Shown here: positions 1 to 45,283 of the stretch, piece by piece | Position numbering within the stretch: the stretch's first letter is position 1 | How the letters are laid out: each line of letters starts with the position of its first letter | Assembly (NCBI GenBank): GCA_902797035.1 | Contig: CADBRH010000085.1 | Span: 1 to 45,283, forward strand | Reading direction: 5' to 3' | From: an uncultured Bacteroidia bacterium | GTDB taxonomy: Bacteria > Bacteroidota > Bacteroidia > Bacteroidales > UBA932 | Length of the DNA: 45,283 nt | Notes under the pieces: model-generated | What the model saw: the letters and a program-made list of their open reading frames with translations, nothing else | Databases searched by the model: none | What the model was told of the DNA's origin: nothing | Translations under genes and position numbers: made by a program

Positions 1-887
1 GGCGCATCCTCCTCGCTTCACTCGAGGGTTTCGCTATCAGTCAGATCAAGATCTCCGGCGTGGACCAGGAGTTCGCGACGATCACGGGAGTGATCGAGGG
101 GATGCAGGATATCATCCTTAACCTCAAGCAGGTGAGATTCAAGAGGATGGTGGAGTCCGTCGACACTGAGGTCGCGAATATCGTCGTGAGCGGGAAGAAT
201 GAGTTCACCGCCGAGGATATCTCCAAAGGATTGTCTTCTTTCAAGGTGTTGAATCCTGAGCAGCACATCTGCTCGCTCGAGCCGTCAGTCACTCTCGAGA
301 TGACCCTGACCATCACCAAGGGCCGCGGCTTCGTGCCCGCCGAGGAGATGAGGGATGAGAACACGCCTATCGGCACCATCCCGGTGGACGCTGTCTATAC
401 CCCCATCAGGAAAGTCAACTGGACAGTCGAGAACTGGCGTGTCGAGCAGAAGACCGACTACGAGAAGCTCAACCTCGAGATCATCACGGATGGCTCGATC
501 ACACCCAACCAGGCTTTGCAGGAGGCGGCCAATATCCTTATCTACCACTTCAAGCTTTTCACCGACGACAAGAAGATCTCCCTGGAGAACACTCCGGAGT
601 CCGATTCCAAGGAGCTTGACGAGGAAAGCCTCAGGATGAGGCATCTCCTCCTTACCAAGCTTTCTGACATGGGTCTGTCCGTGAGGGCTTACAACTGCCT
701 TAAGGCGGCCGATATCGACACGTTCGCCGACCTTGTCTCATATTCCAGGAACGAGCTCATGAAGTTCAGGAATTTCGGCAAGAAGTCGCTCAACGAGATC
801 GACCTGTTGGTTGAGAGGATGAAGCTCCAGTTCGGCATGGATGTCAGAAAATATAATATTGAACCCAAGAAAAAGACCGTAGAATAA
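1..887 (+). CDS. rpoA: RNA polymerase alpha subunit, 3' part (5' end outside window)
   Basis: The alpha subunit nucleates RNA polymerase assembly and contacts upstream promoter DNA and activators. The frame is open from base 3 and begins inside the N-terminal domain at [13 protein letters not shown], a conserved alpha-NTD segment. About 294 codons are present, so roughly 35-40 N-terminal codons are missing compared with the usual ~330. The C-terminal domain is visible in the last ~75 residues ([19 protein letters not shown] through GKKSLNEI), the helix-hairpin-helix fold that binds UP elements. A GTG at base 60 is internal and not a start. The TAA stop overlaps the rplQ ATG by one base, the classical rpoA-rplQ coupling at the end of the ribosomal protein operon. 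Identification is certain. Confidence 0.97.
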
Positions 888-1387
888 TGAGGCACAATAA
901 AGCAATCAATCACCTGGGCCGCAAGAGCAGCCATCGCAAGGCTATGCTGGCGAACATGGCGACCTCTTTGATCATGCACAAGAGGATCACCACAACTGTC
1001 GCCAAGGCCAAGGCTCTCAAGAGTTATGTGGAACCGCTTATCACCAAGTCAAAGGATGACTCCACACACTCCCGCCGTATGGTTTTCAGCTACCTTAAGA
1101 ACAAGGAGGCTATCAAGGAGTTGTTCGGTGTCATCGCCCCGAAGATCGCCGACCGTCCCGGTGGATACACCCGCGTTCTCCACACCGGTTTCCGTCTTGG
1201 TGACGGCGCCGACATGGCTCTGATCGAGCTTGTGGACTTCAACGAGGCCGCTCTCGCCGCCGGGAAGAAGGAAGTCAAGAAGTCGACTCGCCGCAGCCGC
1301 GCCAAGAAGGCCGCCCCTGCCGCCGAGACAGTTCAGGCTCCCGCTCCCGAGGCCGCTGAGACGCCCGAGACACCAGCGGCGGAGTAA
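887..1387 (+). CDS. rplQ: 50S ribosomal protein L17
   Basis: L17 is a large-subunit ribosomal protein. The first ~115 residues are canonical: [20 protein letters not shown] at the start, then [19 protein letters not shown] and RPGGYTRVL. At 166 aa it is longer than the ~120-130 aa of many bacteria. The extra ~45 residues are a Lys/Arg-rich stretch followed by an Ala/Pro/Glu low-complexity tail, a type of extension seen in Bacteroidota L17. The start overlaps the rpoA stop by one base, implying translational coupling. A strong hairpin terminator follows 18 bases after the stop, so this is the last gene of the operon. Confidence 0.96.
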
Positions 1388-1404
1388 TATCAACAACCGT
1401 TTTA

Positions 1405-1448
1405 GTTTCCGGGATGGAGGTTATGGGCTTCCATCCCGGAACTTTTTT
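1405..1448 (+). terminator. Rho-independent terminator after rplQ
   Basis: A 12-bp perfect stem, TTCCGGGATGGA (1407-1418) against TCCATCCCGGAA (1430-1441), encloses an 11-base loop and is followed by six T residues. It closes the rpoA-rplQ operon. The remaining ~95 bases up to 1543 are AT-rich leader for the next gene; I see no promoter there that fits the full consensus. Confidence 0.9.
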
Positions 1449-1542
1449 CACGCCGCCCGGGAAGATAATAATTCCATTTTTAAAGAATAATGGTTAAATT
1501 TCGTAAGATTTGAGCTCTTGCATGATAATCAATTAATCGGAT

Positions 1543-3402
1543 ATGAGAAAAAGAGTTATTCCTCTGGCGCTGGCCGCGTTGGCCCTCGTGTCAGCCTGTG
1601 GTGGGAAAGAGGACGCCAACATGAAGATGATCACCTCGGTGAAGTTCTCCGACGTCAAGATCGAGGACGGTTTCTGGAGCCCTAGACTTCAGAGTCATAA
1701 GGATGTGACGCTCAACGTCTGCATTGACCAGATCGAGAACCAGACCGGCAGGATCCGAAATTTCGAGAACGCCGCCAAAGGCGAGGGGGAGCACTCGGGA
1801 ATATTTTTCGACGACTCTGATGTCTATAAGGCTCTCGAGGGCATGGCGTATTCCCTCCAGAACAATCCGGATCCGGCTCTCGAGGCCAAGTGCGACGAGT
1901 GGATAGCGAAGTTCGCCGCCGCCCAGAGGGAGGACGGTTATATCAACACCTACTACACCCTGACCGGTCTGGAGAACCGTTGGGACAACATGGACAAGCA
2001 CGAGATGTACTGCGCCGGTCATATGATCGAGGCCGGGGTGGCTTATTACAACGTGACCGGGAAGCGTGAGCTTCTGGATGTCTGCGTCCGGATGGCCGAT
2101 CACATGATGACTGTTTTCGGTCCCGGCAAGCGCCATTGGGTTCCAGGCCACGAGGAGATCGAGCTGGCTCTCGTGAAGTTGTTCCAGGTCACCGGTGAGA
2201 GGAAATATCTTGAGTTCGCCGACTGGCTCCTTGACCAGAGAGGCCATGGCTACGGCTCCTACGGCAAGTTCATTGACCGTCCCTGGCCGCCTCACTACTA
2301 TCAGGATGAGGTCCCCGTCCGCGAGATGACGGAGATTTCCGGACATGCCGTTCGCTCGATGTATCTCTACTGCGGGATGGCGGATGTGGCCGCCTACACC
2401 GGTGACAAGGGCTACACCGACGCCTTGGACAGGCTCTGGGACGATGTCGTGTTGAGGAATATGTACATCACCGGCGGCATAGGACAGTCGGCTAGCAACG
2501 AGGGATTCACGAACGATTACTCGCTTCCCAATCTCACAGCCTATTGCGAGACCTGCGCCTCTGTCGGTATGGTATATTGGAACTGGAGGATGGGCCAGTT
2601 CACCGGCGACAGCAAATACGCCGATGTCATGGAGCGCTCGATGTACAACGGCGCTTTGGCCGGGATATCCCTTGAGGGAGATAAATTCTTCTATGTCAAT
2701 CCTTTGGAGTCTCTCGGGAACCATCACCGCCAGGAGTGGTACGGATGCGCCTGCTGCCCCAGCCAGATCTGCCGCTTCCTTCCCTCCATCGGAAACTATA
2801 TCTACGGTGTATCCGACGGCGCTGTCTGGGTCAACCTCTTTATCGGGAACACCGCCGACATAAAGGTCGGGAAGAAGAACGTGACCCTCAGGCAGGAGAC
2901 CAACTATCCCTGGGAGGGCGCCGTGGCTCTGACCGTAGGGGTCAAAGGCTCTCTTAAAACCCAGATGAGGCTTCGCGTCCCCGGATGGTGCGACAACTAC
3001 ACCATCGCGGTCAACGGGGAGACCTTCGAGGCTCCTGTCGAGAAAGGCTACGCCGTGATTGACCGTAAATGGAAAGACGGAGACAAGATCGTTCTCAATC
3101 TCGACATGCCCGTCAAGGTCGTCGCGGCGGATCCCAGAGTCAAGGAGGACGAGGGCATGAGGGCTGTCCAAAGGGGGCCCCTGGTGTATTGCATAGAGGA
3201 AGCGGACAACAAGGGAGGTTTCGATGATTTGAGAATATCCGAGGACGCCTCCTTCAATACGGTTTTCGTCCCTGACAAGCTCCGCGGCATAGTCGAGATC
3301 AGCACCGTCGTGGCCGACAGGCCCCTGACCTATATCCCATACTACGCCTGGGATAACCGGGAGGCCGGCAAGATGAAGGTATGGGTGCCTCTCGTTGATT
3401 AA
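1543..3402 (+). CDS. GH127 (DUF1680) beta-L-arabinofuranosidase-like lipoprotein
   Basis: Predicted to remove terminal beta-L-arabinofuranose from plant glycans outside the inner membrane. The N-terminus is a lipoprotein signal with Cys after LALVSA and an acidic residue soon after (CGGKEDAN), so it is membrane anchored and perhaps surface exposed. The GH127 zinc/cysteine site is complete: Glu336 and Cys338 (ETCA), Cys404 and Cys405 (CACCP), and Glu320 sixteen residues before Glu336. These match the spacing of E322, E338, C340, C417 and C418 in the characterised Bifidobacterium enzyme HypBA1, where C417 is the nucleophile. Length 619 aa suits the family. A second DUF1680 gene starts 12 bases after the stop, so the two are probably co-transcribed. 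The precise substrate is inferred from family only. Confidence 0.88.
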   Translation: MRKRVIPLALAALALVSACGGKEDANMKMITSVKFSDVKIEDGFWSPRLQSHKDVTLNVCIDQIENQTGRIRNFENAAKGEGEHSGIFFDDSDVYKALEGMAYSLQNNPDPALEAKCDEWIAKFAAAQREDGYINTYYTLTGLENRWDNMDKHEMYCAGHMIEAGVAYYNVTGKRELLDVCVRMADHMMTVFGPGKRHWVPGHEEIELALVKLFQVTGERKYLEFADWLLDQRGHGYGSYGKFIDRPWPPHYYQDEVPVREMTEISGHAVRSMYLYCGMADVAAYTGDKGYTDALDRLWDDVVLRNMYITGGIGQSASNEGFTNDYSLPNLTAYCETCASVGMVYWNWRMGQFTGDSKYADVMERSMYNGALAGISLEGDKFFYVNPLESLGNHHRQEWYGCACCPSQICRFLPSIGNYIYGVSDGAVWVNLFIGNTADIKVGKKNVTLRQETNYPWEGAVALTVGVKGSLKTQMRLRVPGWCDNYTIAVNGETFEAPVEKGYAVIDRKWKDGDKIVLNLDMPVKVVAADPRVKEDEGMRAVQRGPLVYCIEEADNKGGFDDLRISEDASFNTVFVPDKLRGIVEISTVVADRPLTYIPYYAWDNREAGKMKVWVPLVD

Positions 3403-3414
3403 TATTCCTTGAAT

Positions 3415-5430
3415 ATGAGAAAGTTATTGACCGTCCTGGGGGTCATCCTGGCGCTGGCTCCCATGTCCGCCCAATCTTATATCGCCAACCGCGGGCCGCT
3501 CCTGGAAAGTCGTTACATGGAGCTGCTTCTGGGAGCGATCAAGCCCGAGGGCTGGCTGCGCCTTCAGCTGCAGGCCCAGGCGACAGGGCTTACGGGCCAT
3601 CTCGATGAGGTGTATTCCAGAGTCGTGGGTTCTCGCAACGCCTGGTTAGGGGGTGACGGTGACGCTTGGGAGAGAGGTCCCTATTGGATAGATGGTCTTC
3701 TCCCGCTGGCATATATCCTTGACGACGATGCTTTGAAGGCCAAGGCGACGGTCTGGGTGGAGGCGATACTCGGCTCCCAGAAAGAGGACGGCTATTTCGG
3801 GCCGGACACCGACCGCGGTCCCGAGCCGGGACTCCAAAGGAACAACTCCCACGACTGGTGGCCTAAGATGGTCGCCCTGAAAATCATCAAGCAGCATTAT
3901 ATGGCGACCCGGGACGAGAGGGTTATCCCTTTTCTGGACAAATACTTCCGTTACCAGTTAAGGATGCTTCCCGAATATCCTCTTGGTCACTGGACCTTCT
4001 GGGGACAGCAGAGGGGAGGGGACAATCTGGAGGTGGTCCTGTGGCTGTACAATCTCACGGGTGAGAGTTATCTTCTCGAACTCGCCGACCTTATTCACCG
4101 GCAGAGTGCCGACTGGAGCGGGATGTTCCTCGCCGGGACGCCGCTTCGGACCCAGAACAGCATGCATTGCGTCAATCTCGGCCAAGGATTCAAGGAACCG
4201 GTCGTGTATTACCAGAAAAGCAAGGATCCCCTTATGCTGGAGGCCATGCGGAACGGGGAGAAGACCATCAGGGACTATCTCGGCCTTCCCACCGGCCTTT
4301 GGGCCGGCGACGAGCTCATTCATTTCGGCGAGCCTACCAGGGGCTCCGAGCTCTGCACCGCCGTGGAGATGATGTTCTCCCTGGAGGAGATGTTGAGGAT
4401 CACGGGTGACACCCATTGGGCCGACTATCTCGAGAGAGTGGCGTACAACGCCCTCCCGACCCAGATAACGGATGATTTCACCGCCCGACAGTACTACCAG
4501 CAGACCAATCAGGTGGCGTGTACCAGAGGGTCAGACAGGGACTTCTCCACCCCTCACGACGACACCGATGTGGTTTTCGGGGTTTTGAACGGCTATCCCT
4601 GCTGCACTTCGAATATGCATCAGGGCTGGCCGAAATTCACCCAGAACCTATGGTACGCCACCGATGACGGTGGCCTGGCGGCCCTTGTCTTCGCCCCTTC
4701 CTCTGTCGAGGCTGTCGTCGCCGGGGGAGTAAGGGTATCCATAAAGGAAGAGACTTTCTATCCTTTCGACGAGGAGGTGAGAATGACGGTGTCTTTCCCT
4801 GAGAAGAAGGTTAAAGGGGCCTGGTTCCCTGTCAAGTTCAGGATTCCGGAGTGGTGTTCCGCCCCTGTGGTCAAGGTGAACGGGGAGAGAGTGGACCAGA
4901 CACTAGTAGCCGGAGGGACCGTCTGTCTCAGAAGGACTTGGATTAATGGAGACGTGATCACTGTCGAGCTTCCGATGGAGGTTCGCTCCGGGGAGTGGTA
5001 CGACCGGGCGGCCGTCATTGAGAGAGGTCCGCTGGTCTATGCCCTGAGGCTTGAGGAGAATTGGGTCAGGAAGGAATTCAAGCCGGAGGAGAGGGTTCGC
5101 TATGGTGACTGGTACTATGAGGTGACGACTCCCTCGAAATGGAACTACTCCCTCTCGCGCCGTGATCTGATTCCCGACAACGTCAAGGACCGATTCATCG
5201 TGGAGTGCCTCGATACTGACAGGACCCTATATCCCTGGAATGTCGGGAACGCGCCAGTGGTTATAAGATGCAAGGCCAGGGAGGTCCTTGACTGGAGCCT
5301 CCACAGAGGCTCGGCGGGCAGGATACCTTTCTACACACAGCAGGGAGGGAATCTCGGACCCGAGGAGGAGATAACACTAATACCTTACGGATGTACCACA
5401 TTGAGGATTACCGAGTTCCCGGTCAGGTAG
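3415..5430 (+). CDS. Second DUF1680 glycoside hydrolase (GH127/GH146-like)
   Basis: A secreted (alpha/alpha)6-barrel glycosidase distantly related to the preceding enzyme, so probably acting on arabinofuranosyl linkages too. A cleavable signal peptide precedes the mature start (ALAPMSAQSY). The metal/cysteine site is again readable: Glu312-Leu-Cys314 (GSELCTAVE) and the pair Cys396-Cys397 (YPCCTSNMHQGWPK). Tryptophan-rich stretches such as NNSHDWWPKM and GHWTFWGQQRGGDN also fit DUF1680 enzymes. I chose the ATG at 3415 because the in-frame TTG at 3409 would leave only six bases after the upstream stop and adds just two residues. Together with the upstream gene it forms a two-enzyme unit. Which CAZy family it belongs to (GH127, GH146 or a relative) cannot be settled by eye. 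Confidence 0.82.
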   Translation: MRKLLTVLGVILALAPMSAQSYIANRGPLLESRYMELLLGAIKPEGWLRLQLQAQATGLTGHLDEVYSRVVGSRNAWLGGDGDAWERGPYWIDGLLPLAYILDDDALKAKATVWVEAILGSQKEDGYFGPDTDRGPEPGLQRNNSHDWWPKMVALKIIKQHYMATRDERVIPFLDKYFRYQLRMLPEYPLGHWTFWGQQRGGDNLEVVLWLYNLTGESYLLELADLIHRQSADWSGMFLAGTPLRTQNSMHCVNLGQGFKEPVVYYQKSKDPLMLEAMRNGEKTIRDYLGLPTGLWAGDELIHFGEPTRGSELCTAVEMMFSLEEMLRITGDTHWADYLERVAYNALPTQITDDFTARQYYQQTNQVACTRGSDRDFSTPHDDTDVVFGVLNGYPCCTSNMHQGWPKFTQNLWYATDDGGLAALVFAPSSVEAVVAGGVRVSIKEETFYPFDEEVRMTVSFPEKKVKGAWFPVKFRIPEWCSAPVVKVNGERVDQTLVAGGTVCLRRTWINGDVITVELPMEVRSGEWYDRAAVIERGPLVYALRLEENWVRKEFKPEERVRYGDWYYEVTTPSKWNYSLSRRDLIPDNVKDRFIVECLDTDRTLYPWNVGNAPVVIRCKAREVLDWSLHRGSAGRIPFYTQQGGNLGPEEEITLIPYGCTTLRITEFPVR

Positions 5431-5468
5431 CGGCTTGGGTCCATGGTTCGCCTTCGTTTTTAGTAATG

Positions 5469-5500
5469 TTATTAAAATTTTAATTAAATTACTATATTTG
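5469..5500 (+). promoter_or_regulatory. Probable promoter of hppA
   Basis: A perfect Bacteroidota -7 element TATATTTG lies at 5493-5500, 27 bases before the hppA ATG. The -33 position (about 5469) reads TTAT rather than TTTG, so only half the promoter is convincing. The gap from 5431 is otherwise AT-rich and contains no gene. Confidence 0.55.
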
Positions 5501-5527
5501 AAAACAAGATATCGTTAAATAGGATTT

Positions 5528-7720
5528 ATGAACAATCTGTTTTATCTGGTTCCCGCAGCATCCTTGCTCGCGCTGTTCTTCGCGTGGTATTTCTATCATC
5601 AGATGAAAAAGGAAAGTGAGGGTACCCCCACTATGAAAGAGATAGCCCAGTACGTCCGCGAGGGCGCCATGGCCTATCTTAAGCAGCAGTATAAGGTGGT
5701 CTTGATAGTCTTTATCATCCTTGCCTTGCTGTTCTCGTTCATGGCATACGTCCTGCATGTCCAGAACGGATGGGTTCCCTTCGCGTTCCTCACCGGAGGA
5801 TTCTTCTCCGCCCTCGCCGGCTATATCGGTATGAGGACGGCCACATACGCCTCCGCGAGGACCGCCAACGCCGTGAGCCGCTCCCTGAACTCGGGGCTTA
5901 AGCTCGCTTTCCGTTCGGGCGCCGTGATGGGATTGACCGTCGTGGGTCTCGGTCTTCTGGACATATCGATCTGGTGGCTGATCCTCAACGCCTGTGTCGA
6001 TAGTCCAGACATGTCCCAGAAACTTGTGGTTATCACCACGACGATGCTGACATTCGGGATGGGAGCCTCCACCCAGGCCCTCTTCGCCAGGGTGGGCGGC
6101 GGTATATATACTAAGGCTGCCGACGTGGGAGCTGACATTGTCGGCAAAGTCGAGCAGGATATTCCCGAGGACGACCCCCGCAATCCCGCCACCATCGCCG
6201 ACAACGTCGGGGACAACGTGGGTGATGTCGCCGGGATGGGCGCGGATCTTTATGAGTCCTACTGTGGCTCCATTCTCGCCACGATGGCGCTCGGCGCCTC
6301 CGCGTTTTTCAGCGCCGGTGTTGAGAGTCAGATGAAAGCCATATTTGCCCCCATGATGATAGCCGCCATCGGTGTTGTCTTGTCAATCATAGGAATATAC
6401 GCTGTCCGCACCAAGGAAGACGCTGGACTTAAGCAACTTCTGAACTCCCTTAGCGTCGGGACCAATCTGTCGGCCATCCTTATCGCCGTCGTCACGTTCG
6501 GTGTGTTCCTCACGCTAGGCTTCCCTAATTGGTGGCAGCTCAGCCTGTCCGTGATCTCTGGCCTTTTCGCCGGTGTCATTATAGGCAAAGCCACGGAATA
6601 TTACACTTCCCACTCCTTCAAGCCGACCCAAAAGCTGGCCGAGAGCTCGCAGACCGGTCCGGCGACAGTCATCATCCAGGGCATCGGACTCGGGATGGTC
6701 TCGACCTGCATTCCTGTCGTGACAATCGTGGTGGCGATTCTCCTCTCTTATCTTTTCGCCACCGGATTCTCATTTGACCCCTCCAAGATCAGTTTCGGTC
6801 TTTACGGGATCAGCATAGCCGCTGTAGGCATGCTCTCGACATTGGGAATAACCCTCGCGACAGACGCTTACGGCCCTATCGCGGACAACGCGGGAGGCAA
6901 CGCCCAGATGAGCGAGCTGGATCCTGAGGTTCGTCACCGGACCGACACGCTTGACGCTCTCGGAAACACCACGGCGGCGACCGGAAAGGGCTTCGCCATC
7001 GGTTCCGCCGCCCTGACCGCCCTCGCTTTGCTGGCCTCATATATCGAGGAGATAAAGATTGGTCTCCAGCATGTCGGCACCACGGTTCTTACAATCGGGG
7101 ATAAGGTTGTCGATGTGGCCAAGGCTTCAATCCCCGACCTTGTGCAATATTACCAGGTCAATCTCATGAACCCCCGTGTCCTGTGCGGAGTGTTCATCGG
7201 GGCCATGATGGCCTTCCTCTTCTGCGGGATGACCATGAACGCTGTCGGGCGGGCAGCCGAGAAGATGGTGGTCGAGGTGCGAAGGCAGTTCCGCGAGATC
7301 GCCGGCATCCTCGAGGGTAAGAAACGTCCTGACTACAAGCGTTGCGTGGAGATATCAACTAAAGCCGCCCAGCATGAGATGATTACACCGGCGCTCACCG
7401 CTATCATAGTCCCCATATTGGTAGGAGTGGCGCTTGGTGAGGCTGGTGTCATGGGCCTCCTGATCGGAGGTCTCGGCGCCGGTTTCATCCTAGCCATATT
7501 CCTGGCTAATTCAGGAGGCGCTTGGGACAACGCGAAGAAATATGTGGAGGAAGGTCATTTTGGCGGGAAGAACTCTGTCAACCATCACGCGACAGTGGTG
7601 GGCGACACGGTCGGTGACCCGTTCAAGGACACCTCCGGACCTTCCCTGAACATTCTGATTAAACTGATGAGCATGGTCTCCATAGTGATGGCTGGCTTGA
7701 TTGTGATGATCCACGGATAG
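5528..7720 (+). CDS. hppA: Membrane-bound ion-pumping pyrophosphatase
   Basis: An integral membrane enzyme that hydrolyses pyrophosphate and pumps H+ or Na+ across the cytoplasmic membrane. At 730 aa with many hydrophobic spans it has the usual length. The Asp-rich PPi/Mg site DNVGDNVGDVAGMGADLYES sits near residue 224, with further sites at ADNAGGNAQMSELD and near the C-terminus (GDTVGDPFKDTSGP). The segment GNTTAATGKG (residues 479-488) has Ala483 and Gly486 where K+-independent enzymes have Lys and Thr, so this should be the K+-dependent type. I cannot tell H+ from Na+ pumping by reading. It sits between two sugar-hydrolase groups with its own -7 element and is probably transcribed independently. 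Confidence 0.95.
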   Translation: MNNLFYLVPAASLLALFFAWYFYHQMKKESEGTPTMKEIAQYVREGAMAYLKQQYKVVLIVFIILALLFSFMAYVLHVQNGWVPFAFLTGGFFSALAGYIGMRTATYASARTANAVSRSLNSGLKLAFRSGAVMGLTVVGLGLLDISIWWLILNACVDSPDMSQKLVVITTTMLTFGMGASTQALFARVGGGIYTKAADVGADIVGKVEQDIPEDDPRNPATIADNVGDNVGDVAGMGADLYESYCGSILATMALGASAFFSAGVESQMKAIFAPMMIAAIGVVLSIIGIYAVRTKEDAGLKQLLNSLSVGTNLSAILIAVVTFGVFLTLGFPNWWQLSLSVISGLFAGVIIGKATEYYTSHSFKPTQKLAESSQTGPATVIIQGIGLGMVSTCIPVVTIVVAILLSYLFATGFSFDPSKISFGLYGISIAAVGMLSTLGITLATDAYGPIADNAGGNAQMSELDPEVRHRTDTLDALGNTTAATGKGFAIGSAALTALALLASYIEEIKIGLQHVGTTVLTIGDKVVDVAKASIPDLVQYYQVNLMNPRVLCGVFIGAMMAFLFCGMTMNAVGRAAEKMVVEVRRQFREIAGILEGKKRPDYKRCVEISTKAAQHEMITPALTAIIVPILVGVALGEAGVMGLLIGGLGAGFILAIFLANSGGAWDNAKKYVEEGHFGGKNSVNHHATVVGDTVGDPFKDTSGPSLNILIKLMSMVSIVMAGLIVMIHG

Positions 7721-7755
7721 TTGTGCCGAAACGAACCAGCGAATAGATAACTCAA

Positions 7756-8808
7756 ATGAAAAAAGTCACAATCAGAGATGTCGCGCGGGAGGCGGGAGTG
7801 TCGGTGACACTCGTGTCTTTCGTGATGAACGCCAAGATGGGCAAAGACGGTCGTCTTGACTGCCCGGTCAATCCCAACACGGCGGCGAGAGTCCTGGAGG
7901 TAGCCAAAAGGCTGGGCTACCGGCGGAACAACGCCGCCGCCTCCTTGCGAAGCGGCAAGTCCCGCTCGCTCGCCGTGATAGTCTCGGACATAGCCAGTCC
8001 GTTCTTCGCCGAGATATGCAGGAATCTTGAGGCCATCGCCTACAAGGACGGTTACACGGTGATATTCGCCTCGTCCGAGGAGAGTCCCGAGAAGCTCGCC
8101 AACCTTATCGAGACCATGGTCGGTTACAATGTGGAAGGCCTGATAGTGGCGCCGTGTCTTGGGGGAGAGAAGGCCCTTGAGAGAGCCACGGGTGTCGGTA
8201 TCCCCACCGTGCTGATCGACAGGGATATTCCCGGAGATGAATTCGGCAGGGTGCTGCTGGACAACTATGACTCCGGAGTCATGGCGACCAAGTATCTTTT
8301 CCATCAGGGATTCGGCAAGATCGAGATGATCTCCTACAAGCTCGGGGTCACCAGCCTCATCGACAGGGAGGCCGGATACTCCGCCGCCATGGAGGACGCC
8401 GGCCTTAAAGACGAGATACGTCTACACAGGATCGAGTATGACGCCGATTCCGCCAAGAAGGGTGTCATCGAAATATTCAGGGACGCTCTGAAACGAGGCA
8501 CCGAGGCTTTCATACTTCCCACCAAGAAGCTCGCGATGTACAGTTTCAACGCCCTTAACGTCCTGGGTCTCAACCTTCCAAAGGATTTCTCTTTCGTTTG
8601 TTTCGACGAGAGTGACATCTACGATTTGAAGAAGCCGGTGATCCCTCATGTTGTCCAACCGGTGTCCGAGATCGCCGAGAGATCCTTCGCTCTCCTCCAG
8701 AGAATGATCGAGGGGAATATCACCGCCGAGGAGAAGACCGTCATCCTCAAGGCCAGGCTGATTCTCGGCGGCCGCTTCGGCGTCCGTCCCACCCAGGCCA
8801 GCTTCTGA
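7756..8808 (+). CDS. LacI-family transcriptional regulator
   Basis: A sugar-responsive DNA-binding regulator of 350 aa. The N-terminal helix-turn-helix (VTIRDVAREAGVSVTLVSFV, residues 4-23) and hinge (LGYRRNNAAASLRSGKSR) are typical. The rest is a periplasmic-binding-protein-like effector domain (SLAVIVSDIASPFFAEI, then GLIVAPC and IPTVLIDRDI). Its TGA stop overlaps the ATG of the next gene, a GH140-like enzyme, so regulator and enzyme are translationally coupled. It therefore likely controls the local glycosidases in response to a released sugar. There is only a 35-base gap to hppA, with no obvious promoter in it. The effector is unknown. Confidence 0.92.
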   Translation: MKKVTIRDVAREAGVSVTLVSFVMNAKMGKDGRLDCPVNPNTAARVLEVAKRLGYRRNNAAASLRSGKSRSLAVIVSDIASPFFAEICRNLEAIAYKDGYTVIFASSEESPEKLANLIETMVGYNVEGLIVAPCLGGEKALERATGVGIPTVLIDRDIPGDEFGRVLLDNYDSGVMATKYLFHQGFGKIEMISYKLGVTSLIDREAGYSAAMEDAGLKDEIRLHRIEYDADSAKKGVIEIFRDALKRGTEAFILPTKKLAMYSFNALNVLGLNLPKDFSFVCFDESDIYDLKKPVIPHVVQPVSEIAERSFALLQRMIEGNITAEEKTVILKARLILGGRFGVRPTQASF

Positions 8809-10514
8809 TGCGGATCCTGACCCTGAAAATCGCCTTGTTGTCGGCGACGCTTTCGCTGTTGTCGTGCTCCCGGCCTGGGGTCCGTACATGGATGATGACT
8901 GAATTGAGGTTCGAGTCATCAACGGAATATTCCTCCGCCGACACTGTGTGGATGGATGTGACATTCACTCATCCAAGGAGCGGGGAATCGTTGACACGTC
9001 CCGCGTTCTGGGATGGAAACAATTCATTCATAGTTCGTTTCGCCCCTACCAGTAAGGGCCGGTGGAAATGGGAGTCTTCCTGCCCCTCAGACAAGTCTCT
9101 GGACGGTCTGCGCGGTGGACTCCGCTGCCTTGAATATGACGGCACTCTGGACATCTACCGTCACGGCTTCGTAAAGGCCAAGCCGGGCAGGAAATATCTG
9201 GAATATTCGGACGGGACTCCTTTTTTCTATCTTGGCGACACGCATTGGGGGATGTACACCGAGGAGATAGATGAACCCGGACCGAACGCCGGAGTTATCA
9301 AGACGGACTCTCATTTCAAGTACATTGTCGACCGTAGGGCGGAGCAAGGTTTCACCGTGTACCAAAGCGAGCCTATCGGCGCCGCTTTCAATGTCATTGA
9401 CGGTCATGTGGACTCGGAGGACATCCCCGGTTTCCGTTTGGCCGACCGTTATTATCAATATATAGCGGAGGCGGGATTGGTCCACGCCAACGCCGAGTTC
9501 TTTTTCTCCAGTTCGATGGGAACGGCCCTGGCGAATGACGACAAGGCCTTGGAGAACCTCTCCCGTTACTGGGTGGCGCGTTTCGGGGCATTCCCCGTGA
9601 TGTGGACTCTCGCGCAGGAGATAGATAATGATTTCTACCACGAGAGAGGTCACCAGAAAGTCTATGATTTCACCGATAACCCTTGGGTCAAAGTCGCGGA
9701 ATATATTCACAAACACGATTGTTACGGTCATCCTCTCTCCGGTCATCAGGAGAATTCCTGGTGCACCACAGTGACAGGCAGAGGCTCCGGTGCCGAGGAC
9801 CGGGACGGGAATGGAGCTTCCGTCTTCGCTTCAGAGGATGTCGCTCAGCGGACAGGACACAGCTGGTGGGCCGCCCAATGGAGCCCGTCGCTGACAGAGT
9901 TGGTGGACCCAGAGCTGGTCAGGGACTATTGGGAGTCCCCTCGTCCCGCTGTCAACTACGAGGGACGCTATCGAGGCTTGTGGACCATGGATTTCGGGGC
10001 GAGGGCCCAAGGATGGATAGCTTTCCTGTCCGGGTTCCGCGGCTACGGTTACGGGGCGATCGACATGTGGCTTTACAAGAGTACCTACGACATCTCCGGC
10101 GACTCTTTCGACGGTGTCGACCACATCACTGTCGCCGATAAACTCAAGCCATGGTCAGAGGCGATTGAATATCCCAGCGCTCTCCAGATGGGGTATCTCC
10201 GGTCGTTCCTGGAGTCTTTCGACTGGTGGAACCTAGTCCCGGTTCTCAAGGACGAGAACGCTTTCGCGGCCGGAGCCTCCGGATATGTATATGCCCGAAC
10301 GGCCGGCACCCATGTGTTATACTTCTTCTCCAAAGAGACAGCCACTGGGGAAATCAATGATATTCAGGCGGGTAAAGATTTCAAGGCGACTTGGTTCAAT
10401 CCTCGTTCGGGGGAGTGGAACGCTTCAATTACCATCACCTCTGGCGAGGACGGGAGGCTCATCCTTCCGGAAAAACCAGACATCGAGGACTGGGTCTTGA
10501 TGGTTTCTGATTGA
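8808..10514 (+). CDS. DUF5060/DUF4038 lipoprotein glycosidase (GH140 apiosidase-like)
   Basis: A 568-aa lipoprotein: Cys after LSLLS in the signal peptide. Domains in order are an N-terminal beta-sandwich of the DUF5060 type (residues ~25-110, ending near the SKGRWKWES motif), a DUF4038 TIM barrel beginning at FFYLGDTHWGMY, and a C-terminal sandwich like the collagen-binding domain that ends such proteins (ATWFNPRSGEW through DWVLMVSD). DUF4038 enzymes include GH140 apiosidases acting on rhamnogalacturonan II. Candidate barrel acids lie in TLAQEIDND and GHPLSGHQENSW. The start overlaps the LacI stop by one base. The exact sugar cleaved is inferred from family and could differ, since DUF4038 is broader than GH140. 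Confidence 0.75.
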   Translation: MRILTLKIALLSATLSLLSCSRPGVRTWMMTELRFESSTEYSSADTVWMDVTFTHPRSGESLTRPAFWDGNNSFIVRFAPTSKGRWKWESSCPSDKSLDGLRGGLRCLEYDGTLDIYRHGFVKAKPGRKYLEYSDGTPFFYLGDTHWGMYTEEIDEPGPNAGVIKTDSHFKYIVDRRAEQGFTVYQSEPIGAAFNVIDGHVDSEDIPGFRLADRYYQYIAEAGLVHANAEFFFSSSMGTALANDDKALENLSRYWVARFGAFPVMWTLAQEIDNDFYHERGHQKVYDFTDNPWVKVAEYIHKHDCYGHPLSGHQENSWCTTVTGRGSGAEDRDGNGASVFASEDVAQRTGHSWWAAQWSPSLTELVDPELVRDYWESPRPAVNYEGRYRGLWTMDFGARAQGWIAFLSGFRGYGYGAIDMWLYKSTYDISGDSFDGVDHITVADKLKPWSEAIEYPSALQMGYLRSFLESFDWWNLVPVLKDENAFAAGASGYVYARTAGTHVLYFFSKETATGEINDIQAGKDFKATWFNPRSGEWNASITITSGEDGRLILPEKPDIEDWVLMVSD

Positions 10515-10542
10515 TTTTTTGTGTGGTTTTGAAGAGCAGTAT

Positions 10543-12798
10543 ATGATTAAGAGAGCATTATTGACCGCGGCTCTATCTTTGGCGACGGTCTTGTCTTTCG
10601 GCCAGCCTAAACTTCGTCCAGACAATATCGAAGATATCATCAAAGCGATGACCGACGAGGAGTTGGCTTCTTTGCTCGTGGGGGCTAAAGAGTCTGAGTT
10701 TTATTACTTTGAGGGCACAGCCGCCGGGGTGAGGAGTATCCCGCGTCTGGGGATTCCGGCGACAATATCCTGCGATGGCCCCGCCGGGCTTCATTTCTAC
10801 CCTTTCAGGGATAACACTGACAAGACCTTCTACTGCACCGCGTTCCCAGTCGGCGTTTTGTCAGCCAGCTCTTGGGATTTGGAACTGATGGAGACGATGA
10901 CTGGAGCCTTGGGAAATGAGGTCCATGAATATGGGGTTGACATGTTTCTGGGCCCTGGCATGAATATCCACCGCAGTCCGCTCTGTGGAAGGAATTTCGA
11001 ATATTTCTCGGAGGATCCTCTTTTGTCAGGGAAAATGGCGGCCGCGTACGTCAGAGGTATCCAGAGCAATGGGGTGACCGCGACAGTGAAGCATTTCGCC
11101 GCGAATAACCAGGAAACCAACCGTCATGAGAATGATGCCAGGATAGGCCAGAGGGCCTTGAGGGAGATATATCTCAAGAATTTCGAGATAGCCGTCAAGG
11201 AGGGGCGTCCGGGCGCTATGATGGCTTCCTACAACAAACTTAATGGCGAGTACGCCCAGCAGTCGTACGATCTGCTGACCACCATCCTGCGTGAGGAATG
11301 GGGTTATGATGGAGTTGTGCTGACCGATCATGGCGCCAAGGACGGTACGGTCAAGGCGGCTAAGGCTGGGTGCGATTTGATGCAACCAGGCAGCGAGGTT
11401 GAGCTGGAGCGGATGCTCGAAGCCGTCAAAGAAGGCGCCATTACCCGAGATGAGCTTGAAAGGAACGCGCGACATGTCCTTCGTTACATTGTCTCAACTC
11501 CTCGTTTTAAGGGGTATAAGTTCTCGAATGATCCTGATCTGAGGACTCATGCTGAACTTGCCAGGAAGGTTGCCGGAGAATCAATCGTTATGCTTAAGAA
11601 TGATGGTGGTACCCTGCCTTTGAAAGCCGGTGCTAAACTGGCGGTCTATGGAGTCGGCTCTGAGGATTTCGTGGCGGTGGGTATCGGTTCCGGCCATGTG
11701 GTCGCGAAGCATGTGGGGAATATGAGGGAGAGCCTCACTGACGCGGGCTTCGAATTGAACCAAGACTTGGCTGGTTATTACAAGGCCTATGTCGAACTGG
11801 ATCACGCCACTAAACGAGTGGCCGGGGCCATGGATTGGTTGGTGTATGAGTCCTGGGGCTACGGAAAGAAGGTCGCTGAGGCGGATGTGCCGCTGAATAT
11901 GCTTTCGCGGCAGGCAGCGGAGGAAGATGTGGCGATTATAGTGATTAGCCGTGATGCCGGAGAAGGGTATGACCGTTCCTTGGTTGATGACTTTGAGCTT
12001 AGCGTCAGGGAGCGCGAACTTATCCGTCTTGTCTCTGATGAATACCATGCTAAAGGAAAGAAGGTAGTAGTCATCTTGAATATAGGCGGAGTCATAGAGA
12101 CCGTCTCGTGGAATAACATGGCGGATGCGATTCTCCTGCCTTGGCAGCCTGGGCAGGAAGGCGCTTATGCTGTCGCTGACGTGCTTGCCGGCAAGGTTAA
12201 TCCTTCAGGGAAACTCACCATGACCTTCCCGATAGATGTTCTTGACCATCCCTCAAGCGCCAACTTTCCCACTTGTCCTCAAGTTGGTGAAGCGGAGCAA
12301 GGCCTGAGAAAGAATGTCGATTACACTGAATATGCCGAGGGAATATGGGTTGGCTACCGCCACTTCACGACTCGTGGAATCAAAGTCTCCTATCCATTCG
12401 GTTATGGCTTGAGCTACACTACCTTCCTGTATTCAAAACCTATTGTCAAGGCTTCGTCTGATGGCTTTACCGCGAGTGTCACCGTGACCAACACGGGTCC
12501 CGTGGCAGGAAAAGAAGTGATAGAGGTCTATGTGTCAGCCCCTTACGGAGGCTTGGAGAAGCCTTCTCGTGAACTTAAAGCTTTCGGTAAGACCAGGTCT
12601 CTAGCTCCCGGGGAGTCGCAAACTCTCTCGTTCACTGTGCCAGCCTACGAACTCGCGTCTTTCAACGAGGCCGTTTCGGCATGGGAGACCGCCGCCGGGA
12701 ATTACCAGGTCCAGTTCGGATCTTCTGTTGAGGATATCCGGGCAGCCGGAAGCTTCCGGATAAAGAAGCCTCAGTCCTGGAAGGTTAATAATTTGTAG
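10543..12798 (+). CDS. GH3 family beta-glycosidase
   Basis: A secreted exo-acting beta-glycosidase (glucosidase/xylosidase-type family) of ~751 aa. The signal peptide runs from MIKRALLTAA to about SFGQ. The GH3 barrel shows KHFAANNQETNR near residue 182 and the nucleophile Asp in VVLTDHGAKDG near residue 261. The (alpha/beta)6 domain and a C-terminal fibronectin III-like domain (VTNTGPVAGKEVIEVYV) follow. The residue after the nucleophile is His instead of the usual Trp (SDW becomes TDH). I start at the ATG at 10543, preceded by GAAGAG, rather than an in-frame TTG at 10519 that would extend the protein ahead of its signal peptide. By eye the gene is less GC-rich than its neighbours, with more GCT, GTT and TAT codons, and it borders a decayed gene, which may reflect separate acquisition. 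Confidence 0.9.
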   Translation: MIKRALLTAALSLATVLSFGQPKLRPDNIEDIIKAMTDEELASLLVGAKESEFYYFEGTAAGVRSIPRLGIPATISCDGPAGLHFYPFRDNTDKTFYCTAFPVGVLSASSWDLELMETMTGALGNEVHEYGVDMFLGPGMNIHRSPLCGRNFEYFSEDPLLSGKMAAAYVRGIQSNGVTATVKHFAANNQETNRHENDARIGQRALREIYLKNFEIAVKEGRPGAMMASYNKLNGEYAQQSYDLLTTILREEWGYDGVVLTDHGAKDGTVKAAKAGCDLMQPGSEVELERMLEAVKEGAITRDELERNARHVLRYIVSTPRFKGYKFSNDPDLRTHAELARKVAGESIVMLKNDGGTLPLKAGAKLAVYGVGSEDFVAVGIGSGHVVAKHVGNMRESLTDAGFELNQDLAGYYKAYVELDHATKRVAGAMDWLVYESWGYGKKVAEADVPLNMLSRQAAEEDVAIIVISRDAGEGYDRSLVDDFELSVRERELIRLVSDEYHAKGKKVVVILNIGGVIETVSWNNMADAILLPWQPGQEGAYAVADVLAGKVNPSGKLTMTFPIDVLDHPSSANFPTCPQVGEAEQGLRKNVDYTEYAEGIWVGYRHFTTRGIKVSYPFGYGLSYTTFLYSKPIVKASSDGFTASVTVTNTGPVAGKEVIEVYVSAPYGGLEKPSRELKAFGKTRSLAPGESQTLSFTVPAYELASFNEAVSAWETAAGNYQVQFGSSVEDIRAAGSFRIKKPQSWKVNNL

Positions 12799-12886
12799 GC
12801 ACAGATTCCCAAAGGAAGCGGTGTTTGTCGCTATTTTCCGCGGGTGCGAGAGAGGCACCACCTGTAGCGCTCAAATAGGTACCGGT

Positions 12887-13008
12887 CGCGTCGGCAATCA
12901 TGGCCGAACTTCGGCCAAGAATACCGGCGATGATCTTGGCTATCACTAGAAGCATGTTCCCGGCGCTTCCCGGCAGGGTTACCTTGTGGATTATTTATTC
13001 CTTTCCAT
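12887..13008 (-). pseudogene. Remnant of a cation diffusion facilitator (CDF) transporter, 5' end only
   Basis: On the minus strand an ATG at 13008 reads MERNK and then hits TAA. Shifting frame restores HKVTLPGSAGN, followed by MLLVIAKIIAGILGRSSAMI and then ADA. This closely follows the N-terminus of CDF efflux pumps, whose first membrane helix ends in a GxSSAMIADA-like motif before HSLSD. Here similarity stops right after ADA and the sequence continues with unrelated residues to a TAA at 12785. So a frameshift plus stop lies near codon 6, and everything after about codon 40 is gone. Alternatives are a short real ORF (12785-12955, 57 aa) or chance, but the match in order and spacing argues for a fossil. 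The surrounding 12799-13152 gap has no other gene. Confidence 0.6.
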
Positions 13009-13056
13009 CCTTCGTTGTTATGTCCAAAATTAGTTTATGAAAAATACCGCGAATTA

Positions 13057-13088
13057 TTTGGTTTATATCATAAACTTGTTTATATTTG
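13057..13088 (+). promoter_or_regulatory. Promoter of the 13153 membrane protein/regulator pair
   Basis: TTTG at 13057-13060 and TATATTTG at 13081-13088 are separated by 20 bases, a full match to the Bacteroidota sigma-A-type consensus. The start codon it serves is at 13153. Confidence 0.8.
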
Positions 13089-13090
13089 CG

Positions 13091-13130
13091 TCAGAGTTGA
13101 GGCGGTATGCGCGGCCGGGCTCGACTCTGA
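13091..13130 (+). promoter_or_regulatory. Inverted repeat in the leader after the promoter
   Basis: TCAGAGTTGAG (13091-13101) pairs with CTCGACTCTGA (13120-13130), with one G-T pair, around an 18-base GC-rich loop. It begins three bases after the -7 element, so it overlaps the transcription start. It could be an operator, perhaps for the winged-helix protein encoded downstream, or a 5' UTR hairpin. There is no T-run, so it is not a terminator. Confidence 0.5.
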
Positions 13131-13152
13131 AACAATGTAAACGATTGATATT

Positions 13153-13779
13153 ATGGAACAAATCAAAGAAATGACGGCCAAGGAAAGCCTTGCCCTCATC
13201 ACTGAGACAATGAACAATAACCGAAAGGAAATCACCCGCAGGGGAGGAAAGTACTTCGTCCTCTGGGGAATTCTCCTCACCTTTTTCTCATTGTTGGTCT
13301 ACTGCCTCTGGAAGACCACCGGCCACGCCGAGTGGAACAACTTGTGGTTCGCTCTTCCAATTATTGGCTGTCCGTTGGCGAGATGGATCCGCGCCAAAGA
13401 GGGATCCGAGCGTACAGGGAACACTGTAAGCCGTGTAATCAGCGGCATCTGGGCGACCTTCGGGGTGTTCGCGTGCTCATCGGCTCTTTTCACCATCATA
13501 TTCACCAAGTGTAATCCGAATCCAATCGCCACAATCGCCGCCGGTGTCAGCATGACCGCGTTGATTGTGCTTCTTTTCGGCATGGCTGAGACCATCACCG
13601 GAGTCGCCTTGAAGAACTGGGCCATCAAGATCGCCGGCTTCGTGACCGGGATCGGCGGAGTCGCCCTGTACTATATTATCGGTGAGAAGGGTGGTTTCGA
13701 GGAGCAGATGTTCCTGTTCACGCTGTCCGGGATAGTCCTCGTGGCCACCGGTTTGATAGTCAGACACCAGAACCGTTAG
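13153..13779 (+). CDS. Multi-spanning membrane protein of unknown function
   Basis: I do not recognise a characterised family. The 208-aa product has a polar N-terminus (MEQIKEMTAKESLALITETM, then a basic NNNRKEITRRGGK) followed by about six hydrophobic segments, for example YFVLWGILLTFFSLLVYCLW, ISGIWATFGVFACSSALFT, and a last one before the C-terminal VRHQNR. The N-terminal helix with following basic patch suggests a cytoplasmic start. It is followed after three bases by a small winged-helix regulator, so the pair is an operon. Membrane-protein/winged-helix pairs of this kind are common in Bacteroidota but their role is not known to me. Confidence 0.85.
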   Translation: MEQIKEMTAKESLALITETMNNNRKEITRRGGKYFVLWGILLTFFSLLVYCLWKTTGHAEWNNLWFALPIIGCPLARWIRAKEGSERTGNTVSRVISGIWATFGVFACSSALFTIIFTKCNPNPIATIAAGVSMTALIVLLFGMAETITGVALKNWAIKIAGFVTGIGGVALYYIIGEKGGFEEQMFLFTLSGIVLVATGLIVRHQNR

Positions 13780-13782
13780 GCC

Positions 13783-14067
13783 ATGTTCCCTAAACTGGAC
13801 CCTGTCCTTCATTCTGAGCTGAGGCTCGCCGTGATGTCGCTCCTGGCGGGTGTGGAGTCCGCCGACTTCACCTACATCAAACAACAGACGGGAGCGACCT
13901 CCGGCAACCTCAGCGTCCAGATCGACAAGCTCTCGGCCGCCGGTTACATCACGGTCGAGAAGGGCTTCAAGGGCAAAAAGCCCTGCACCACCTGCGCCAT
14001 CACCGAGGCAGGCATGGAAGCCTTCCGCTCCTACATCGAAGCCCTCAAGGAATATATCAGTACTTGA
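13783..14067 (+). CDS. Small winged-helix transcriptional regulator
   Basis: A 94-aa DNA-binding protein made of a single winged-helix domain. The recognition region is FTYIKQQTGATSGNLSVQID, followed by a wing with KGFKGKKPCTTCAIT and a C-terminal helix (AGMEAFRSYIEALKEY) that likely dimerises. The order matches the MarR/ArsR-like regulators with a conserved LAxGVxSADFxxL start. The CTTC cysteine pair lies in the wing and could be redox or metal sensitive, which is only a guess. It starts three bases after the membrane-protein gene, so it probably controls that operon. Its 3' end overlaps the convergent TPR gene by 11 bases. Confidence 0.85.
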   Translation: MFPKLDPVLHSELRLAVMSLLAGVESADFTYIKQQTGATSGNLSVQIDKLSAAGYITVEKGFKGKKPCTTCAITEAGMEAFRSYIEALKEYIST

Positions 14068-15055
14068 TCTTGTACTGTTTGCAGAAGTCGATGGCTGGCT
14101 GGTAGCCGCAGCCGGCGGAGAGAGAGCAGTAGCGTTCGGCCGGGCGAACCTTGCCCTCGGCCGCGTATAACCGGCCAAGACGGTAGAGGGTGGCCCCAAG
14201 GTTGTCGTCGTGGAAGTTCCCGGCCTTGACGCTCTTCTCAGAGGTGTTGTATAGCCTGTAATAGTCATCGACAGCCTTCTCGAGATACTCCGCCGCTTTA
14301 AGGTTGTCCCCGGTCCTGGCGTAGGATGAGCCGAGTCCGTTATGGATCCAATAGTCCATAGTCAAAGACTTGCCCTCGTTGGAAGCGAGCCAGTCAAGCG
14401 ACACGCCGATGTTCTCCTCGTCCCTGCCGAGAAGGTTCAGTATCACCGCGTACTGGTACTCCGTGAGCATATTCAGAGCCCCCCTGTCACGCAGTGAGGC
14501 GAGGCAACCGACAGCCTTGTCATATTCCTCGGCCTCAATAAAAACCTGAGCGGCCAGCCGGAGACTGTCAACCGGGTCGATCACGTCGGAGACAGCCACA
14601 TCGGGCCCCAGATCCCCGATCACTATCCGATCGCCCTCCCTTGTCACATCGCCGAGGCTTGAGAAAGCGGATGCGCAGATAAGCAGGGGAACGGTCTGCT
14701 TCTTGACGACGAAGGCCGGGAGGTTGGTCACGAGAATATGGTCTCCGACCTTCAGCTTCCGTATGACAAAGGAAGCGCACTTTGAGCTTGAGCCGTCCGG
14801 CAATTTCAAGGTGGTCAGTCCCTTGACGTCGTTGTCGTGAATATACCCGTTCTCGTACAGGAACAGATAGGTGGTCGTGGACATGCTGACGAACCAGTTC
14901 TCGTCAGTGTAATAGGTCCGCACGCCGACCCCGTTGACGGACGCGTCGATGGTATAGCGGCCGTCCTCCCCGGAGTCCTGGAGGGTAATCACGCTTTGGG
15001 CGAGCGCGCCTTGGCAGACAAGCGCCAGGACGGCGGCCAGAACAGGGGCTCTCAT
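14057..15055 (-). CDS. Secreted protein: degenerate retropepsin-like domain plus TPR/Sel1-like repeats
   Basis: A 332-aa exported protein with a signal peptide ending near QGALAQS. Residues ~30-140 resemble the clan AA retropepsin-like domains of Bacteroidota: the element after the catalytic strand, TTTYLFLYENGYIHDNDVKG, and the later TVPLLICASAFSSLGDV are well kept. The catalytic DTG, however, is absent; the position reads YYTDENWFVSMS. It is therefore probably a non-catalytic binding domain. Residues ~185-325 form helical repeats (LRLAAQVFIEAEEYDKAVGC, AEYLEKAVDDYY, then LGRLYAAEGKVRPAERYC). It follows purE directly with no intergenic base (purE TAG, then this ATG), the last gene of smpB-miaA-purE. 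Confidence 0.75.
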   Translation of the reverse strand: MRAPVLAAVLALVCQGALAQSVITLQDSGEDGRYTIDASVNGVGVRTYYTDENWFVSMSTTTYLFLYENGYIHDNDVKGLTTLKLPDGSSSKCASFVIRKLKVGDHILVTNLPAFVVKKQTVPLLICASAFSSLGDVTREGDRIVIGDLGPDVAVSDVIDPVDSLRLAAQVFIEAEEYDKAVGCLASLRDRGALNMLTEYQYAVILNLLGRDEENIGVSLDWLASNEGKSLTMDYWIHNGLGSSYARTGDNLKAAEYLEKAVDDYYRLYNTSEKSVKAGNFHDDNLGATLYRLGRLYAAEGKVRPAERYCSLSAGCGYQPAIDFCKQYKIKY

Positions 15056-15523
15056 CTAAATGACGGTGTTTCTGATCTTCTCGGCCTGGGCCTCCCTGTA
15101 GGCGTCGATTCTCGCGGCGACGGCGAGATCGCCCAGGGCGATGATCTCGGCGGCGAGGATGGCGGCGTTCTTCGCGCCTCCGATGGCGACAGTGGCGACC
15201 GGGACGCCCGTGGGCATCTGGACCATGGACAGGAGAGAATCAAGCCCACCGAGGTTCTTGGTGGCCATAGGAACCGCGATGACGGGAAGGGGGGTCAGTC
15301 CAGCCGCCACCCCCGCGAGATGGGCGGCTCCGCCGGCCCCGGCGATCACCACACCGAAGCCTCTGTCTCTCAACCCTTTGGTGTATTCAAACATCAGATC
15401 GGGAGTACGATGGGCGCTGATGACTCTCTTCTCGTATTCGATCCCGAAATCATCCAGGATGCCGAAGGCGCCGGACATCACGTCAAGGTCGCTCGTCGAC
15501 CCCATTATGACAGCTACTTTCAT
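15056..15523 (-). CDS. purE: N5-carboxyaminoimidazole ribonucleotide mutase
   Basis: A class I PurE, which converts N5-CAIR to CAIR in de novo purine synthesis. The 155-aa length is usual. Active-site signatures are present: MGSTSDLDVM at the N-terminus, SAHRTPD near residue 45, AGAGGAAHLAGV, and the C-terminal LLSMVQMPTGVPVATVAIGG with AKNAAILAA. It lies in a minus-strand run with miaA upstream (13-base gap) and a TPR protein directly abutting downstream. The partner purL is elsewhere in the window (36820-40572), so the purine genes are dispersed. Confidence 0.96.
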   Translation of the reverse strand: MKVAVIMGSTSDLDVMSGAFGILDDFGIEYEKRVISAHRTPDLMFEYTKGLRDRGFGVVIAGAGGAAHLAGVAAGLTPLPVIAVPMATKNLGGLDSLLSMVQMPTGVPVATVAIGGAKNAAILAAEIIALGDLAVAARIDAYREAQAEKIRNTVI

Positions 15524-15536
15524 GTTCTATGAATAT

Positions 15537-16622
15537 TTAAACTTTTGTCCAATGAATCCTCACGTCATCTTTCTCCATCCCCCGGAACCAGGTCATCTGC
15601 CTCTTCGCGAACTGGTGGATGGCGTTGGAGAGCATCAGCCTCATCTCGTCGTAGGTGAGTATGCCCAGAACGTGCTGGGTCACGAATTTGTACTCAAGCC
15701 CGTAGTACATCAGGTCCTCGGGACAAATGCCGCTGTCCAGCAGCCCTTTCACCTCCTCGATCAGGCCTCCCTGGAGCCTCGCGTCCAGCCGGGCGTCTAT
15801 TCTGGAGTTCCTTTCCTCCCGGCTGACAAGCGTGCCTATGTAATATGGCTTCTTCGGAGGGTAGGAACTTTTCACCACCTGATGATCTTTCTCATACATA
15901 GCGACTTCCAGTGCTCTGACTATCCTCCTTTTGCTTTGTAGCACACTATCGTCCGGAAGAGGTCCGAACTCGGCGAGCCTCCCGATCAGCTCCTCGGCGC
16001 TGTATTGTTCCAGTTTGGCTCTCAGCTCCTCGTCAGGCGGGACTTGGCGGAGGGAATATCCTTCCACCGCCGCCTGGATGTACAGGCCGGTACCGCCGCA
16101 CAGGATCGGGATCCGCCCACGCTCCCTGATGTCCTTGTATGCCTCCTCGAAAGCCTGCCGCCACTGGAAAAGGTCGAACCTGGTCCCCGCCGGCACAATG
16201 TCGATCAGGTGATACGGCACGTCCCCGTACTCCTCCAGATCCTTTCCCGTACCGATGTCCATGCCGCGATATACCTGTCGGCTGTCAGCCGACAGAATCT
16301 CGCAGATCGGAGGTATAGTGCCCTCCGCAACCGTGGCCACCCTCGGCCACGTAAGAGGGGGGACCGCCGACGAAGTCGGTGGTGGGGCCGAGCGAAGCGA
16401 GGCGTGGTCGGAGGACACTATACCTCCGATCTGGTGAGCTAGTTCAACCGCATATCTCGTTTTCCCTGAGGCCGTCGGGCCGAGGACCACTATGAGGTCG
16501 ATGACACCGGACTGATATTCATTAAAGACAGCCTCGACATCAATCACTTCCGGCTCCGGAAGAGGCGCCGGCTCGGGGATCGGGATCGCTTCCCTGAATC
16601 TGTTCCGCCGTTTCCTTCCCAT
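15537..16622 (-). CDS. miaA: tRNA dimethylallyltransferase with an in-frame repeat-derived insert
   Basis: MiaA prenylates A37 of tRNAs that read codons beginning with U. The P-loop GPTASGKT is at residues 48-55, the DSRQVYRGMDIGTGK motif follows, and GGTGLYIQA and the C-terminal FAKRQMTWFRGM are conserved. Two things are odd. There is a ~40-residue Pro/Glu-rich N-terminal extension before the P-loop. And 40 residues (68-107, Pro/Ser/Ala-rich) are inserted between HQIGG and EILSADS, exactly where other MiaA proteins run straight on; that segment is encoded by a 131-bp inverted-repeat structure. The reading frame stays open, so the protein is probably still functional with an added loop. It starts one base after smpB stops. 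Confidence 0.93.
   Translation of the reverse strand: MGRKRRNRFREAIPIPEPAPLPEPEVIDVEAVFNEYQSGVIDLIVVLGPTASGKTRYAVELAHQIGGIVSSDHASLRSAPPPTSSAVPPLTWPRVATVAEGTIPPICEILSADSRQVYRGMDIGTGKDLEEYGDVPYHLIDIVPAGTRFDLFQWRQAFEEAYKDIRERGRIPILCGGTGLYIQAAVEGYSLRQVPPDEELRAKLEQYSAEELIGRLAEFGPLPDDSVLQSKRRIVRALEVAMYEKDHQVVKSSYPPKKPYYIGTLVSREERNSRIDARLDARLQGGLIEEVKGLLDSGICPEDLMYYGLEYKFVTQHVLGILTYDEMRLMLSNAIHQFAKRQMTWFRGMEKDDVRIHWTKV
16303..16433. repeat. Palindromic element inserted in frame within miaA
   Basis: Perfect 18-base inverted arms (16303-16320 and 16416-16433, CAGATCGGAGGTATAGTG and its complement) flank ~95 bases that contain further small hairpins, such as CCGAC-TTC-GTCGG and TGGCC-GAGGGT-GGCCA. The extra coding DNA relative to normal MiaA is 16302-16421, exactly 120 bases, so the frame is kept. 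One arm reaches into the native QIGG codons and is mirrored at the other end. The layout resembles protein-coding palindromic elements such as those in Rickettsia. No second copy is visible in the window. Confidence 0.75.
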
Positions 16623-16623
16623 A

Positions 16624-17079
16624 TCAGTCCCCCCGTTCCATTTCCCGCCGGATGTCCTTCTCCTTGATGGTCGCCCGCTTGTCGAAAACCTTCTTGCCCT
16701 TCGCCAGGGCGATCACGAGCTTAGCGTACCCATCGTCGTTGATGAACAGCTTAACCGCCACAATCGTGAGCCCCTTCTCTTTCACGGCCTGGTGGAGATG
16801 GCGAAGCTCCCTCTTGGTGAGGAGCAGCTTGCGGTCCCTCAGAGGCTCGTGCTGGCCCCAAGAGCCCCAGAAATACTTGGCGATGTTCATCCCCTTGACA
16901 AAGAGCTCGTTCCCGACGAAATAGCAGTAAGAGTCAACTAGGGAGACCTTGCCCATCCGGATGGATTTTATCTCGGTGCCGACCAGGACGATGCCCGCCT
17001 CGAAAGTCTCGAGGAACTCGTAGTCGAACGAGGCTTTCTTGTTGCGGATCTCTATCCTATGTTCTTTTTTTGAGGTCAT
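16624..17079 (-). CDS. smpB: SsrA-binding protein SmpB
   Basis: SmpB binds tmRNA and brings it to stalled ribosomes for trans-translation. The 151-aa protein shows the family core: [40 protein letters not shown], then [11 protein letters not shown] and the basic C-terminal tail [16 protein letters not shown] that enters the decoding centre. It is the first gene of a minus-strand run (smpB-miaA-purE-TPR) with one base between it and miaA. Its promoter is at 17099-17130, overlapping the divergent M16 peptidase promoter. Confidence 0.97.
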
Positions 17080-17098
17080 GGCGCGTGAGCGTGGAATA

Positions 17099-17130
17099 CA
17101 AATATACCACTTTTTTGTGTCGCTGTGAAA
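17099..17130 (-). promoter_or_regulatory. Promoter of smpB operon
   Basis: On the minus strand TATATTTG (17099-17106 reversed) is preceded after 20 bases by TTTC (17127-17130 reversed), a near-consensus Bacteroidota promoter 20 bases before the smpB ATG. Confidence 0.7.
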
Positions 17131-17144
17131 AATGATTAATTTCG
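17114..17144 (+). promoter_or_regulatory. Promoter of the M16 peptidase gene
   Basis: TTTG at 17114-17117, 19 bases, then TAATTTCG at 17137-17144, a -7 box with C in place of the third T of TTTG. It overlaps the divergent smpB promoter. Because it lies downstream of an in-frame ATG at 17132, it also argues that translation starts at 17165. Confidence 0.65.
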
Positions 17145-17164
17145 CGGTCGTTCAATTAATTAAT

Positions 17165-20071
17165 ATGAGAAAGTTTATCCTGGCGTCCGCTGTGGTCGCC
17201 GTGACCCTTTTGGCCGTCTCATGCGCCAAGTACAAGTACGAGACAGTCAAAGGCGATCCCCTCAAGGCTAAGATCTATACCCTTGACAACGGGCTGAAGG
17301 TCTATATGTCAGTCAACAAGGAGACCCCCCGCCTTCAGACGTACATCGCCGTCCGTGTGGGCAGTAAGGATGACCCGCGTGAGACGACGGGTCTTTCCCA
17401 CTATCTGGAACACCTGATGTTCAAGGGGACGGAGAGTTTCGGAACCTCGGATTATGAGGCGGAGAAGCCGATGCTGGACGAGATCAGGGATCTTTTTGAG
17501 ATTTACAGGACCAAGACCGACCCCGACGAGAGGCGGGCGATCTACCATCAGATCGACTCGATCAGCTACGAGGCCTCCAAGATAGCCATTCCAAATGAAT
17601 ACGACAAACTGATGTCCGTCATCGGATCGATCGGTTCCAACGCGTTCACGTCCAATGACATGACTGTCTATACTGAGGATATCCCATCTAACCAGATAGA
17701 GAATTGGGCGAGAATCCAGGCCGACCGGTTCATGCATCCCGTGATCCGCGGCTTCCACACCGAACTTGAGACTGTTTATGAGGAGAAGAACATGAGCCTC
17801 ACCGAGGATGACTCGAAGGCTATGGAGGCCGTCGATTCAGTCCTCTTCGCTCGCCACCCTTATGGCTTGCAGACCACTCTCGGCACCCAGGAGCATCTGA
17901 AGAACCCCTCTATCGTCAACATCGAGAACCACAGGAACAACTTCTATGTCCCGAACAACATCGCCATCTGCGTGTCCGGAGACTTCGACCCCGACTCTTT
18001 CGTGGAGATCGTGGAGAAGTATTTCGGGAGTTGGGAACCCAACCCCGGGATCAAGACTCTTGAATATGAGCCCGAGCAGCCGATCACCACTCCCGTGGAG
18101 AAGACTGTCCACGGTCTTGACGCCGAGTTCGTGATGATCGGTTGGAGGACCCCGGGAGATAAGGACGCGCTCAGGAGTGAGGTAGGGACCATTGTCAGCT
18201 CTATCCTCTACAACGGGAAGGCCGGTCTGGTCGACCTCGACCTTGTCCAGGGCCAGAAGATCGGTGGTTTTTATACCTATAACGCCAATCGTCCGGACTA
18301 CGGCGAGTTCCTTCTGGTCGGCTATCCGCGAGAGGGGCAGTCGCTTGAGGAAGTCCGTGACCTGATGCTGGAGCAAGTCGGCCGCCTCCGGGCGGGAGAC
18401 TTCGACGAGGATCTCATCAAATCCACACTCAACAACTTCAAGCTCAGGAGGATGTCCCAGCTTGAGAGGAACGGCGGGAGGGCGATGTCATTTGTCAACT
18501 CCTTCATCAACTCTCACGATTGGAAGGACGACGCCCTACAGTCAGAACGCCTGGAGAAAGTCACAAAGAGGCAGCTGGTGGACTGGGCCAACGAGTATCT
18601 CGGGGCCAATAGCTACGCGGCCGTGTTCAAGAGAATAGGGGAGGACACGAATATCGACAAGATCGCCGCCCCTGCGATCACTCCGATCGAGACCAACCGC
18701 GGGAAGCAGAGCGACTTCCTGACCGGGATCCAGAATTCCGAGGTGACGCCGATCGAGCCGGTCTTCGTGGATTTCCAGACAGACATGTCCAAGGGTGAGC
18801 TCGCCGGCGGGATCGGTTTCCTTTACAAGAAAAACGAGATCAACGACATCGTCAATGTGAGTCTGGTGTTCGACAAGGGTGTCCAGACTGATCCCAGACT
18901 CTCAATGGCGTTCCGATATCTCGACTATCTCGGTACCCCTTCACGGAGCGCCGAGGATATCAAGAAGGCCATGTATTCACTGGCCTTCACCAACTCATTC
19001 TCGGTCGGCGGCACCCAGACCTCAGTCAGGCTCCGCGGGCTTGACGAGAATCTCGGCGAGGCGATTGACATCGTCGAGGACCTCGTGTTCAACGCCGTGC
19101 CCGACACCGCCATACTATCTTTCCTCAAGGCCGACATACTGAAGGAGCGCGCCGACAGCAAGCTCAGCCAGAGCGCCTGCTTCAACGCCCTCCAGAATTA
19201 TGTCTATTACGGTCCCGAGTACATCAAGGGATCGGCGATGACCGACGAGGAGATTCTCGGGATGACTTCCGAGGAACTGCTTGAGGCCGTGAGAGATCTC
19301 TACTCAAAGAGTCATGAGATCACTTATTACGGCCCTTCCGACGAGGCCGGGGCCAGAAAGACGCTCTCCGAGCGTCATAAGATATCTTCCGATCCACAGC
19401 CTTTGGTCAGGGAGCGTCCGGTCCTCAGGAGGGTGTCCGGAAGCGAGGTTATGCTCGCGCCTTATGACGCCAACCAGTTCTACTATCTGCAGTATTCAGA
19501 CAGGGGGGAGAAGTTCGACGTGGCGAACGACACTGACGTGACGATGTACAACAACTACTTCGGCAGCGGGATGAACGCCATCGTGTTCCAGGAGATGCGC
19601 GAGGCCCGCGGATTGGCATATTCCGCGAAAGCCAGTCTGCTCACCCCGTCATATTCGGGAGACGACTATGTGTTTTACGCGTTCATCGCCTCGCAGAATG
19701 ACAAGCTTAGGGACGCGGTCCTTGCTTTCGACCAGATTATCAACGACATGCCGGAGTCTGAGAAGGCGTTCGAGGTGGCCAAGGCCTCTGTCCTTTCCCA
19801 GCTCCGCACCAGAAGGGTGACCGGAAACAGCGTCTTGAGCGAGTATGTGGCGTTGAGGGAACTTGGACTCTCGGAGAGCCGCGACAAGGCCGTCTTCGAG
19901 AAGGTTCAGGGCATGACTCTGGCCGACGTGAAGGCCTTCCAGGAGAAGTGGATCAAGGACCGTGAATATACCTACGCTTTCCTTGGCTGCGCGGGGGATT
20001 TCGACATGGACTTCATCAACTCGCTCGGCCCCGTGACCTTCCTCACCCTTGAGGATATCTTCGGGTATTAA
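17165..20071 (+). CDS. M16 family zinc metallopeptidase, lipoprotein
   Basis: A pitrilysin/insulinase-type protease of ~968 aa. The signal peptide from [10 protein letters not shown] ends in a lipobox with Cys after LLAVS, so it is membrane anchored in the periplasm or outer membrane. The inverted zinc motif HxxEH is at residues 79-83 (HYLEH), and the third ligand Glu lies downstream in [10 protein letters not shown]. Two M16 halves are present: the catalytic half, and an inactive second half with the usual [14 protein letters not shown] segment. I start at the ATG at 17165 because the upstream in-frame ATG at 17132 lies before the promoter -7 box and would bury the signal peptide. The stop overlaps the convergent metK end by four bases. 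Confidence 0.92.
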
Positions 20072-21315
20072 AGGCCGAACCCGGATCTGATCATCTCGAC
20101 GGAGTCCAGTTTTTCCCAGCCGAAGAACTGGACTTCTTCACTGGTTGGCAGCCCGTCCCGGAAGACGGTGACTTTCTTGACATAGGGGTCGCGGCCGAAA
20201 TGGCCGTAGGCCGCCGTGGGGGAGTAAATGGGGTTCTTGAGCCCGAATTTCCTGGTTATGGCCGCGGGGCGCAGGTCGAACATCTGACCGATCCTGAACG
20301 CGATCTCGGCGTCGGGGATTATCCCCGTCCCCTTCGTGTTCACGAATATGCTGACGGGCTTTGCCACGCCGATGGCGTAGGCCAGCTGGACCATCATCAC
20401 ATCCGCCACACCGGCGGCCACCATATTTTTGGCTATATATCTCGCGGCGTAGGCGGCGCTGCGGTCCACCTTGGACGGGTCTTTCCCTGAGAAAGCCCCG
20501 CCGCCGTGGGCGGAATGTCCCCCGTAGGTATCCACTATTATCTTTCTGCCCGTGAGTCCGGTGTCACCGGCGGGACCGCCGATAACGAATTTCCCGGTGG
20601 GGTTGACATGCAAGATGAAATCACCCTTGAAAAGTGACGCGGCGGCCGGGTCGAGCTGGGCTATCACCTTGGGCAGCAGGATATTCCTGACATCAGCCTC
20701 AATCTTGGAACGCATCGCCTCGTCGGTGTCGAACTCGTCGTGCTGTGTGGAAAGGACTATCGTGTGGACCCGAAGCGGAGTCCCGTTTTCCGAATACTCG
20801 ATCGTGTACTGCGACTTGGAGTCAGGCCTCAGGTAGGGCATCAACTCCGGCTCGTAATGACGGATCCTGGCGAGCGTCCAAAGGGTGATGTGCGCCAGAT
20901 GAAGGGCCAGAGGCATGTAGCTCCCGGTTTCCTTGCACGCGTAGCCGAACATCATGCCTTGGTCGCCGGCACCTTGTTCCTCGGGATCCTTCCGGTTAAC
21001 ACCCCGGCCGATGTCCTGGCTTTGCTCGTGGATCTCGGACAGCACCCCGCAGGAGTTGCCGTCGAACATGTACTCGGCCTTGGTATAGCCGATGCGGTTG
21101 ATGACATCGCGGACTGTACCCTGGATGTCCACATAGGCGTCGGAGCGGACCTCGCCTCCGACAATCACTAGCCCGGTGGAACAGAAAGTCTCGCAAGCGA
21201 CCTTGGAGTCGGGGTCCCTGCGCAAAAACTCATCCAGAATAGCGTCTGAGATCTGGTCGGCCACCTTGTCGGGATGGCCCTCGGAGACTGACTCCGAAGT
21301 GAAAAGATAGTTCAT
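20068..21315 (-). CDS. metK: S-adenosylmethionine synthetase
   Basis: MetK makes SAM from methionine and ATP. The 415-aa protein carries the family signatures: [20 protein letters not shown] at the N-terminus, [12 protein letters not shown], and [16 protein letters not shown] for the phosphate loop. It is somewhat longer than the ~385-aa E. coli enzyme, as in other Bacteroidota. The gene is monocistronic: it has its own promoter (21381-21411), a SAM-II riboswitch ending next to the start codon, and a convergent neighbour at its 3' end. Expression should therefore fall when SAM accumulates. Confidence 0.97.
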
Positions 21316-21317
21316 TT

Positions 21318-21367
21318 CTTTAGCATTTTTTAGACCGAGGTTGCAAGCGGTTCAAATCCGTCCTCGG
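21318..21367 (-). promoter_or_regulatory. SAM-II riboswitch upstream of metK
   Basis: Read on the minus strand: stem CCGAGG, then ACGGATTTGAACCG, then CTTGCAA, closing stem CCTCGG, a short A-rich linker, and GCTAAAG ending two bases before the metK ATG. This matches the SAM-II order of P1 stem, GATTT-AACCG loop, TTGCA, 3' stem strand and GCTAAA pseudoknot strand. Because the pseudoknot strand sits at the ribosome binding position, SAM binding should block translation initiation. The family is known from Alphaproteobacteria and Bacteroidota. Confidence 0.85.
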
Positions 21368-21380
21368 AAGTTTTCGGACG

Positions 21381-21411
21381 CGAAAATAGGAAAACTTCCC
21401 GATATGTCAAA
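21381..21411 (-). promoter_or_regulatory. Promoter of metK
   Basis: On the minus strand TTTG (21408-21411 reversed), 19 bases, TATTTTCG (21381-21388 reversed). The -7 box is again the TAnnTTCG variant. It places the transcript start just before the riboswitch P1 stem. Confidence 0.65.
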
Positions 21412-21482
21412 AACCGGCCGCCGGTGTTGATATCTTTGTTGATAAAAACATGCTTAAGCCGGCGATTCTAAGTGGTTGAATA

Positions 21483-21514
21483 TTTCAGCAAGCCGATTAT
21501 TTGTATTAATTTCG
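21483..21514 (+). promoter_or_regulatory. Probable promoter of the TonB receptor operon
   Basis: TTTC at 21483-21486, 20 bases, TAATTTCG at 21507-21514, giving a leader of about 55 bases before the ATG at 21576. The 21412-21575 gap holds no gene. Confidence 0.55.
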
Positions 21515-21575
21515 CAAGTTGAAAGACATATGAAATAACGAGAACACAGTAATATTTTTCACTTAATTTAAATCT

Positions 21576-24500
21576 ATGGTCCAATCAATCAAAAAAGGAT
21601 TAGCCGCCCTGGTGGCAATCTTCGCGGGAGTGGCGGCCTTCGCCCAGGTCACCACCTCCAGCCTCGCCGGAAACATCAAGGATGAGAACGGCGAACCTTT
21701 GACCGGAGCGGCCGTGGTGGCGGTTCACACGCCATCCGGAACGCAGTACGCCGCCGTGGCCAACATGGACGGTAACTACATGATCAATGGTATGCGTGTC
21801 GGTGGTCCCTACAGGGTCACGATATCTTTCTTGGGCTACCAGACTATTGAGTACACCGACGTTACTCTCCAGCTTGCAGAGTCATTCAACCTGAACGCGC
21901 AGCTCAAGCCGGACAATGAGCAGCTTGAGTCGTCCGTGGTGATCGCCGCCCCGACCTCCAGGTTCACCTCGGTGGTCAAGACCGGCGCCTCCACCAACAT
22001 CTCTACCAGCCAGATCACGGAGATGCCTACCGTCAGCAGGAGTCTGACCGATGTCGCCAAGCTCTCCCCTTACGGTGGTAACGGGTTGAACTTCTCCGGA
22101 TCATCCGGCCGCAGCGCCAACTTCACTGTTGACGGCGCGAATGTGAACAACAACTTCGGTTTGAGCACCGCCCTCCCCGGTGGCGGCAACCCTATCTCGA
22201 TCGACGCCATCGAGGAAGTCCAGGTCGTTGTCTCCCCTTACGATGTCCGCCAGTCCAACTTCATCGGTGGAGGTCTGAACGCCATCACCAAGTCCGGTAC
22301 CAACACCTTCAAGGGTTCCGCCTACATCTATCACCAGAACGAGAACCTTCACGGGAACCGTGTCGACGGTGTGGATCTCGAGAGGAGCAAGGATCGCCAG
22401 AGCACCTATGGCTTCACCCTCGGTGGCCCTATCGTCAAGAACAAGCTCTTCTTCTTCGTGAACGCCGAGAAGACTCCGAGCCCGGGTGAGGTCATCAGGT
22501 GGAGGCCTTCCACTGACGGTGTGGCCGACGAGACCAGGATGATCTCCCGCGTCAAGAAATCCGACGCCGACCAGCTGATCAGCTTCCTGAAGTCCAACTA
22601 CGGCTACGACCCCGGTTCATACGACAACTACAACAAGAGCAACGGAAATGTCAAGTTCCTCGCCCGTTTGGACTGGAACATCAGCCAGAGCCACAAGCTC
22701 GCCCTGAGGTACAACTTCACCAACTCCAACGCCTGGAAGACCCCTTCCACCTCCCGTGACGTTCCCACCCTCAGCAACGGTATGGTCAGCAAGGACGGAC
22801 TCGTGTTCAGCAACTCCCTGTACAATCAGAACAACCAGATTTACACGATCTCGGCCGACCTCAACAGCCGTTTGGGGCAGAATCTCTCCAACCAGTTGCT
22901 GGTCACCTATTCCAACATCCAGGATGTCCGCGACAACGACCCCGACAACTTCTTCCCCTTCGTGGAGATCGCGGCGGGCGACCTTGGTGACAGCGGCAGC
23001 CCTTATATGGACTTCGGTACCGAGCTCTTCACCTACAGGAACAACGTCCAGAACACCGTTCTCAACATCAAGGACGATATCACCTGGTACAAGGGCAACC
23101 ACAAGATCACGGCCGGTCTGAGCTACGAGGCCCAGATGGCTCTCAACACTTACATGCGTAACGGTACGGGTACCTTCCAGTTCGCCAGCCTGAGCGACTT
23201 CTACAACGGGAACGCTCCCATCTCGATGGCTTTCGACTGGGGTTTCGACGGTGAGGAGTATCCTTCCGCCAAGGTCCGCTTCTACCAGATCGGAGCTTAC
23301 GGCCAGGACGAGTGGAACGTCAATGACAAGTTCAAGCTCACCTACGGCCTCCGTGTCGACAACCTGTCGTTCAACAACAACGACATCATGACCAACAACG
23401 CCGCCAAGGCCATCGACTACGGCGGACGTAGCGTTGACACCGGTCAGTGGCCCAAGACCAGCATCCAGTTCAGCCCCCGTGTCGGATTCTCCTGGGACGT
23501 TCTTGGTGACAAGAGACTCAAGATCCGCGGAGGTACCGGTCTGTTCGCCGGCCGTATCCCCCTCGTGTTCTTCACGAACATGCCCACCAACGCCGGTATC
23601 GTGAAGGGCCGTCTGACCCAGATGAAGGATCCCGCCGTGCTTTCCCAGATGATACGTAACGGCAAGCTCGTCACCGATCGCTGGGAGATCCTCAATATCC
23701 TGAACAACATCGATTCGAAGAAGTATCCCAAGACCATCACTCCTGAGTCCGCTCCCGCCCCGAGCGAGATCGCCGGTGTGGATTACAACTTCAAGATGCC
23801 TCAGGTTTGGAAGAGCTCCATCGCCATCGATTACACCCTTCCGGTCGCCTTCCCGTTCACCATCTCCGCCGAGTACATCTTCAACAAGAACATCAACGGC
23901 GTCATGCTGAACAACTACAACATCACGGACGACAACTCCGGTTGGGCCACCTTCAACGGAGCCGACCAGCGTCACATCTATCCCTCTTCCTACAAGTACA
24001 GCAAGGTTGACGCCTACGTCCTCTCTAACACCCATAAGGGTTATGGCTCGATCGCCACGGTCTCCGTCAACGCGGAGCCTGTCAAGGGCCTGTTCTTCAC
24101 AGCCGCCTACACTCACACTGTCAGCAAGGAGATCACCGGTATGCCCGGCTCGAACGCCTCCGCCGCCTGGAAGTATATCCCTTCCGTGGACGGACCGAAC
24201 TTCAACGTGCTCCACAACTCCTCCTACAACCTGCCTGACCGTGTCATGGCCTCCGTCTCCTACACCGACAAGGCTCACAACCACTGGAGCCTCCTCTATG
24301 AGGGACTGCGCTACGCGGGCAACAGCTTCATCTATTCGAATGACATCAACGGCGACGGCAACGCCTACGACCTGATGTACATCCCCGCCGAAAAGAGCCA
24401 GATCCGCTTCATCGACTCCGACAATGAGAATCGTTTCTGGGAGTTCTTGGGTCAGGACAAGTATCTGACCGCGAACCAGGGCAAGTACGCCGAGGCATAC

Positions 24501-24839
24501 GCCGTGACCCAGCCTTTCCGCCACGTGTTCGACTTCCGTTACGCCCATGACTTCATCGTCAAGATCGGCACATCCAAGAACACCCTCCAGCTCAGCCTCG
24601 ACGTCCAGAATGTCGGCAACCTGTTCAATTCCCAGTGGGGTGTGGCCAAGACATGGAGCCCTGACGTGCCCAAGGACACTAACGGCAACGCCAAGATCCT
24701 GAAGTACGAGCGTACCGATCCCGACGGAGTCCCCGTGTTCTCCGCCACCGTTCCTTCCGGTGCCAAGACCTGGGACTTCTCCCACACTCTCTCCAACTGC
24801 TGGTACATGCAGATCGGTGTAAGGTACATGTTCAACTAA
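21576..24839 (+). CDS. Oar-like TonB-dependent outer-membrane receptor
   Basis: A 1087-aa outer-membrane transporter energised by TonB. The signal peptide ends near AAFAQ. A carboxypeptidase-regulatory-like domain follows (SLAGNIKDENGEPLTGAAVV, YMINGMRVGG, YRVTISFLGYQT), then the plug (ISTSQITEMPTVSRSLTDVA, SIDAIEEVQVVVSPYDVRQS), then a long beta-barrel ending in YMQIGVRYMFN. The plug and spacing resemble the Oar subgroup rather than SusC, and no SusD follows. Codon use is strongly biased to C-ending codons, suggesting high expression. A BACON/OB-fold lipoprotein starts 16 bases after the stop and is the likely partner. The ligand is unknown. Confidence 0.9.
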   Translation: MVQSIKKGLAALVAIFAGVAAFAQVTTSSLAGNIKDENGEPLTGAAVVAVHTPSGTQYAAVANMDGNYMINGMRVGGPYRVTISFLGYQTIEYTDVTLQLAESFNLNAQLKPDNEQLESSVVIAAPTSRFTSVVKTGASTNISTSQITEMPTVSRSLTDVAKLSPYGGNGLNFSGSSGRSANFTVDGANVNNNFGLSTALPGGGNPISIDAIEEVQVVVSPYDVRQSNFIGGGLNAITKSGTNTFKGSAYIYHQNENLHGNRVDGVDLERSKDRQSTYGFTLGGPIVKNKLFFFVNAEKTPSPGEVIRWRPSTDGVADETRMISRVKKSDADQLISFLKSNYGYDPGSYDNYNKSNGNVKFLARLDWNISQSHKLALRYNFTNSNAWKTPSTSRDVPTLSNGMVSKDGLVFSNSLYNQNNQIYTISADLNSRLGQNLSNQLLVTYSNIQDVRDNDPDNFFPFVEIAAGDLGDSGSPYMDFGTELFTYRNNVQNTVLNIKDDITWYKGNHKITAGLSYEAQMALNTYMRNGTGTFQFASLSDFYNGNAPISMAFDWGFDGEEYPSAKVRFYQIGAYGQDEWNVNDKFKLTYGLRVDNLSFNNNDIMTNNAAKAIDYGGRSVDTGQWPKTSIQFSPRVGFSWDVLGDKRLKIRGGTGLFAGRIPLVFFTNMPTNAGIVKGRLTQMKDPAVLSQMIRNGKLVTDRWEILNILNNIDSKKYPKTITPESAPAPSEIAGVDYNFKMPQVWKSSIAIDYTLPVAFPFTISAEYIFNKNINGVMLNNYNITDDNSGWATFNGADQRHIYPSSYKYSKVDAYVLSNTHKGYGSIATVSVNAEPVKGLFFTAAYTHTVSKEITGMPGSNASAAWKYIPSVDGPNFNVLHNSSYNLPDRVMASVSYTDKAHNHWSLLYEGLRYAGNSFIYSNDINGDGNAYDLMYIPAEKSQIRFIDSDNENRFWEFLGQDKYLTANQGKYAEAYAVTQPFRHVFDFRYAHDFIVKIGTSKNTLQLSLDVQNVGNLFNSQWGVAKTWSPDVPKDTNGNAKILKYERTDPDGVPVFSATVPSGAKTWDFSHTLSNCWYMQIGVRYMFN

Positions 24840-24855
24840 TATCACAGGCCAGAAT

Positions 24856-27021
24856 ATGAAACTTAGATATTTATTCGCTTCGTTAGTCGCCGCGGCCGGC
24901 ATCCTGGCCAGTTGCGACATTGAGGAGCCTATCTCCAAGCTCCAGGGCCTGGAAGTCTCCAATGACTACGTCACTGTCGCCGCTGACGCCAACTCCAGCG
25001 CGACCATCACCGTCAACTCTGAGGAGGGTTGGACCGCCAGCGTCAAAGACTCCTGGGCAACCGTCAGTCCCGCGACCGGTTCCGCCGGACAATCCAGCCT
25101 GACCATCACCGCCTCCGAGGCGACATCCGCCAGGAACACGGAGGTTTACATCAACACAGGCACCAAGACAAAGATTGTCAGCTTCAACCAGAGCGCTCCC
25201 GCCGGAGTTGAGGTCCCTCCTTCCACCTGCGCCGAAGTGATCGCGGGTGAGAATATCACCTACAAGGTTGTCGGAACCGTCACCAGTATAGCCAACACCC
25301 AGTATGGTAACTGGTATCTCGCCGACGACACAGGTGAGATATACATCTACGGGACCTTCAACAATAAGGGCGCCTATCCTAAGGACTCCGACGGAGGTTG
25401 GGACGCTTTCGGCATCGAGGTGGGCGACAAGATCATGGTCGAGGGACCCAAGACCGTGTACAATGGTGTTGTCGAGCTTGTCGATGTCTCCTACAAGATT
25501 GTCCAGAAGTCTCTGATCGACGCCAGCCTCACCACCGAGGTTGTCTCTCCTGAGGCTGGACAAGACACCCTGATCGTCTCCTCCAAGGTGCAGCCTGTAC
25601 TCGTCTCTGTCAACGCCGACTGGATCACGGTCTCTGACCTTACCTCCGACGGCAATTACCTTCTCACTTACAAGGCCAACACCCGCACCGCCGAGCGTAC
25701 CGCAACGATCACCATCAAGGCCCCCGGTGCCGTTAAGGCTGTGGTCATCAAGCAGCAGGGTGTCGAGCCCACCGGTTTGACAATCACTGAGATCGTCGAA
25801 CAGGAGGACAACTCCATCATCGAGACCCTCGAGTGCACCACCGTGGCCAAGACCACAAGGGGTATCGTCGTCTCCGACGGCACGACCGCCCTCTATGTTT
25901 ATGGCAACATGGTGGCCGATGTCAAGGTAGGTGACAACCTCAAGCTCTGGGGCAAGAAGACCACTTACAATGGTGTTCCTGAGATCACCGACCTCACCGC
26001 GATCGACGTGATCTCTTCCGGCAACACTGTCAAGCATCCCGACGCGAAGGACATCACGGCCGTGGCTACTGAGTACACCGCCTCTAAGGCCGAGTTTGTC
26101 AAGCTTTCCGGTACCCTCACCGTCTCCGGTAATTATTACAATCTCGCTCTTGACGGAGTCGATCCCGACACCAAGCAGGGCAGCATCGTCTACCCGACTG
26201 ATGATCTGGCGGCCAAGAGCTTCGACGGCAAGAAGATTACCGTGACCGGTTACTACAACGGTCTCTCGGGCGGCGGCAAGTTCCTCAACATAATAGCCAC
26301 CAAGATCGTCGAGTTCGTTGACAATCCCAAGGGCACGCTCAAGAACCCGTATGAGGCCAGCGAGCTCGCGGAGTTGCTGAAGGCCGGCACCGTCATTGAG
26401 GAGGCCGTTTATGCCAGGGGTATCATCAACAAGATCGACAATGTCAACCTTAACTACGGCAACGCCCAGTACTGGCTCTCCACCAATGGCGAGACCCCTG
26501 ATCTCGAGGTCTACCGCGGTTTCTGGTACGGAGGCGAGAAATTCACCTCCGAGGACCAGATCGCTGTGGGCGACGAGGTTGTCGTCTATGGCAAGGTCAA
26601 GGTCTACAATGGGACACCTGAGTTCGACGCCAACAACAAGATCGTGACCCTTAACGGGAAAGCCGCTCCCGCCGGGACCGGCACCGCCGAGGATCCTTAC
26701 AATGTCACAAAACTTGCTGGTATGCTCCTCGCCGGCGAGACGTTCGAGAACGAGGTCTATGCCAAGGGAATCATCTCCCAGATCGACAATGTCAACCTCC
26801 AGTACGGCAACGCCCAGTACTGGATCTCCGACGACGGCGGCAAGAAATTCCAGATGGAGGTCTACCGCGGCCTCTGGTTCGATGGCGCCAAGTTCACCTC
26901 CGAGGACCAGATCGCTCTCGGTGACGAGGTCGTCGTCTACGGCAAGGTGAAGGTCTACAAGGAGACTCCCGAGTTCGACGCCAACAACAAGATCGTCTCC
27001 CTCAACGGCAAGACCGAGTAA
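24856..27021 (+). CDS. BACON and OB-fold repeat lipoprotein
   Basis: A 721-aa surface-type lipoprotein: lipobox with Cys after AGILAS, followed by DIEEP, acidic residues favouring surface export. Domains in order: a BACON domain (~30-115), an OB-fold-like domain (~125-215, GTVTSIANTQYGNWYLAD with GDKIMVEGPKTVYNGV), a second BACON domain (~225-300), an OB-like domain (~302-390), a shorter one (~395-490), then two near-identical C-terminal copies of an OB-like domain (~493-606 and ~610-721). OB folds of this type occur in secreted nuclease-associated proteins of Bacteroidota, and BACON domains often bind glycans or surfaces. No catalytic motif is visible. It is cotranscribed with the TonB receptor and ends the operon. 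Confidence 0.78.
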   Translation: MKLRYLFASLVAAAGILASCDIEEPISKLQGLEVSNDYVTVAADANSSATITVNSEEGWTASVKDSWATVSPATGSAGQSSLTITASEATSARNTEVYINTGTKTKIVSFNQSAPAGVEVPPSTCAEVIAGENITYKVVGTVTSIANTQYGNWYLADDTGEIYIYGTFNNKGAYPKDSDGGWDAFGIEVGDKIMVEGPKTVYNGVVELVDVSYKIVQKSLIDASLTTEVVSPEAGQDTLIVSSKVQPVLVSVNADWITVSDLTSDGNYLLTYKANTRTAERTATITIKAPGAVKAVVIKQQGVEPTGLTITEIVEQEDNSIIETLECTTVAKTTRGIVVSDGTTALYVYGNMVADVKVGDNLKLWGKKTTYNGVPEITDLTAIDVISSGNTVKHPDAKDITAVATEYTASKAEFVKLSGTLTVSGNYYNLALDGVDPDTKQGSIVYPTDDLAAKSFDGKKITVTGYYNGLSGGGKFLNIIATKIVEFVDNPKGTLKNPYEASELAELLKAGTVIEEAVYARGIINKIDNVNLNYGNAQYWLSTNGETPDLEVYRGFWYGGEKFTSEDQIAVGDEVVVYGKVKVYNGTPEFDANNKIVTLNGKAAPAGTGTAEDPYNVTKLAGMLLAGETFENEVYAKGIISQIDNVNLQYGNAQYWISDDGGKKFQMEVYRGLWFDGAKFTSEDQIALGDEVVVYGKVKVYKETPEFDANNKIVSLNGKTE
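26332..27018 (+). repeat. Tandem in-gene domain duplication, period ~351 bp
   Basis: Two adjacent copies (about 26332-26670 and 26683-27018) encode the last two OB-like domains of the lipoprotein. Shared blocks include IDNVNLxYGNAQYW, EVYRGxWxxGxKFTSEDQIA and GDEVVVYGKVKVY, with the DNA also highly similar (for example GTCTACCGCGG at 26509 and 26860). This indicates a recent duplication. Confidence 0.85.
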
Positions 27022-27040
27022 GGGCGTCGGTTTCATGAAA

Positions 27041-27078
27041 ACAAGGAGAGGCTTGACCGGTCTCTCCTTGTTTTTTTA
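27041..27078 (+). terminator. Rho-independent terminator of the TonB/OB operon
   Basis: ACAAGGAGAG (27041-27050) pairs perfectly with CTCTCCTTGT (27062-27071), the last T starting a run of T residues to 27077. It lies 20 bases after the lipoprotein stop and only ~28 bases before the next gene. Confidence 0.92.
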
Positions 27079-27105
27079 TATCTTTACCCTATAATCGTTT
27101 CCATC

Positions 27106-30054
27106 ATGAGACATTCCTCCTTCCTTGTCGTTATCGCTTCCGCTTTTATCGTGGCCGGGTGCGACTTGCCAAAGAACGAGCCGGTCGATTATGTGAATCC
27201 ATACGCCGGTAATATAAGCCATCTGCTGGTGCCGACCTACCCGACCGTGCAACTCCCGAACTCGATGTTGAGGGTCTATCCGGAGCGTTCGGACTACACT
27301 TCCGAATATCTCGACGGCCTTCCGGTCATCGTCACCAACCACAGGGAGCGCTCCGCCTTCAAGTTGTCCGTCGCCCCCCCGTCAGAGATCGCCGAGGGGC
27401 CGGTCATCCCCATGTCCTACGATAACGAGCGCCTGACCCCGTATTCGTTCGACGTGACGCTCACTGACGGGAAGATCCGCGCGAGGTACGCCCTTTCGCG
27501 TCAAAGCGCTGTCTATTCACTGGAGAGCGACGAGCCTCTGAGGGTTATCCTCTCCAGTAGGGGAGGAGAGGTCTCTTGGAACGGTGAGGCCCTTGAAGGA
27601 TGGCAGCCCGTTGAGGATGAGACAAAGGTTTATGTCTATATGGAGCCGGAGGCTCCCCCGGCGACAGTGTACACCGCCAGCAAGGGGAGCAGCCGTTGGG
27701 TGACCCTCCGTTTTGACAAGCCTTCGGTGAGGCTGCGCTACGGCGTGTCCTTCATAGACGTGGCCCAGGCCAAGACGAACCTCCATAGGGAGCTGAAGGA
27801 TTATGACGTGGATGCCCTCGCCGCCGAGGGAAGGAAGGTCTGGAACGAGACTCTGGGAAGGATATCCGTCAAAGGCCCCGAGAAGCGCAAGAGGGTTTTC
27901 TACACCTCGTATTACAGAACTTTCGAGAGGCCAGTGTGTCTTAGCGAGGACGGCCGATACTGGAGCGGATTCGACAATACCGTCCACGAGGACGGCGGCG
28001 TTCCATTCTATTCGGATGACTGGATCTGGGACACCTACAGGGCAGCGCACCCGCTCCGGACACTTATGGACCAACCGCTTGAGGAGAATATCCTCGCGTC
28101 TTTCCTTAGGATGGCGGAGCAGATGGGCACTGGCTGGATGCCGACCTTCCCGGAGGTCAGCGGTGACTCCAGGAGGATGAATAGCAACCACGCCATCCCC
28201 TCGTTCGCCGACGCTGTGGCCAAAGGCTTGAAAGTTGATGCCACGGCGGCCTTTGAGGCTGGCCGGAAGGCTTTGAGGGAGAAGACATTGGCTCCTTGGT
28301 GCGGGAATCCGGCCGGATTGGTTGACGAGTTCTATTGGGAGAACGGCTATATCCCCGCCTTGCGTGAGGGGGAGCCTGAGACCGATCCCAACGTCCACGG
28401 TTTCGAGAAGCGTCAGCCGGTTGCTGTGAGCCTCGGGACCGCCTATGACGCCTGGGCGCTTTCCAAGCTCGCCGAGGCCTCCGGGAGGCCGGATGAGGCG
28501 GCTTTCTATTCGGAATGGTCGCGAAACTACCGCAAACTCTTCAACCCCGAGACTCTGTTCTTCCATCCCCTCGACAAGGATGGTGAGTTCATCCCGGACA
28601 TTGACTACAACTTCCCGGGAGGCATGGGGGCTCGTGAATATTACGACGAGAACAATGCCTGGGTTTATCGTTGGGACGTCCAGCATGATATTCCGGGACT
28701 GGTCACTTTGATGGGCGGCCCGGACCGCTTCTGTAGGGAGCTGGACAGGATGTTCGCCACTCCGCTCGGAAGGAGCAAGTACGGTTTCTACGCCAAACTT
28801 CCCGATCACACCGGCAACGTGGGCCAGTTCTCGATGGCGAACGAGCCGTCGCTCCACGTGCCTTATTTGTACAACTATGCCGGCGCCCCGTGGAAGACCC
28901 AGAAGAGGGTCCGGCAGATGCTGGACACATGGTTCCGTGACGACCTTATGGGCGTCCCCGGCGACGAGGACGGCGGCGGGATGACCTCCTTCGTGGTCTT
29001 CTCCTCCCTTGGTCTCTATCCTGTGACCCCCGGTGATCCGGTCTACACCATAGGCAGCCCTGTTTTCGCCGAGGCCGCTATGACTCTATCCAACGGTAAA
29101 GTATTCAAGATCATAGCCAAGGACGTCTCGGATGAGAACAAGTATATCCAATCCGCCACCCTGAACGGTGAGCCGCTGGAAGGCCCCTGGATCACCCACG
29201 AGGAGATTATGTCGGGAGGAATCTTGACCTTGGAGATGGGACCTCTCCCGAACAAAGAATGGGGAGCGGTCACCCTTCAGGACAAGAAAGAGTGGGACGC
29301 CGCTATCTGGAAGTGGAACGATATCGGCGACGGGATCGAATACACCTACGCCCAGTTTCCGTTCAGGGGCAAGACGCAGAGCGTCAGCATCGTGAGGTAC
29401 CCGGCCTATAAGTTGGAGACGTCCTTCGTCCACGCCCCCGGAGAGGAGGCGGCAGGAACCGACTCGCTGGCGATCAGGACAGGCGCCCGCGTGGCTATCA
29501 ACGGGAGTTACTTCAATATGAGAAGGCTTATCCCCCACACCTTCTTCTCGATTGGCGGCAAGGTGGTCGGCCAGACCCCTAAGACCGAGATCCAGCGCTC
29601 CAACGGTGTGCTCGCGTTCAAGGATAAGGAGGGTCACATAATGGAGATAATCCCGTATGACTCAACACGTCTGGAAATATTCAGGACTGAGTTTCATTCC
29701 GCCCTCGCCTCCGGCCCGATCCTGAGGCTCGACGGCAAGACACCAGACTTCCCGAACGACAAGTCCTTCTTCCAAATGCGTCACCCCAGGACCTTTATGG
29801 GCTGGGACGACAAGGGAATGGTGTATATGGTCGTCGTGGACGGCCGTTTCCCCGGCCAGGCCGACGGGATGAGCGTTCCCGAGCTGGCCACGGTCTGCAG
29901 GCTTCTGGGCTTGAAAGACGCTATTAACCTGGACGGGGGAGGTTCCTCCACTCTCTGGACCGACACAACCGGGGTCGTCAATTACCCCTATGACAACCGC
30001 AAGTTCGACCACGAGGGCACCCGAAAGGTCCCGAATATCGTGATCGCGAAGTAG
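27106..30054 (+). CDS. GH92 alpha-mannosidase fused to a phosphodiester glycosidase (NAGPA/DUF2233) domain
   Basis: A 982-aa lipoprotein (Cys after FIVAG). Residues ~25-715 are GH92: VDYVNPYAG at the start of the N-terminal sandwich, then the barrel with [54 protein letters not shown] (Glu of NEPS is the expected acid) and [20 protein letters not shown] (acidic base region). Residues ~760-982 are a NAGPA-type phosphodiester glycosidase: INGSYFN near 797, [29 protein letters not shown] and [12 protein letters not shown] near 941. GH92 enzymes are Ca2+-dependent exo-alpha-mannosidases; NAGPA-type domains cleave sugar-phosphodiesters. The glycine-rich, PG-containing N-terminal motif of standard GH92 is altered here. 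It follows the TonB/OB operon but a terminator lies between. Confidence 0.88.
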
Positions 30055-30061
30055 CCGCGGG

Positions 30062-30093
30062 TTTCCGAATACCGGGAAAAAGATGTAACTTTG
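30062..30093 (+). promoter_or_regulatory. Promoter of cysS
   Basis: TTTC at 30062-30065, 20 bases, TAACTTTG at 30086-30093, a good -7 box 23 bases before the cysS ATG. Confidence 0.65.
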
Positions 30094-30116
30094 AAAATTG
30101 TAATGACTGGAACACC

Positions 30117-31664
30117 ATGAGGAATCTGTATCTGACAAACACTCTGACCAAGAATAAGGAGCTTTTCAAACCCGTTCACGAGGGGCATGTCGGGATGTAT
30201 GTCTGCGGACCGACCGTCTATGGCGAGGCCCATTTGGGCCACGCCCGTCCCGGAGTGACCTACGACGTGCTGTTCAAACTCCTCAGGCACCTCGGCTACA
30301 AGGTCCGTTATGTCCGCAACATCACCGATGTGGGCCACCTTGAGCACGACGCCGACGAGGGGGAGGACAAGATCAGCAAGAAGGCTCGTCTGGAGCAGCT
30401 TGAGCCGATGGAGGTGGTGCAGAACTACACCTTCCGCTACCACGAGGCGATGAGGCTTCTAAACGTCGCCCCTCCTTCCATTGAGCCGAGGGCTTCCGGT
30501 CACATTATCGAGCAGATAGAGACCATCAAGGTGATTCTTGACGCCGGATACGCCTATATCTCAAATGGTTCCGTCTATTTCGACGTTCAAAAGTACAACG
30601 AGAGACATCATTATGGCGTGTTGTCCGGTCGCAATCTGGACGACACCCTGGAAGGGACTCGCTCGCTGGACGGCCAGAGCGACAAGAGGGCGCCATACGA
30701 TTTCGCTCTCTGGAAAAAGGCCGAGCCGGAGCACATCATGCATTGGCCCAGTCCCTGGAGCGAGGGCTTCCCCGGCTGGCATCTGGAATGCTCGGTGATG
30801 GGCGAGAAATATCTCGGCGAGGAGTTCGACATCCACGGTGGCGGAATGGACCTGCTGTTCCCTCATCACGAGTGCGAGATCGCGCAGAACGTGGCCTGGA
30901 GAGGCACTCAGGGCGTGCGCTATTGGGTCCACAACAACATGATCACCATCAACGGGCAGAAGATGGGCAAGTCCCTCGGGAACTTCATCACCCTTCCCGA
31001 GCTCTTCTCCGGCAACCATCCGAAACTCGAACAGGCCTATTCACCGATGACGGTTCGCTTTTTCATCCTTCAGGCCCACTACCGGGGGACGCTGGACTTT
31101 AGCAACGAGGCCCTGCAAGCCGCCGAGAAGGCTCTTAAGAGAGTGATCCAGGCAAGTAAGGATCTTGCCTCGATGGCTAAAGCCTCCGGAGTCATCCTGA
31201 GCGGCGCGAAGGATCTTCCTTACGGCACCATGTCCGATGCCGTCGCCCCCGACACCTGCCCCGCCGACTCCGCTGAGGTCAAGGCTGTCTTCGAAGGTGT
31301 TTACGATGCTCTTCGCGACGATCTCAACACTCCCGTCGCTCTATCGCATGTCTTTGAGGCTGTGAGGATTATTAATTCCGCCAAGGCTGGACAGACGATA
31401 CTTACGGAAGGTGACATCAAGACCCTCGCCCAAATCTTCGATGACATTGTCTTCGGTGTTCTCGGCTTGAAGGACGAGGCGGCCGCTGAGTCAGGCAAAG
31501 GTCAGGAAGTTGTCTCCGGGCTTATGGATATGGTTCTTGAGGAGAGGGCAAAAGCGAAGGTCGCGAAGGACTGGGCCAAAAGCGACGCCATCCGCGACCA
31601 TCTCAAGGCTCTCGGCATCACCGTCAAGGACACGAAGGACGGCGCCGAGTGGACGATTGAATAA
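30117..31664 (+). CDS. cysS: Cysteinyl-tRNA synthetase with a repeat-derived insert
   Basis: Charges tRNA-Cys. Class I signatures are clear: the HIGH box as HLGH in [16 protein letters not shown], the zinc/editing region [29 protein letters not shown], and the KMSKS box as KMGKSLGN. The 515-aa length exceeds the ~490 of relatives. The excess lies at about residues 358-383, between [16 protein letters not shown] and [19 protein letters not shown]: a segment starting [22 protein letters not shown] is the translation of a widespread bacterial repeat family beginning GTCATCCTGAGCG. The position is a variable linker, so activity is likely kept. It converges on rubredoxin with three bases between stops. 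Confidence 0.95.
31191..31217 (+). repeat. GTCATCCTGAGCG-type dispersed repeat inside cysS
   Basis: The 27 bases here read GTCATCCTGAGCG, then GCGCGAAGGATCTT, matching the common dispersed repeat that reads CTGAGCGAAGCGAAGGATCT in many genomes. It supplies the VILSGAKDL peptide in CysRS. A second AAGGATCTT occurs 50 bases upstream. I see no other copy in the window. Confidence 0.65.
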
Positions 31665-31667
31665 TTC

Positions 31668-31829
31668 TTATTCCGCCGGGGAGAAATCCTCTTTCCCTAC
31701 TCCGCAGAGAGGGCAGACCCAATCCTCGGGGAGGTCTTCGAAAGCTGTTCCGGGAGCGATCCCGTTGTCGGGGTCTCCCACCTCGGGGTCATATTCGTAC
31801 CCGCAAACGTCGCAAGTGTACTTTTTCAT
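31668..31829 (-). CDS. Rubredoxin
   Basis: A 53-aa cytoplasmic one-electron carrier with a single iron bound by four cysteines. Both CxxC motifs are present: [20 protein letters not shown] near the N-terminus and [14 protein letters not shown] near the C-terminus, with the conserved aromatic residues between. The ATG at 31829 is preceded by an AT-rich leader and a -7 box at 31855-31862, so it can be expressed on its own although it follows the MFS gene on the same strand. In anaerobic Bacteroidales rubredoxins serve oxygen and peroxide detoxification and other redox enzymes. A role as donor for the nearby corrinoid system is possible but only positional. Confidence 0.95.
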
Positions 31830-31854
31830 CTCAAATTGTTTTTGATTGTTTCTT

Positions 31855-31862
31855 CAAATATA
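31855..31862 (-). promoter_or_regulatory. -7 box upstream of rubredoxin
   Basis: TATATTTG on the minus strand, 25 bases before the rubredoxin ATG and just after the MFS gene stop. A matching -33 is not evident. Confidence 0.5.
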
Positions 31863-31873
31863 AGAAATATTCG

Positions 31874-33331
31874 CTATCTGACGACCGGCTTGTACTTCGG
31901 CACGAGCGCTTTCATCACGATCCATGAAATGAGGTACGCGAGGCCGCAGTAGCAGAATATTATGAAATATCCCGCGGGCTTTCCCTCGAACCCAAGGAAA
32001 TGGAAGGAAGCTCCCGCTTTCTCCGCGAAAGTGAAAAGGTTGCCGGCGATCTTCTGTAGGGCCATGGTGGATATGCCGCCGGCGAGTGAGCACATTCCCG
32101 TCAATGTGCCGATGGTGCTTTTGGGGAAGAGATCCGAAATGAAACTGTAGGTGTTTGCCGCCCAGGCGGAGTGTCCGGCGGCCGCGAGACCGATCAGTAT
32201 GGCCGGCCACCAAGGGGTGTTGAACCAGGCGCCCATAGGCTGGGCGAATATGGCCATCAGCGGGAACATGGCGAAAATAAGCATCGCCCTCATTCGGGCG
32301 TCGAAGGGGTGCATGCCCTTCTTCTCGACGAAATGTTTGGGGACATATCCGCCGAAAATGGACAGGACCGCGCAGATGGCGTAGAGCGTGATCAGCAGGA
32401 GTTTCCCCCTCGGTGTTGTCGCCTTGGCTCCGAATTCCGTGTCGAAATATGACGGGGCCCAGAAAAGGAAGAACCACCACACGCAGTCGGAGATAAATTT
32501 GTTGAGGATGGCCGCCCAGGCCTGGCGGTGTCTGAGGCATTCCCGGATCGACATGCTCTTCTCGGCCGCGACCGCGGCTTTCTCGGCCGCCTCCTCTGCG
32601 TCGTCCTGATGAATATAATCAAGCTCGGCCTCGTTGACCTTCGGGTGGGACTCCGGCTTGTCGTACATAAACGCCCAGAAGAAGACCCAGATGAACCCCA
32701 GGGCGCCGATGATGATGAAAGCCATCTCCCATCCCATATTCTTGGCTAGCGGCGGGATGCAGAGGGGGGCGGCGAGCGCCCCGATTGAGGATCCGGCGTT
32801 GAATATCGCGGTGGCGAAGGCCCGGTCTTTCTTCGGGAAATACTCCGCGGTGACTTTTATGGCCGCGGGGAAGTTGCCTGCCTCTCCAAGCGCCAGCACT
32901 CCCCGCCATAGCATGAACAGATAGACGGAGGTGGTCGAGATGGCCAAGGCGATCTCGCTACCGGCCTTGACAGCCTTAAGGGCAGCGGCGGACTCCAGAC
33001 CAGTCACCGAGGCGGTCAGCGCTCCGGTGGTGGCGTGGAGAACCGCGCCCAGCGACCAGACGCAGATTGAGATGATGTACCCCTTCTTTACCCCTATCCA
33101 GTCGATGAACTTTCCGGCGAACAGGCAGCAGATGGCGTAGAACAGGGAGAAGAACCCTGTCACGGTGCCGTATTCGGCGTCAGTCCAGTGGAACTCGGGC
33201 TTGATGAATTCCTCGTAGGTCAGGGAAAGGACCTGGCGGTCCAGATAATTGACGGTCGTGGCGAAAAAGAGCAACGAGCAGATCCACCAACGGAACGAGG
33301 TCATCGGGGAGGTTTGGTCAGTCTTTCTCAT
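31874..33331 (-). CDS. MFS transporter, ExuT-like (anion:cation symporter family)
   Basis: A 485-aa twelve-helix permease. The opening FFATTVNYLDRQVLSLTYEEFIKPEFHW is typical of the hexuronate/galacturonate (ExuT) branch, as are LWRGVLALGEAGNFPAAIKV and WAPSYFDTEFG. Helical segments are separated by a central cytoplasmic loop rich in Ala, Glu and Lys (DDAEEAAEKAAVAAEKS). Its 5' end overlaps the 3' end of the upstream URO-D gene by 14 bases, so it belongs to the same transcript as the corrinoid methyltransferase genes. The transported compound is therefore plausibly the methylated substrate of that system, such as a sugar acid, but this is inference from family and position. Confidence 0.85.
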   Translation of the reverse strand: MRKTDQTSPMTSFRWWICSLLFFATTVNYLDRQVLSLTYEEFIKPEFHWTDAEYGTVTGFFSLFYAICCLFAGKFIDWIGVKKGYIISICVWSLGAVLHATTGALTASVTGLESAAALKAVKAGSEIALAISTTSVYLFMLWRGVLALGEAGNFPAAIKVTAEYFPKKDRAFATAIFNAGSSIGALAAPLCIPPLAKNMGWEMAFIIIGALGFIWVFFWAFMYDKPESHPKVNEAELDYIHQDDAEEAAEKAAVAAEKSMSIRECLRHRQAWAAILNKFISDCVWWFFLFWAPSYFDTEFGAKATTPRGKLLLITLYAICAVLSIFGGYVPKHFVEKKGMHPFDARMRAMLIFAMFPLMAIFAQPMGAWFNTPWWPAILIGLAAAGHSAWAANTYSFISDLFPKSTIGTLTGMCSLAGGISTMALQKIAGNLFTFAEKAGASFHFLGFEGKPAGYFIIFCYCGLAYLISWIVMKALVPKYKPVVR

Positions 33332-34295
33332 TGTAGTCCTTAAGAGCCTGGTAGAAAGCCTGGATGTTCACAAAAGGCGTGCGAGGGGGGACGTCGCAAC
33401 CAGTCGAGAGGATGAAGTTGTCAAATTCCCTTGTCTTGTCAAGCAGTTCGCTGACAGCGGAGTAGACCTTCTCCGGAGTACCCTGCCGCATCACTCCCGA
33501 TGGGTCGATATTCCCCAAGACCGGCATGTCGGGAGGACATGTGTTCAGGGCCTCCACCATGTCCGCCCGGTTCCCGAAATGGAGGGCCGAGGCCCCGGAC
33601 CGGAGCATGGCGCCGGTGCAGTGGCCGGTATTGCCGCAGTTATGTAAAACGATGGAGAAGCTATCGTCCTGGACGGCCTGGACAATCTTCCGGACATAGA
33701 CGGATGAATATTGATAACAATCGTCGTCAGACACCAGTCCGGCCGCCGGCTCGGCCAGAATCACTCCGTTTATCCCGGTCTCTTTCATCGCCAGCAGGTA
33801 GGAGGTTATGAACGCCGCGCACTTGTCCAGCAGAAGGGTCACGGTCTCAGGCTCGATGTACATGGCCATCATCAGCTCCGACATGTCGTAGAGCCTTCCG
33901 GCCAGGGAGAAGGGACCGATGCATCCGCCAAAGACCTTCTTGTCCTTTATCGCCGAAGCCACTATCCTGTTGGCTTTCAGATATTCCCGCACTCTTCCCT
34001 TGTCGAGGGAGGGAACCTCTAGAGCCTCGACAGACTCGCGGTCCTCTACCAGTCTTCCTATCACGTTCGGGATCTCGTCCTCCGAGAAGCGGATCTCCGC
34101 TCCGAAAGCCTCGGCCTCCACGGTGAGGTCCATGATGGCTGTCACGGCGTCGGCCGGGAATCGCTTGTTAAGCGCGATGATAGCGTCGGCGTGGGCCTGC
34201 CCGTCGGTCACGGCCTTCAGCACAGTGCCGCCGCCAAGCTCGATCCCGGGATGGGTCATTATAGGGATGACTAGGCGTTTCTTCTTTTGTAACAT
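33318..34295 (-). CDS. URO-D-fold corrinoid methyltransferase, MtaA/CmuA-like (second methyltransferase)
   Basis: A 325-aa protein of the uroporphyrinogen decarboxylase superfamily. It has the zinc-thiolate pattern of MtaA/MtbA/CmuA methyltransferases: His-x-Cys in SIVLHNCGNTGHC and a distal Cys in ILSTGCDVPPRTP. Other landmarks are THPGIELGGGTVL at the N-terminus, GGCIGPFSLAGRL, and PVLGNIDPSGVMRQGTPE. Such proteins move a methyl group from a corrinoid carrier to an acceptor. I start at the ATG at 34295 (MLQKKKRLVIPIMTHPG); the open frame extends upstream to 34469 but that part overlaps the preceding gene and is not conserved-looking. The start overlaps the upstream activation-domain gene by 25 bases. 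The acceptor (tetrahydrofolate or another) is unknown. Confidence 0.85.
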   Translation of the reverse strand: MLQKKKRLVIPIMTHPGIELGGGTVLKAVTDGQAHADAIIALNKRFPADAVTAIMDLTVEAEAFGAEIRFSEDEIPNVIGRLVEDRESVEALEVPSLDKGRVREYLKANRIVASAIKDKKVFGGCIGPFSLAGRLYDMSELMMAMYIEPETVTLLLDKCAAFITSYLLAMKETGINGVILAEPAAGLVSDDDCYQYSSVYVRKIVQAVQDDSFSIVLHNCGNTGHCTGAMLRSGASALHFGNRADMVEALNTCPPDMPVLGNIDPSGVMRQGTPEKVYSAVSELLDKTREFDNFILSTGCDVPPRTPFVNIQAFYQALKDYNEKD

Positions 34296-34933
34296 CTTGT
34301 GTTCCTGCAGATTTGGCAATGGTATGGCTGACGTTGCAGAGTCTCCCCGAGGGCGAAGAAACCGCTGACAGACTTCTCGGGGGTCATAAGAGACGATTCG
34401 GAGAGGATCACCCCGCATGGCCGCTCCGGGAACAGGGAGAACAGCAGATGCTGCTCCCGGATGTCCCAATTGCAGTAACCTGGGCTGTATGGCATCGAGA
34501 GGGGCCCCGGGCCGTCATATTCCTTCTCCATCCGGCTGACCGTCATCTCGGCCAGGACGCTCCCGATGGAGTCGGCGATGAAATCGGCGACAATGTCCCC
34601 GTTGGCTTTCAGTTCTTCCTTAGCCCTGTCATATTCCCAGCCGGCGGTGCCGATGAAGAGCAGGGCATGTGTCATCCCCTTGAGGTAAGAGCAGATAATC
34701 CCTTCCGGAGTGAAGGTTTTCCCGGCGAAACGGACCTGTCTCGGAGACAGCTTCTCCGCCTCGACGACCTGATAGATGTATCTTAGCGTGGCTTTCGGCA
34801 CAAGCTCGTCCCTGACGGCGAGGGCCATCTCCCTCACCCTCTCGTCAGGCGCGGAGTCCTTGTAGCCCATCGCGAACCAGATCTCCTTCTCGGACACCTC
34901 GTCCGGGCTTATCCGGAAAGCCTTCTCAACCAT
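34271..34933 (-). CDS. MetH activation-domain protein (corrinoid reactivation candidate)
   Basis: A 220-aa stand-alone relative of the C-terminal SAM-binding activation domain of cobalamin-dependent methionine synthase. The key element is CGVILSESSLMTPEKSVSGF, with MxPxxSVSG as in MetH-type reactivation domains; GTAGWEYDRAKEE and YSPGYCNWDIREQHLL also fit. In MetH this domain reductively remethylates oxidised cob(II)alamin using SAM. The C-terminus ends in a cysteine cluster, CQICRNTRC (C-x2-C-x4-C), absent from MetH, which could hold iron-sulfur or metal. It overlaps the corrinoid protein stop by one base and the next gene start by 25 bases. I infer that it keeps the neighbouring corrinoid protein active. 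Confidence 0.85.
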   Translation of the reverse strand: MVEKAFRISPDEVSEKEIWFAMGYKDSAPDERVREMALAVRDELVPKATLRYIYQVVEAEKLSPRQVRFAGKTFTPEGIICSYLKGMTHALLFIGTAGWEYDRAKEELKANGDIVADFIADSIGSVLAEMTVSRMEKEYDGPGPLSMPYSPGYCNWDIREQHLLFSLFPERPCGVILSESSLMTPEKSVSGFFALGETLQRQPYHCQICRNTRCYKRRNA

Positions 34934-35550
34934 CAGGACAGCAGTTTCTTGGCCACAACTACAGCCTCGTTGGCGTTGGAGCTGTACCCGTCGGCGCCGA
35001 TTCCGTCGGCGAACTCCTGGTTGAGCGGGGCGCCGCCGACCATGACCTTAACATTCAGCCCGTCGGCCCTGACAGCGTCCACGACCTCCTTCATGTAGTC
35101 CATGGTGGTCGTCAAGAGGGCTGAAAGGCAGATGATGTCGGCGTTGTTCTCCTTGGCCGCCTCGATGAAGCGTTCCTTTGAGACATCGGTACCGAGGTTG
35201 ATGACCTTGAAGCCGCGTCCCTCGAGCATCGACGCCACGAGGTTCTTGCCGATGTCGTGGAGGTCTCCCTTGACCGTGCCGATGACCACGGTGCCGATGG
35301 TGGTGGTCTGTCCGGCCAGCATCAAGGGCTTCAGGATGTCCAGGGCCGACTTCATCGCCCTGGCGCTGAGCAGGAGATTGGGAACGAACACCCTGCCCGC
35401 CTCGAACTCCTGTCCTATGGCTTCCATGGCGGGGATCATCGACTCGTCGATGATCCCCTGGGGGGTCTTGCCCTTGTCCAGGGATTCCTGGACGGCGGTT
35501 TTGGCCATTGGGGCCATGCCTTTGAATATGGCTTGGTAAAGATTGTCCAT
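34933..35550 (-). CDS. Corrinoid (B12-binding) methyl-carrier protein
   Basis: A 205-aa two-domain carrier like MtaC/MtbC. The N-terminal helical cap (~1-85) carries GRVFVPNLLLSARAMKSALD. The C-terminal Rossmann domain has the base-off cobalamin motif DxHxxG in KGDLHDIGKNLVASMLEGRG, followed by VINLGTDVS, LSALLTTTMDYMKE and MVGGAPLNQEFADGIGADGY. The His of DLHDIG should be the lower cobalt ligand. It is flanked by a URO-D methyltransferase upstream (one base between) and the MetH-type activation protein downstream (one-base overlap), the expected carrier in the middle of a three-component methyl-transfer relay. Confidence 0.92.
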   Translation of the reverse strand: MDNLYQAIFKGMAPMAKTAVQESLDKGKTPQGIIDESMIPAMEAIGQEFEAGRVFVPNLLLSARAMKSALDILKPLMLAGQTTTIGTVVIGTVKGDLHDIGKNLVASMLEGRGFKVINLGTDVSKERFIEAAKENNADIICLSALLTTTMDYMKEVVDAVRADGLNVKVMVGGAPLNQEFADGIGADGYSSNANEAVVVAKKLLS

Positions 35551-35551
35551 A

Positions 35552-36811
35552 TTATGAGCGTATTTCTTTCAATGTGTCCATCAGGGCGACCACGTTCTCG
35601 ACGGGGACATTTGCCTGGATGTTGTGGACGGTGTTATAGACGAAGCCGCCGCCTTTCCCGAATATCTCGCATAGACTCAGGACTTCCTCGCGGACCTGGG
35701 CGGGCGTTCCAAAGGGGAGGGTTTTCTGCGTGTCCACGCCTCCTCCCCAGAAGGTGACCCTGTCCCCGAACTCGTCTTTGAGCCTTTGAGGATCCATGTC
35801 CTTAGCGGCGATCTGGACGGGATTGATGATGTCGAAACCGGCGTTGATGAGACTGTCCATCAGGGGATAGATGGCTCCGCAGCAATGCTTGAATGTCTTC
35901 CAGGGGGTGTGCTGGTGGATCCAGTCGTTCATCCTCTTGTAATAAGGGACGAATAGCTCGTTGAGGGTGTCGACGGAAAGGAACTGGCTGGTCTGCGTGC
36001 CGAAATCGGCGCCGCAGACATAGACCACGTCCACATTGTCCCCGACGACTGAATAGATCTTCTCGAGATTCCTGACCGCGAGAGCGGAGATCCGGTCAAA
36101 GAGTTCTTTGATATAGTCCGGACGGCAGACGGTGGACATGTACCACTCCGCCACGCTCCTGATGCCGCGGGGCTCCCTGATCGCCGGGGAGATAATACGC
36201 GCCACATCGCCGAGGGCCATTCCTCCGAACCCGGCCACTACGGCCCTGCCTGTACCGGCGGCCCTGTCAGTCACCGTCTTCCAGTAGGAGAGGGTCTCGT
36301 CGTCGATCTCCCCGAACTCCTGTAGGTTATCCTCCACGTTGAGGTTGTCATCGTCGATCTCACCTTTCTGTCGCTCGATCGAGTCGAAGAAATAGCACCT
36401 CTCGGGCATATGGCAGGACGGAGGAAGGGATTTGTCACCCTCGGGGTAGGAATACAGTCCCCCGTCCTTCTCGGTGAACGAGTCCACCATCTTGGCTGGC
36501 AGCATCACCACCTGTCCCCAGGGCATCCGATATTCCTTCCAGTCCTTGTTCCAGACCCCGATGGAGTTCTTCGGGGAGAAACAGCCGGCGGTGTCGGTCC
36601 CGAGGGCCTCGGCGAGGTCATTCTCGATGTAGCCGAGCATCTGGCCCGGCTCATGGACATAGACCGGATGGTCGTCCAGCCCGTAGTGTCTCCGGAGAGC
36701 CTCGACCACCTTACAATGGATCCCTGTCACGGGCGTCGTCCCGAAATCCACAGCGACACGGTCCGCCTCCCTATGCTCAAGAACAGTCCTGACCCTTTCT
36801 CTTCCAGTCAT
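35552..36811 (-). CDS. URO-D-fold methyltransferase, probable substrate-specific component
   Basis: A 419-aa member of the uroporphyrinogen decarboxylase superfamily, larger than heme-pathway HemE and lacking a HemE-like N-terminus. It starts MTGRERVRTVLEHREADRVA, typical of the corrinoid methyltransferase branch. Potential metal ligands are HCC in TFKHCCGAIYPL. Other landmarks are VVYVCGADFGTQTSQFLS and FWGGGVDTQKTLPFGTP. Unlike the second URO-D protein it lacks the distal GC cysteine, so the two probably have different jobs: this one removes methyl from the substrate, the other hands it on. It begins nine bases after purL ends and one base before the corrinoid gene. Substrate unknown. Confidence 0.82.
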   Translation of the reverse strand: MTGRERVRTVLEHREADRVAVDFGTTPVTGIHCKVVEALRRHYGLDDHPVYVHEPGQMLGYIENDLAEALGTDTAGCFSPKNSIGVWNKDWKEYRMPWGQVVMLPAKMVDSFTEKDGGLYSYPEGDKSLPPSCHMPERCYFFDSIERQKGEIDDDNLNVEDNLQEFGEIDDETLSYWKTVTDRAAGTGRAVVAGFGGMALGDVARIISPAIREPRGIRSVAEWYMSTVCRPDYIKELFDRISALAVRNLEKIYSVVGDNVDVVYVCGADFGTQTSQFLSVDTLNELFVPYYKRMNDWIHQHTPWKTFKHCCGAIYPLMDSLINAGFDIINPVQIAAKDMDPQRLKDEFGDRVTFWGGGVDTQKTLPFGTPAQVREEVLSLCEIFGKGGGFVYNTVHNIQANVPVENVVALMDTLKEIRS

Positions 36812-36819
36812 TATCTTGG

Positions 36820-39800
36820 TTATTCCCTGAAATACTTGACGGCGTTCTCGAACAGCGGCTGCTCCAGATCGGCCTCTATGTTCTTGAACAGGCCCTCCTC
36901 ATAGCGCTCCGAGTGCCCCATCTTGCCGAGTATCCGGCCGGTCTTGTCGATGATGCCCTCAATGGCGTAGTACGACCCGTTGGGATTGTACGGTGACTCC
37001 ATGGTAGGCTCGTCGGTGATGGGATCGACATATTGGAAAGCTACCTGCCCGTTAGCGAAGAGCTCGCGCGCGAGTTCCTCGCTAACCACGAACTTCCCTT
37101 CACCGTGGCTCACCGGAATAGTGTGCTCGTCACCGATGGACATCCCCCTCAGCCATGGCGAGTTGGTCGTGGCGACCCTCGTGGTGACCATCTGGGAGAT
37201 ATGCCTGTTAATGTCATTCCTGAAAAGGGTGGGGGAATCCTTGGTGACCTTCCCGAGCTCCCCGTAAGGCAGCAGGCCGGATTTCACCAAAGCCTGGAAG
37301 CCGTTGCATATTCCCAAGATCAAACCGCCCCTTTCAAGGAGCCTGCCGATGGCGGCGGCGACTTTGGAGTTGTTCAGCACATTCGCTATGAACTTGCCGC
37401 TGCCGTCAGGCTCGTCGCCGGCGGAGAAACCACCGGAAAGCATCAGTATCTGGCACTCGTCTATTATCGAGCTCATCTCGTCGATGGACTCGAACACATC
37501 CTTGTCGGTGAGGTTCCGGAACACGGAGGTCCGTACCTCGGCTCCGGCCTTCCTGAAAGCCTTGGCCGTGTCGTAATCGCAGTTTGTTCCGGGGAACACG
37601 GGAATATAAGCGACGACTGTGTCCACCTCCGGACCCTTGTACTCGAGATCGGAACGCTTGGCTTTGAATGACTTGACCCCCTCCAAACCCTTGGGCAGCA
37701 GCCTCTTGTGGGAGGACTCGCTGACAGCGGGATATACTTTCTCGAACAGGGAACCGTTAAAGTCCATCAGCTCGAAGACCGAGACCGGGGTGCCGTTGAC
37801 GCGGACATCCCCGTCCTCGCCGGAGGTCACCTCGCCCAAAAGTATGGCGTTCTCGAAGTCCACCTCCCCGTCCGTCTCGATAAGGATCGAGCCGTAGGAC
37901 AGGTCGAAAAGCTCTTTCTCGTCAATCTTGACGTCGAACCCGAAAGCGTTGCCGAAGCTCATCTTGCAAAGGGCCTCGGCGACCCCGCCGAATCCTATCG
38001 ACCAGGCGGCCACGATAGTCCCGTCCTTGATTCTCGCGTGTATATTGTCCCAGTTCCTCTTGAGCCGCTCAACATCCGGCATCTTGTTCGCGAGAGGGGT
38101 ATGCTTCACAAGGTACAGCTTGTCCCCCTCCCATTTGAACTCGGTGGAGATGACGTCGCTGGCCTTGACAGGCGTGATCCCGAACGCGATGAGTGTGGGA
38201 GGGACATGGATGGGCCCATGCTCGGTCTCGAACGAGCCGCTCATCGAGTCCTTGCCCCCGATCGAGGGAAGTCCGAAAGCCTCCTGCATCTTAATGGCGC
38301 CGAGCAGGGCCGCCGTGGGCTTGCCCCACGTGTGATGGTCGGAGGTCATTCTCTCGAAATATTCCTGGCAGGAGAATCTCATTGTCCTCCAGTCGCCTCC
38401 CGCGGCCACGACCTTCGAGCAGGCTTCCACGAACGAGTACGCCGCCCCGTGGTAGGGGCTCCAGTCGCAAAGGTCCGGGTTGAAGCCGAAGGCCATCATG
38501 CTGGCGGTGTCGGTGACACCATCGACCGGCAGTTTCTGGACGGAGACCTGGGTCTCGGTCGTCTGAAGCTCGCCGCCGAATGGCATCAGCACCGTCGAGC
38601 GCCCGATGGTCGAGTCGAACATCTCGACAAGGCCCTTCTGGCTGGTGACATTAGGGTCCTGAAGGTTAGCGAACATCCTCTCTTTCAGGTTCTTCCCGGG
38701 AATGTCCCTAAAGAATGGGTCAATGTCCTCCACCGCTCCGACTATTGACTTCGAGTAATGCTTGGCGCCGGCGCTGTCGATGAAATCCCTCCTGAGATTC
38801 ACCACCAACTCGCCCTTGTTGTACATCCTCATCCTCTCGGTGTCAGTCACATCGGCCACATGGGTCACCTCGATATTCTCCTGGTGGCAATACTCCTTGA
38901 ACTTCTCCTCGTCGCCAGCCTCGATGACAACCGCCATTCTCTCTTGAGATTCGCTGATCGCCAACTCGGTGGAGTTCATGCCGCTGTATTTGACAGGCAC
39001 CCGGTCGAGGTAGATGTCCAGCCCGGCCGTCAGCTCGCCGATGGCCACGCTCACTCCACCTGCCCCGAAATCGTTGGATTTCTTTATCAGTGAAGTCACC
39101 TCGGGCCTCCGGAAGAGCCTCTCAAGTTTTCTCTCCTCCGGAGGGTTACCCTTCTGGACCTCGCTGCCGCAAGTCTCGAGCGACTCCTCGGTGTGTTCCT
39201 TGGAGGAGCCGGTGGCCCCTCCGATGCCGTCCCTTCCGGTGCGGCCACCCAGCATCAGCACGACATCACCCGGAGCGGGGCTCTCCCGTCTGACATTGGA
39301 AGCCTTCACAGCCCCTACCACGGCCCCGACTTCCATCCTCTTGGCGGTGTATCCCTCATGGAATATCTCCCGGACGTGGGTCGTTGCCAGGCCGATTTGG
39401 TTGCCGTAGCTTGAATATCCCGCCGCCGCCTTACGCGTGATGACCTTCTGGGGCAGTTTACCGGGGATGGTCTCGGAGACACTCTTGTAGATGTCACCGG
39501 CCCCGGTCACGCGCATGGCTTGATAGACATACGACCTTCCGGACAGAGGGTCCCTGATGGCGCCGCCAAGACAAGTGGCCGCGCCGCCGAACGGCTCGAT
39601 CTCGGTGGGATGATTATGAGTCTCATTCTTGAACATGAGAAGCCAACGCTCAATCTTACCATCGACATCGACATCGATGAATATGCTGCAGGCGTTGTTC
39701 TCCTCGCTAACCTCCATGTCTTCCAGCTTGCCCGCTTTCCGGAGCCATCTAGCCCCGATGGTGGCCATATCCATGAGATTGAGGCCCTTACCCTCCCTTC

Positions 39801-40572
39801 CGAGATCCTTTCTCATCTTCAGGTAGAGGGCGAGCGTCCCGTCGATATCCTTCTTGATGAAGGACTCCTCCACGGTGATATCCTCCAGCTCGGTGGTGAA
39901 TGTCGTGTGGCGGCAATGGTCGCTCCAATAAGTGTCCAGAATCCTGAGCTCTGTCTCATTCGGGTCACGTCCCTCGGTGGTGAAATATTCCATGACCACC
40001 CGCAGGTCGTCCTCGTTCATCGCCAGGCCCATCCTTTTGCGGTAAGCCCCGAGCTCCTCTTCCTTCATATTTCTGAAGCCCTCAAGGACAGGGACTTCCT
40101 TGACCGCCGCGTTCTCCGTGTCTGAAAGCTTCCCGAGATCCTTGGCCCTGGACTCAACGGGGTTGATCACATAGTGGCGTATCCTCGCGAGGGTATCCTC
40201 GGAGGCGTCGTCGTCCACTATGATGAGCCTCGAGCTCTTGATGTTGATCTTCGCCGTGGGGTCAATCAGATGGACGCAATCCACGGCCGAGGCCGCCCTT
40301 TGGTCGAACTGGCCGGGCAGGTATTCAACCGCGATGTACTTGGCGCCCTCCAGGTCGAGACTGTCGGTTACCCGGTCGGTGACAATCTCCCCGAACACGC
40401 TGTAACGGCTCTTTTCCAGAAGCTCGGGCGTGAAACCGAAAAGATCGTACACATTCAGGAGCCTCAGGGTCTTAAGCTTAAGCCGGAGATTCTCATTCAA
40501 CTCCGCCAGCAGGCCGCTCGCCTCCACCTGGAATCCGGGATATTTCTCAACGAATATACGGTAATCGCTCAT
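36820..40572 (-). CDS. purL: Phosphoribosylformylglycinamidine synthase (long, single-chain)
   Basis: Catalyses the ATP- and glutamine-dependent conversion of FGAR to FGAM in purine synthesis. The 1250-aa length is that of the fused PurL. The N-terminal and linker domains lead to the catalytic core with YWSDHCRHTTF, FKNETHNHPTEIEPFGGAAT and GGKDSMSGSFETEHG; the C-terminal glutaminase carries the nucleophile in GICNGFQAL and the motif PVSHGEGKF. The C-terminus reads GHSERYEEGLFKN where many PurL have GHPER. It is followed by the corrinoid genes after eight bases and preceded by a DUF4412-like gene, all on the minus strand, suggesting a long transcript. Confidence 0.97.
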   Translation of the reverse strand: MSDYRIFVEKYPGFQVEASGLLAELNENLRLKLKTLRLLNVYDLFGFTPELLEKSRYSVFGEIVTDRVTDSLDLEGAKYIAVEYLPGQFDQRAASAVDCVHLIDPTAKINIKSSRLIIVDDDASEDTLARIRHYVINPVESRAKDLGKLSDTENAAVKEVPVLEGFRNMKEEELGAYRKRMGLAMNEDDLRVVMEYFTTEGRDPNETELRILDTYWSDHCRHTTFTTELEDITVEESFIKKDIDGTLALYLKMRKDLGREGKGLNLMDMATIGARWLRKAGKLEDMEVSEENNACSIFIDVDVDGKIERWLLMFKNETHNHPTEIEPFGGAATCLGGAIRDPLSGRSYVYQAMRVTGAGDIYKSVSETIPGKLPQKVITRKAAAGYSSYGNQIGLATTHVREIFHEGYTAKRMEVGAVVGAVKASNVRRESPAPGDVVLMLGGRTGRDGIGGATGSSKEHTEESLETCGSEVQKGNPPEERKLERLFRRPEVTSLIKKSNDFGAGGVSVAIGELTAGLDIYLDRVPVKYSGMNSTELAISESQERMAVVIEAGDEEKFKEYCHQENIEVTHVADVTDTERMRMYNKGELVVNLRRDFIDSAGAKHYSKSIVGAVEDIDPFFRDIPGKNLKERMFANLQDPNVTSQKGLVEMFDSTIGRSTVLMPFGGELQTTETQVSVQKLPVDGVTDTASMMAFGFNPDLCDWSPYHGAAYSFVEACSKVVAAGGDWRTMRFSCQEYFERMTSDHHTWGKPTAALLGAIKMQEAFGLPSIGGKDSMSGSFETEHGPIHVPPTLIAFGITPVKASDVISTEFKWEGDKLYLVKHTPLANKMPDVERLKRNWDNIHARIKDGTIVAAWSIGFGGVAEALCKMSFGNAFGFDVKIDEKELFDLSYGSILIETDGEVDFENAILLGEVTSGEDGDVRVNGTPVSVFELMDFNGSLFEKVYPAVSESSHKRLLPKGLEGVKSFKAKRSDLEYKGPEVDTVVAYIPVFPGTNCDYDTAKAFRKAGAEVRTSVFRNLTDKDVFESIDEMSSIIDECQILMLSGGFSAGDEPDGSGKFIANVLNNSKVAAAIGRLLERGGLILGICNGFQALVKSGLLPYGELGKVTKDSPTLFRNDINRHISQMVTTRVATTNSPWLRGMSIGDEHTIPVSHGEGKFVVSEELARELFANGQVAFQYVDPITDEPTMESPYNPNGSYYAIEGIIDKTGRILGKMGHSERYEEGLFKNIEADLEQPLFENAVKYFRE

Positions 40573-40596
40573 TCTTGATTGTCAGTTACTTCCTTA

Positions 40597-41184
40597 TCAG
40601 AACTTAGGAACATCAAACACTTGCGGGAGCACCATGGCGTCCTCCTTGAACTCGGTCGCCGCGGCGACGATCTTCATGCCGCTGACCTCGGTCTCCGATT
40701 TAATGGTCAATCCCTTGTAGAGCCAGGCCTTGACTTTAGCCTTCAAGCCCTGGGCCTCGGTTTCCAAAGTGTAGACAGCGCACTCCTTGTCGAGGAACTT
40801 CTCGGTACCGACCTCCTGGATGTTGTACTTTTTCTTCAGCTCGTCGGTCAATTCGAGGAAGTTGATTTGCTGGGTGGCGCTCAAATCCACCTCCTGCACC
40901 TGCTTCATCGTGTAGTTGACAGACCAGGCCTTACCATCTTTCATGATGGAGCCGGACTCGATATCCCCCATTCCGGGGATGGACATCTTAGTCTTTTGGC
41001 ACTCCTTGGCGCCGTAGTCATCGATGTAAGCGACGGACTCGACTACCTGTCCCATCATGTCGGTCGTGAGCTTGACGATAGCGGATTTGAACCCGTATTT
41101 CTTCACGGGAGCCTTCTCCTCCTGGGCGAAGAGGGAGAACGAAACCAGCGTCAAAAGGCTGGCGAGTATCAGTCTCGTTTTCAT
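40597..41184 (-). CDS. Exported DUF4412-like protein
   Basis: A 195-aa secreted or periplasmic protein with a signal peptide ending SFSLFAQEE. The body is a beta-rich fold with repeated charged strands: YGFKSAIVKLTTDMMGQVVE, DDYGAKECQKTKM, MKDGKAWSVNYTMKQ, and a C-terminal MKIVAAATEFKEDAMVLPQV. The pattern (transition from a coloured or redox-marker style KDG-W-x-N to KECAVYTLE) resembles DUF4412/LolA-like outer-membrane-associated proteins of Bacteroidota. No catalytic residues are recognisable. It lies 11 bases after nagB and 24 before purL on the same strand, but a functional link is not evident. Confidence 0.65.
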   Translation of the reverse strand: MKTRLILASLLTLVSFSLFAQEEKAPVKKYGFKSAIVKLTTDMMGQVVESVAYIDDYGAKECQKTKMSIPGMGDIESGSIMKDGKAWSVNYTMKQVQEVDLSATQQINFLELTDELKKKYNIQEVGTEKFLDKECAVYTLETEAQGLKAKVKAWLYKGLTIKSETEVSGMKIVAAATEFKEDAMVLPQVFDVPKF

Positions 41185-41195
41185 TTCTGGGGATA

Positions 41196-41990
41196 TTATT
41201 TGTTTTCCGCCGCTTCCACGGCTTTGAAATAACGGTATGAGTTCACTTTAAGCTCTCCGGCGGCGGGCTCGTCAAGAACGACGATCCCGTTCTCGTGGAG
41301 TTGCAGGGCGGACAGGGTGACATAGTGGCTGACTGAGCCTTCCACGGCCTGGGCCACGACTCTGGCCTTCTTGCTTCCGAAGGCGAGAATCAGGACCTCC
41401 GCGGCGTCGCGCACGGTGGCGACACCCACGGACATCGCTTGTCTGGGAACCTGGCTGGTGTCACCCCCGAAGAACCGGGAATTCACTTCGATGGTGTCCT
41501 GGGTCAGGGTGACTACCCTGGTCCTGGAATTGATAGAGGAGAAAGGCTCGTTGAAAGCGAGGTGCCCGTCCTCTCCCACGCCTCCGAGGAAGAGGTCGAT
41601 ACCGCCGGCCCGGACAATGGCCTTCTCATAGTCCTCGCACTCCTTCTGGAGATCGGGGGCGTTCCCGTTGAGAATGTGGATATTGCCCGCCGGGATATCG
41701 ATCTTGTCGAAGAGGTTCTTGTACATGAAACTGTGGTAACTCTCAGGATGCTTCTCGGGAATCCCCACATATTCATCCATATTGAAAGTTATCACGTTCT
41801 TGAACGAAACCTCTCCGGCGGCGCACATCCTCGCCAGCTCGGCGTAAGTGTCCAGAGGAGTGGATCCTGTGGGAAGCCCCAGGACAAAAGGCTCGTCTGT
41901 CCGTTCGGCCTTGGCCTTGATGGCCTCGGCGATGTGGCGGGCCGCCCAGATGGAGGCCTCTTTCTTGCAGTCTCTGATTATTACTCTCAT
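41196..41990 (-). CDS. nagB: Glucosamine-6-phosphate deaminase
   Basis: Converts glucosamine-6-phosphate to fructose-6-phosphate and ammonia in the cytoplasm, the entry of amino sugars into glycolysis. At 264 aa it is full length. The substrate loop GLPTGSTPLDTYAEL, the base Asp72 in FNMDEYVG and the ring-opening set Asp141-His143-Glu148 in GVGEDGHLAFNEP are all present, with numbering equal to that of E. coli NagB. It follows seven bases after the stop of a larger NagB/PIG-L fusion, so the two deaminase-like genes are co-transcribed. Confidence 0.96.
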   Translation of the reverse strand: MRVIIRDCKKEASIWAARHIAEAIKAKAERTDEPFVLGLPTGSTPLDTYAELARMCAAGEVSFKNVITFNMDEYVGIPEKHPESYHSFMYKNLFDKIDIPAGNIHILNGNAPDLQKECEDYEKAIVRAGGIDLFLGGVGEDGHLAFNEPFSSINSRTRVVTLTQDTIEVNSRFFGGDTSQVPRQAMSVGVATVRDAAEVLILAFGSKKARVVAQAVEGSVSHYVTLSALQLHENGIVVLDEPAAGELKVNSYRYFKAVEAAENK

Positions 41991-41997
41991 GATCAGG

Positions 41998-43932
41998 TTA
42001 TTTTAGTTTCAGGAATACTTCTATCGCTTGATATTCTGCCATGCCCAACTCGTCGTAGAGCTTGGCCGTGTTCTGGGTGCGCTCCTCGGCCCTCTGCCAG
42101 AACTCCCTCGGGTCGTCTCCGGGGAAGGGGACGATGTCCTTTTGGGAGAGGTGGCGGAATATGGCGTGGCGCTTCTCGATGAGCTCGTCGGGACTGAGAG
42201 GCACGGCCATATCGACCCTCCAAAGCTCCCACTCCATCCAGGCGCCCCTGTAGAGCCATACCGTGGTGTTGTCAAGCCAGTCGTGACCTTCCTCTTTCAG
42301 CTGCTCGATAGCCTCGAGAGCCGCCTCGGTGCATACCCTGTGAGTGCCGTGGGGATCAGCCAGATCGCCTGCCATGTAGATCTGGTCAGGCCTGACTTTG
42401 GCGATAAGGTCCTTGATTATATCAAGATCGACTTGGGTGCGGGGGAGTTTCGTCACGCCGCCCGACTCATAGAACGGCAGGTTGAGGAAGTGCACATTTG
42501 TGTTGTCGTTGAGACCGAAACTCCGCACGGCCCCGCGCGCCTCGCTGCGACGGATCGCGGCCTTTATCGCCAGCAACTCTTTCGGCTCAGGCTCTCCGGG
42601 TGTCTTTGAAGAGATAATCCCCTTAACCTCGTCGAACCTGTCTCCGAACCCGAGCTGCCTCGCCGCGTCCATATGCTGGAGGACCACATCGTCATGCACG
42701 GCCAGGTCTCCGGATGTCTCGTAAGCCACATGCACGTCGTGACCCTGGTGGACCAGACGGATAAAGGTGCCTCCCATAGAGATCACGTCATCGTCCGGGT
42801 GGGGCGAGAAGATGAGAACCTTCTTGGGGAAGGGCGTGGACTTGACAGGCCTCGTGGAGTCGTCAGCGTTCGGTTTCCCGCCGGGCCATCCCGTGATGGT
42901 GTGCTGGAACTCGTTGAATATGTCGATGTTGATCTTGTCGAAGGGCCCGAACAGCTCAAGCAACTCCCCGAGGGAGTTCTCCAGATAGTCTTTCTGGGTG
43001 AGTTTCAGGATCGGCTTATGTACCTTCTCACAAAGCCATACCACGGCCTTGCGGACTAGTTTGGGAGTCCAATCGCAGGGACCCACGGTCCAAGGGGCGA
43101 CAACCCTTGTCAGCGATGAGGCCGAGATCTCGTCGGTGAAGAAACTCACATTATCATGCCTTTGGAGGAAAGAGGCGGGGTATGAGGGGTCAACCCTTCC
43201 TTCCACGACGCTCTTGACCACGTCGGCTTTCTTCTCTCCCCAAGCCATGAGGATGATCCTCTTGGCGCTCATGATAGTCCCTACTCCGATGGTGATGGCC
43301 GATTTGGGAGTGACGGTCACATCCCCGTTGAAGTTCCTGGCCTGCCTTTTCCTCGATTGGTAGGAAAGAGGCACGGTGCGGGTCCTGGATTTCTCCGGCG
43401 CGCCTGACTCGTTGAAGCCGATCTGACCACCTTCCCCGACACCAAGCACAAGCAGGTCCAGCCCCTGGGCGATCCTGTCGAACTCGGCGCAATATTCCGA
43501 AACTTTCTCCTGCGGCACGGTGCCGTCGGGAACATGGATATTCTCCGGTCGGATATCCACCTTGTCGAGAAACTCCTTATAGAGACGGTTGTTTCTTCTC
43601 TGGGCGACTTCCTCTCCGCAAGGATAGTACTCGTCGATGGAGAACACTTCCACGCCGTCGAAAGACAATGCTCCCTCGTTGTGTTTGATGACCAGCCATC
43701 TGAACAGTGACACGGGAGAAGTCCCGGTGGAAAGCCCGAGCTTGAACGGGCGGTTCGGAGAGGATTTCCTGTGATCGTCGATCGCCTTGATGATTATCTC
43801 GGCGATCCTCTCGCTGCCTGCGGTCGAGTCGACAAATATCTCAGTCGTGATTTTCTCGTGTGAGTGCAGGATGCCTTTCGGGAGATTCTCCTCGATAAGG
43901 CCTCCGTCTTTAGGAAGTGAGAAATGCTTCAT
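41998..43932 (-). CDS. NagB-like domain fused to a PIG-L (LmbE) deacetylase domain
   Basis: A 644-aa two-domain protein known in Bacteroidota and often annotated as glucosamine-6-phosphate deaminase. Residues ~1-290 are NagB-like (GLSTGTSPVSLFRWL, VFSIDEYYPCG), a linker follows, and residues ~370-600 are PIG-L with the zinc motif SPHPDDDVISMGG near 378 and DPHGTHR near 526. PIG-L enzymes remove N-acetyl groups from GlcNAc derivatives. In the NagB part the usual GxGxDGHIGFNE reads GVGEGGQIGFNE: Asp becomes Gly168 and the ring-opening His becomes Gln170, while Asp100 of IDEY and Glu175 are kept. The deaminase half may thus be altered or only substrate-binding. It is followed by intact nagB. Confidence 0.88.
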   Translation of the reverse strand: MKHFSLPKDGGLIEENLPKGILHSHEKITTEIFVDSTAGSERIAEIIIKAIDDHRKSSPNRPFKLGLSTGTSPVSLFRWLVIKHNEGALSFDGVEVFSIDEYYPCGEEVAQRRNNRLYKEFLDKVDIRPENIHVPDGTVPQEKVSEYCAEFDRIAQGLDLLVLGVGEGGQIGFNESGAPEKSRTRTVPLSYQSRKRQARNFNGDVTVTPKSAITIGVGTIMSAKRIILMAWGEKKADVVKSVVEGRVDPSYPASFLQRHDNVSFFTDEISASSLTRVVAPWTVGPCDWTPKLVRKAVVWLCEKVHKPILKLTQKDYLENSLGELLELFGPFDKINIDIFNEFQHTITGWPGGKPNADDSTRPVKSTPFPKKVLIFSPHPDDDVISMGGTFIRLVHQGHDVHVAYETSGDLAVHDDVVLQHMDAARQLGFGDRFDEVKGIISSKTPGEPEPKELLAIKAAIRRSEARGAVRSFGLNDNTNVHFLNLPFYESGGVTKLPRTQVDLDIIKDLIAKVRPDQIYMAGDLADPHGTHRVCTEAALEAIEQLKEEGHDWLDNTTVWLYRGAWMEWELWRVDMAVPLSPDELIEKRHAIFRHLSQKDIVPFPGDDPREFWQRAEERTQNTAKLYDELGMAEYQAIEVFLKLK

Positions 43933-43934
43933 AT

Positions 43935-44792
43935 TTACAGTTTGTTATAATCGGGAGAGAAAGAGTCCCCGTGCTCGATGTCTCCGTAGGTCATGCCCCT
44001 CTTGAGCCAGTTGTACCTCTGCTGGGCGGTGCCATGGGTGAAGGAATCGGACACCACATAGCCCTGGGATTTCTTCTGGAGATAGTCGTCACCGATCTTG
44101 GCGGCGCAATCAAGAGCCTTCTCGATGTCTCCCTTCTCAAGTGACTTGTACCTCGCGTTGTCGTTGTTGGCCCAGACTCCCGCGTAATAGTCAGCCTGAA
44201 GCTCCAGCCTGACGCTGTATTGGTTGGCGACAGTCTTGCTTGACCTTTGCATGATCTGGTGCGCCTTGTTGAGGGTGCCGAGGAGGTACTGGACATGATG
44301 CCCGACCTCATGGGCGATGACATAGGCGTAGGCCAGGTCGCCGTCTGCCCCGATTTGCCTCTTCATGTTGGCGAAGAAACTCAGGTCGATGTAGACTGTC
44401 TGGTCGGCCGAGCAGTAGAAAGGCCCGACCTGAGAGTTGGCGGTACCGCAGCCAGAAGAGGTCACTCCGGAATAGAGGACCATCTTGGGAGCCTGATACT
44501 CATAACCGTATTTCGCGAACTGCGCGGTCCAGCAGTCCTCGGTCCCGGCCAGGATCTTCTTGGCGAACGAGGCGAGTTCCTGCTCTTCCGGCGTGAAGTT
44601 CACCTCCGTGTTCTGCTGTGTCGTCCCGATTCCTCCGGCCTGCTCCAGTACAGAGGTGGGGTCGCCACCAAGTAACATGACAATAAGGGCGATGAGGAGG
44701 GCTCCTCCGCCAATGCCTCCGGCGATAGCGCCGCCGCTCATTCCGCGGCGATCTTCAACGTTCGTGCTTTCGCGTCTTCCTTCGAGTCTCAT
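43935..44792 (-). CDS. YpfJ-like neutral zinc metallopeptidase, membrane anchored
   Basis: A 285-aa protein of the predicted-metalloprotease family represented by E. coli YpfJ. An N-terminal basic segment (MRLEGRRESTNVEDRRG) precedes a Gly-rich membrane span (GGAIAGGIGGGALLIALIVM), leaving the rest outside the cytoplasm. The zincin motif is HEVGHH in AYVIAHEVGHHVQYLLG, with the downstream family block RLELQADYYAGVWANN supplying the third ligand (Glu/Asp), and FTHGTAQQRYNWLKRG at the end. It is the first gene of the long minus-strand run, with two bases before the NagB/PIG-L gene, and has a promoter with a 22-base palindrome in its leader. Confidence 0.9.
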   Translation of the reverse strand: MRLEGRRESTNVEDRRGMSGGAIAGGIGGGALLIALIVMLLGGDPTSVLEQAGGIGTTQQNTEVNFTPEEQELASFAKKILAGTEDCWTAQFAKYGYEYQAPKMVLYSGVTSSGCGTANSQVGPFYCSADQTVYIDLSFFANMKRQIGADGDLAYAYVIAHEVGHHVQYLLGTLNKAHQIMQRSSKTVANQYSVRLELQADYYAGVWANNDNARYKSLEKGDIEKALDCAAKIGDDYLQKKSQGYVVSDSFTHGTAQQRYNWLKRGMTYGDIEHGDSFSPDYNKL

Positions 44793-44821
44793 ATGATTAA
44801 AATTAATTAGTTTCCCTGCTT

Positions 44822-44843
44822 TGATATATCATACGATATATCA
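44822..44843. promoter_or_regulatory. Perfect palindrome in the YpfJ-like gene leader
   Basis: TGATATATC-ATAC-GATATATCA: two 9-base arms around four bases, located between the minus-strand -7 box (44849-44856) and the ATG at 44792. Position just downstream of the expected start of transcription suits a repressor operator. A weak AT-rich RNA hairpin is the alternative. Confidence 0.5.
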
Positions 44844-44848
44844 TCTTA

Positions 44849-44856
44849 CAAATATA
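44849..44856 (-). promoter_or_regulatory. -7 box of the YpfJ-like/nagB run
   Basis: TATATTTG on the minus strand, 57 bases before the ATG at 44792; no clear TTTG at the -33 distance. This may drive the downstream minus-strand genes. Confidence 0.5.
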
Positions 44857-44875
44857 ATCAGATTTTCGGCTACAT

Positions 44876-44906
44876 TTTGCATTTTGGAGGAAAACCATTA
44901 AATTTG
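44876..44906 (+). promoter_or_regulatory. Promoter of tRNA-Leu
   Basis: TTTG at 44876-44879, 19 bases, TAAATTTG at 44899-44906, a full consensus match ending 17 bases before the mature tRNA 5' end. Confidence 0.8.
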
Positions 44907-44923
44907 CAGCCCATCCGTTTACT

Positions 44924-45008
44924 GCCCGAATGGCGGAATTGGTAGACGCGTTGGACTCAAAATCCAATGTCCTTCAAAGACGTGCCGGTTCGAGCCCGGC
45001 TTTGGGCA
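44924..45008 (+). tRNA. tRNA-Leu (anticodon CAA)
   Basis: A class II tRNA with a long variable arm. The acceptor GCCCGAA (44924-44930) pairs with TTTGGGC (45001-45007, one G-T pair), discriminator A at 45008. The anticodon stem-loop TTGGA-CTCAAAA-TCCAA gives CAA, decoding TTG. The T arm GCCGG-TTCGAGC-CCGGC is canonical and the D arm has GGTAGACGC, typical of Leu. The CCA end is not encoded (CCC follows). It has its own promoter and terminator, and a recombinase gene overlaps its 3' half on the opposite strand. Confidence 0.95.
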
Positions 45009-45283
45009 CCCGAGCGAAGTCTCCCGTTTTTTGGGGAGACTTCTTCTTTTTGTGCCCTTGTAACTGCTTGGTTTCCTGATAGATAATGTCAAGCATCCTG
45101 TTGTAGGACTTGGTTCGATATTTTTTTCCGTCAAATTCAATCTTTTCGGGAAACATCGAACCAAGTAGTTTGATACGCACCTCGCAAGGTGCTGATTGAA
45201 AGAAAGTTCCGAGGTTCGATATAAGGTTAATGGAGTAGGACAACTTGTCCTTGATGTTGAGTTCTTTGTTCAGTCTCAACGCC
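44974..45283 (-). CDS. C-terminal end of a large serine recombinase (5' part outside window)
   Basis: About 100 residues of an open frame continuing past the window edge. The block SNLGTFFQSAPCEVRIKLLG followed by SMFPEKIEFDGKKYRTKS resembles the C-terminal end of the site-specific serine recombinases common on Bacteroidota mobile elements, so this probably marks the edge of an integrated element. The natural end seems to be around QETKQLQGHKKKK: beyond it the frame runs through the tRNA terminator hairpin and then antisense to tRNA-Leu (VPKAGLEPARL) before stopping at 44974. Those last ~25 residues are likely not original coding sequence. The catalytic serine domain is not in view, so intactness cannot be judged. 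Confidence 0.7.
   Translation of the reverse strand, partial: ALRLNKELNIKDKLSYSINLISNLGTFFQSAPCEVRIKLLGSMFPEKIEFDGKKYRTKSYNRMLDIIYQETKQLQGHKKKKSPQKTGDFARVPKAGLEPARL
45016..45051 (+). terminator. Terminator of tRNA-Leu
   Basis: A perfect 10-bp stem GAAGTCTCCC (45016-45025) and GGGAGACTTC (45034-45043) with an 8-base loop, followed by TTCTTTTT. It is seven bases past the tRNA 3' end and lies inside the antisense recombinase frame. Confidence 0.9.

Follow-up and report, generated by a model that had tools for sequence, protein, structure and literature searches.

Introduction

What does an operon that combines two UroD-fold proteins, a corrinoid protein, a corrinoid activation protein and a permease do for a Bacteroidales bacterium, which compound would donate the methyl group, and where would this group go? 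The operon occupies positions 31874-36811 of the window, the 45,283-nucleotide stretch of contig CADBRH010000085.1 that was analysed, and the source bacterium is related to rumen Bacteroidales. Large amounts of plant-polysaccharide methyl ethers, for example xylan 4-O-methylglucuronate, enter the rumen and gut, and to our knowledge the mechanism of their anaerobic removal is open. An initial annotation had described a corrinoid methyl-transfer set combined with a sugar-acid-type transporter, which is supported here. No description of the five-gene system was found in the literature (open-licence PMC papers).

Results

Organization of the operon

Reading of the open reading frames placed five adjacent genes on the minus strand in the order P0001-P0002-P0003-P0004-P0005, with the following features:

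35552..36811, minus strand: P0001, UroD-fold, proposed substrate:corrinoid methyltransferase (419 aa; PF01208 55.5 bits, residues 216-416)
35885..35887, minus strand: His309 codon of P0001, proposed metal ligand (His in 81/81 family sequences, an invariance partly ascertained, as one scan peptide includes His309)
35879..35881, minus strand: Cys311 codon of P0001, proposed metal ligand (Cys in 81/81 family sequences)
35624..35626, minus strand: His396 codon of P0001 (His in 80/80 sequences with a residue there; placed by eye at the position of the third Cys in MtaA-type proteins)
34933..35550, minus strand: P0002, stand-alone corrinoid protein with cap and B12-binding domain (205 aa; PF02310 and PF02607)
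35248..35265, minus strand: P0002 corrinoid-ligand motif DLHDIG (no change among 12 aligned relatives)
34271..34933, minus strand: P0003, corrinoid activation protein of the MetH type, its Cys-rich C-terminus being conserved (220 aa; PF02965, Met_synt_B12)
33318..34295, minus strand: P0004, UroD-fold protein resembling MtaA/CmuA, with a His-Cys-Cys site (325 aa, counted from the ATG at 34295; PF01208 197.9 bits)
31874..33331, minus strand: P0005, MFS permease, galactonate/hexuronate branch (485 aa; MFS_1; best subfamily TIGR00893, the D-galactonate transporter branch, 188 bits, cut-off 395)

Coordinates, overlaps and families agree with the overlapping or near-abutting arrangement annotated initially: a 1-base gap separates P0001 from P0002, and the P0002/P0003, P0003/P0004 and P0004/P0005 pairs overlap by 1, 25 and 14 bases, respectively. 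The motifs named in that annotation are likewise present, being DLHDIG in P0002, MTPEKSVSG in P0003 and HNC...GC in P0004. The end of purL is located 8 bases upstream of P0001, the first gene of the operon, and metK is found on the same contig.

Family assignment of the encoded proteins

The structural model of P0001 (pLDDT 93.8) had 4ay8 as its best PDB fold match, and this best solved match, a methylcobalamin:CoM methyltransferase, ranked above UroD structures. Together with the absence of a hemE (TIGR01464) match at E<=0.001 this rejects HemE as the identity of P0001. P0001 is not an ordinary MtaA either, since MtaA/CmuA models matched its C-terminal half alone (33-42 bits) and the third Cys is apparently a His, as placed by eye. 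All NCBIfam matches of P0001 were below the curated cut-offs. The protein shares the UroD fold with UroD-type O-demethylases (MtvB/OdmB/VdmB/CdmB), and a profile of its family gave no match at E<=0.01 among PDB sequences, CdmB included. Median dN/dS of P0001 among close copies was approximately 0.04 (40 of 55 pairs; the remainder saturated). The family, in which H309, C311 and H396 are invariant, is spread over many bacteria, often next to sugar-utilisation genes.

P0002 has both the cap domain and the D-x-H-x-x-G motif by which a corrinoid protein was recognised, and its nearest NCBIfam models were MtgC/pyl_corrinoid, with scores below the cut-off. P0003, predicted from its sequence to be a corrinoid activation protein, scored 29.8 bits against PF02965 (cut-off 25) and matched this Pfam model alone, with no NCBIfam match; residues C154, C206, C209 and C214 are invariant in 10 relatives, in which the MTPEKSVSG motif is largely kept. 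No Ram/RACE-type activator match was found among the operon proteins. P0004, which was aligned to 4ay7, had mtaA_cmuA as its best subfamily (147.6 bits, below cut-off), scored 75 bits against hemE (TIGR01464; cut-off 303), and preserved the H, C and C of its HNC...GC motif in all aligned relatives, with a median dN/dS among close copies of 0.055 (19 of 28 pairs; the remainder saturated). The best PDB match of P0005 was a D-galactonate transporter, and permeases of this branch transport varied organic anions. Because the NCBIfam scores of P0001, P0002, P0004 and P0005 are below the cut-offs, they provide the branch and not the substrate.

Conservation and neighbouring genes

Among 12 close loci, 9 reach the end of the operon, and all five genes were found in the same order in 8 of these, the exception being L026, which is without P0004. 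The transporter was encountered in 9/9, its match being split in two pieces in L024. This conservation goes beyond chance. Contig ends interrupt L019, L021 and L022, and L021 (G477) has no corrinoid gene between P0001 and P0003. In contrast, the transporter was found in 0/68 distant loci, including three Parabacteroides loci with the other four genes, by which its conservation everywhere with the cassette is rejected. The initial annotation had made its reading depend on conservation of the transporter with the other four genes, and this dependence held among close loci and failed among distant ones, so that one of its grounds for abandoning the reading was found by half. The loci that combine homologues of P0001, P0002 and P0003 include close ones, those of Parabacteroides and those of Tannerella/Prevotellaceae type, which supports the corrinoid link; counting against the reading preferred below, no corrinoid gene was in range at 57/68 distant loci.

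At the genome level, the P0001 family co-occurs with corrinoid proteins. In 295 Bacteroidales genomes a stand-alone corrinoid protein was present in 14/17 carriers of the family versus 28/278 others (Fisher p 8e-11, a value that ignores kinship among genomes), and of the 36 chosen genomes that carry a P0001 homologue, 35 have such a protein, which in six is the one in the operon itself. Moreover, genes for FecCD, a TonB receptor and a DUF5074 lipoprotein, read as corrinoid supply, adjoin the operon in L026.

The sugar-acid clue seen in the transporter gained support from neighbouring genes. In L026 a KDPG aldolase gene follows the transporter at a distance of nine bases, and a gene resembling KDG kinase is found 4.2 kb upstream; in L027 GH28-type genes are located directly upstream of the operon. 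The KDPG aldolase and GH28 genes favour a uronate substrate, but the operon had uronate or pectin genes beside it in 2/12 close loci, which counts against this reading. GH120 was found in 8/195 neighbour proteins of distant P0001 homologues, which sugar transporters also adjoin, and the nameable neighbours of the family are mostly sugar-related.

Methionine synthesis in operon-bearing genomes

MTHFR was detected in 1/11 operon-bearing genomes versus 9/10 operon-free genomes of the same genus, and the MetE catalytic domain (PF01717) in 0/23 genomes, with matches in 10/14 control genomes. S-methyl_trans was found in frames of 431-526 aa in 8/11 operon-bearing genomes; 10/11 have no S-methyl_trans frame >800 aa, two of these (G475 and G151) being without any S-methyl_trans match. 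Hence MTHFR and the folate and B12 domains of MetH are absent from most operon-bearing genomes, and MTHFR and MetE are absent yet a homocysteine methyltransferase is kept in 8/11, the exceptions being G475, G151 and G476, the last of which has the operon together with full MetH and MTHFR. In the genome of the window, MetH is a 496-residue stump, encoded on the minus strand at 4711-6201 of L116 and aligned to metH positions 3-485 of 1182, with S-methyl_trans as its sole Pfam match; the homocysteine domain is kept (dN/dS 0.08) whereas the folate domain has decayed (0.17 in the remnant), its folate-site segments being degraded. MTHFR was not found in this 83.85% complete genome, and its sole pterin-binding (PF00809) match is a 278-aa frame, which has the size of a dihydropteroate synthase; tetrahydrofolate is therefore not supported as methyl acceptor there.

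The PF01053 family includes homocysteine-forming enzymes, and strong members were found in 9/11 operon-bearing genomes; matches in G478 and G479 are weak, which makes homocysteine supply uncertain in those two. The genome of L026 keeps a 428-aa homocysteine methyltransferase though P0004 is missing. Short homocysteine S-methyltransferases are not confined to operon carriers: short S-methyl_trans frames occur in the operon-free family members G014, G079, G134 and G144 (321-346 aa), G067 and G074, and G042 (503 aa), G105 (442 aa) and G066 (602 aa) have operon-free frames as long as the stump, judged by length alone. The operon-bearing genomes apparently form one clade by P0001, so the loss of MTHFR and MetH may be one event. 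The lineage of the window appears to have lost the MTHFR, methyl-folate and MetH route, a loss more in line with a role in methionine synthesis than with catabolic methylotrophy; methionine synthesis, overlooked in the initial annotation, is the likely methyl sink.

Discussion

Belief and doubt are about equally balanced for the reading we prefer, in which the operon carries out corrinoid-dependent O-demethylation, provides methionine synthesis with methyl groups and replaces the MTHFR/methyl-folate/MetH route. We infer the reactions, the substrate, the methyl sink and the direction in which methyl groups flow as follows. P0005 would import an organic anion that bears an O-methyl group. Most likely this is a methylated hexuronate, for example 4-O-methylglucuronate, although this exact substrate is a guess. 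P0001 would move the methyl group of the substrate onto the Co(I) corrinoid of P0002, and P0003 would reactivate corrinoid that has become oxidised, as the MetH activation domain does. Homocysteine would then receive the methyl group on the truncated MetH stump, which is not linked to the operon, and possibly also, or instead, on P0004. The released uronate would enter the KDG/KDPG route.

The methyl group may also have another fate. P0001 would then free a methylated sugar acid for use, the methyl group would exit via P0004 onto a non-homocysteine thiol and be excreted, and the lineage would be a methionine auxotroph with a stump that is a relic or uses another donor, e.g., S-methylmethionine. 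This is rather unlikely in our estimation. It would fit the four-gene version of Parabacteroides, for example P. gordonii, which contains P0004 alongside full MetH and MTHFR, so that methionine supply is not the only possible role there, and the operon-free G084 of the same genus, which is without both MetH and MTHFR and indicates that loss alone is possible. G475 and G151, without an S-methyl_trans match, agree with it, as does the His-Cys-Cys site retained in P0004, a type of site tied to sulphur substrates. However, constraint in the stump is tighter on the homocysteine domain than on the folate remnant, strong PF01053 enzymes persist in most operon-bearing genomes, and the L026 genome keeps its homocysteine methyltransferase without P0004. 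The varied organic anions carried by permeases of the P0005 branch leave room for a methoxylated aromatic acid (vanillate, syringate or ferulate) instead of a sugar acid, as used by known UroD-superfamily O-demethylases (PMC13222342). We regard an aromatic substrate as improbable, as P0005 scored 188 bits with TIGR00893 versus 47 bits with the aromatic-acid symporter model TIGR00895, the P0001 profile does not match CdmB at E<=0.01, and the nameable neighbours are mostly of the sugar type. Least probable is a set that acts on methylated compounds of sulphur or selenium, a role proposed for type 1 mlp clusters, P0004 being the enzyme on the donor side. The His-Cys-Cys site of the MtaA-like P0004 and the adjoining corrinoid and activation genes would fit, but P0004 is the one MtaA-like protein, it is missing in L026, P0001 has His-Cys-His, and a Ram/RACE-type activator match is absent.

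The operon proposed here for O-demethylation is a variation on known corrinoid methyl-transfer and folate-independent methionine systems. As described in PMC12478193, MtgBCDE of the aerobic bacterium Ruegeria pomeroyi has glycine betaine as substrate and a pfam06253 methyltransferase, and the MtgD pterin module and MetF are kept; an imported compound is demethylated and one corrinoid protein connects this step to methionine synthesis, for which the homocysteine module is a separate one, as would be the case here, whereas the present operon uses a UroD-fold enzyme and no MTHFR was found. The core folate-independent methionine synthases MesA, MesB and MesC derive from MetE (PF01717) according to PMC7857596. 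As in our proposal, they methylate homocysteine without methyl-folate, the donor being methylcobalamin or a methyl-corrinoid protein; PF01717 is absent from all 23 genomes, however, a decayed MetH would serve as homocysteine module, and methyl groups would come from a methyl ether. In contrast to MetH, the homocysteine, pterin, B12 and activation domains are not in one protein, the protein in the genome of the window being S-methyl_trans alone.

In the UroD-superfamily O-demethylase and chloromethane systems CdmBCA, MtvB, OdmB, VdmB and MtoB, the methyl group is passed to tetrahydrofolate via methyltransferase II (PMC13222342). A UroD-superfamily methyltransferase I and a corrinoid protein are shared with these systems, but no separate pterin-type methyltransferase II was found in the 83.85% complete genome of the window; with this defining part missing, an acetogen-type O-demethylase set is rejected. 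Type 1 mlp clusters contain at least two MtaA-like proteins, nearly always His-Cys-Cys, plus a Ram/RACE activator (PMC10418091). UroD-fold proteins, a corrinoid protein and an activator are clustered and a folate methyltransferase is absent in both, but the operon has one MtaA-like protein (defined there by >25% identity to a characterised SCMT, P0001 being judged by MtaA/CmuA model matches, not identities), a His-Cys-His P0001 and a MetH-type activation protein. Membership of this type is rejected since a second MtaA-like protein and the Ram/RACE activator are missing. With the MtaABC methanol system the operon shares the MtaA-like P0004, and MtaB is found near P0001 homologues in eight distant loci; unlike in that system, MtaB (PF12176) had no match in the five window proteins or the 12 close loci.

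The P0001-type UroD-fold family, present in sugar loci and co-occurring with corrinoid proteins, is a concrete candidate for methyl-ether removal by anaerobes. Possible, though we lean against it, is the combined claim that P0001 represents a widespread B12-dependent demethylase family for O-methylated sugars or sugar acids in Bacteroidota, Spirochaetes, Clostridia, Planctomycetes and others, and that methyl-folate has been replaced as methionine methyl source in the lineage of the window. If true, the family would be an anaerobic equivalent of the P450 route that acts on methylated algal sugars, exemplified by the demethylation of 6-O-methylgalactose (PMC10033563). Moreover, should the methyl group serve methionine synthesis, a lineage associated with ruminants would have given up the folate route in favour of a methyl ether from the diet, and plant cell-wall chemistry and B12 supply would be tied to methionine and SAM synthesis.

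The Operon and Its Genomic Context

The operon consists of five minus-strand genes (36811–31874) with gaps or overlaps of 1–25 bases. The Pfam and NCBIfam classes of its products are, in order, a UroD-fold protein (P0001, the proposed methyltransferase), a corrinoid protein (P0002), a MetH-type activation domain (P0003), an MtaA/CmuA-like UroD-fold protein (P0004), and an MFS permease of the galactonate/hexuronate branch (P0005), which bears out the corrinoid cassette with a hexuronate-branch permease described in the initial annotation. The window is the entire contig C85 of a 2.27-Mb genome in 113 contigs (G000; 83.85% complete), on which purL is the upstream neighbor of the operon, and cysS, metK, and a GH92/NAGPA fusion are also encoded. 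The latter (27106–30054) joins a GH92 glycosidase to a phosphodiester glycosidase domain. Furthermore, a glucosamine-6-phosphate isomerase domain is fused to a PIG-L deacetylase domain at 41998–43932, adjoined by a second, single-domain NagB-like gene (41196–41990, recognized by eye). P0003 (34271–34933) and its relatives share an invariant C-terminal C-x2-C-x4-C cluster and a common SPGYC motif, residues that suggest a bound metal or iron-sulfur cluster; to our knowledge, no such bound metal or cluster is known from MetH activation domains.

Distribution of the P0001 Family and Conservation of Gene Order

A scan of genome contigs that used P0001 aligned with three relatives from its family detected 97 stretches encoding a relative, the best 80 of which were taken as loci. 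By record title, the 12 close loci (L016–L027; P0001 homologs 80–95% identical) originate from goat, buffalo, yak, and reindeer stomach MAGs or RUG-type isolates, and the 68 distant loci (L028–L095; 44–58% identical) from Bacteroidota, Spirochaetes, Clostridia, Kiritimatiellales, Planctomycetes, Acidobacteria, and others. Gene order was compared by tblastn (E ≤ 1e-6). Contig ends cut the operon at L019, L021, and L022; in the nine close loci that reach the operon end, the transporter was always present (as a match split in two pieces at L024) and all five genes were found in eight, L026 lacking P0004. No corrinoid gene lies between P0001 and P0003 at L021, and the purL-like upstream neighbor of the window recurs, as judged by eye, at L016, L017, L018, L020, and L021. 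The transporter query matched none of the 68 distant loci, and the proposed conservation of the transporter with the cassette thus holds for the close loci but not for the distant ones. UroD, corrinoid, activation, and MtaA-like genes are present at three Parabacteroides loci (L029, L034, and L086). Among the 68 distant loci, 11 have a corrinoid homolog within range and 57 have none; many of these 57 are located on short contigs. An MtaB (methanol:corrinoid methyltransferase) gene is found near the P0001 homolog in seven Bacteroidia, Tannerella, Prevotellaceae, or Symbiothrix records (L031, L032, L038, L040, L042, L047, and L076) and one Treponema record (L081); at all eight loci it could act in the reverse direction, releasing methanol from methylated sugars. 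In a FastTree tree of the P0001 family, one clade (support 0.995) holds the rumen, Parabacteroides, and most MtaB-linked forms together with some lone ones; L081 and L089 fall outside it.

Conserved Residues and Structural Models

H309 and C311 of P0001 are identical in 81 of 81 family sequences, the invariance of H309 being in part a product of the search, since this residue lies within one of the two scan peptides. H396, which by eye occupies the position of the third cysteine in MtaA-type proteins, is identical in all 80 sequences having a residue there. P0004, aligned with the MtaA-type structure 4ay7, retains all three site positions as His-Cys-Cys. According to Kountz and Balskus (PMC10418091), His-Cys-Cys accompanies S-methyltransferases, and O-methyltransferases have one or both cysteines replaced by carboxylates or non-coordinating residues; histidine is not named in the passages concerned. 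The P0001 model (mean pLDDT 93.8) matched 4ay8 and 4ay7 first and UroD structures after them, and the weaker P0004 model (pLDDT 77.7) matched UroD and MtaA-type structures equally. A P0001 profile gave no match among PDB sequences at E ≤ 0.01.

Co-occurrence with Corrinoid Proteins

A selection of 36 genomes was examined, namely G000 and the genomes of 35 among the 80 loci; in six, the corrinoid gene lies inside the operon. All 36 had a corrinoid-domain match and 35 a stand-alone corrinoid protein, a count that includes two fragments (G167 and G172) and one weak match (G169); MetH is the sole corrinoid-domain match in G154. The small activation protein was detected in 19 of the 36 genomes. A P0001 homolog (E ≤ 1e-90) is carried by 17 of 295 Bacteroidales genomes, and among the matches listed a stand-alone corrinoid protein occurs in 14 of these carriers (all but G317, G408, and G428) vs. 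28 of the 278 others (Fisher p 8e-11, or 5e-10 without G000, uncorrected for kinship); strong matches in long frames (G392 and G293) were left out of this count. Acceptor modules vary over 20 regions around stand-alone corrinoid genes, in which unnamed genes were judged by eye: a methyl-folate:corrinoid methyltransferase with an MTHFR-domain protein, FTHFS, and an AcsV-like activator at L102, a homocysteine S-methyltransferase at L101, MtaB at L097, L101, and L112, and MtaA-like genes at L096, L099, and L111.

The Methionine Route

MetE (PF01717) was found in none of 23 genomes, comprising 11 operon-bearing genomes (G000 and those of L016, L017, L018, L020, L021, and L023–L027; L019 and L022 were left out), 10 operon-free genomes, and two Parabacteroides genomes; the assignment to the genus of G000 refers here to the 10 operon-free genomes. 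MTHFR was detected in one of the 11 operon-bearing genomes (G476), nine of the 10 operon-free genomes (not G084), and both Parabacteroides genomes. The S-methyl_trans domain lies in frames >1100 aa in nine of the 10 operon-free genomes, both Parabacteroides genomes, and G476, and in frames of 431–526 aa in G000, G149, G150, and G477–G481, with an additional 791-aa frame in G481; of the 23 genomes, G475, G151, and G084 gave no match to this domain. Two genomes are counter-examples to a neat link between the operon and the loss of MetH and MTHFR: G476 combines the operon with MTHFR and a full-length MetH frame, and G084 has lost both MetH and MTHFR with the operon absent.

The shortened MetH of G000 (496 aa, encoded away from any contig end) has matches to S-methyl_trans and to positions 3–485 of the 1182 of the metH model. 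Under the site assignments that we assume, it retains the GGCCGT segment of same-genus MetH, the folate-site segments are altered, and the remainder is missing; in six relatives weak pterin-domain matches remain, covering about half of the model. The dN/dS of the shortened MetH is approximately 0.08 for the homocysteine part vs. 0.17 for the remnant, with dS near 1. PF01053 enzymes matched strongly in nine of the 11 operon-bearing genomes (with a partial frame in G000) and only weakly in G478 and G479. In a family survey, S-methyl_trans occurred in 106 of 149 genomes, and short frames were also seen in several operon-free ones, which likewise counts against a neat link with the operon. Besides its MetH stump, G481 encodes a 738-aa protein (L124: 4608–6821) that combines a homocysteine methyltransferase domain with a MetH activation domain and gives no B12 or pterin match.

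Sugar and Uronate Genes Around P0001 Homologs

At two close loci the operon is accompanied by uronate or pectin genes. At L026, a KDPG aldolase gene (PRK07114, 365 bits, cut-off 275) begins nine bases past the permease. Approximately 4.2 kb upstream of the operon there is a PfkB kinase that matches KDG-kinase-type models best, with scores below their cut-offs; the interval carries FecCD, TonB-receptor, and DUF5074 lipoprotein genes on the opposite strand. At L027, a pair of GH28 genes separated by a third ORF ends four bases before the P0001 homolog.

For the distant loci, 195 neighboring proteins (≥150 aa, same gene run, at most four genes away) were collected from 58 of the 68, after removal of homologs of the operon partners. 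The Pfam families listed, summed over two scans with several families possible per protein and no matched control, include at least 12 MFS_1, nine each of Sugar_tr, Peripla_BP_4, BPD_transp_2, and adh_short, eight GH120 insertion domains, six GFO_IDH_MocA, five xylose-isomerase-like barrels, and four Fe-ADH. GH120 neighbors (nine loci by BLAST cluster) are scattered over several separate branches of the P0001 tree.

Other settings were also observed. In G107, a genome from the window's genus, a P0001 paralog (L012: 8035–10560; 44% over 216–416) directly adjoins an ExuT-like permease, near an alginate-lyase-like gene and, by eye, an aldo/keto reductase and a RhaM-like gene; no corrinoid gene was recognized within the 19 kb read. 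In Spirochaetes (L059, L064, L075, L080, and L083), the P0001 homolog recurs in a cluster with varying subsets of genes, some identified by eye, for an rbs-type ABC transporter, iron ADH, SMP-30 lactonase, SDRs, an IclR regulator, and transketolase-like proteins; the cluster may represent a sugar pathway not yet described. DUF1638-like genes, assigned by eye (L055: 8573–9325, L060: 5548–6036, L105: 3762–4556, and L107: 3960–4715), lie near P0001 homologs or the corrinoid genes of their genomes.

Discussion

The nearest precedent for the operon is MtgBCDE of Ruegeria pomeroyi, in which betaine demethylation and methionine synthesis share a single corrinoid protein (PMC12478193). Precedents for folate-independent methionine synthases come from the MetE side (PMC7857596), and known UroD-type demethylases act on aromatic ethers and chloromethane (PMC13222342). 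The open-licence PMC literature searched yielded no description of a UroD-fold enzyme of a sugar-locus family combined with a decayed MetH and a lack of MTHFR.

P0004 could serve either as an additional acceptor or as an additional donor enzyme. It is not always needed, since L026 lacks it and the corresponding genome retains a 428-aa homocysteine methyltransferase. The substrate class, probably a methylated sugar acid, is suggested by the permease branch, by the presence of uronate or pectin genes in two relatives, and by the occurrence of the wider family in sugar loci. 4-O-Methylglucuronate is the common methylated uronic acid of forage xylan and was for that reason picked as the candidate substrate. 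From the genetic evidence we infer the catalysis, substrate, and methyl sink of the operon, which would be a methyl-ether demethylation system that passes the methyl group of a methyl ether to homocysteine.
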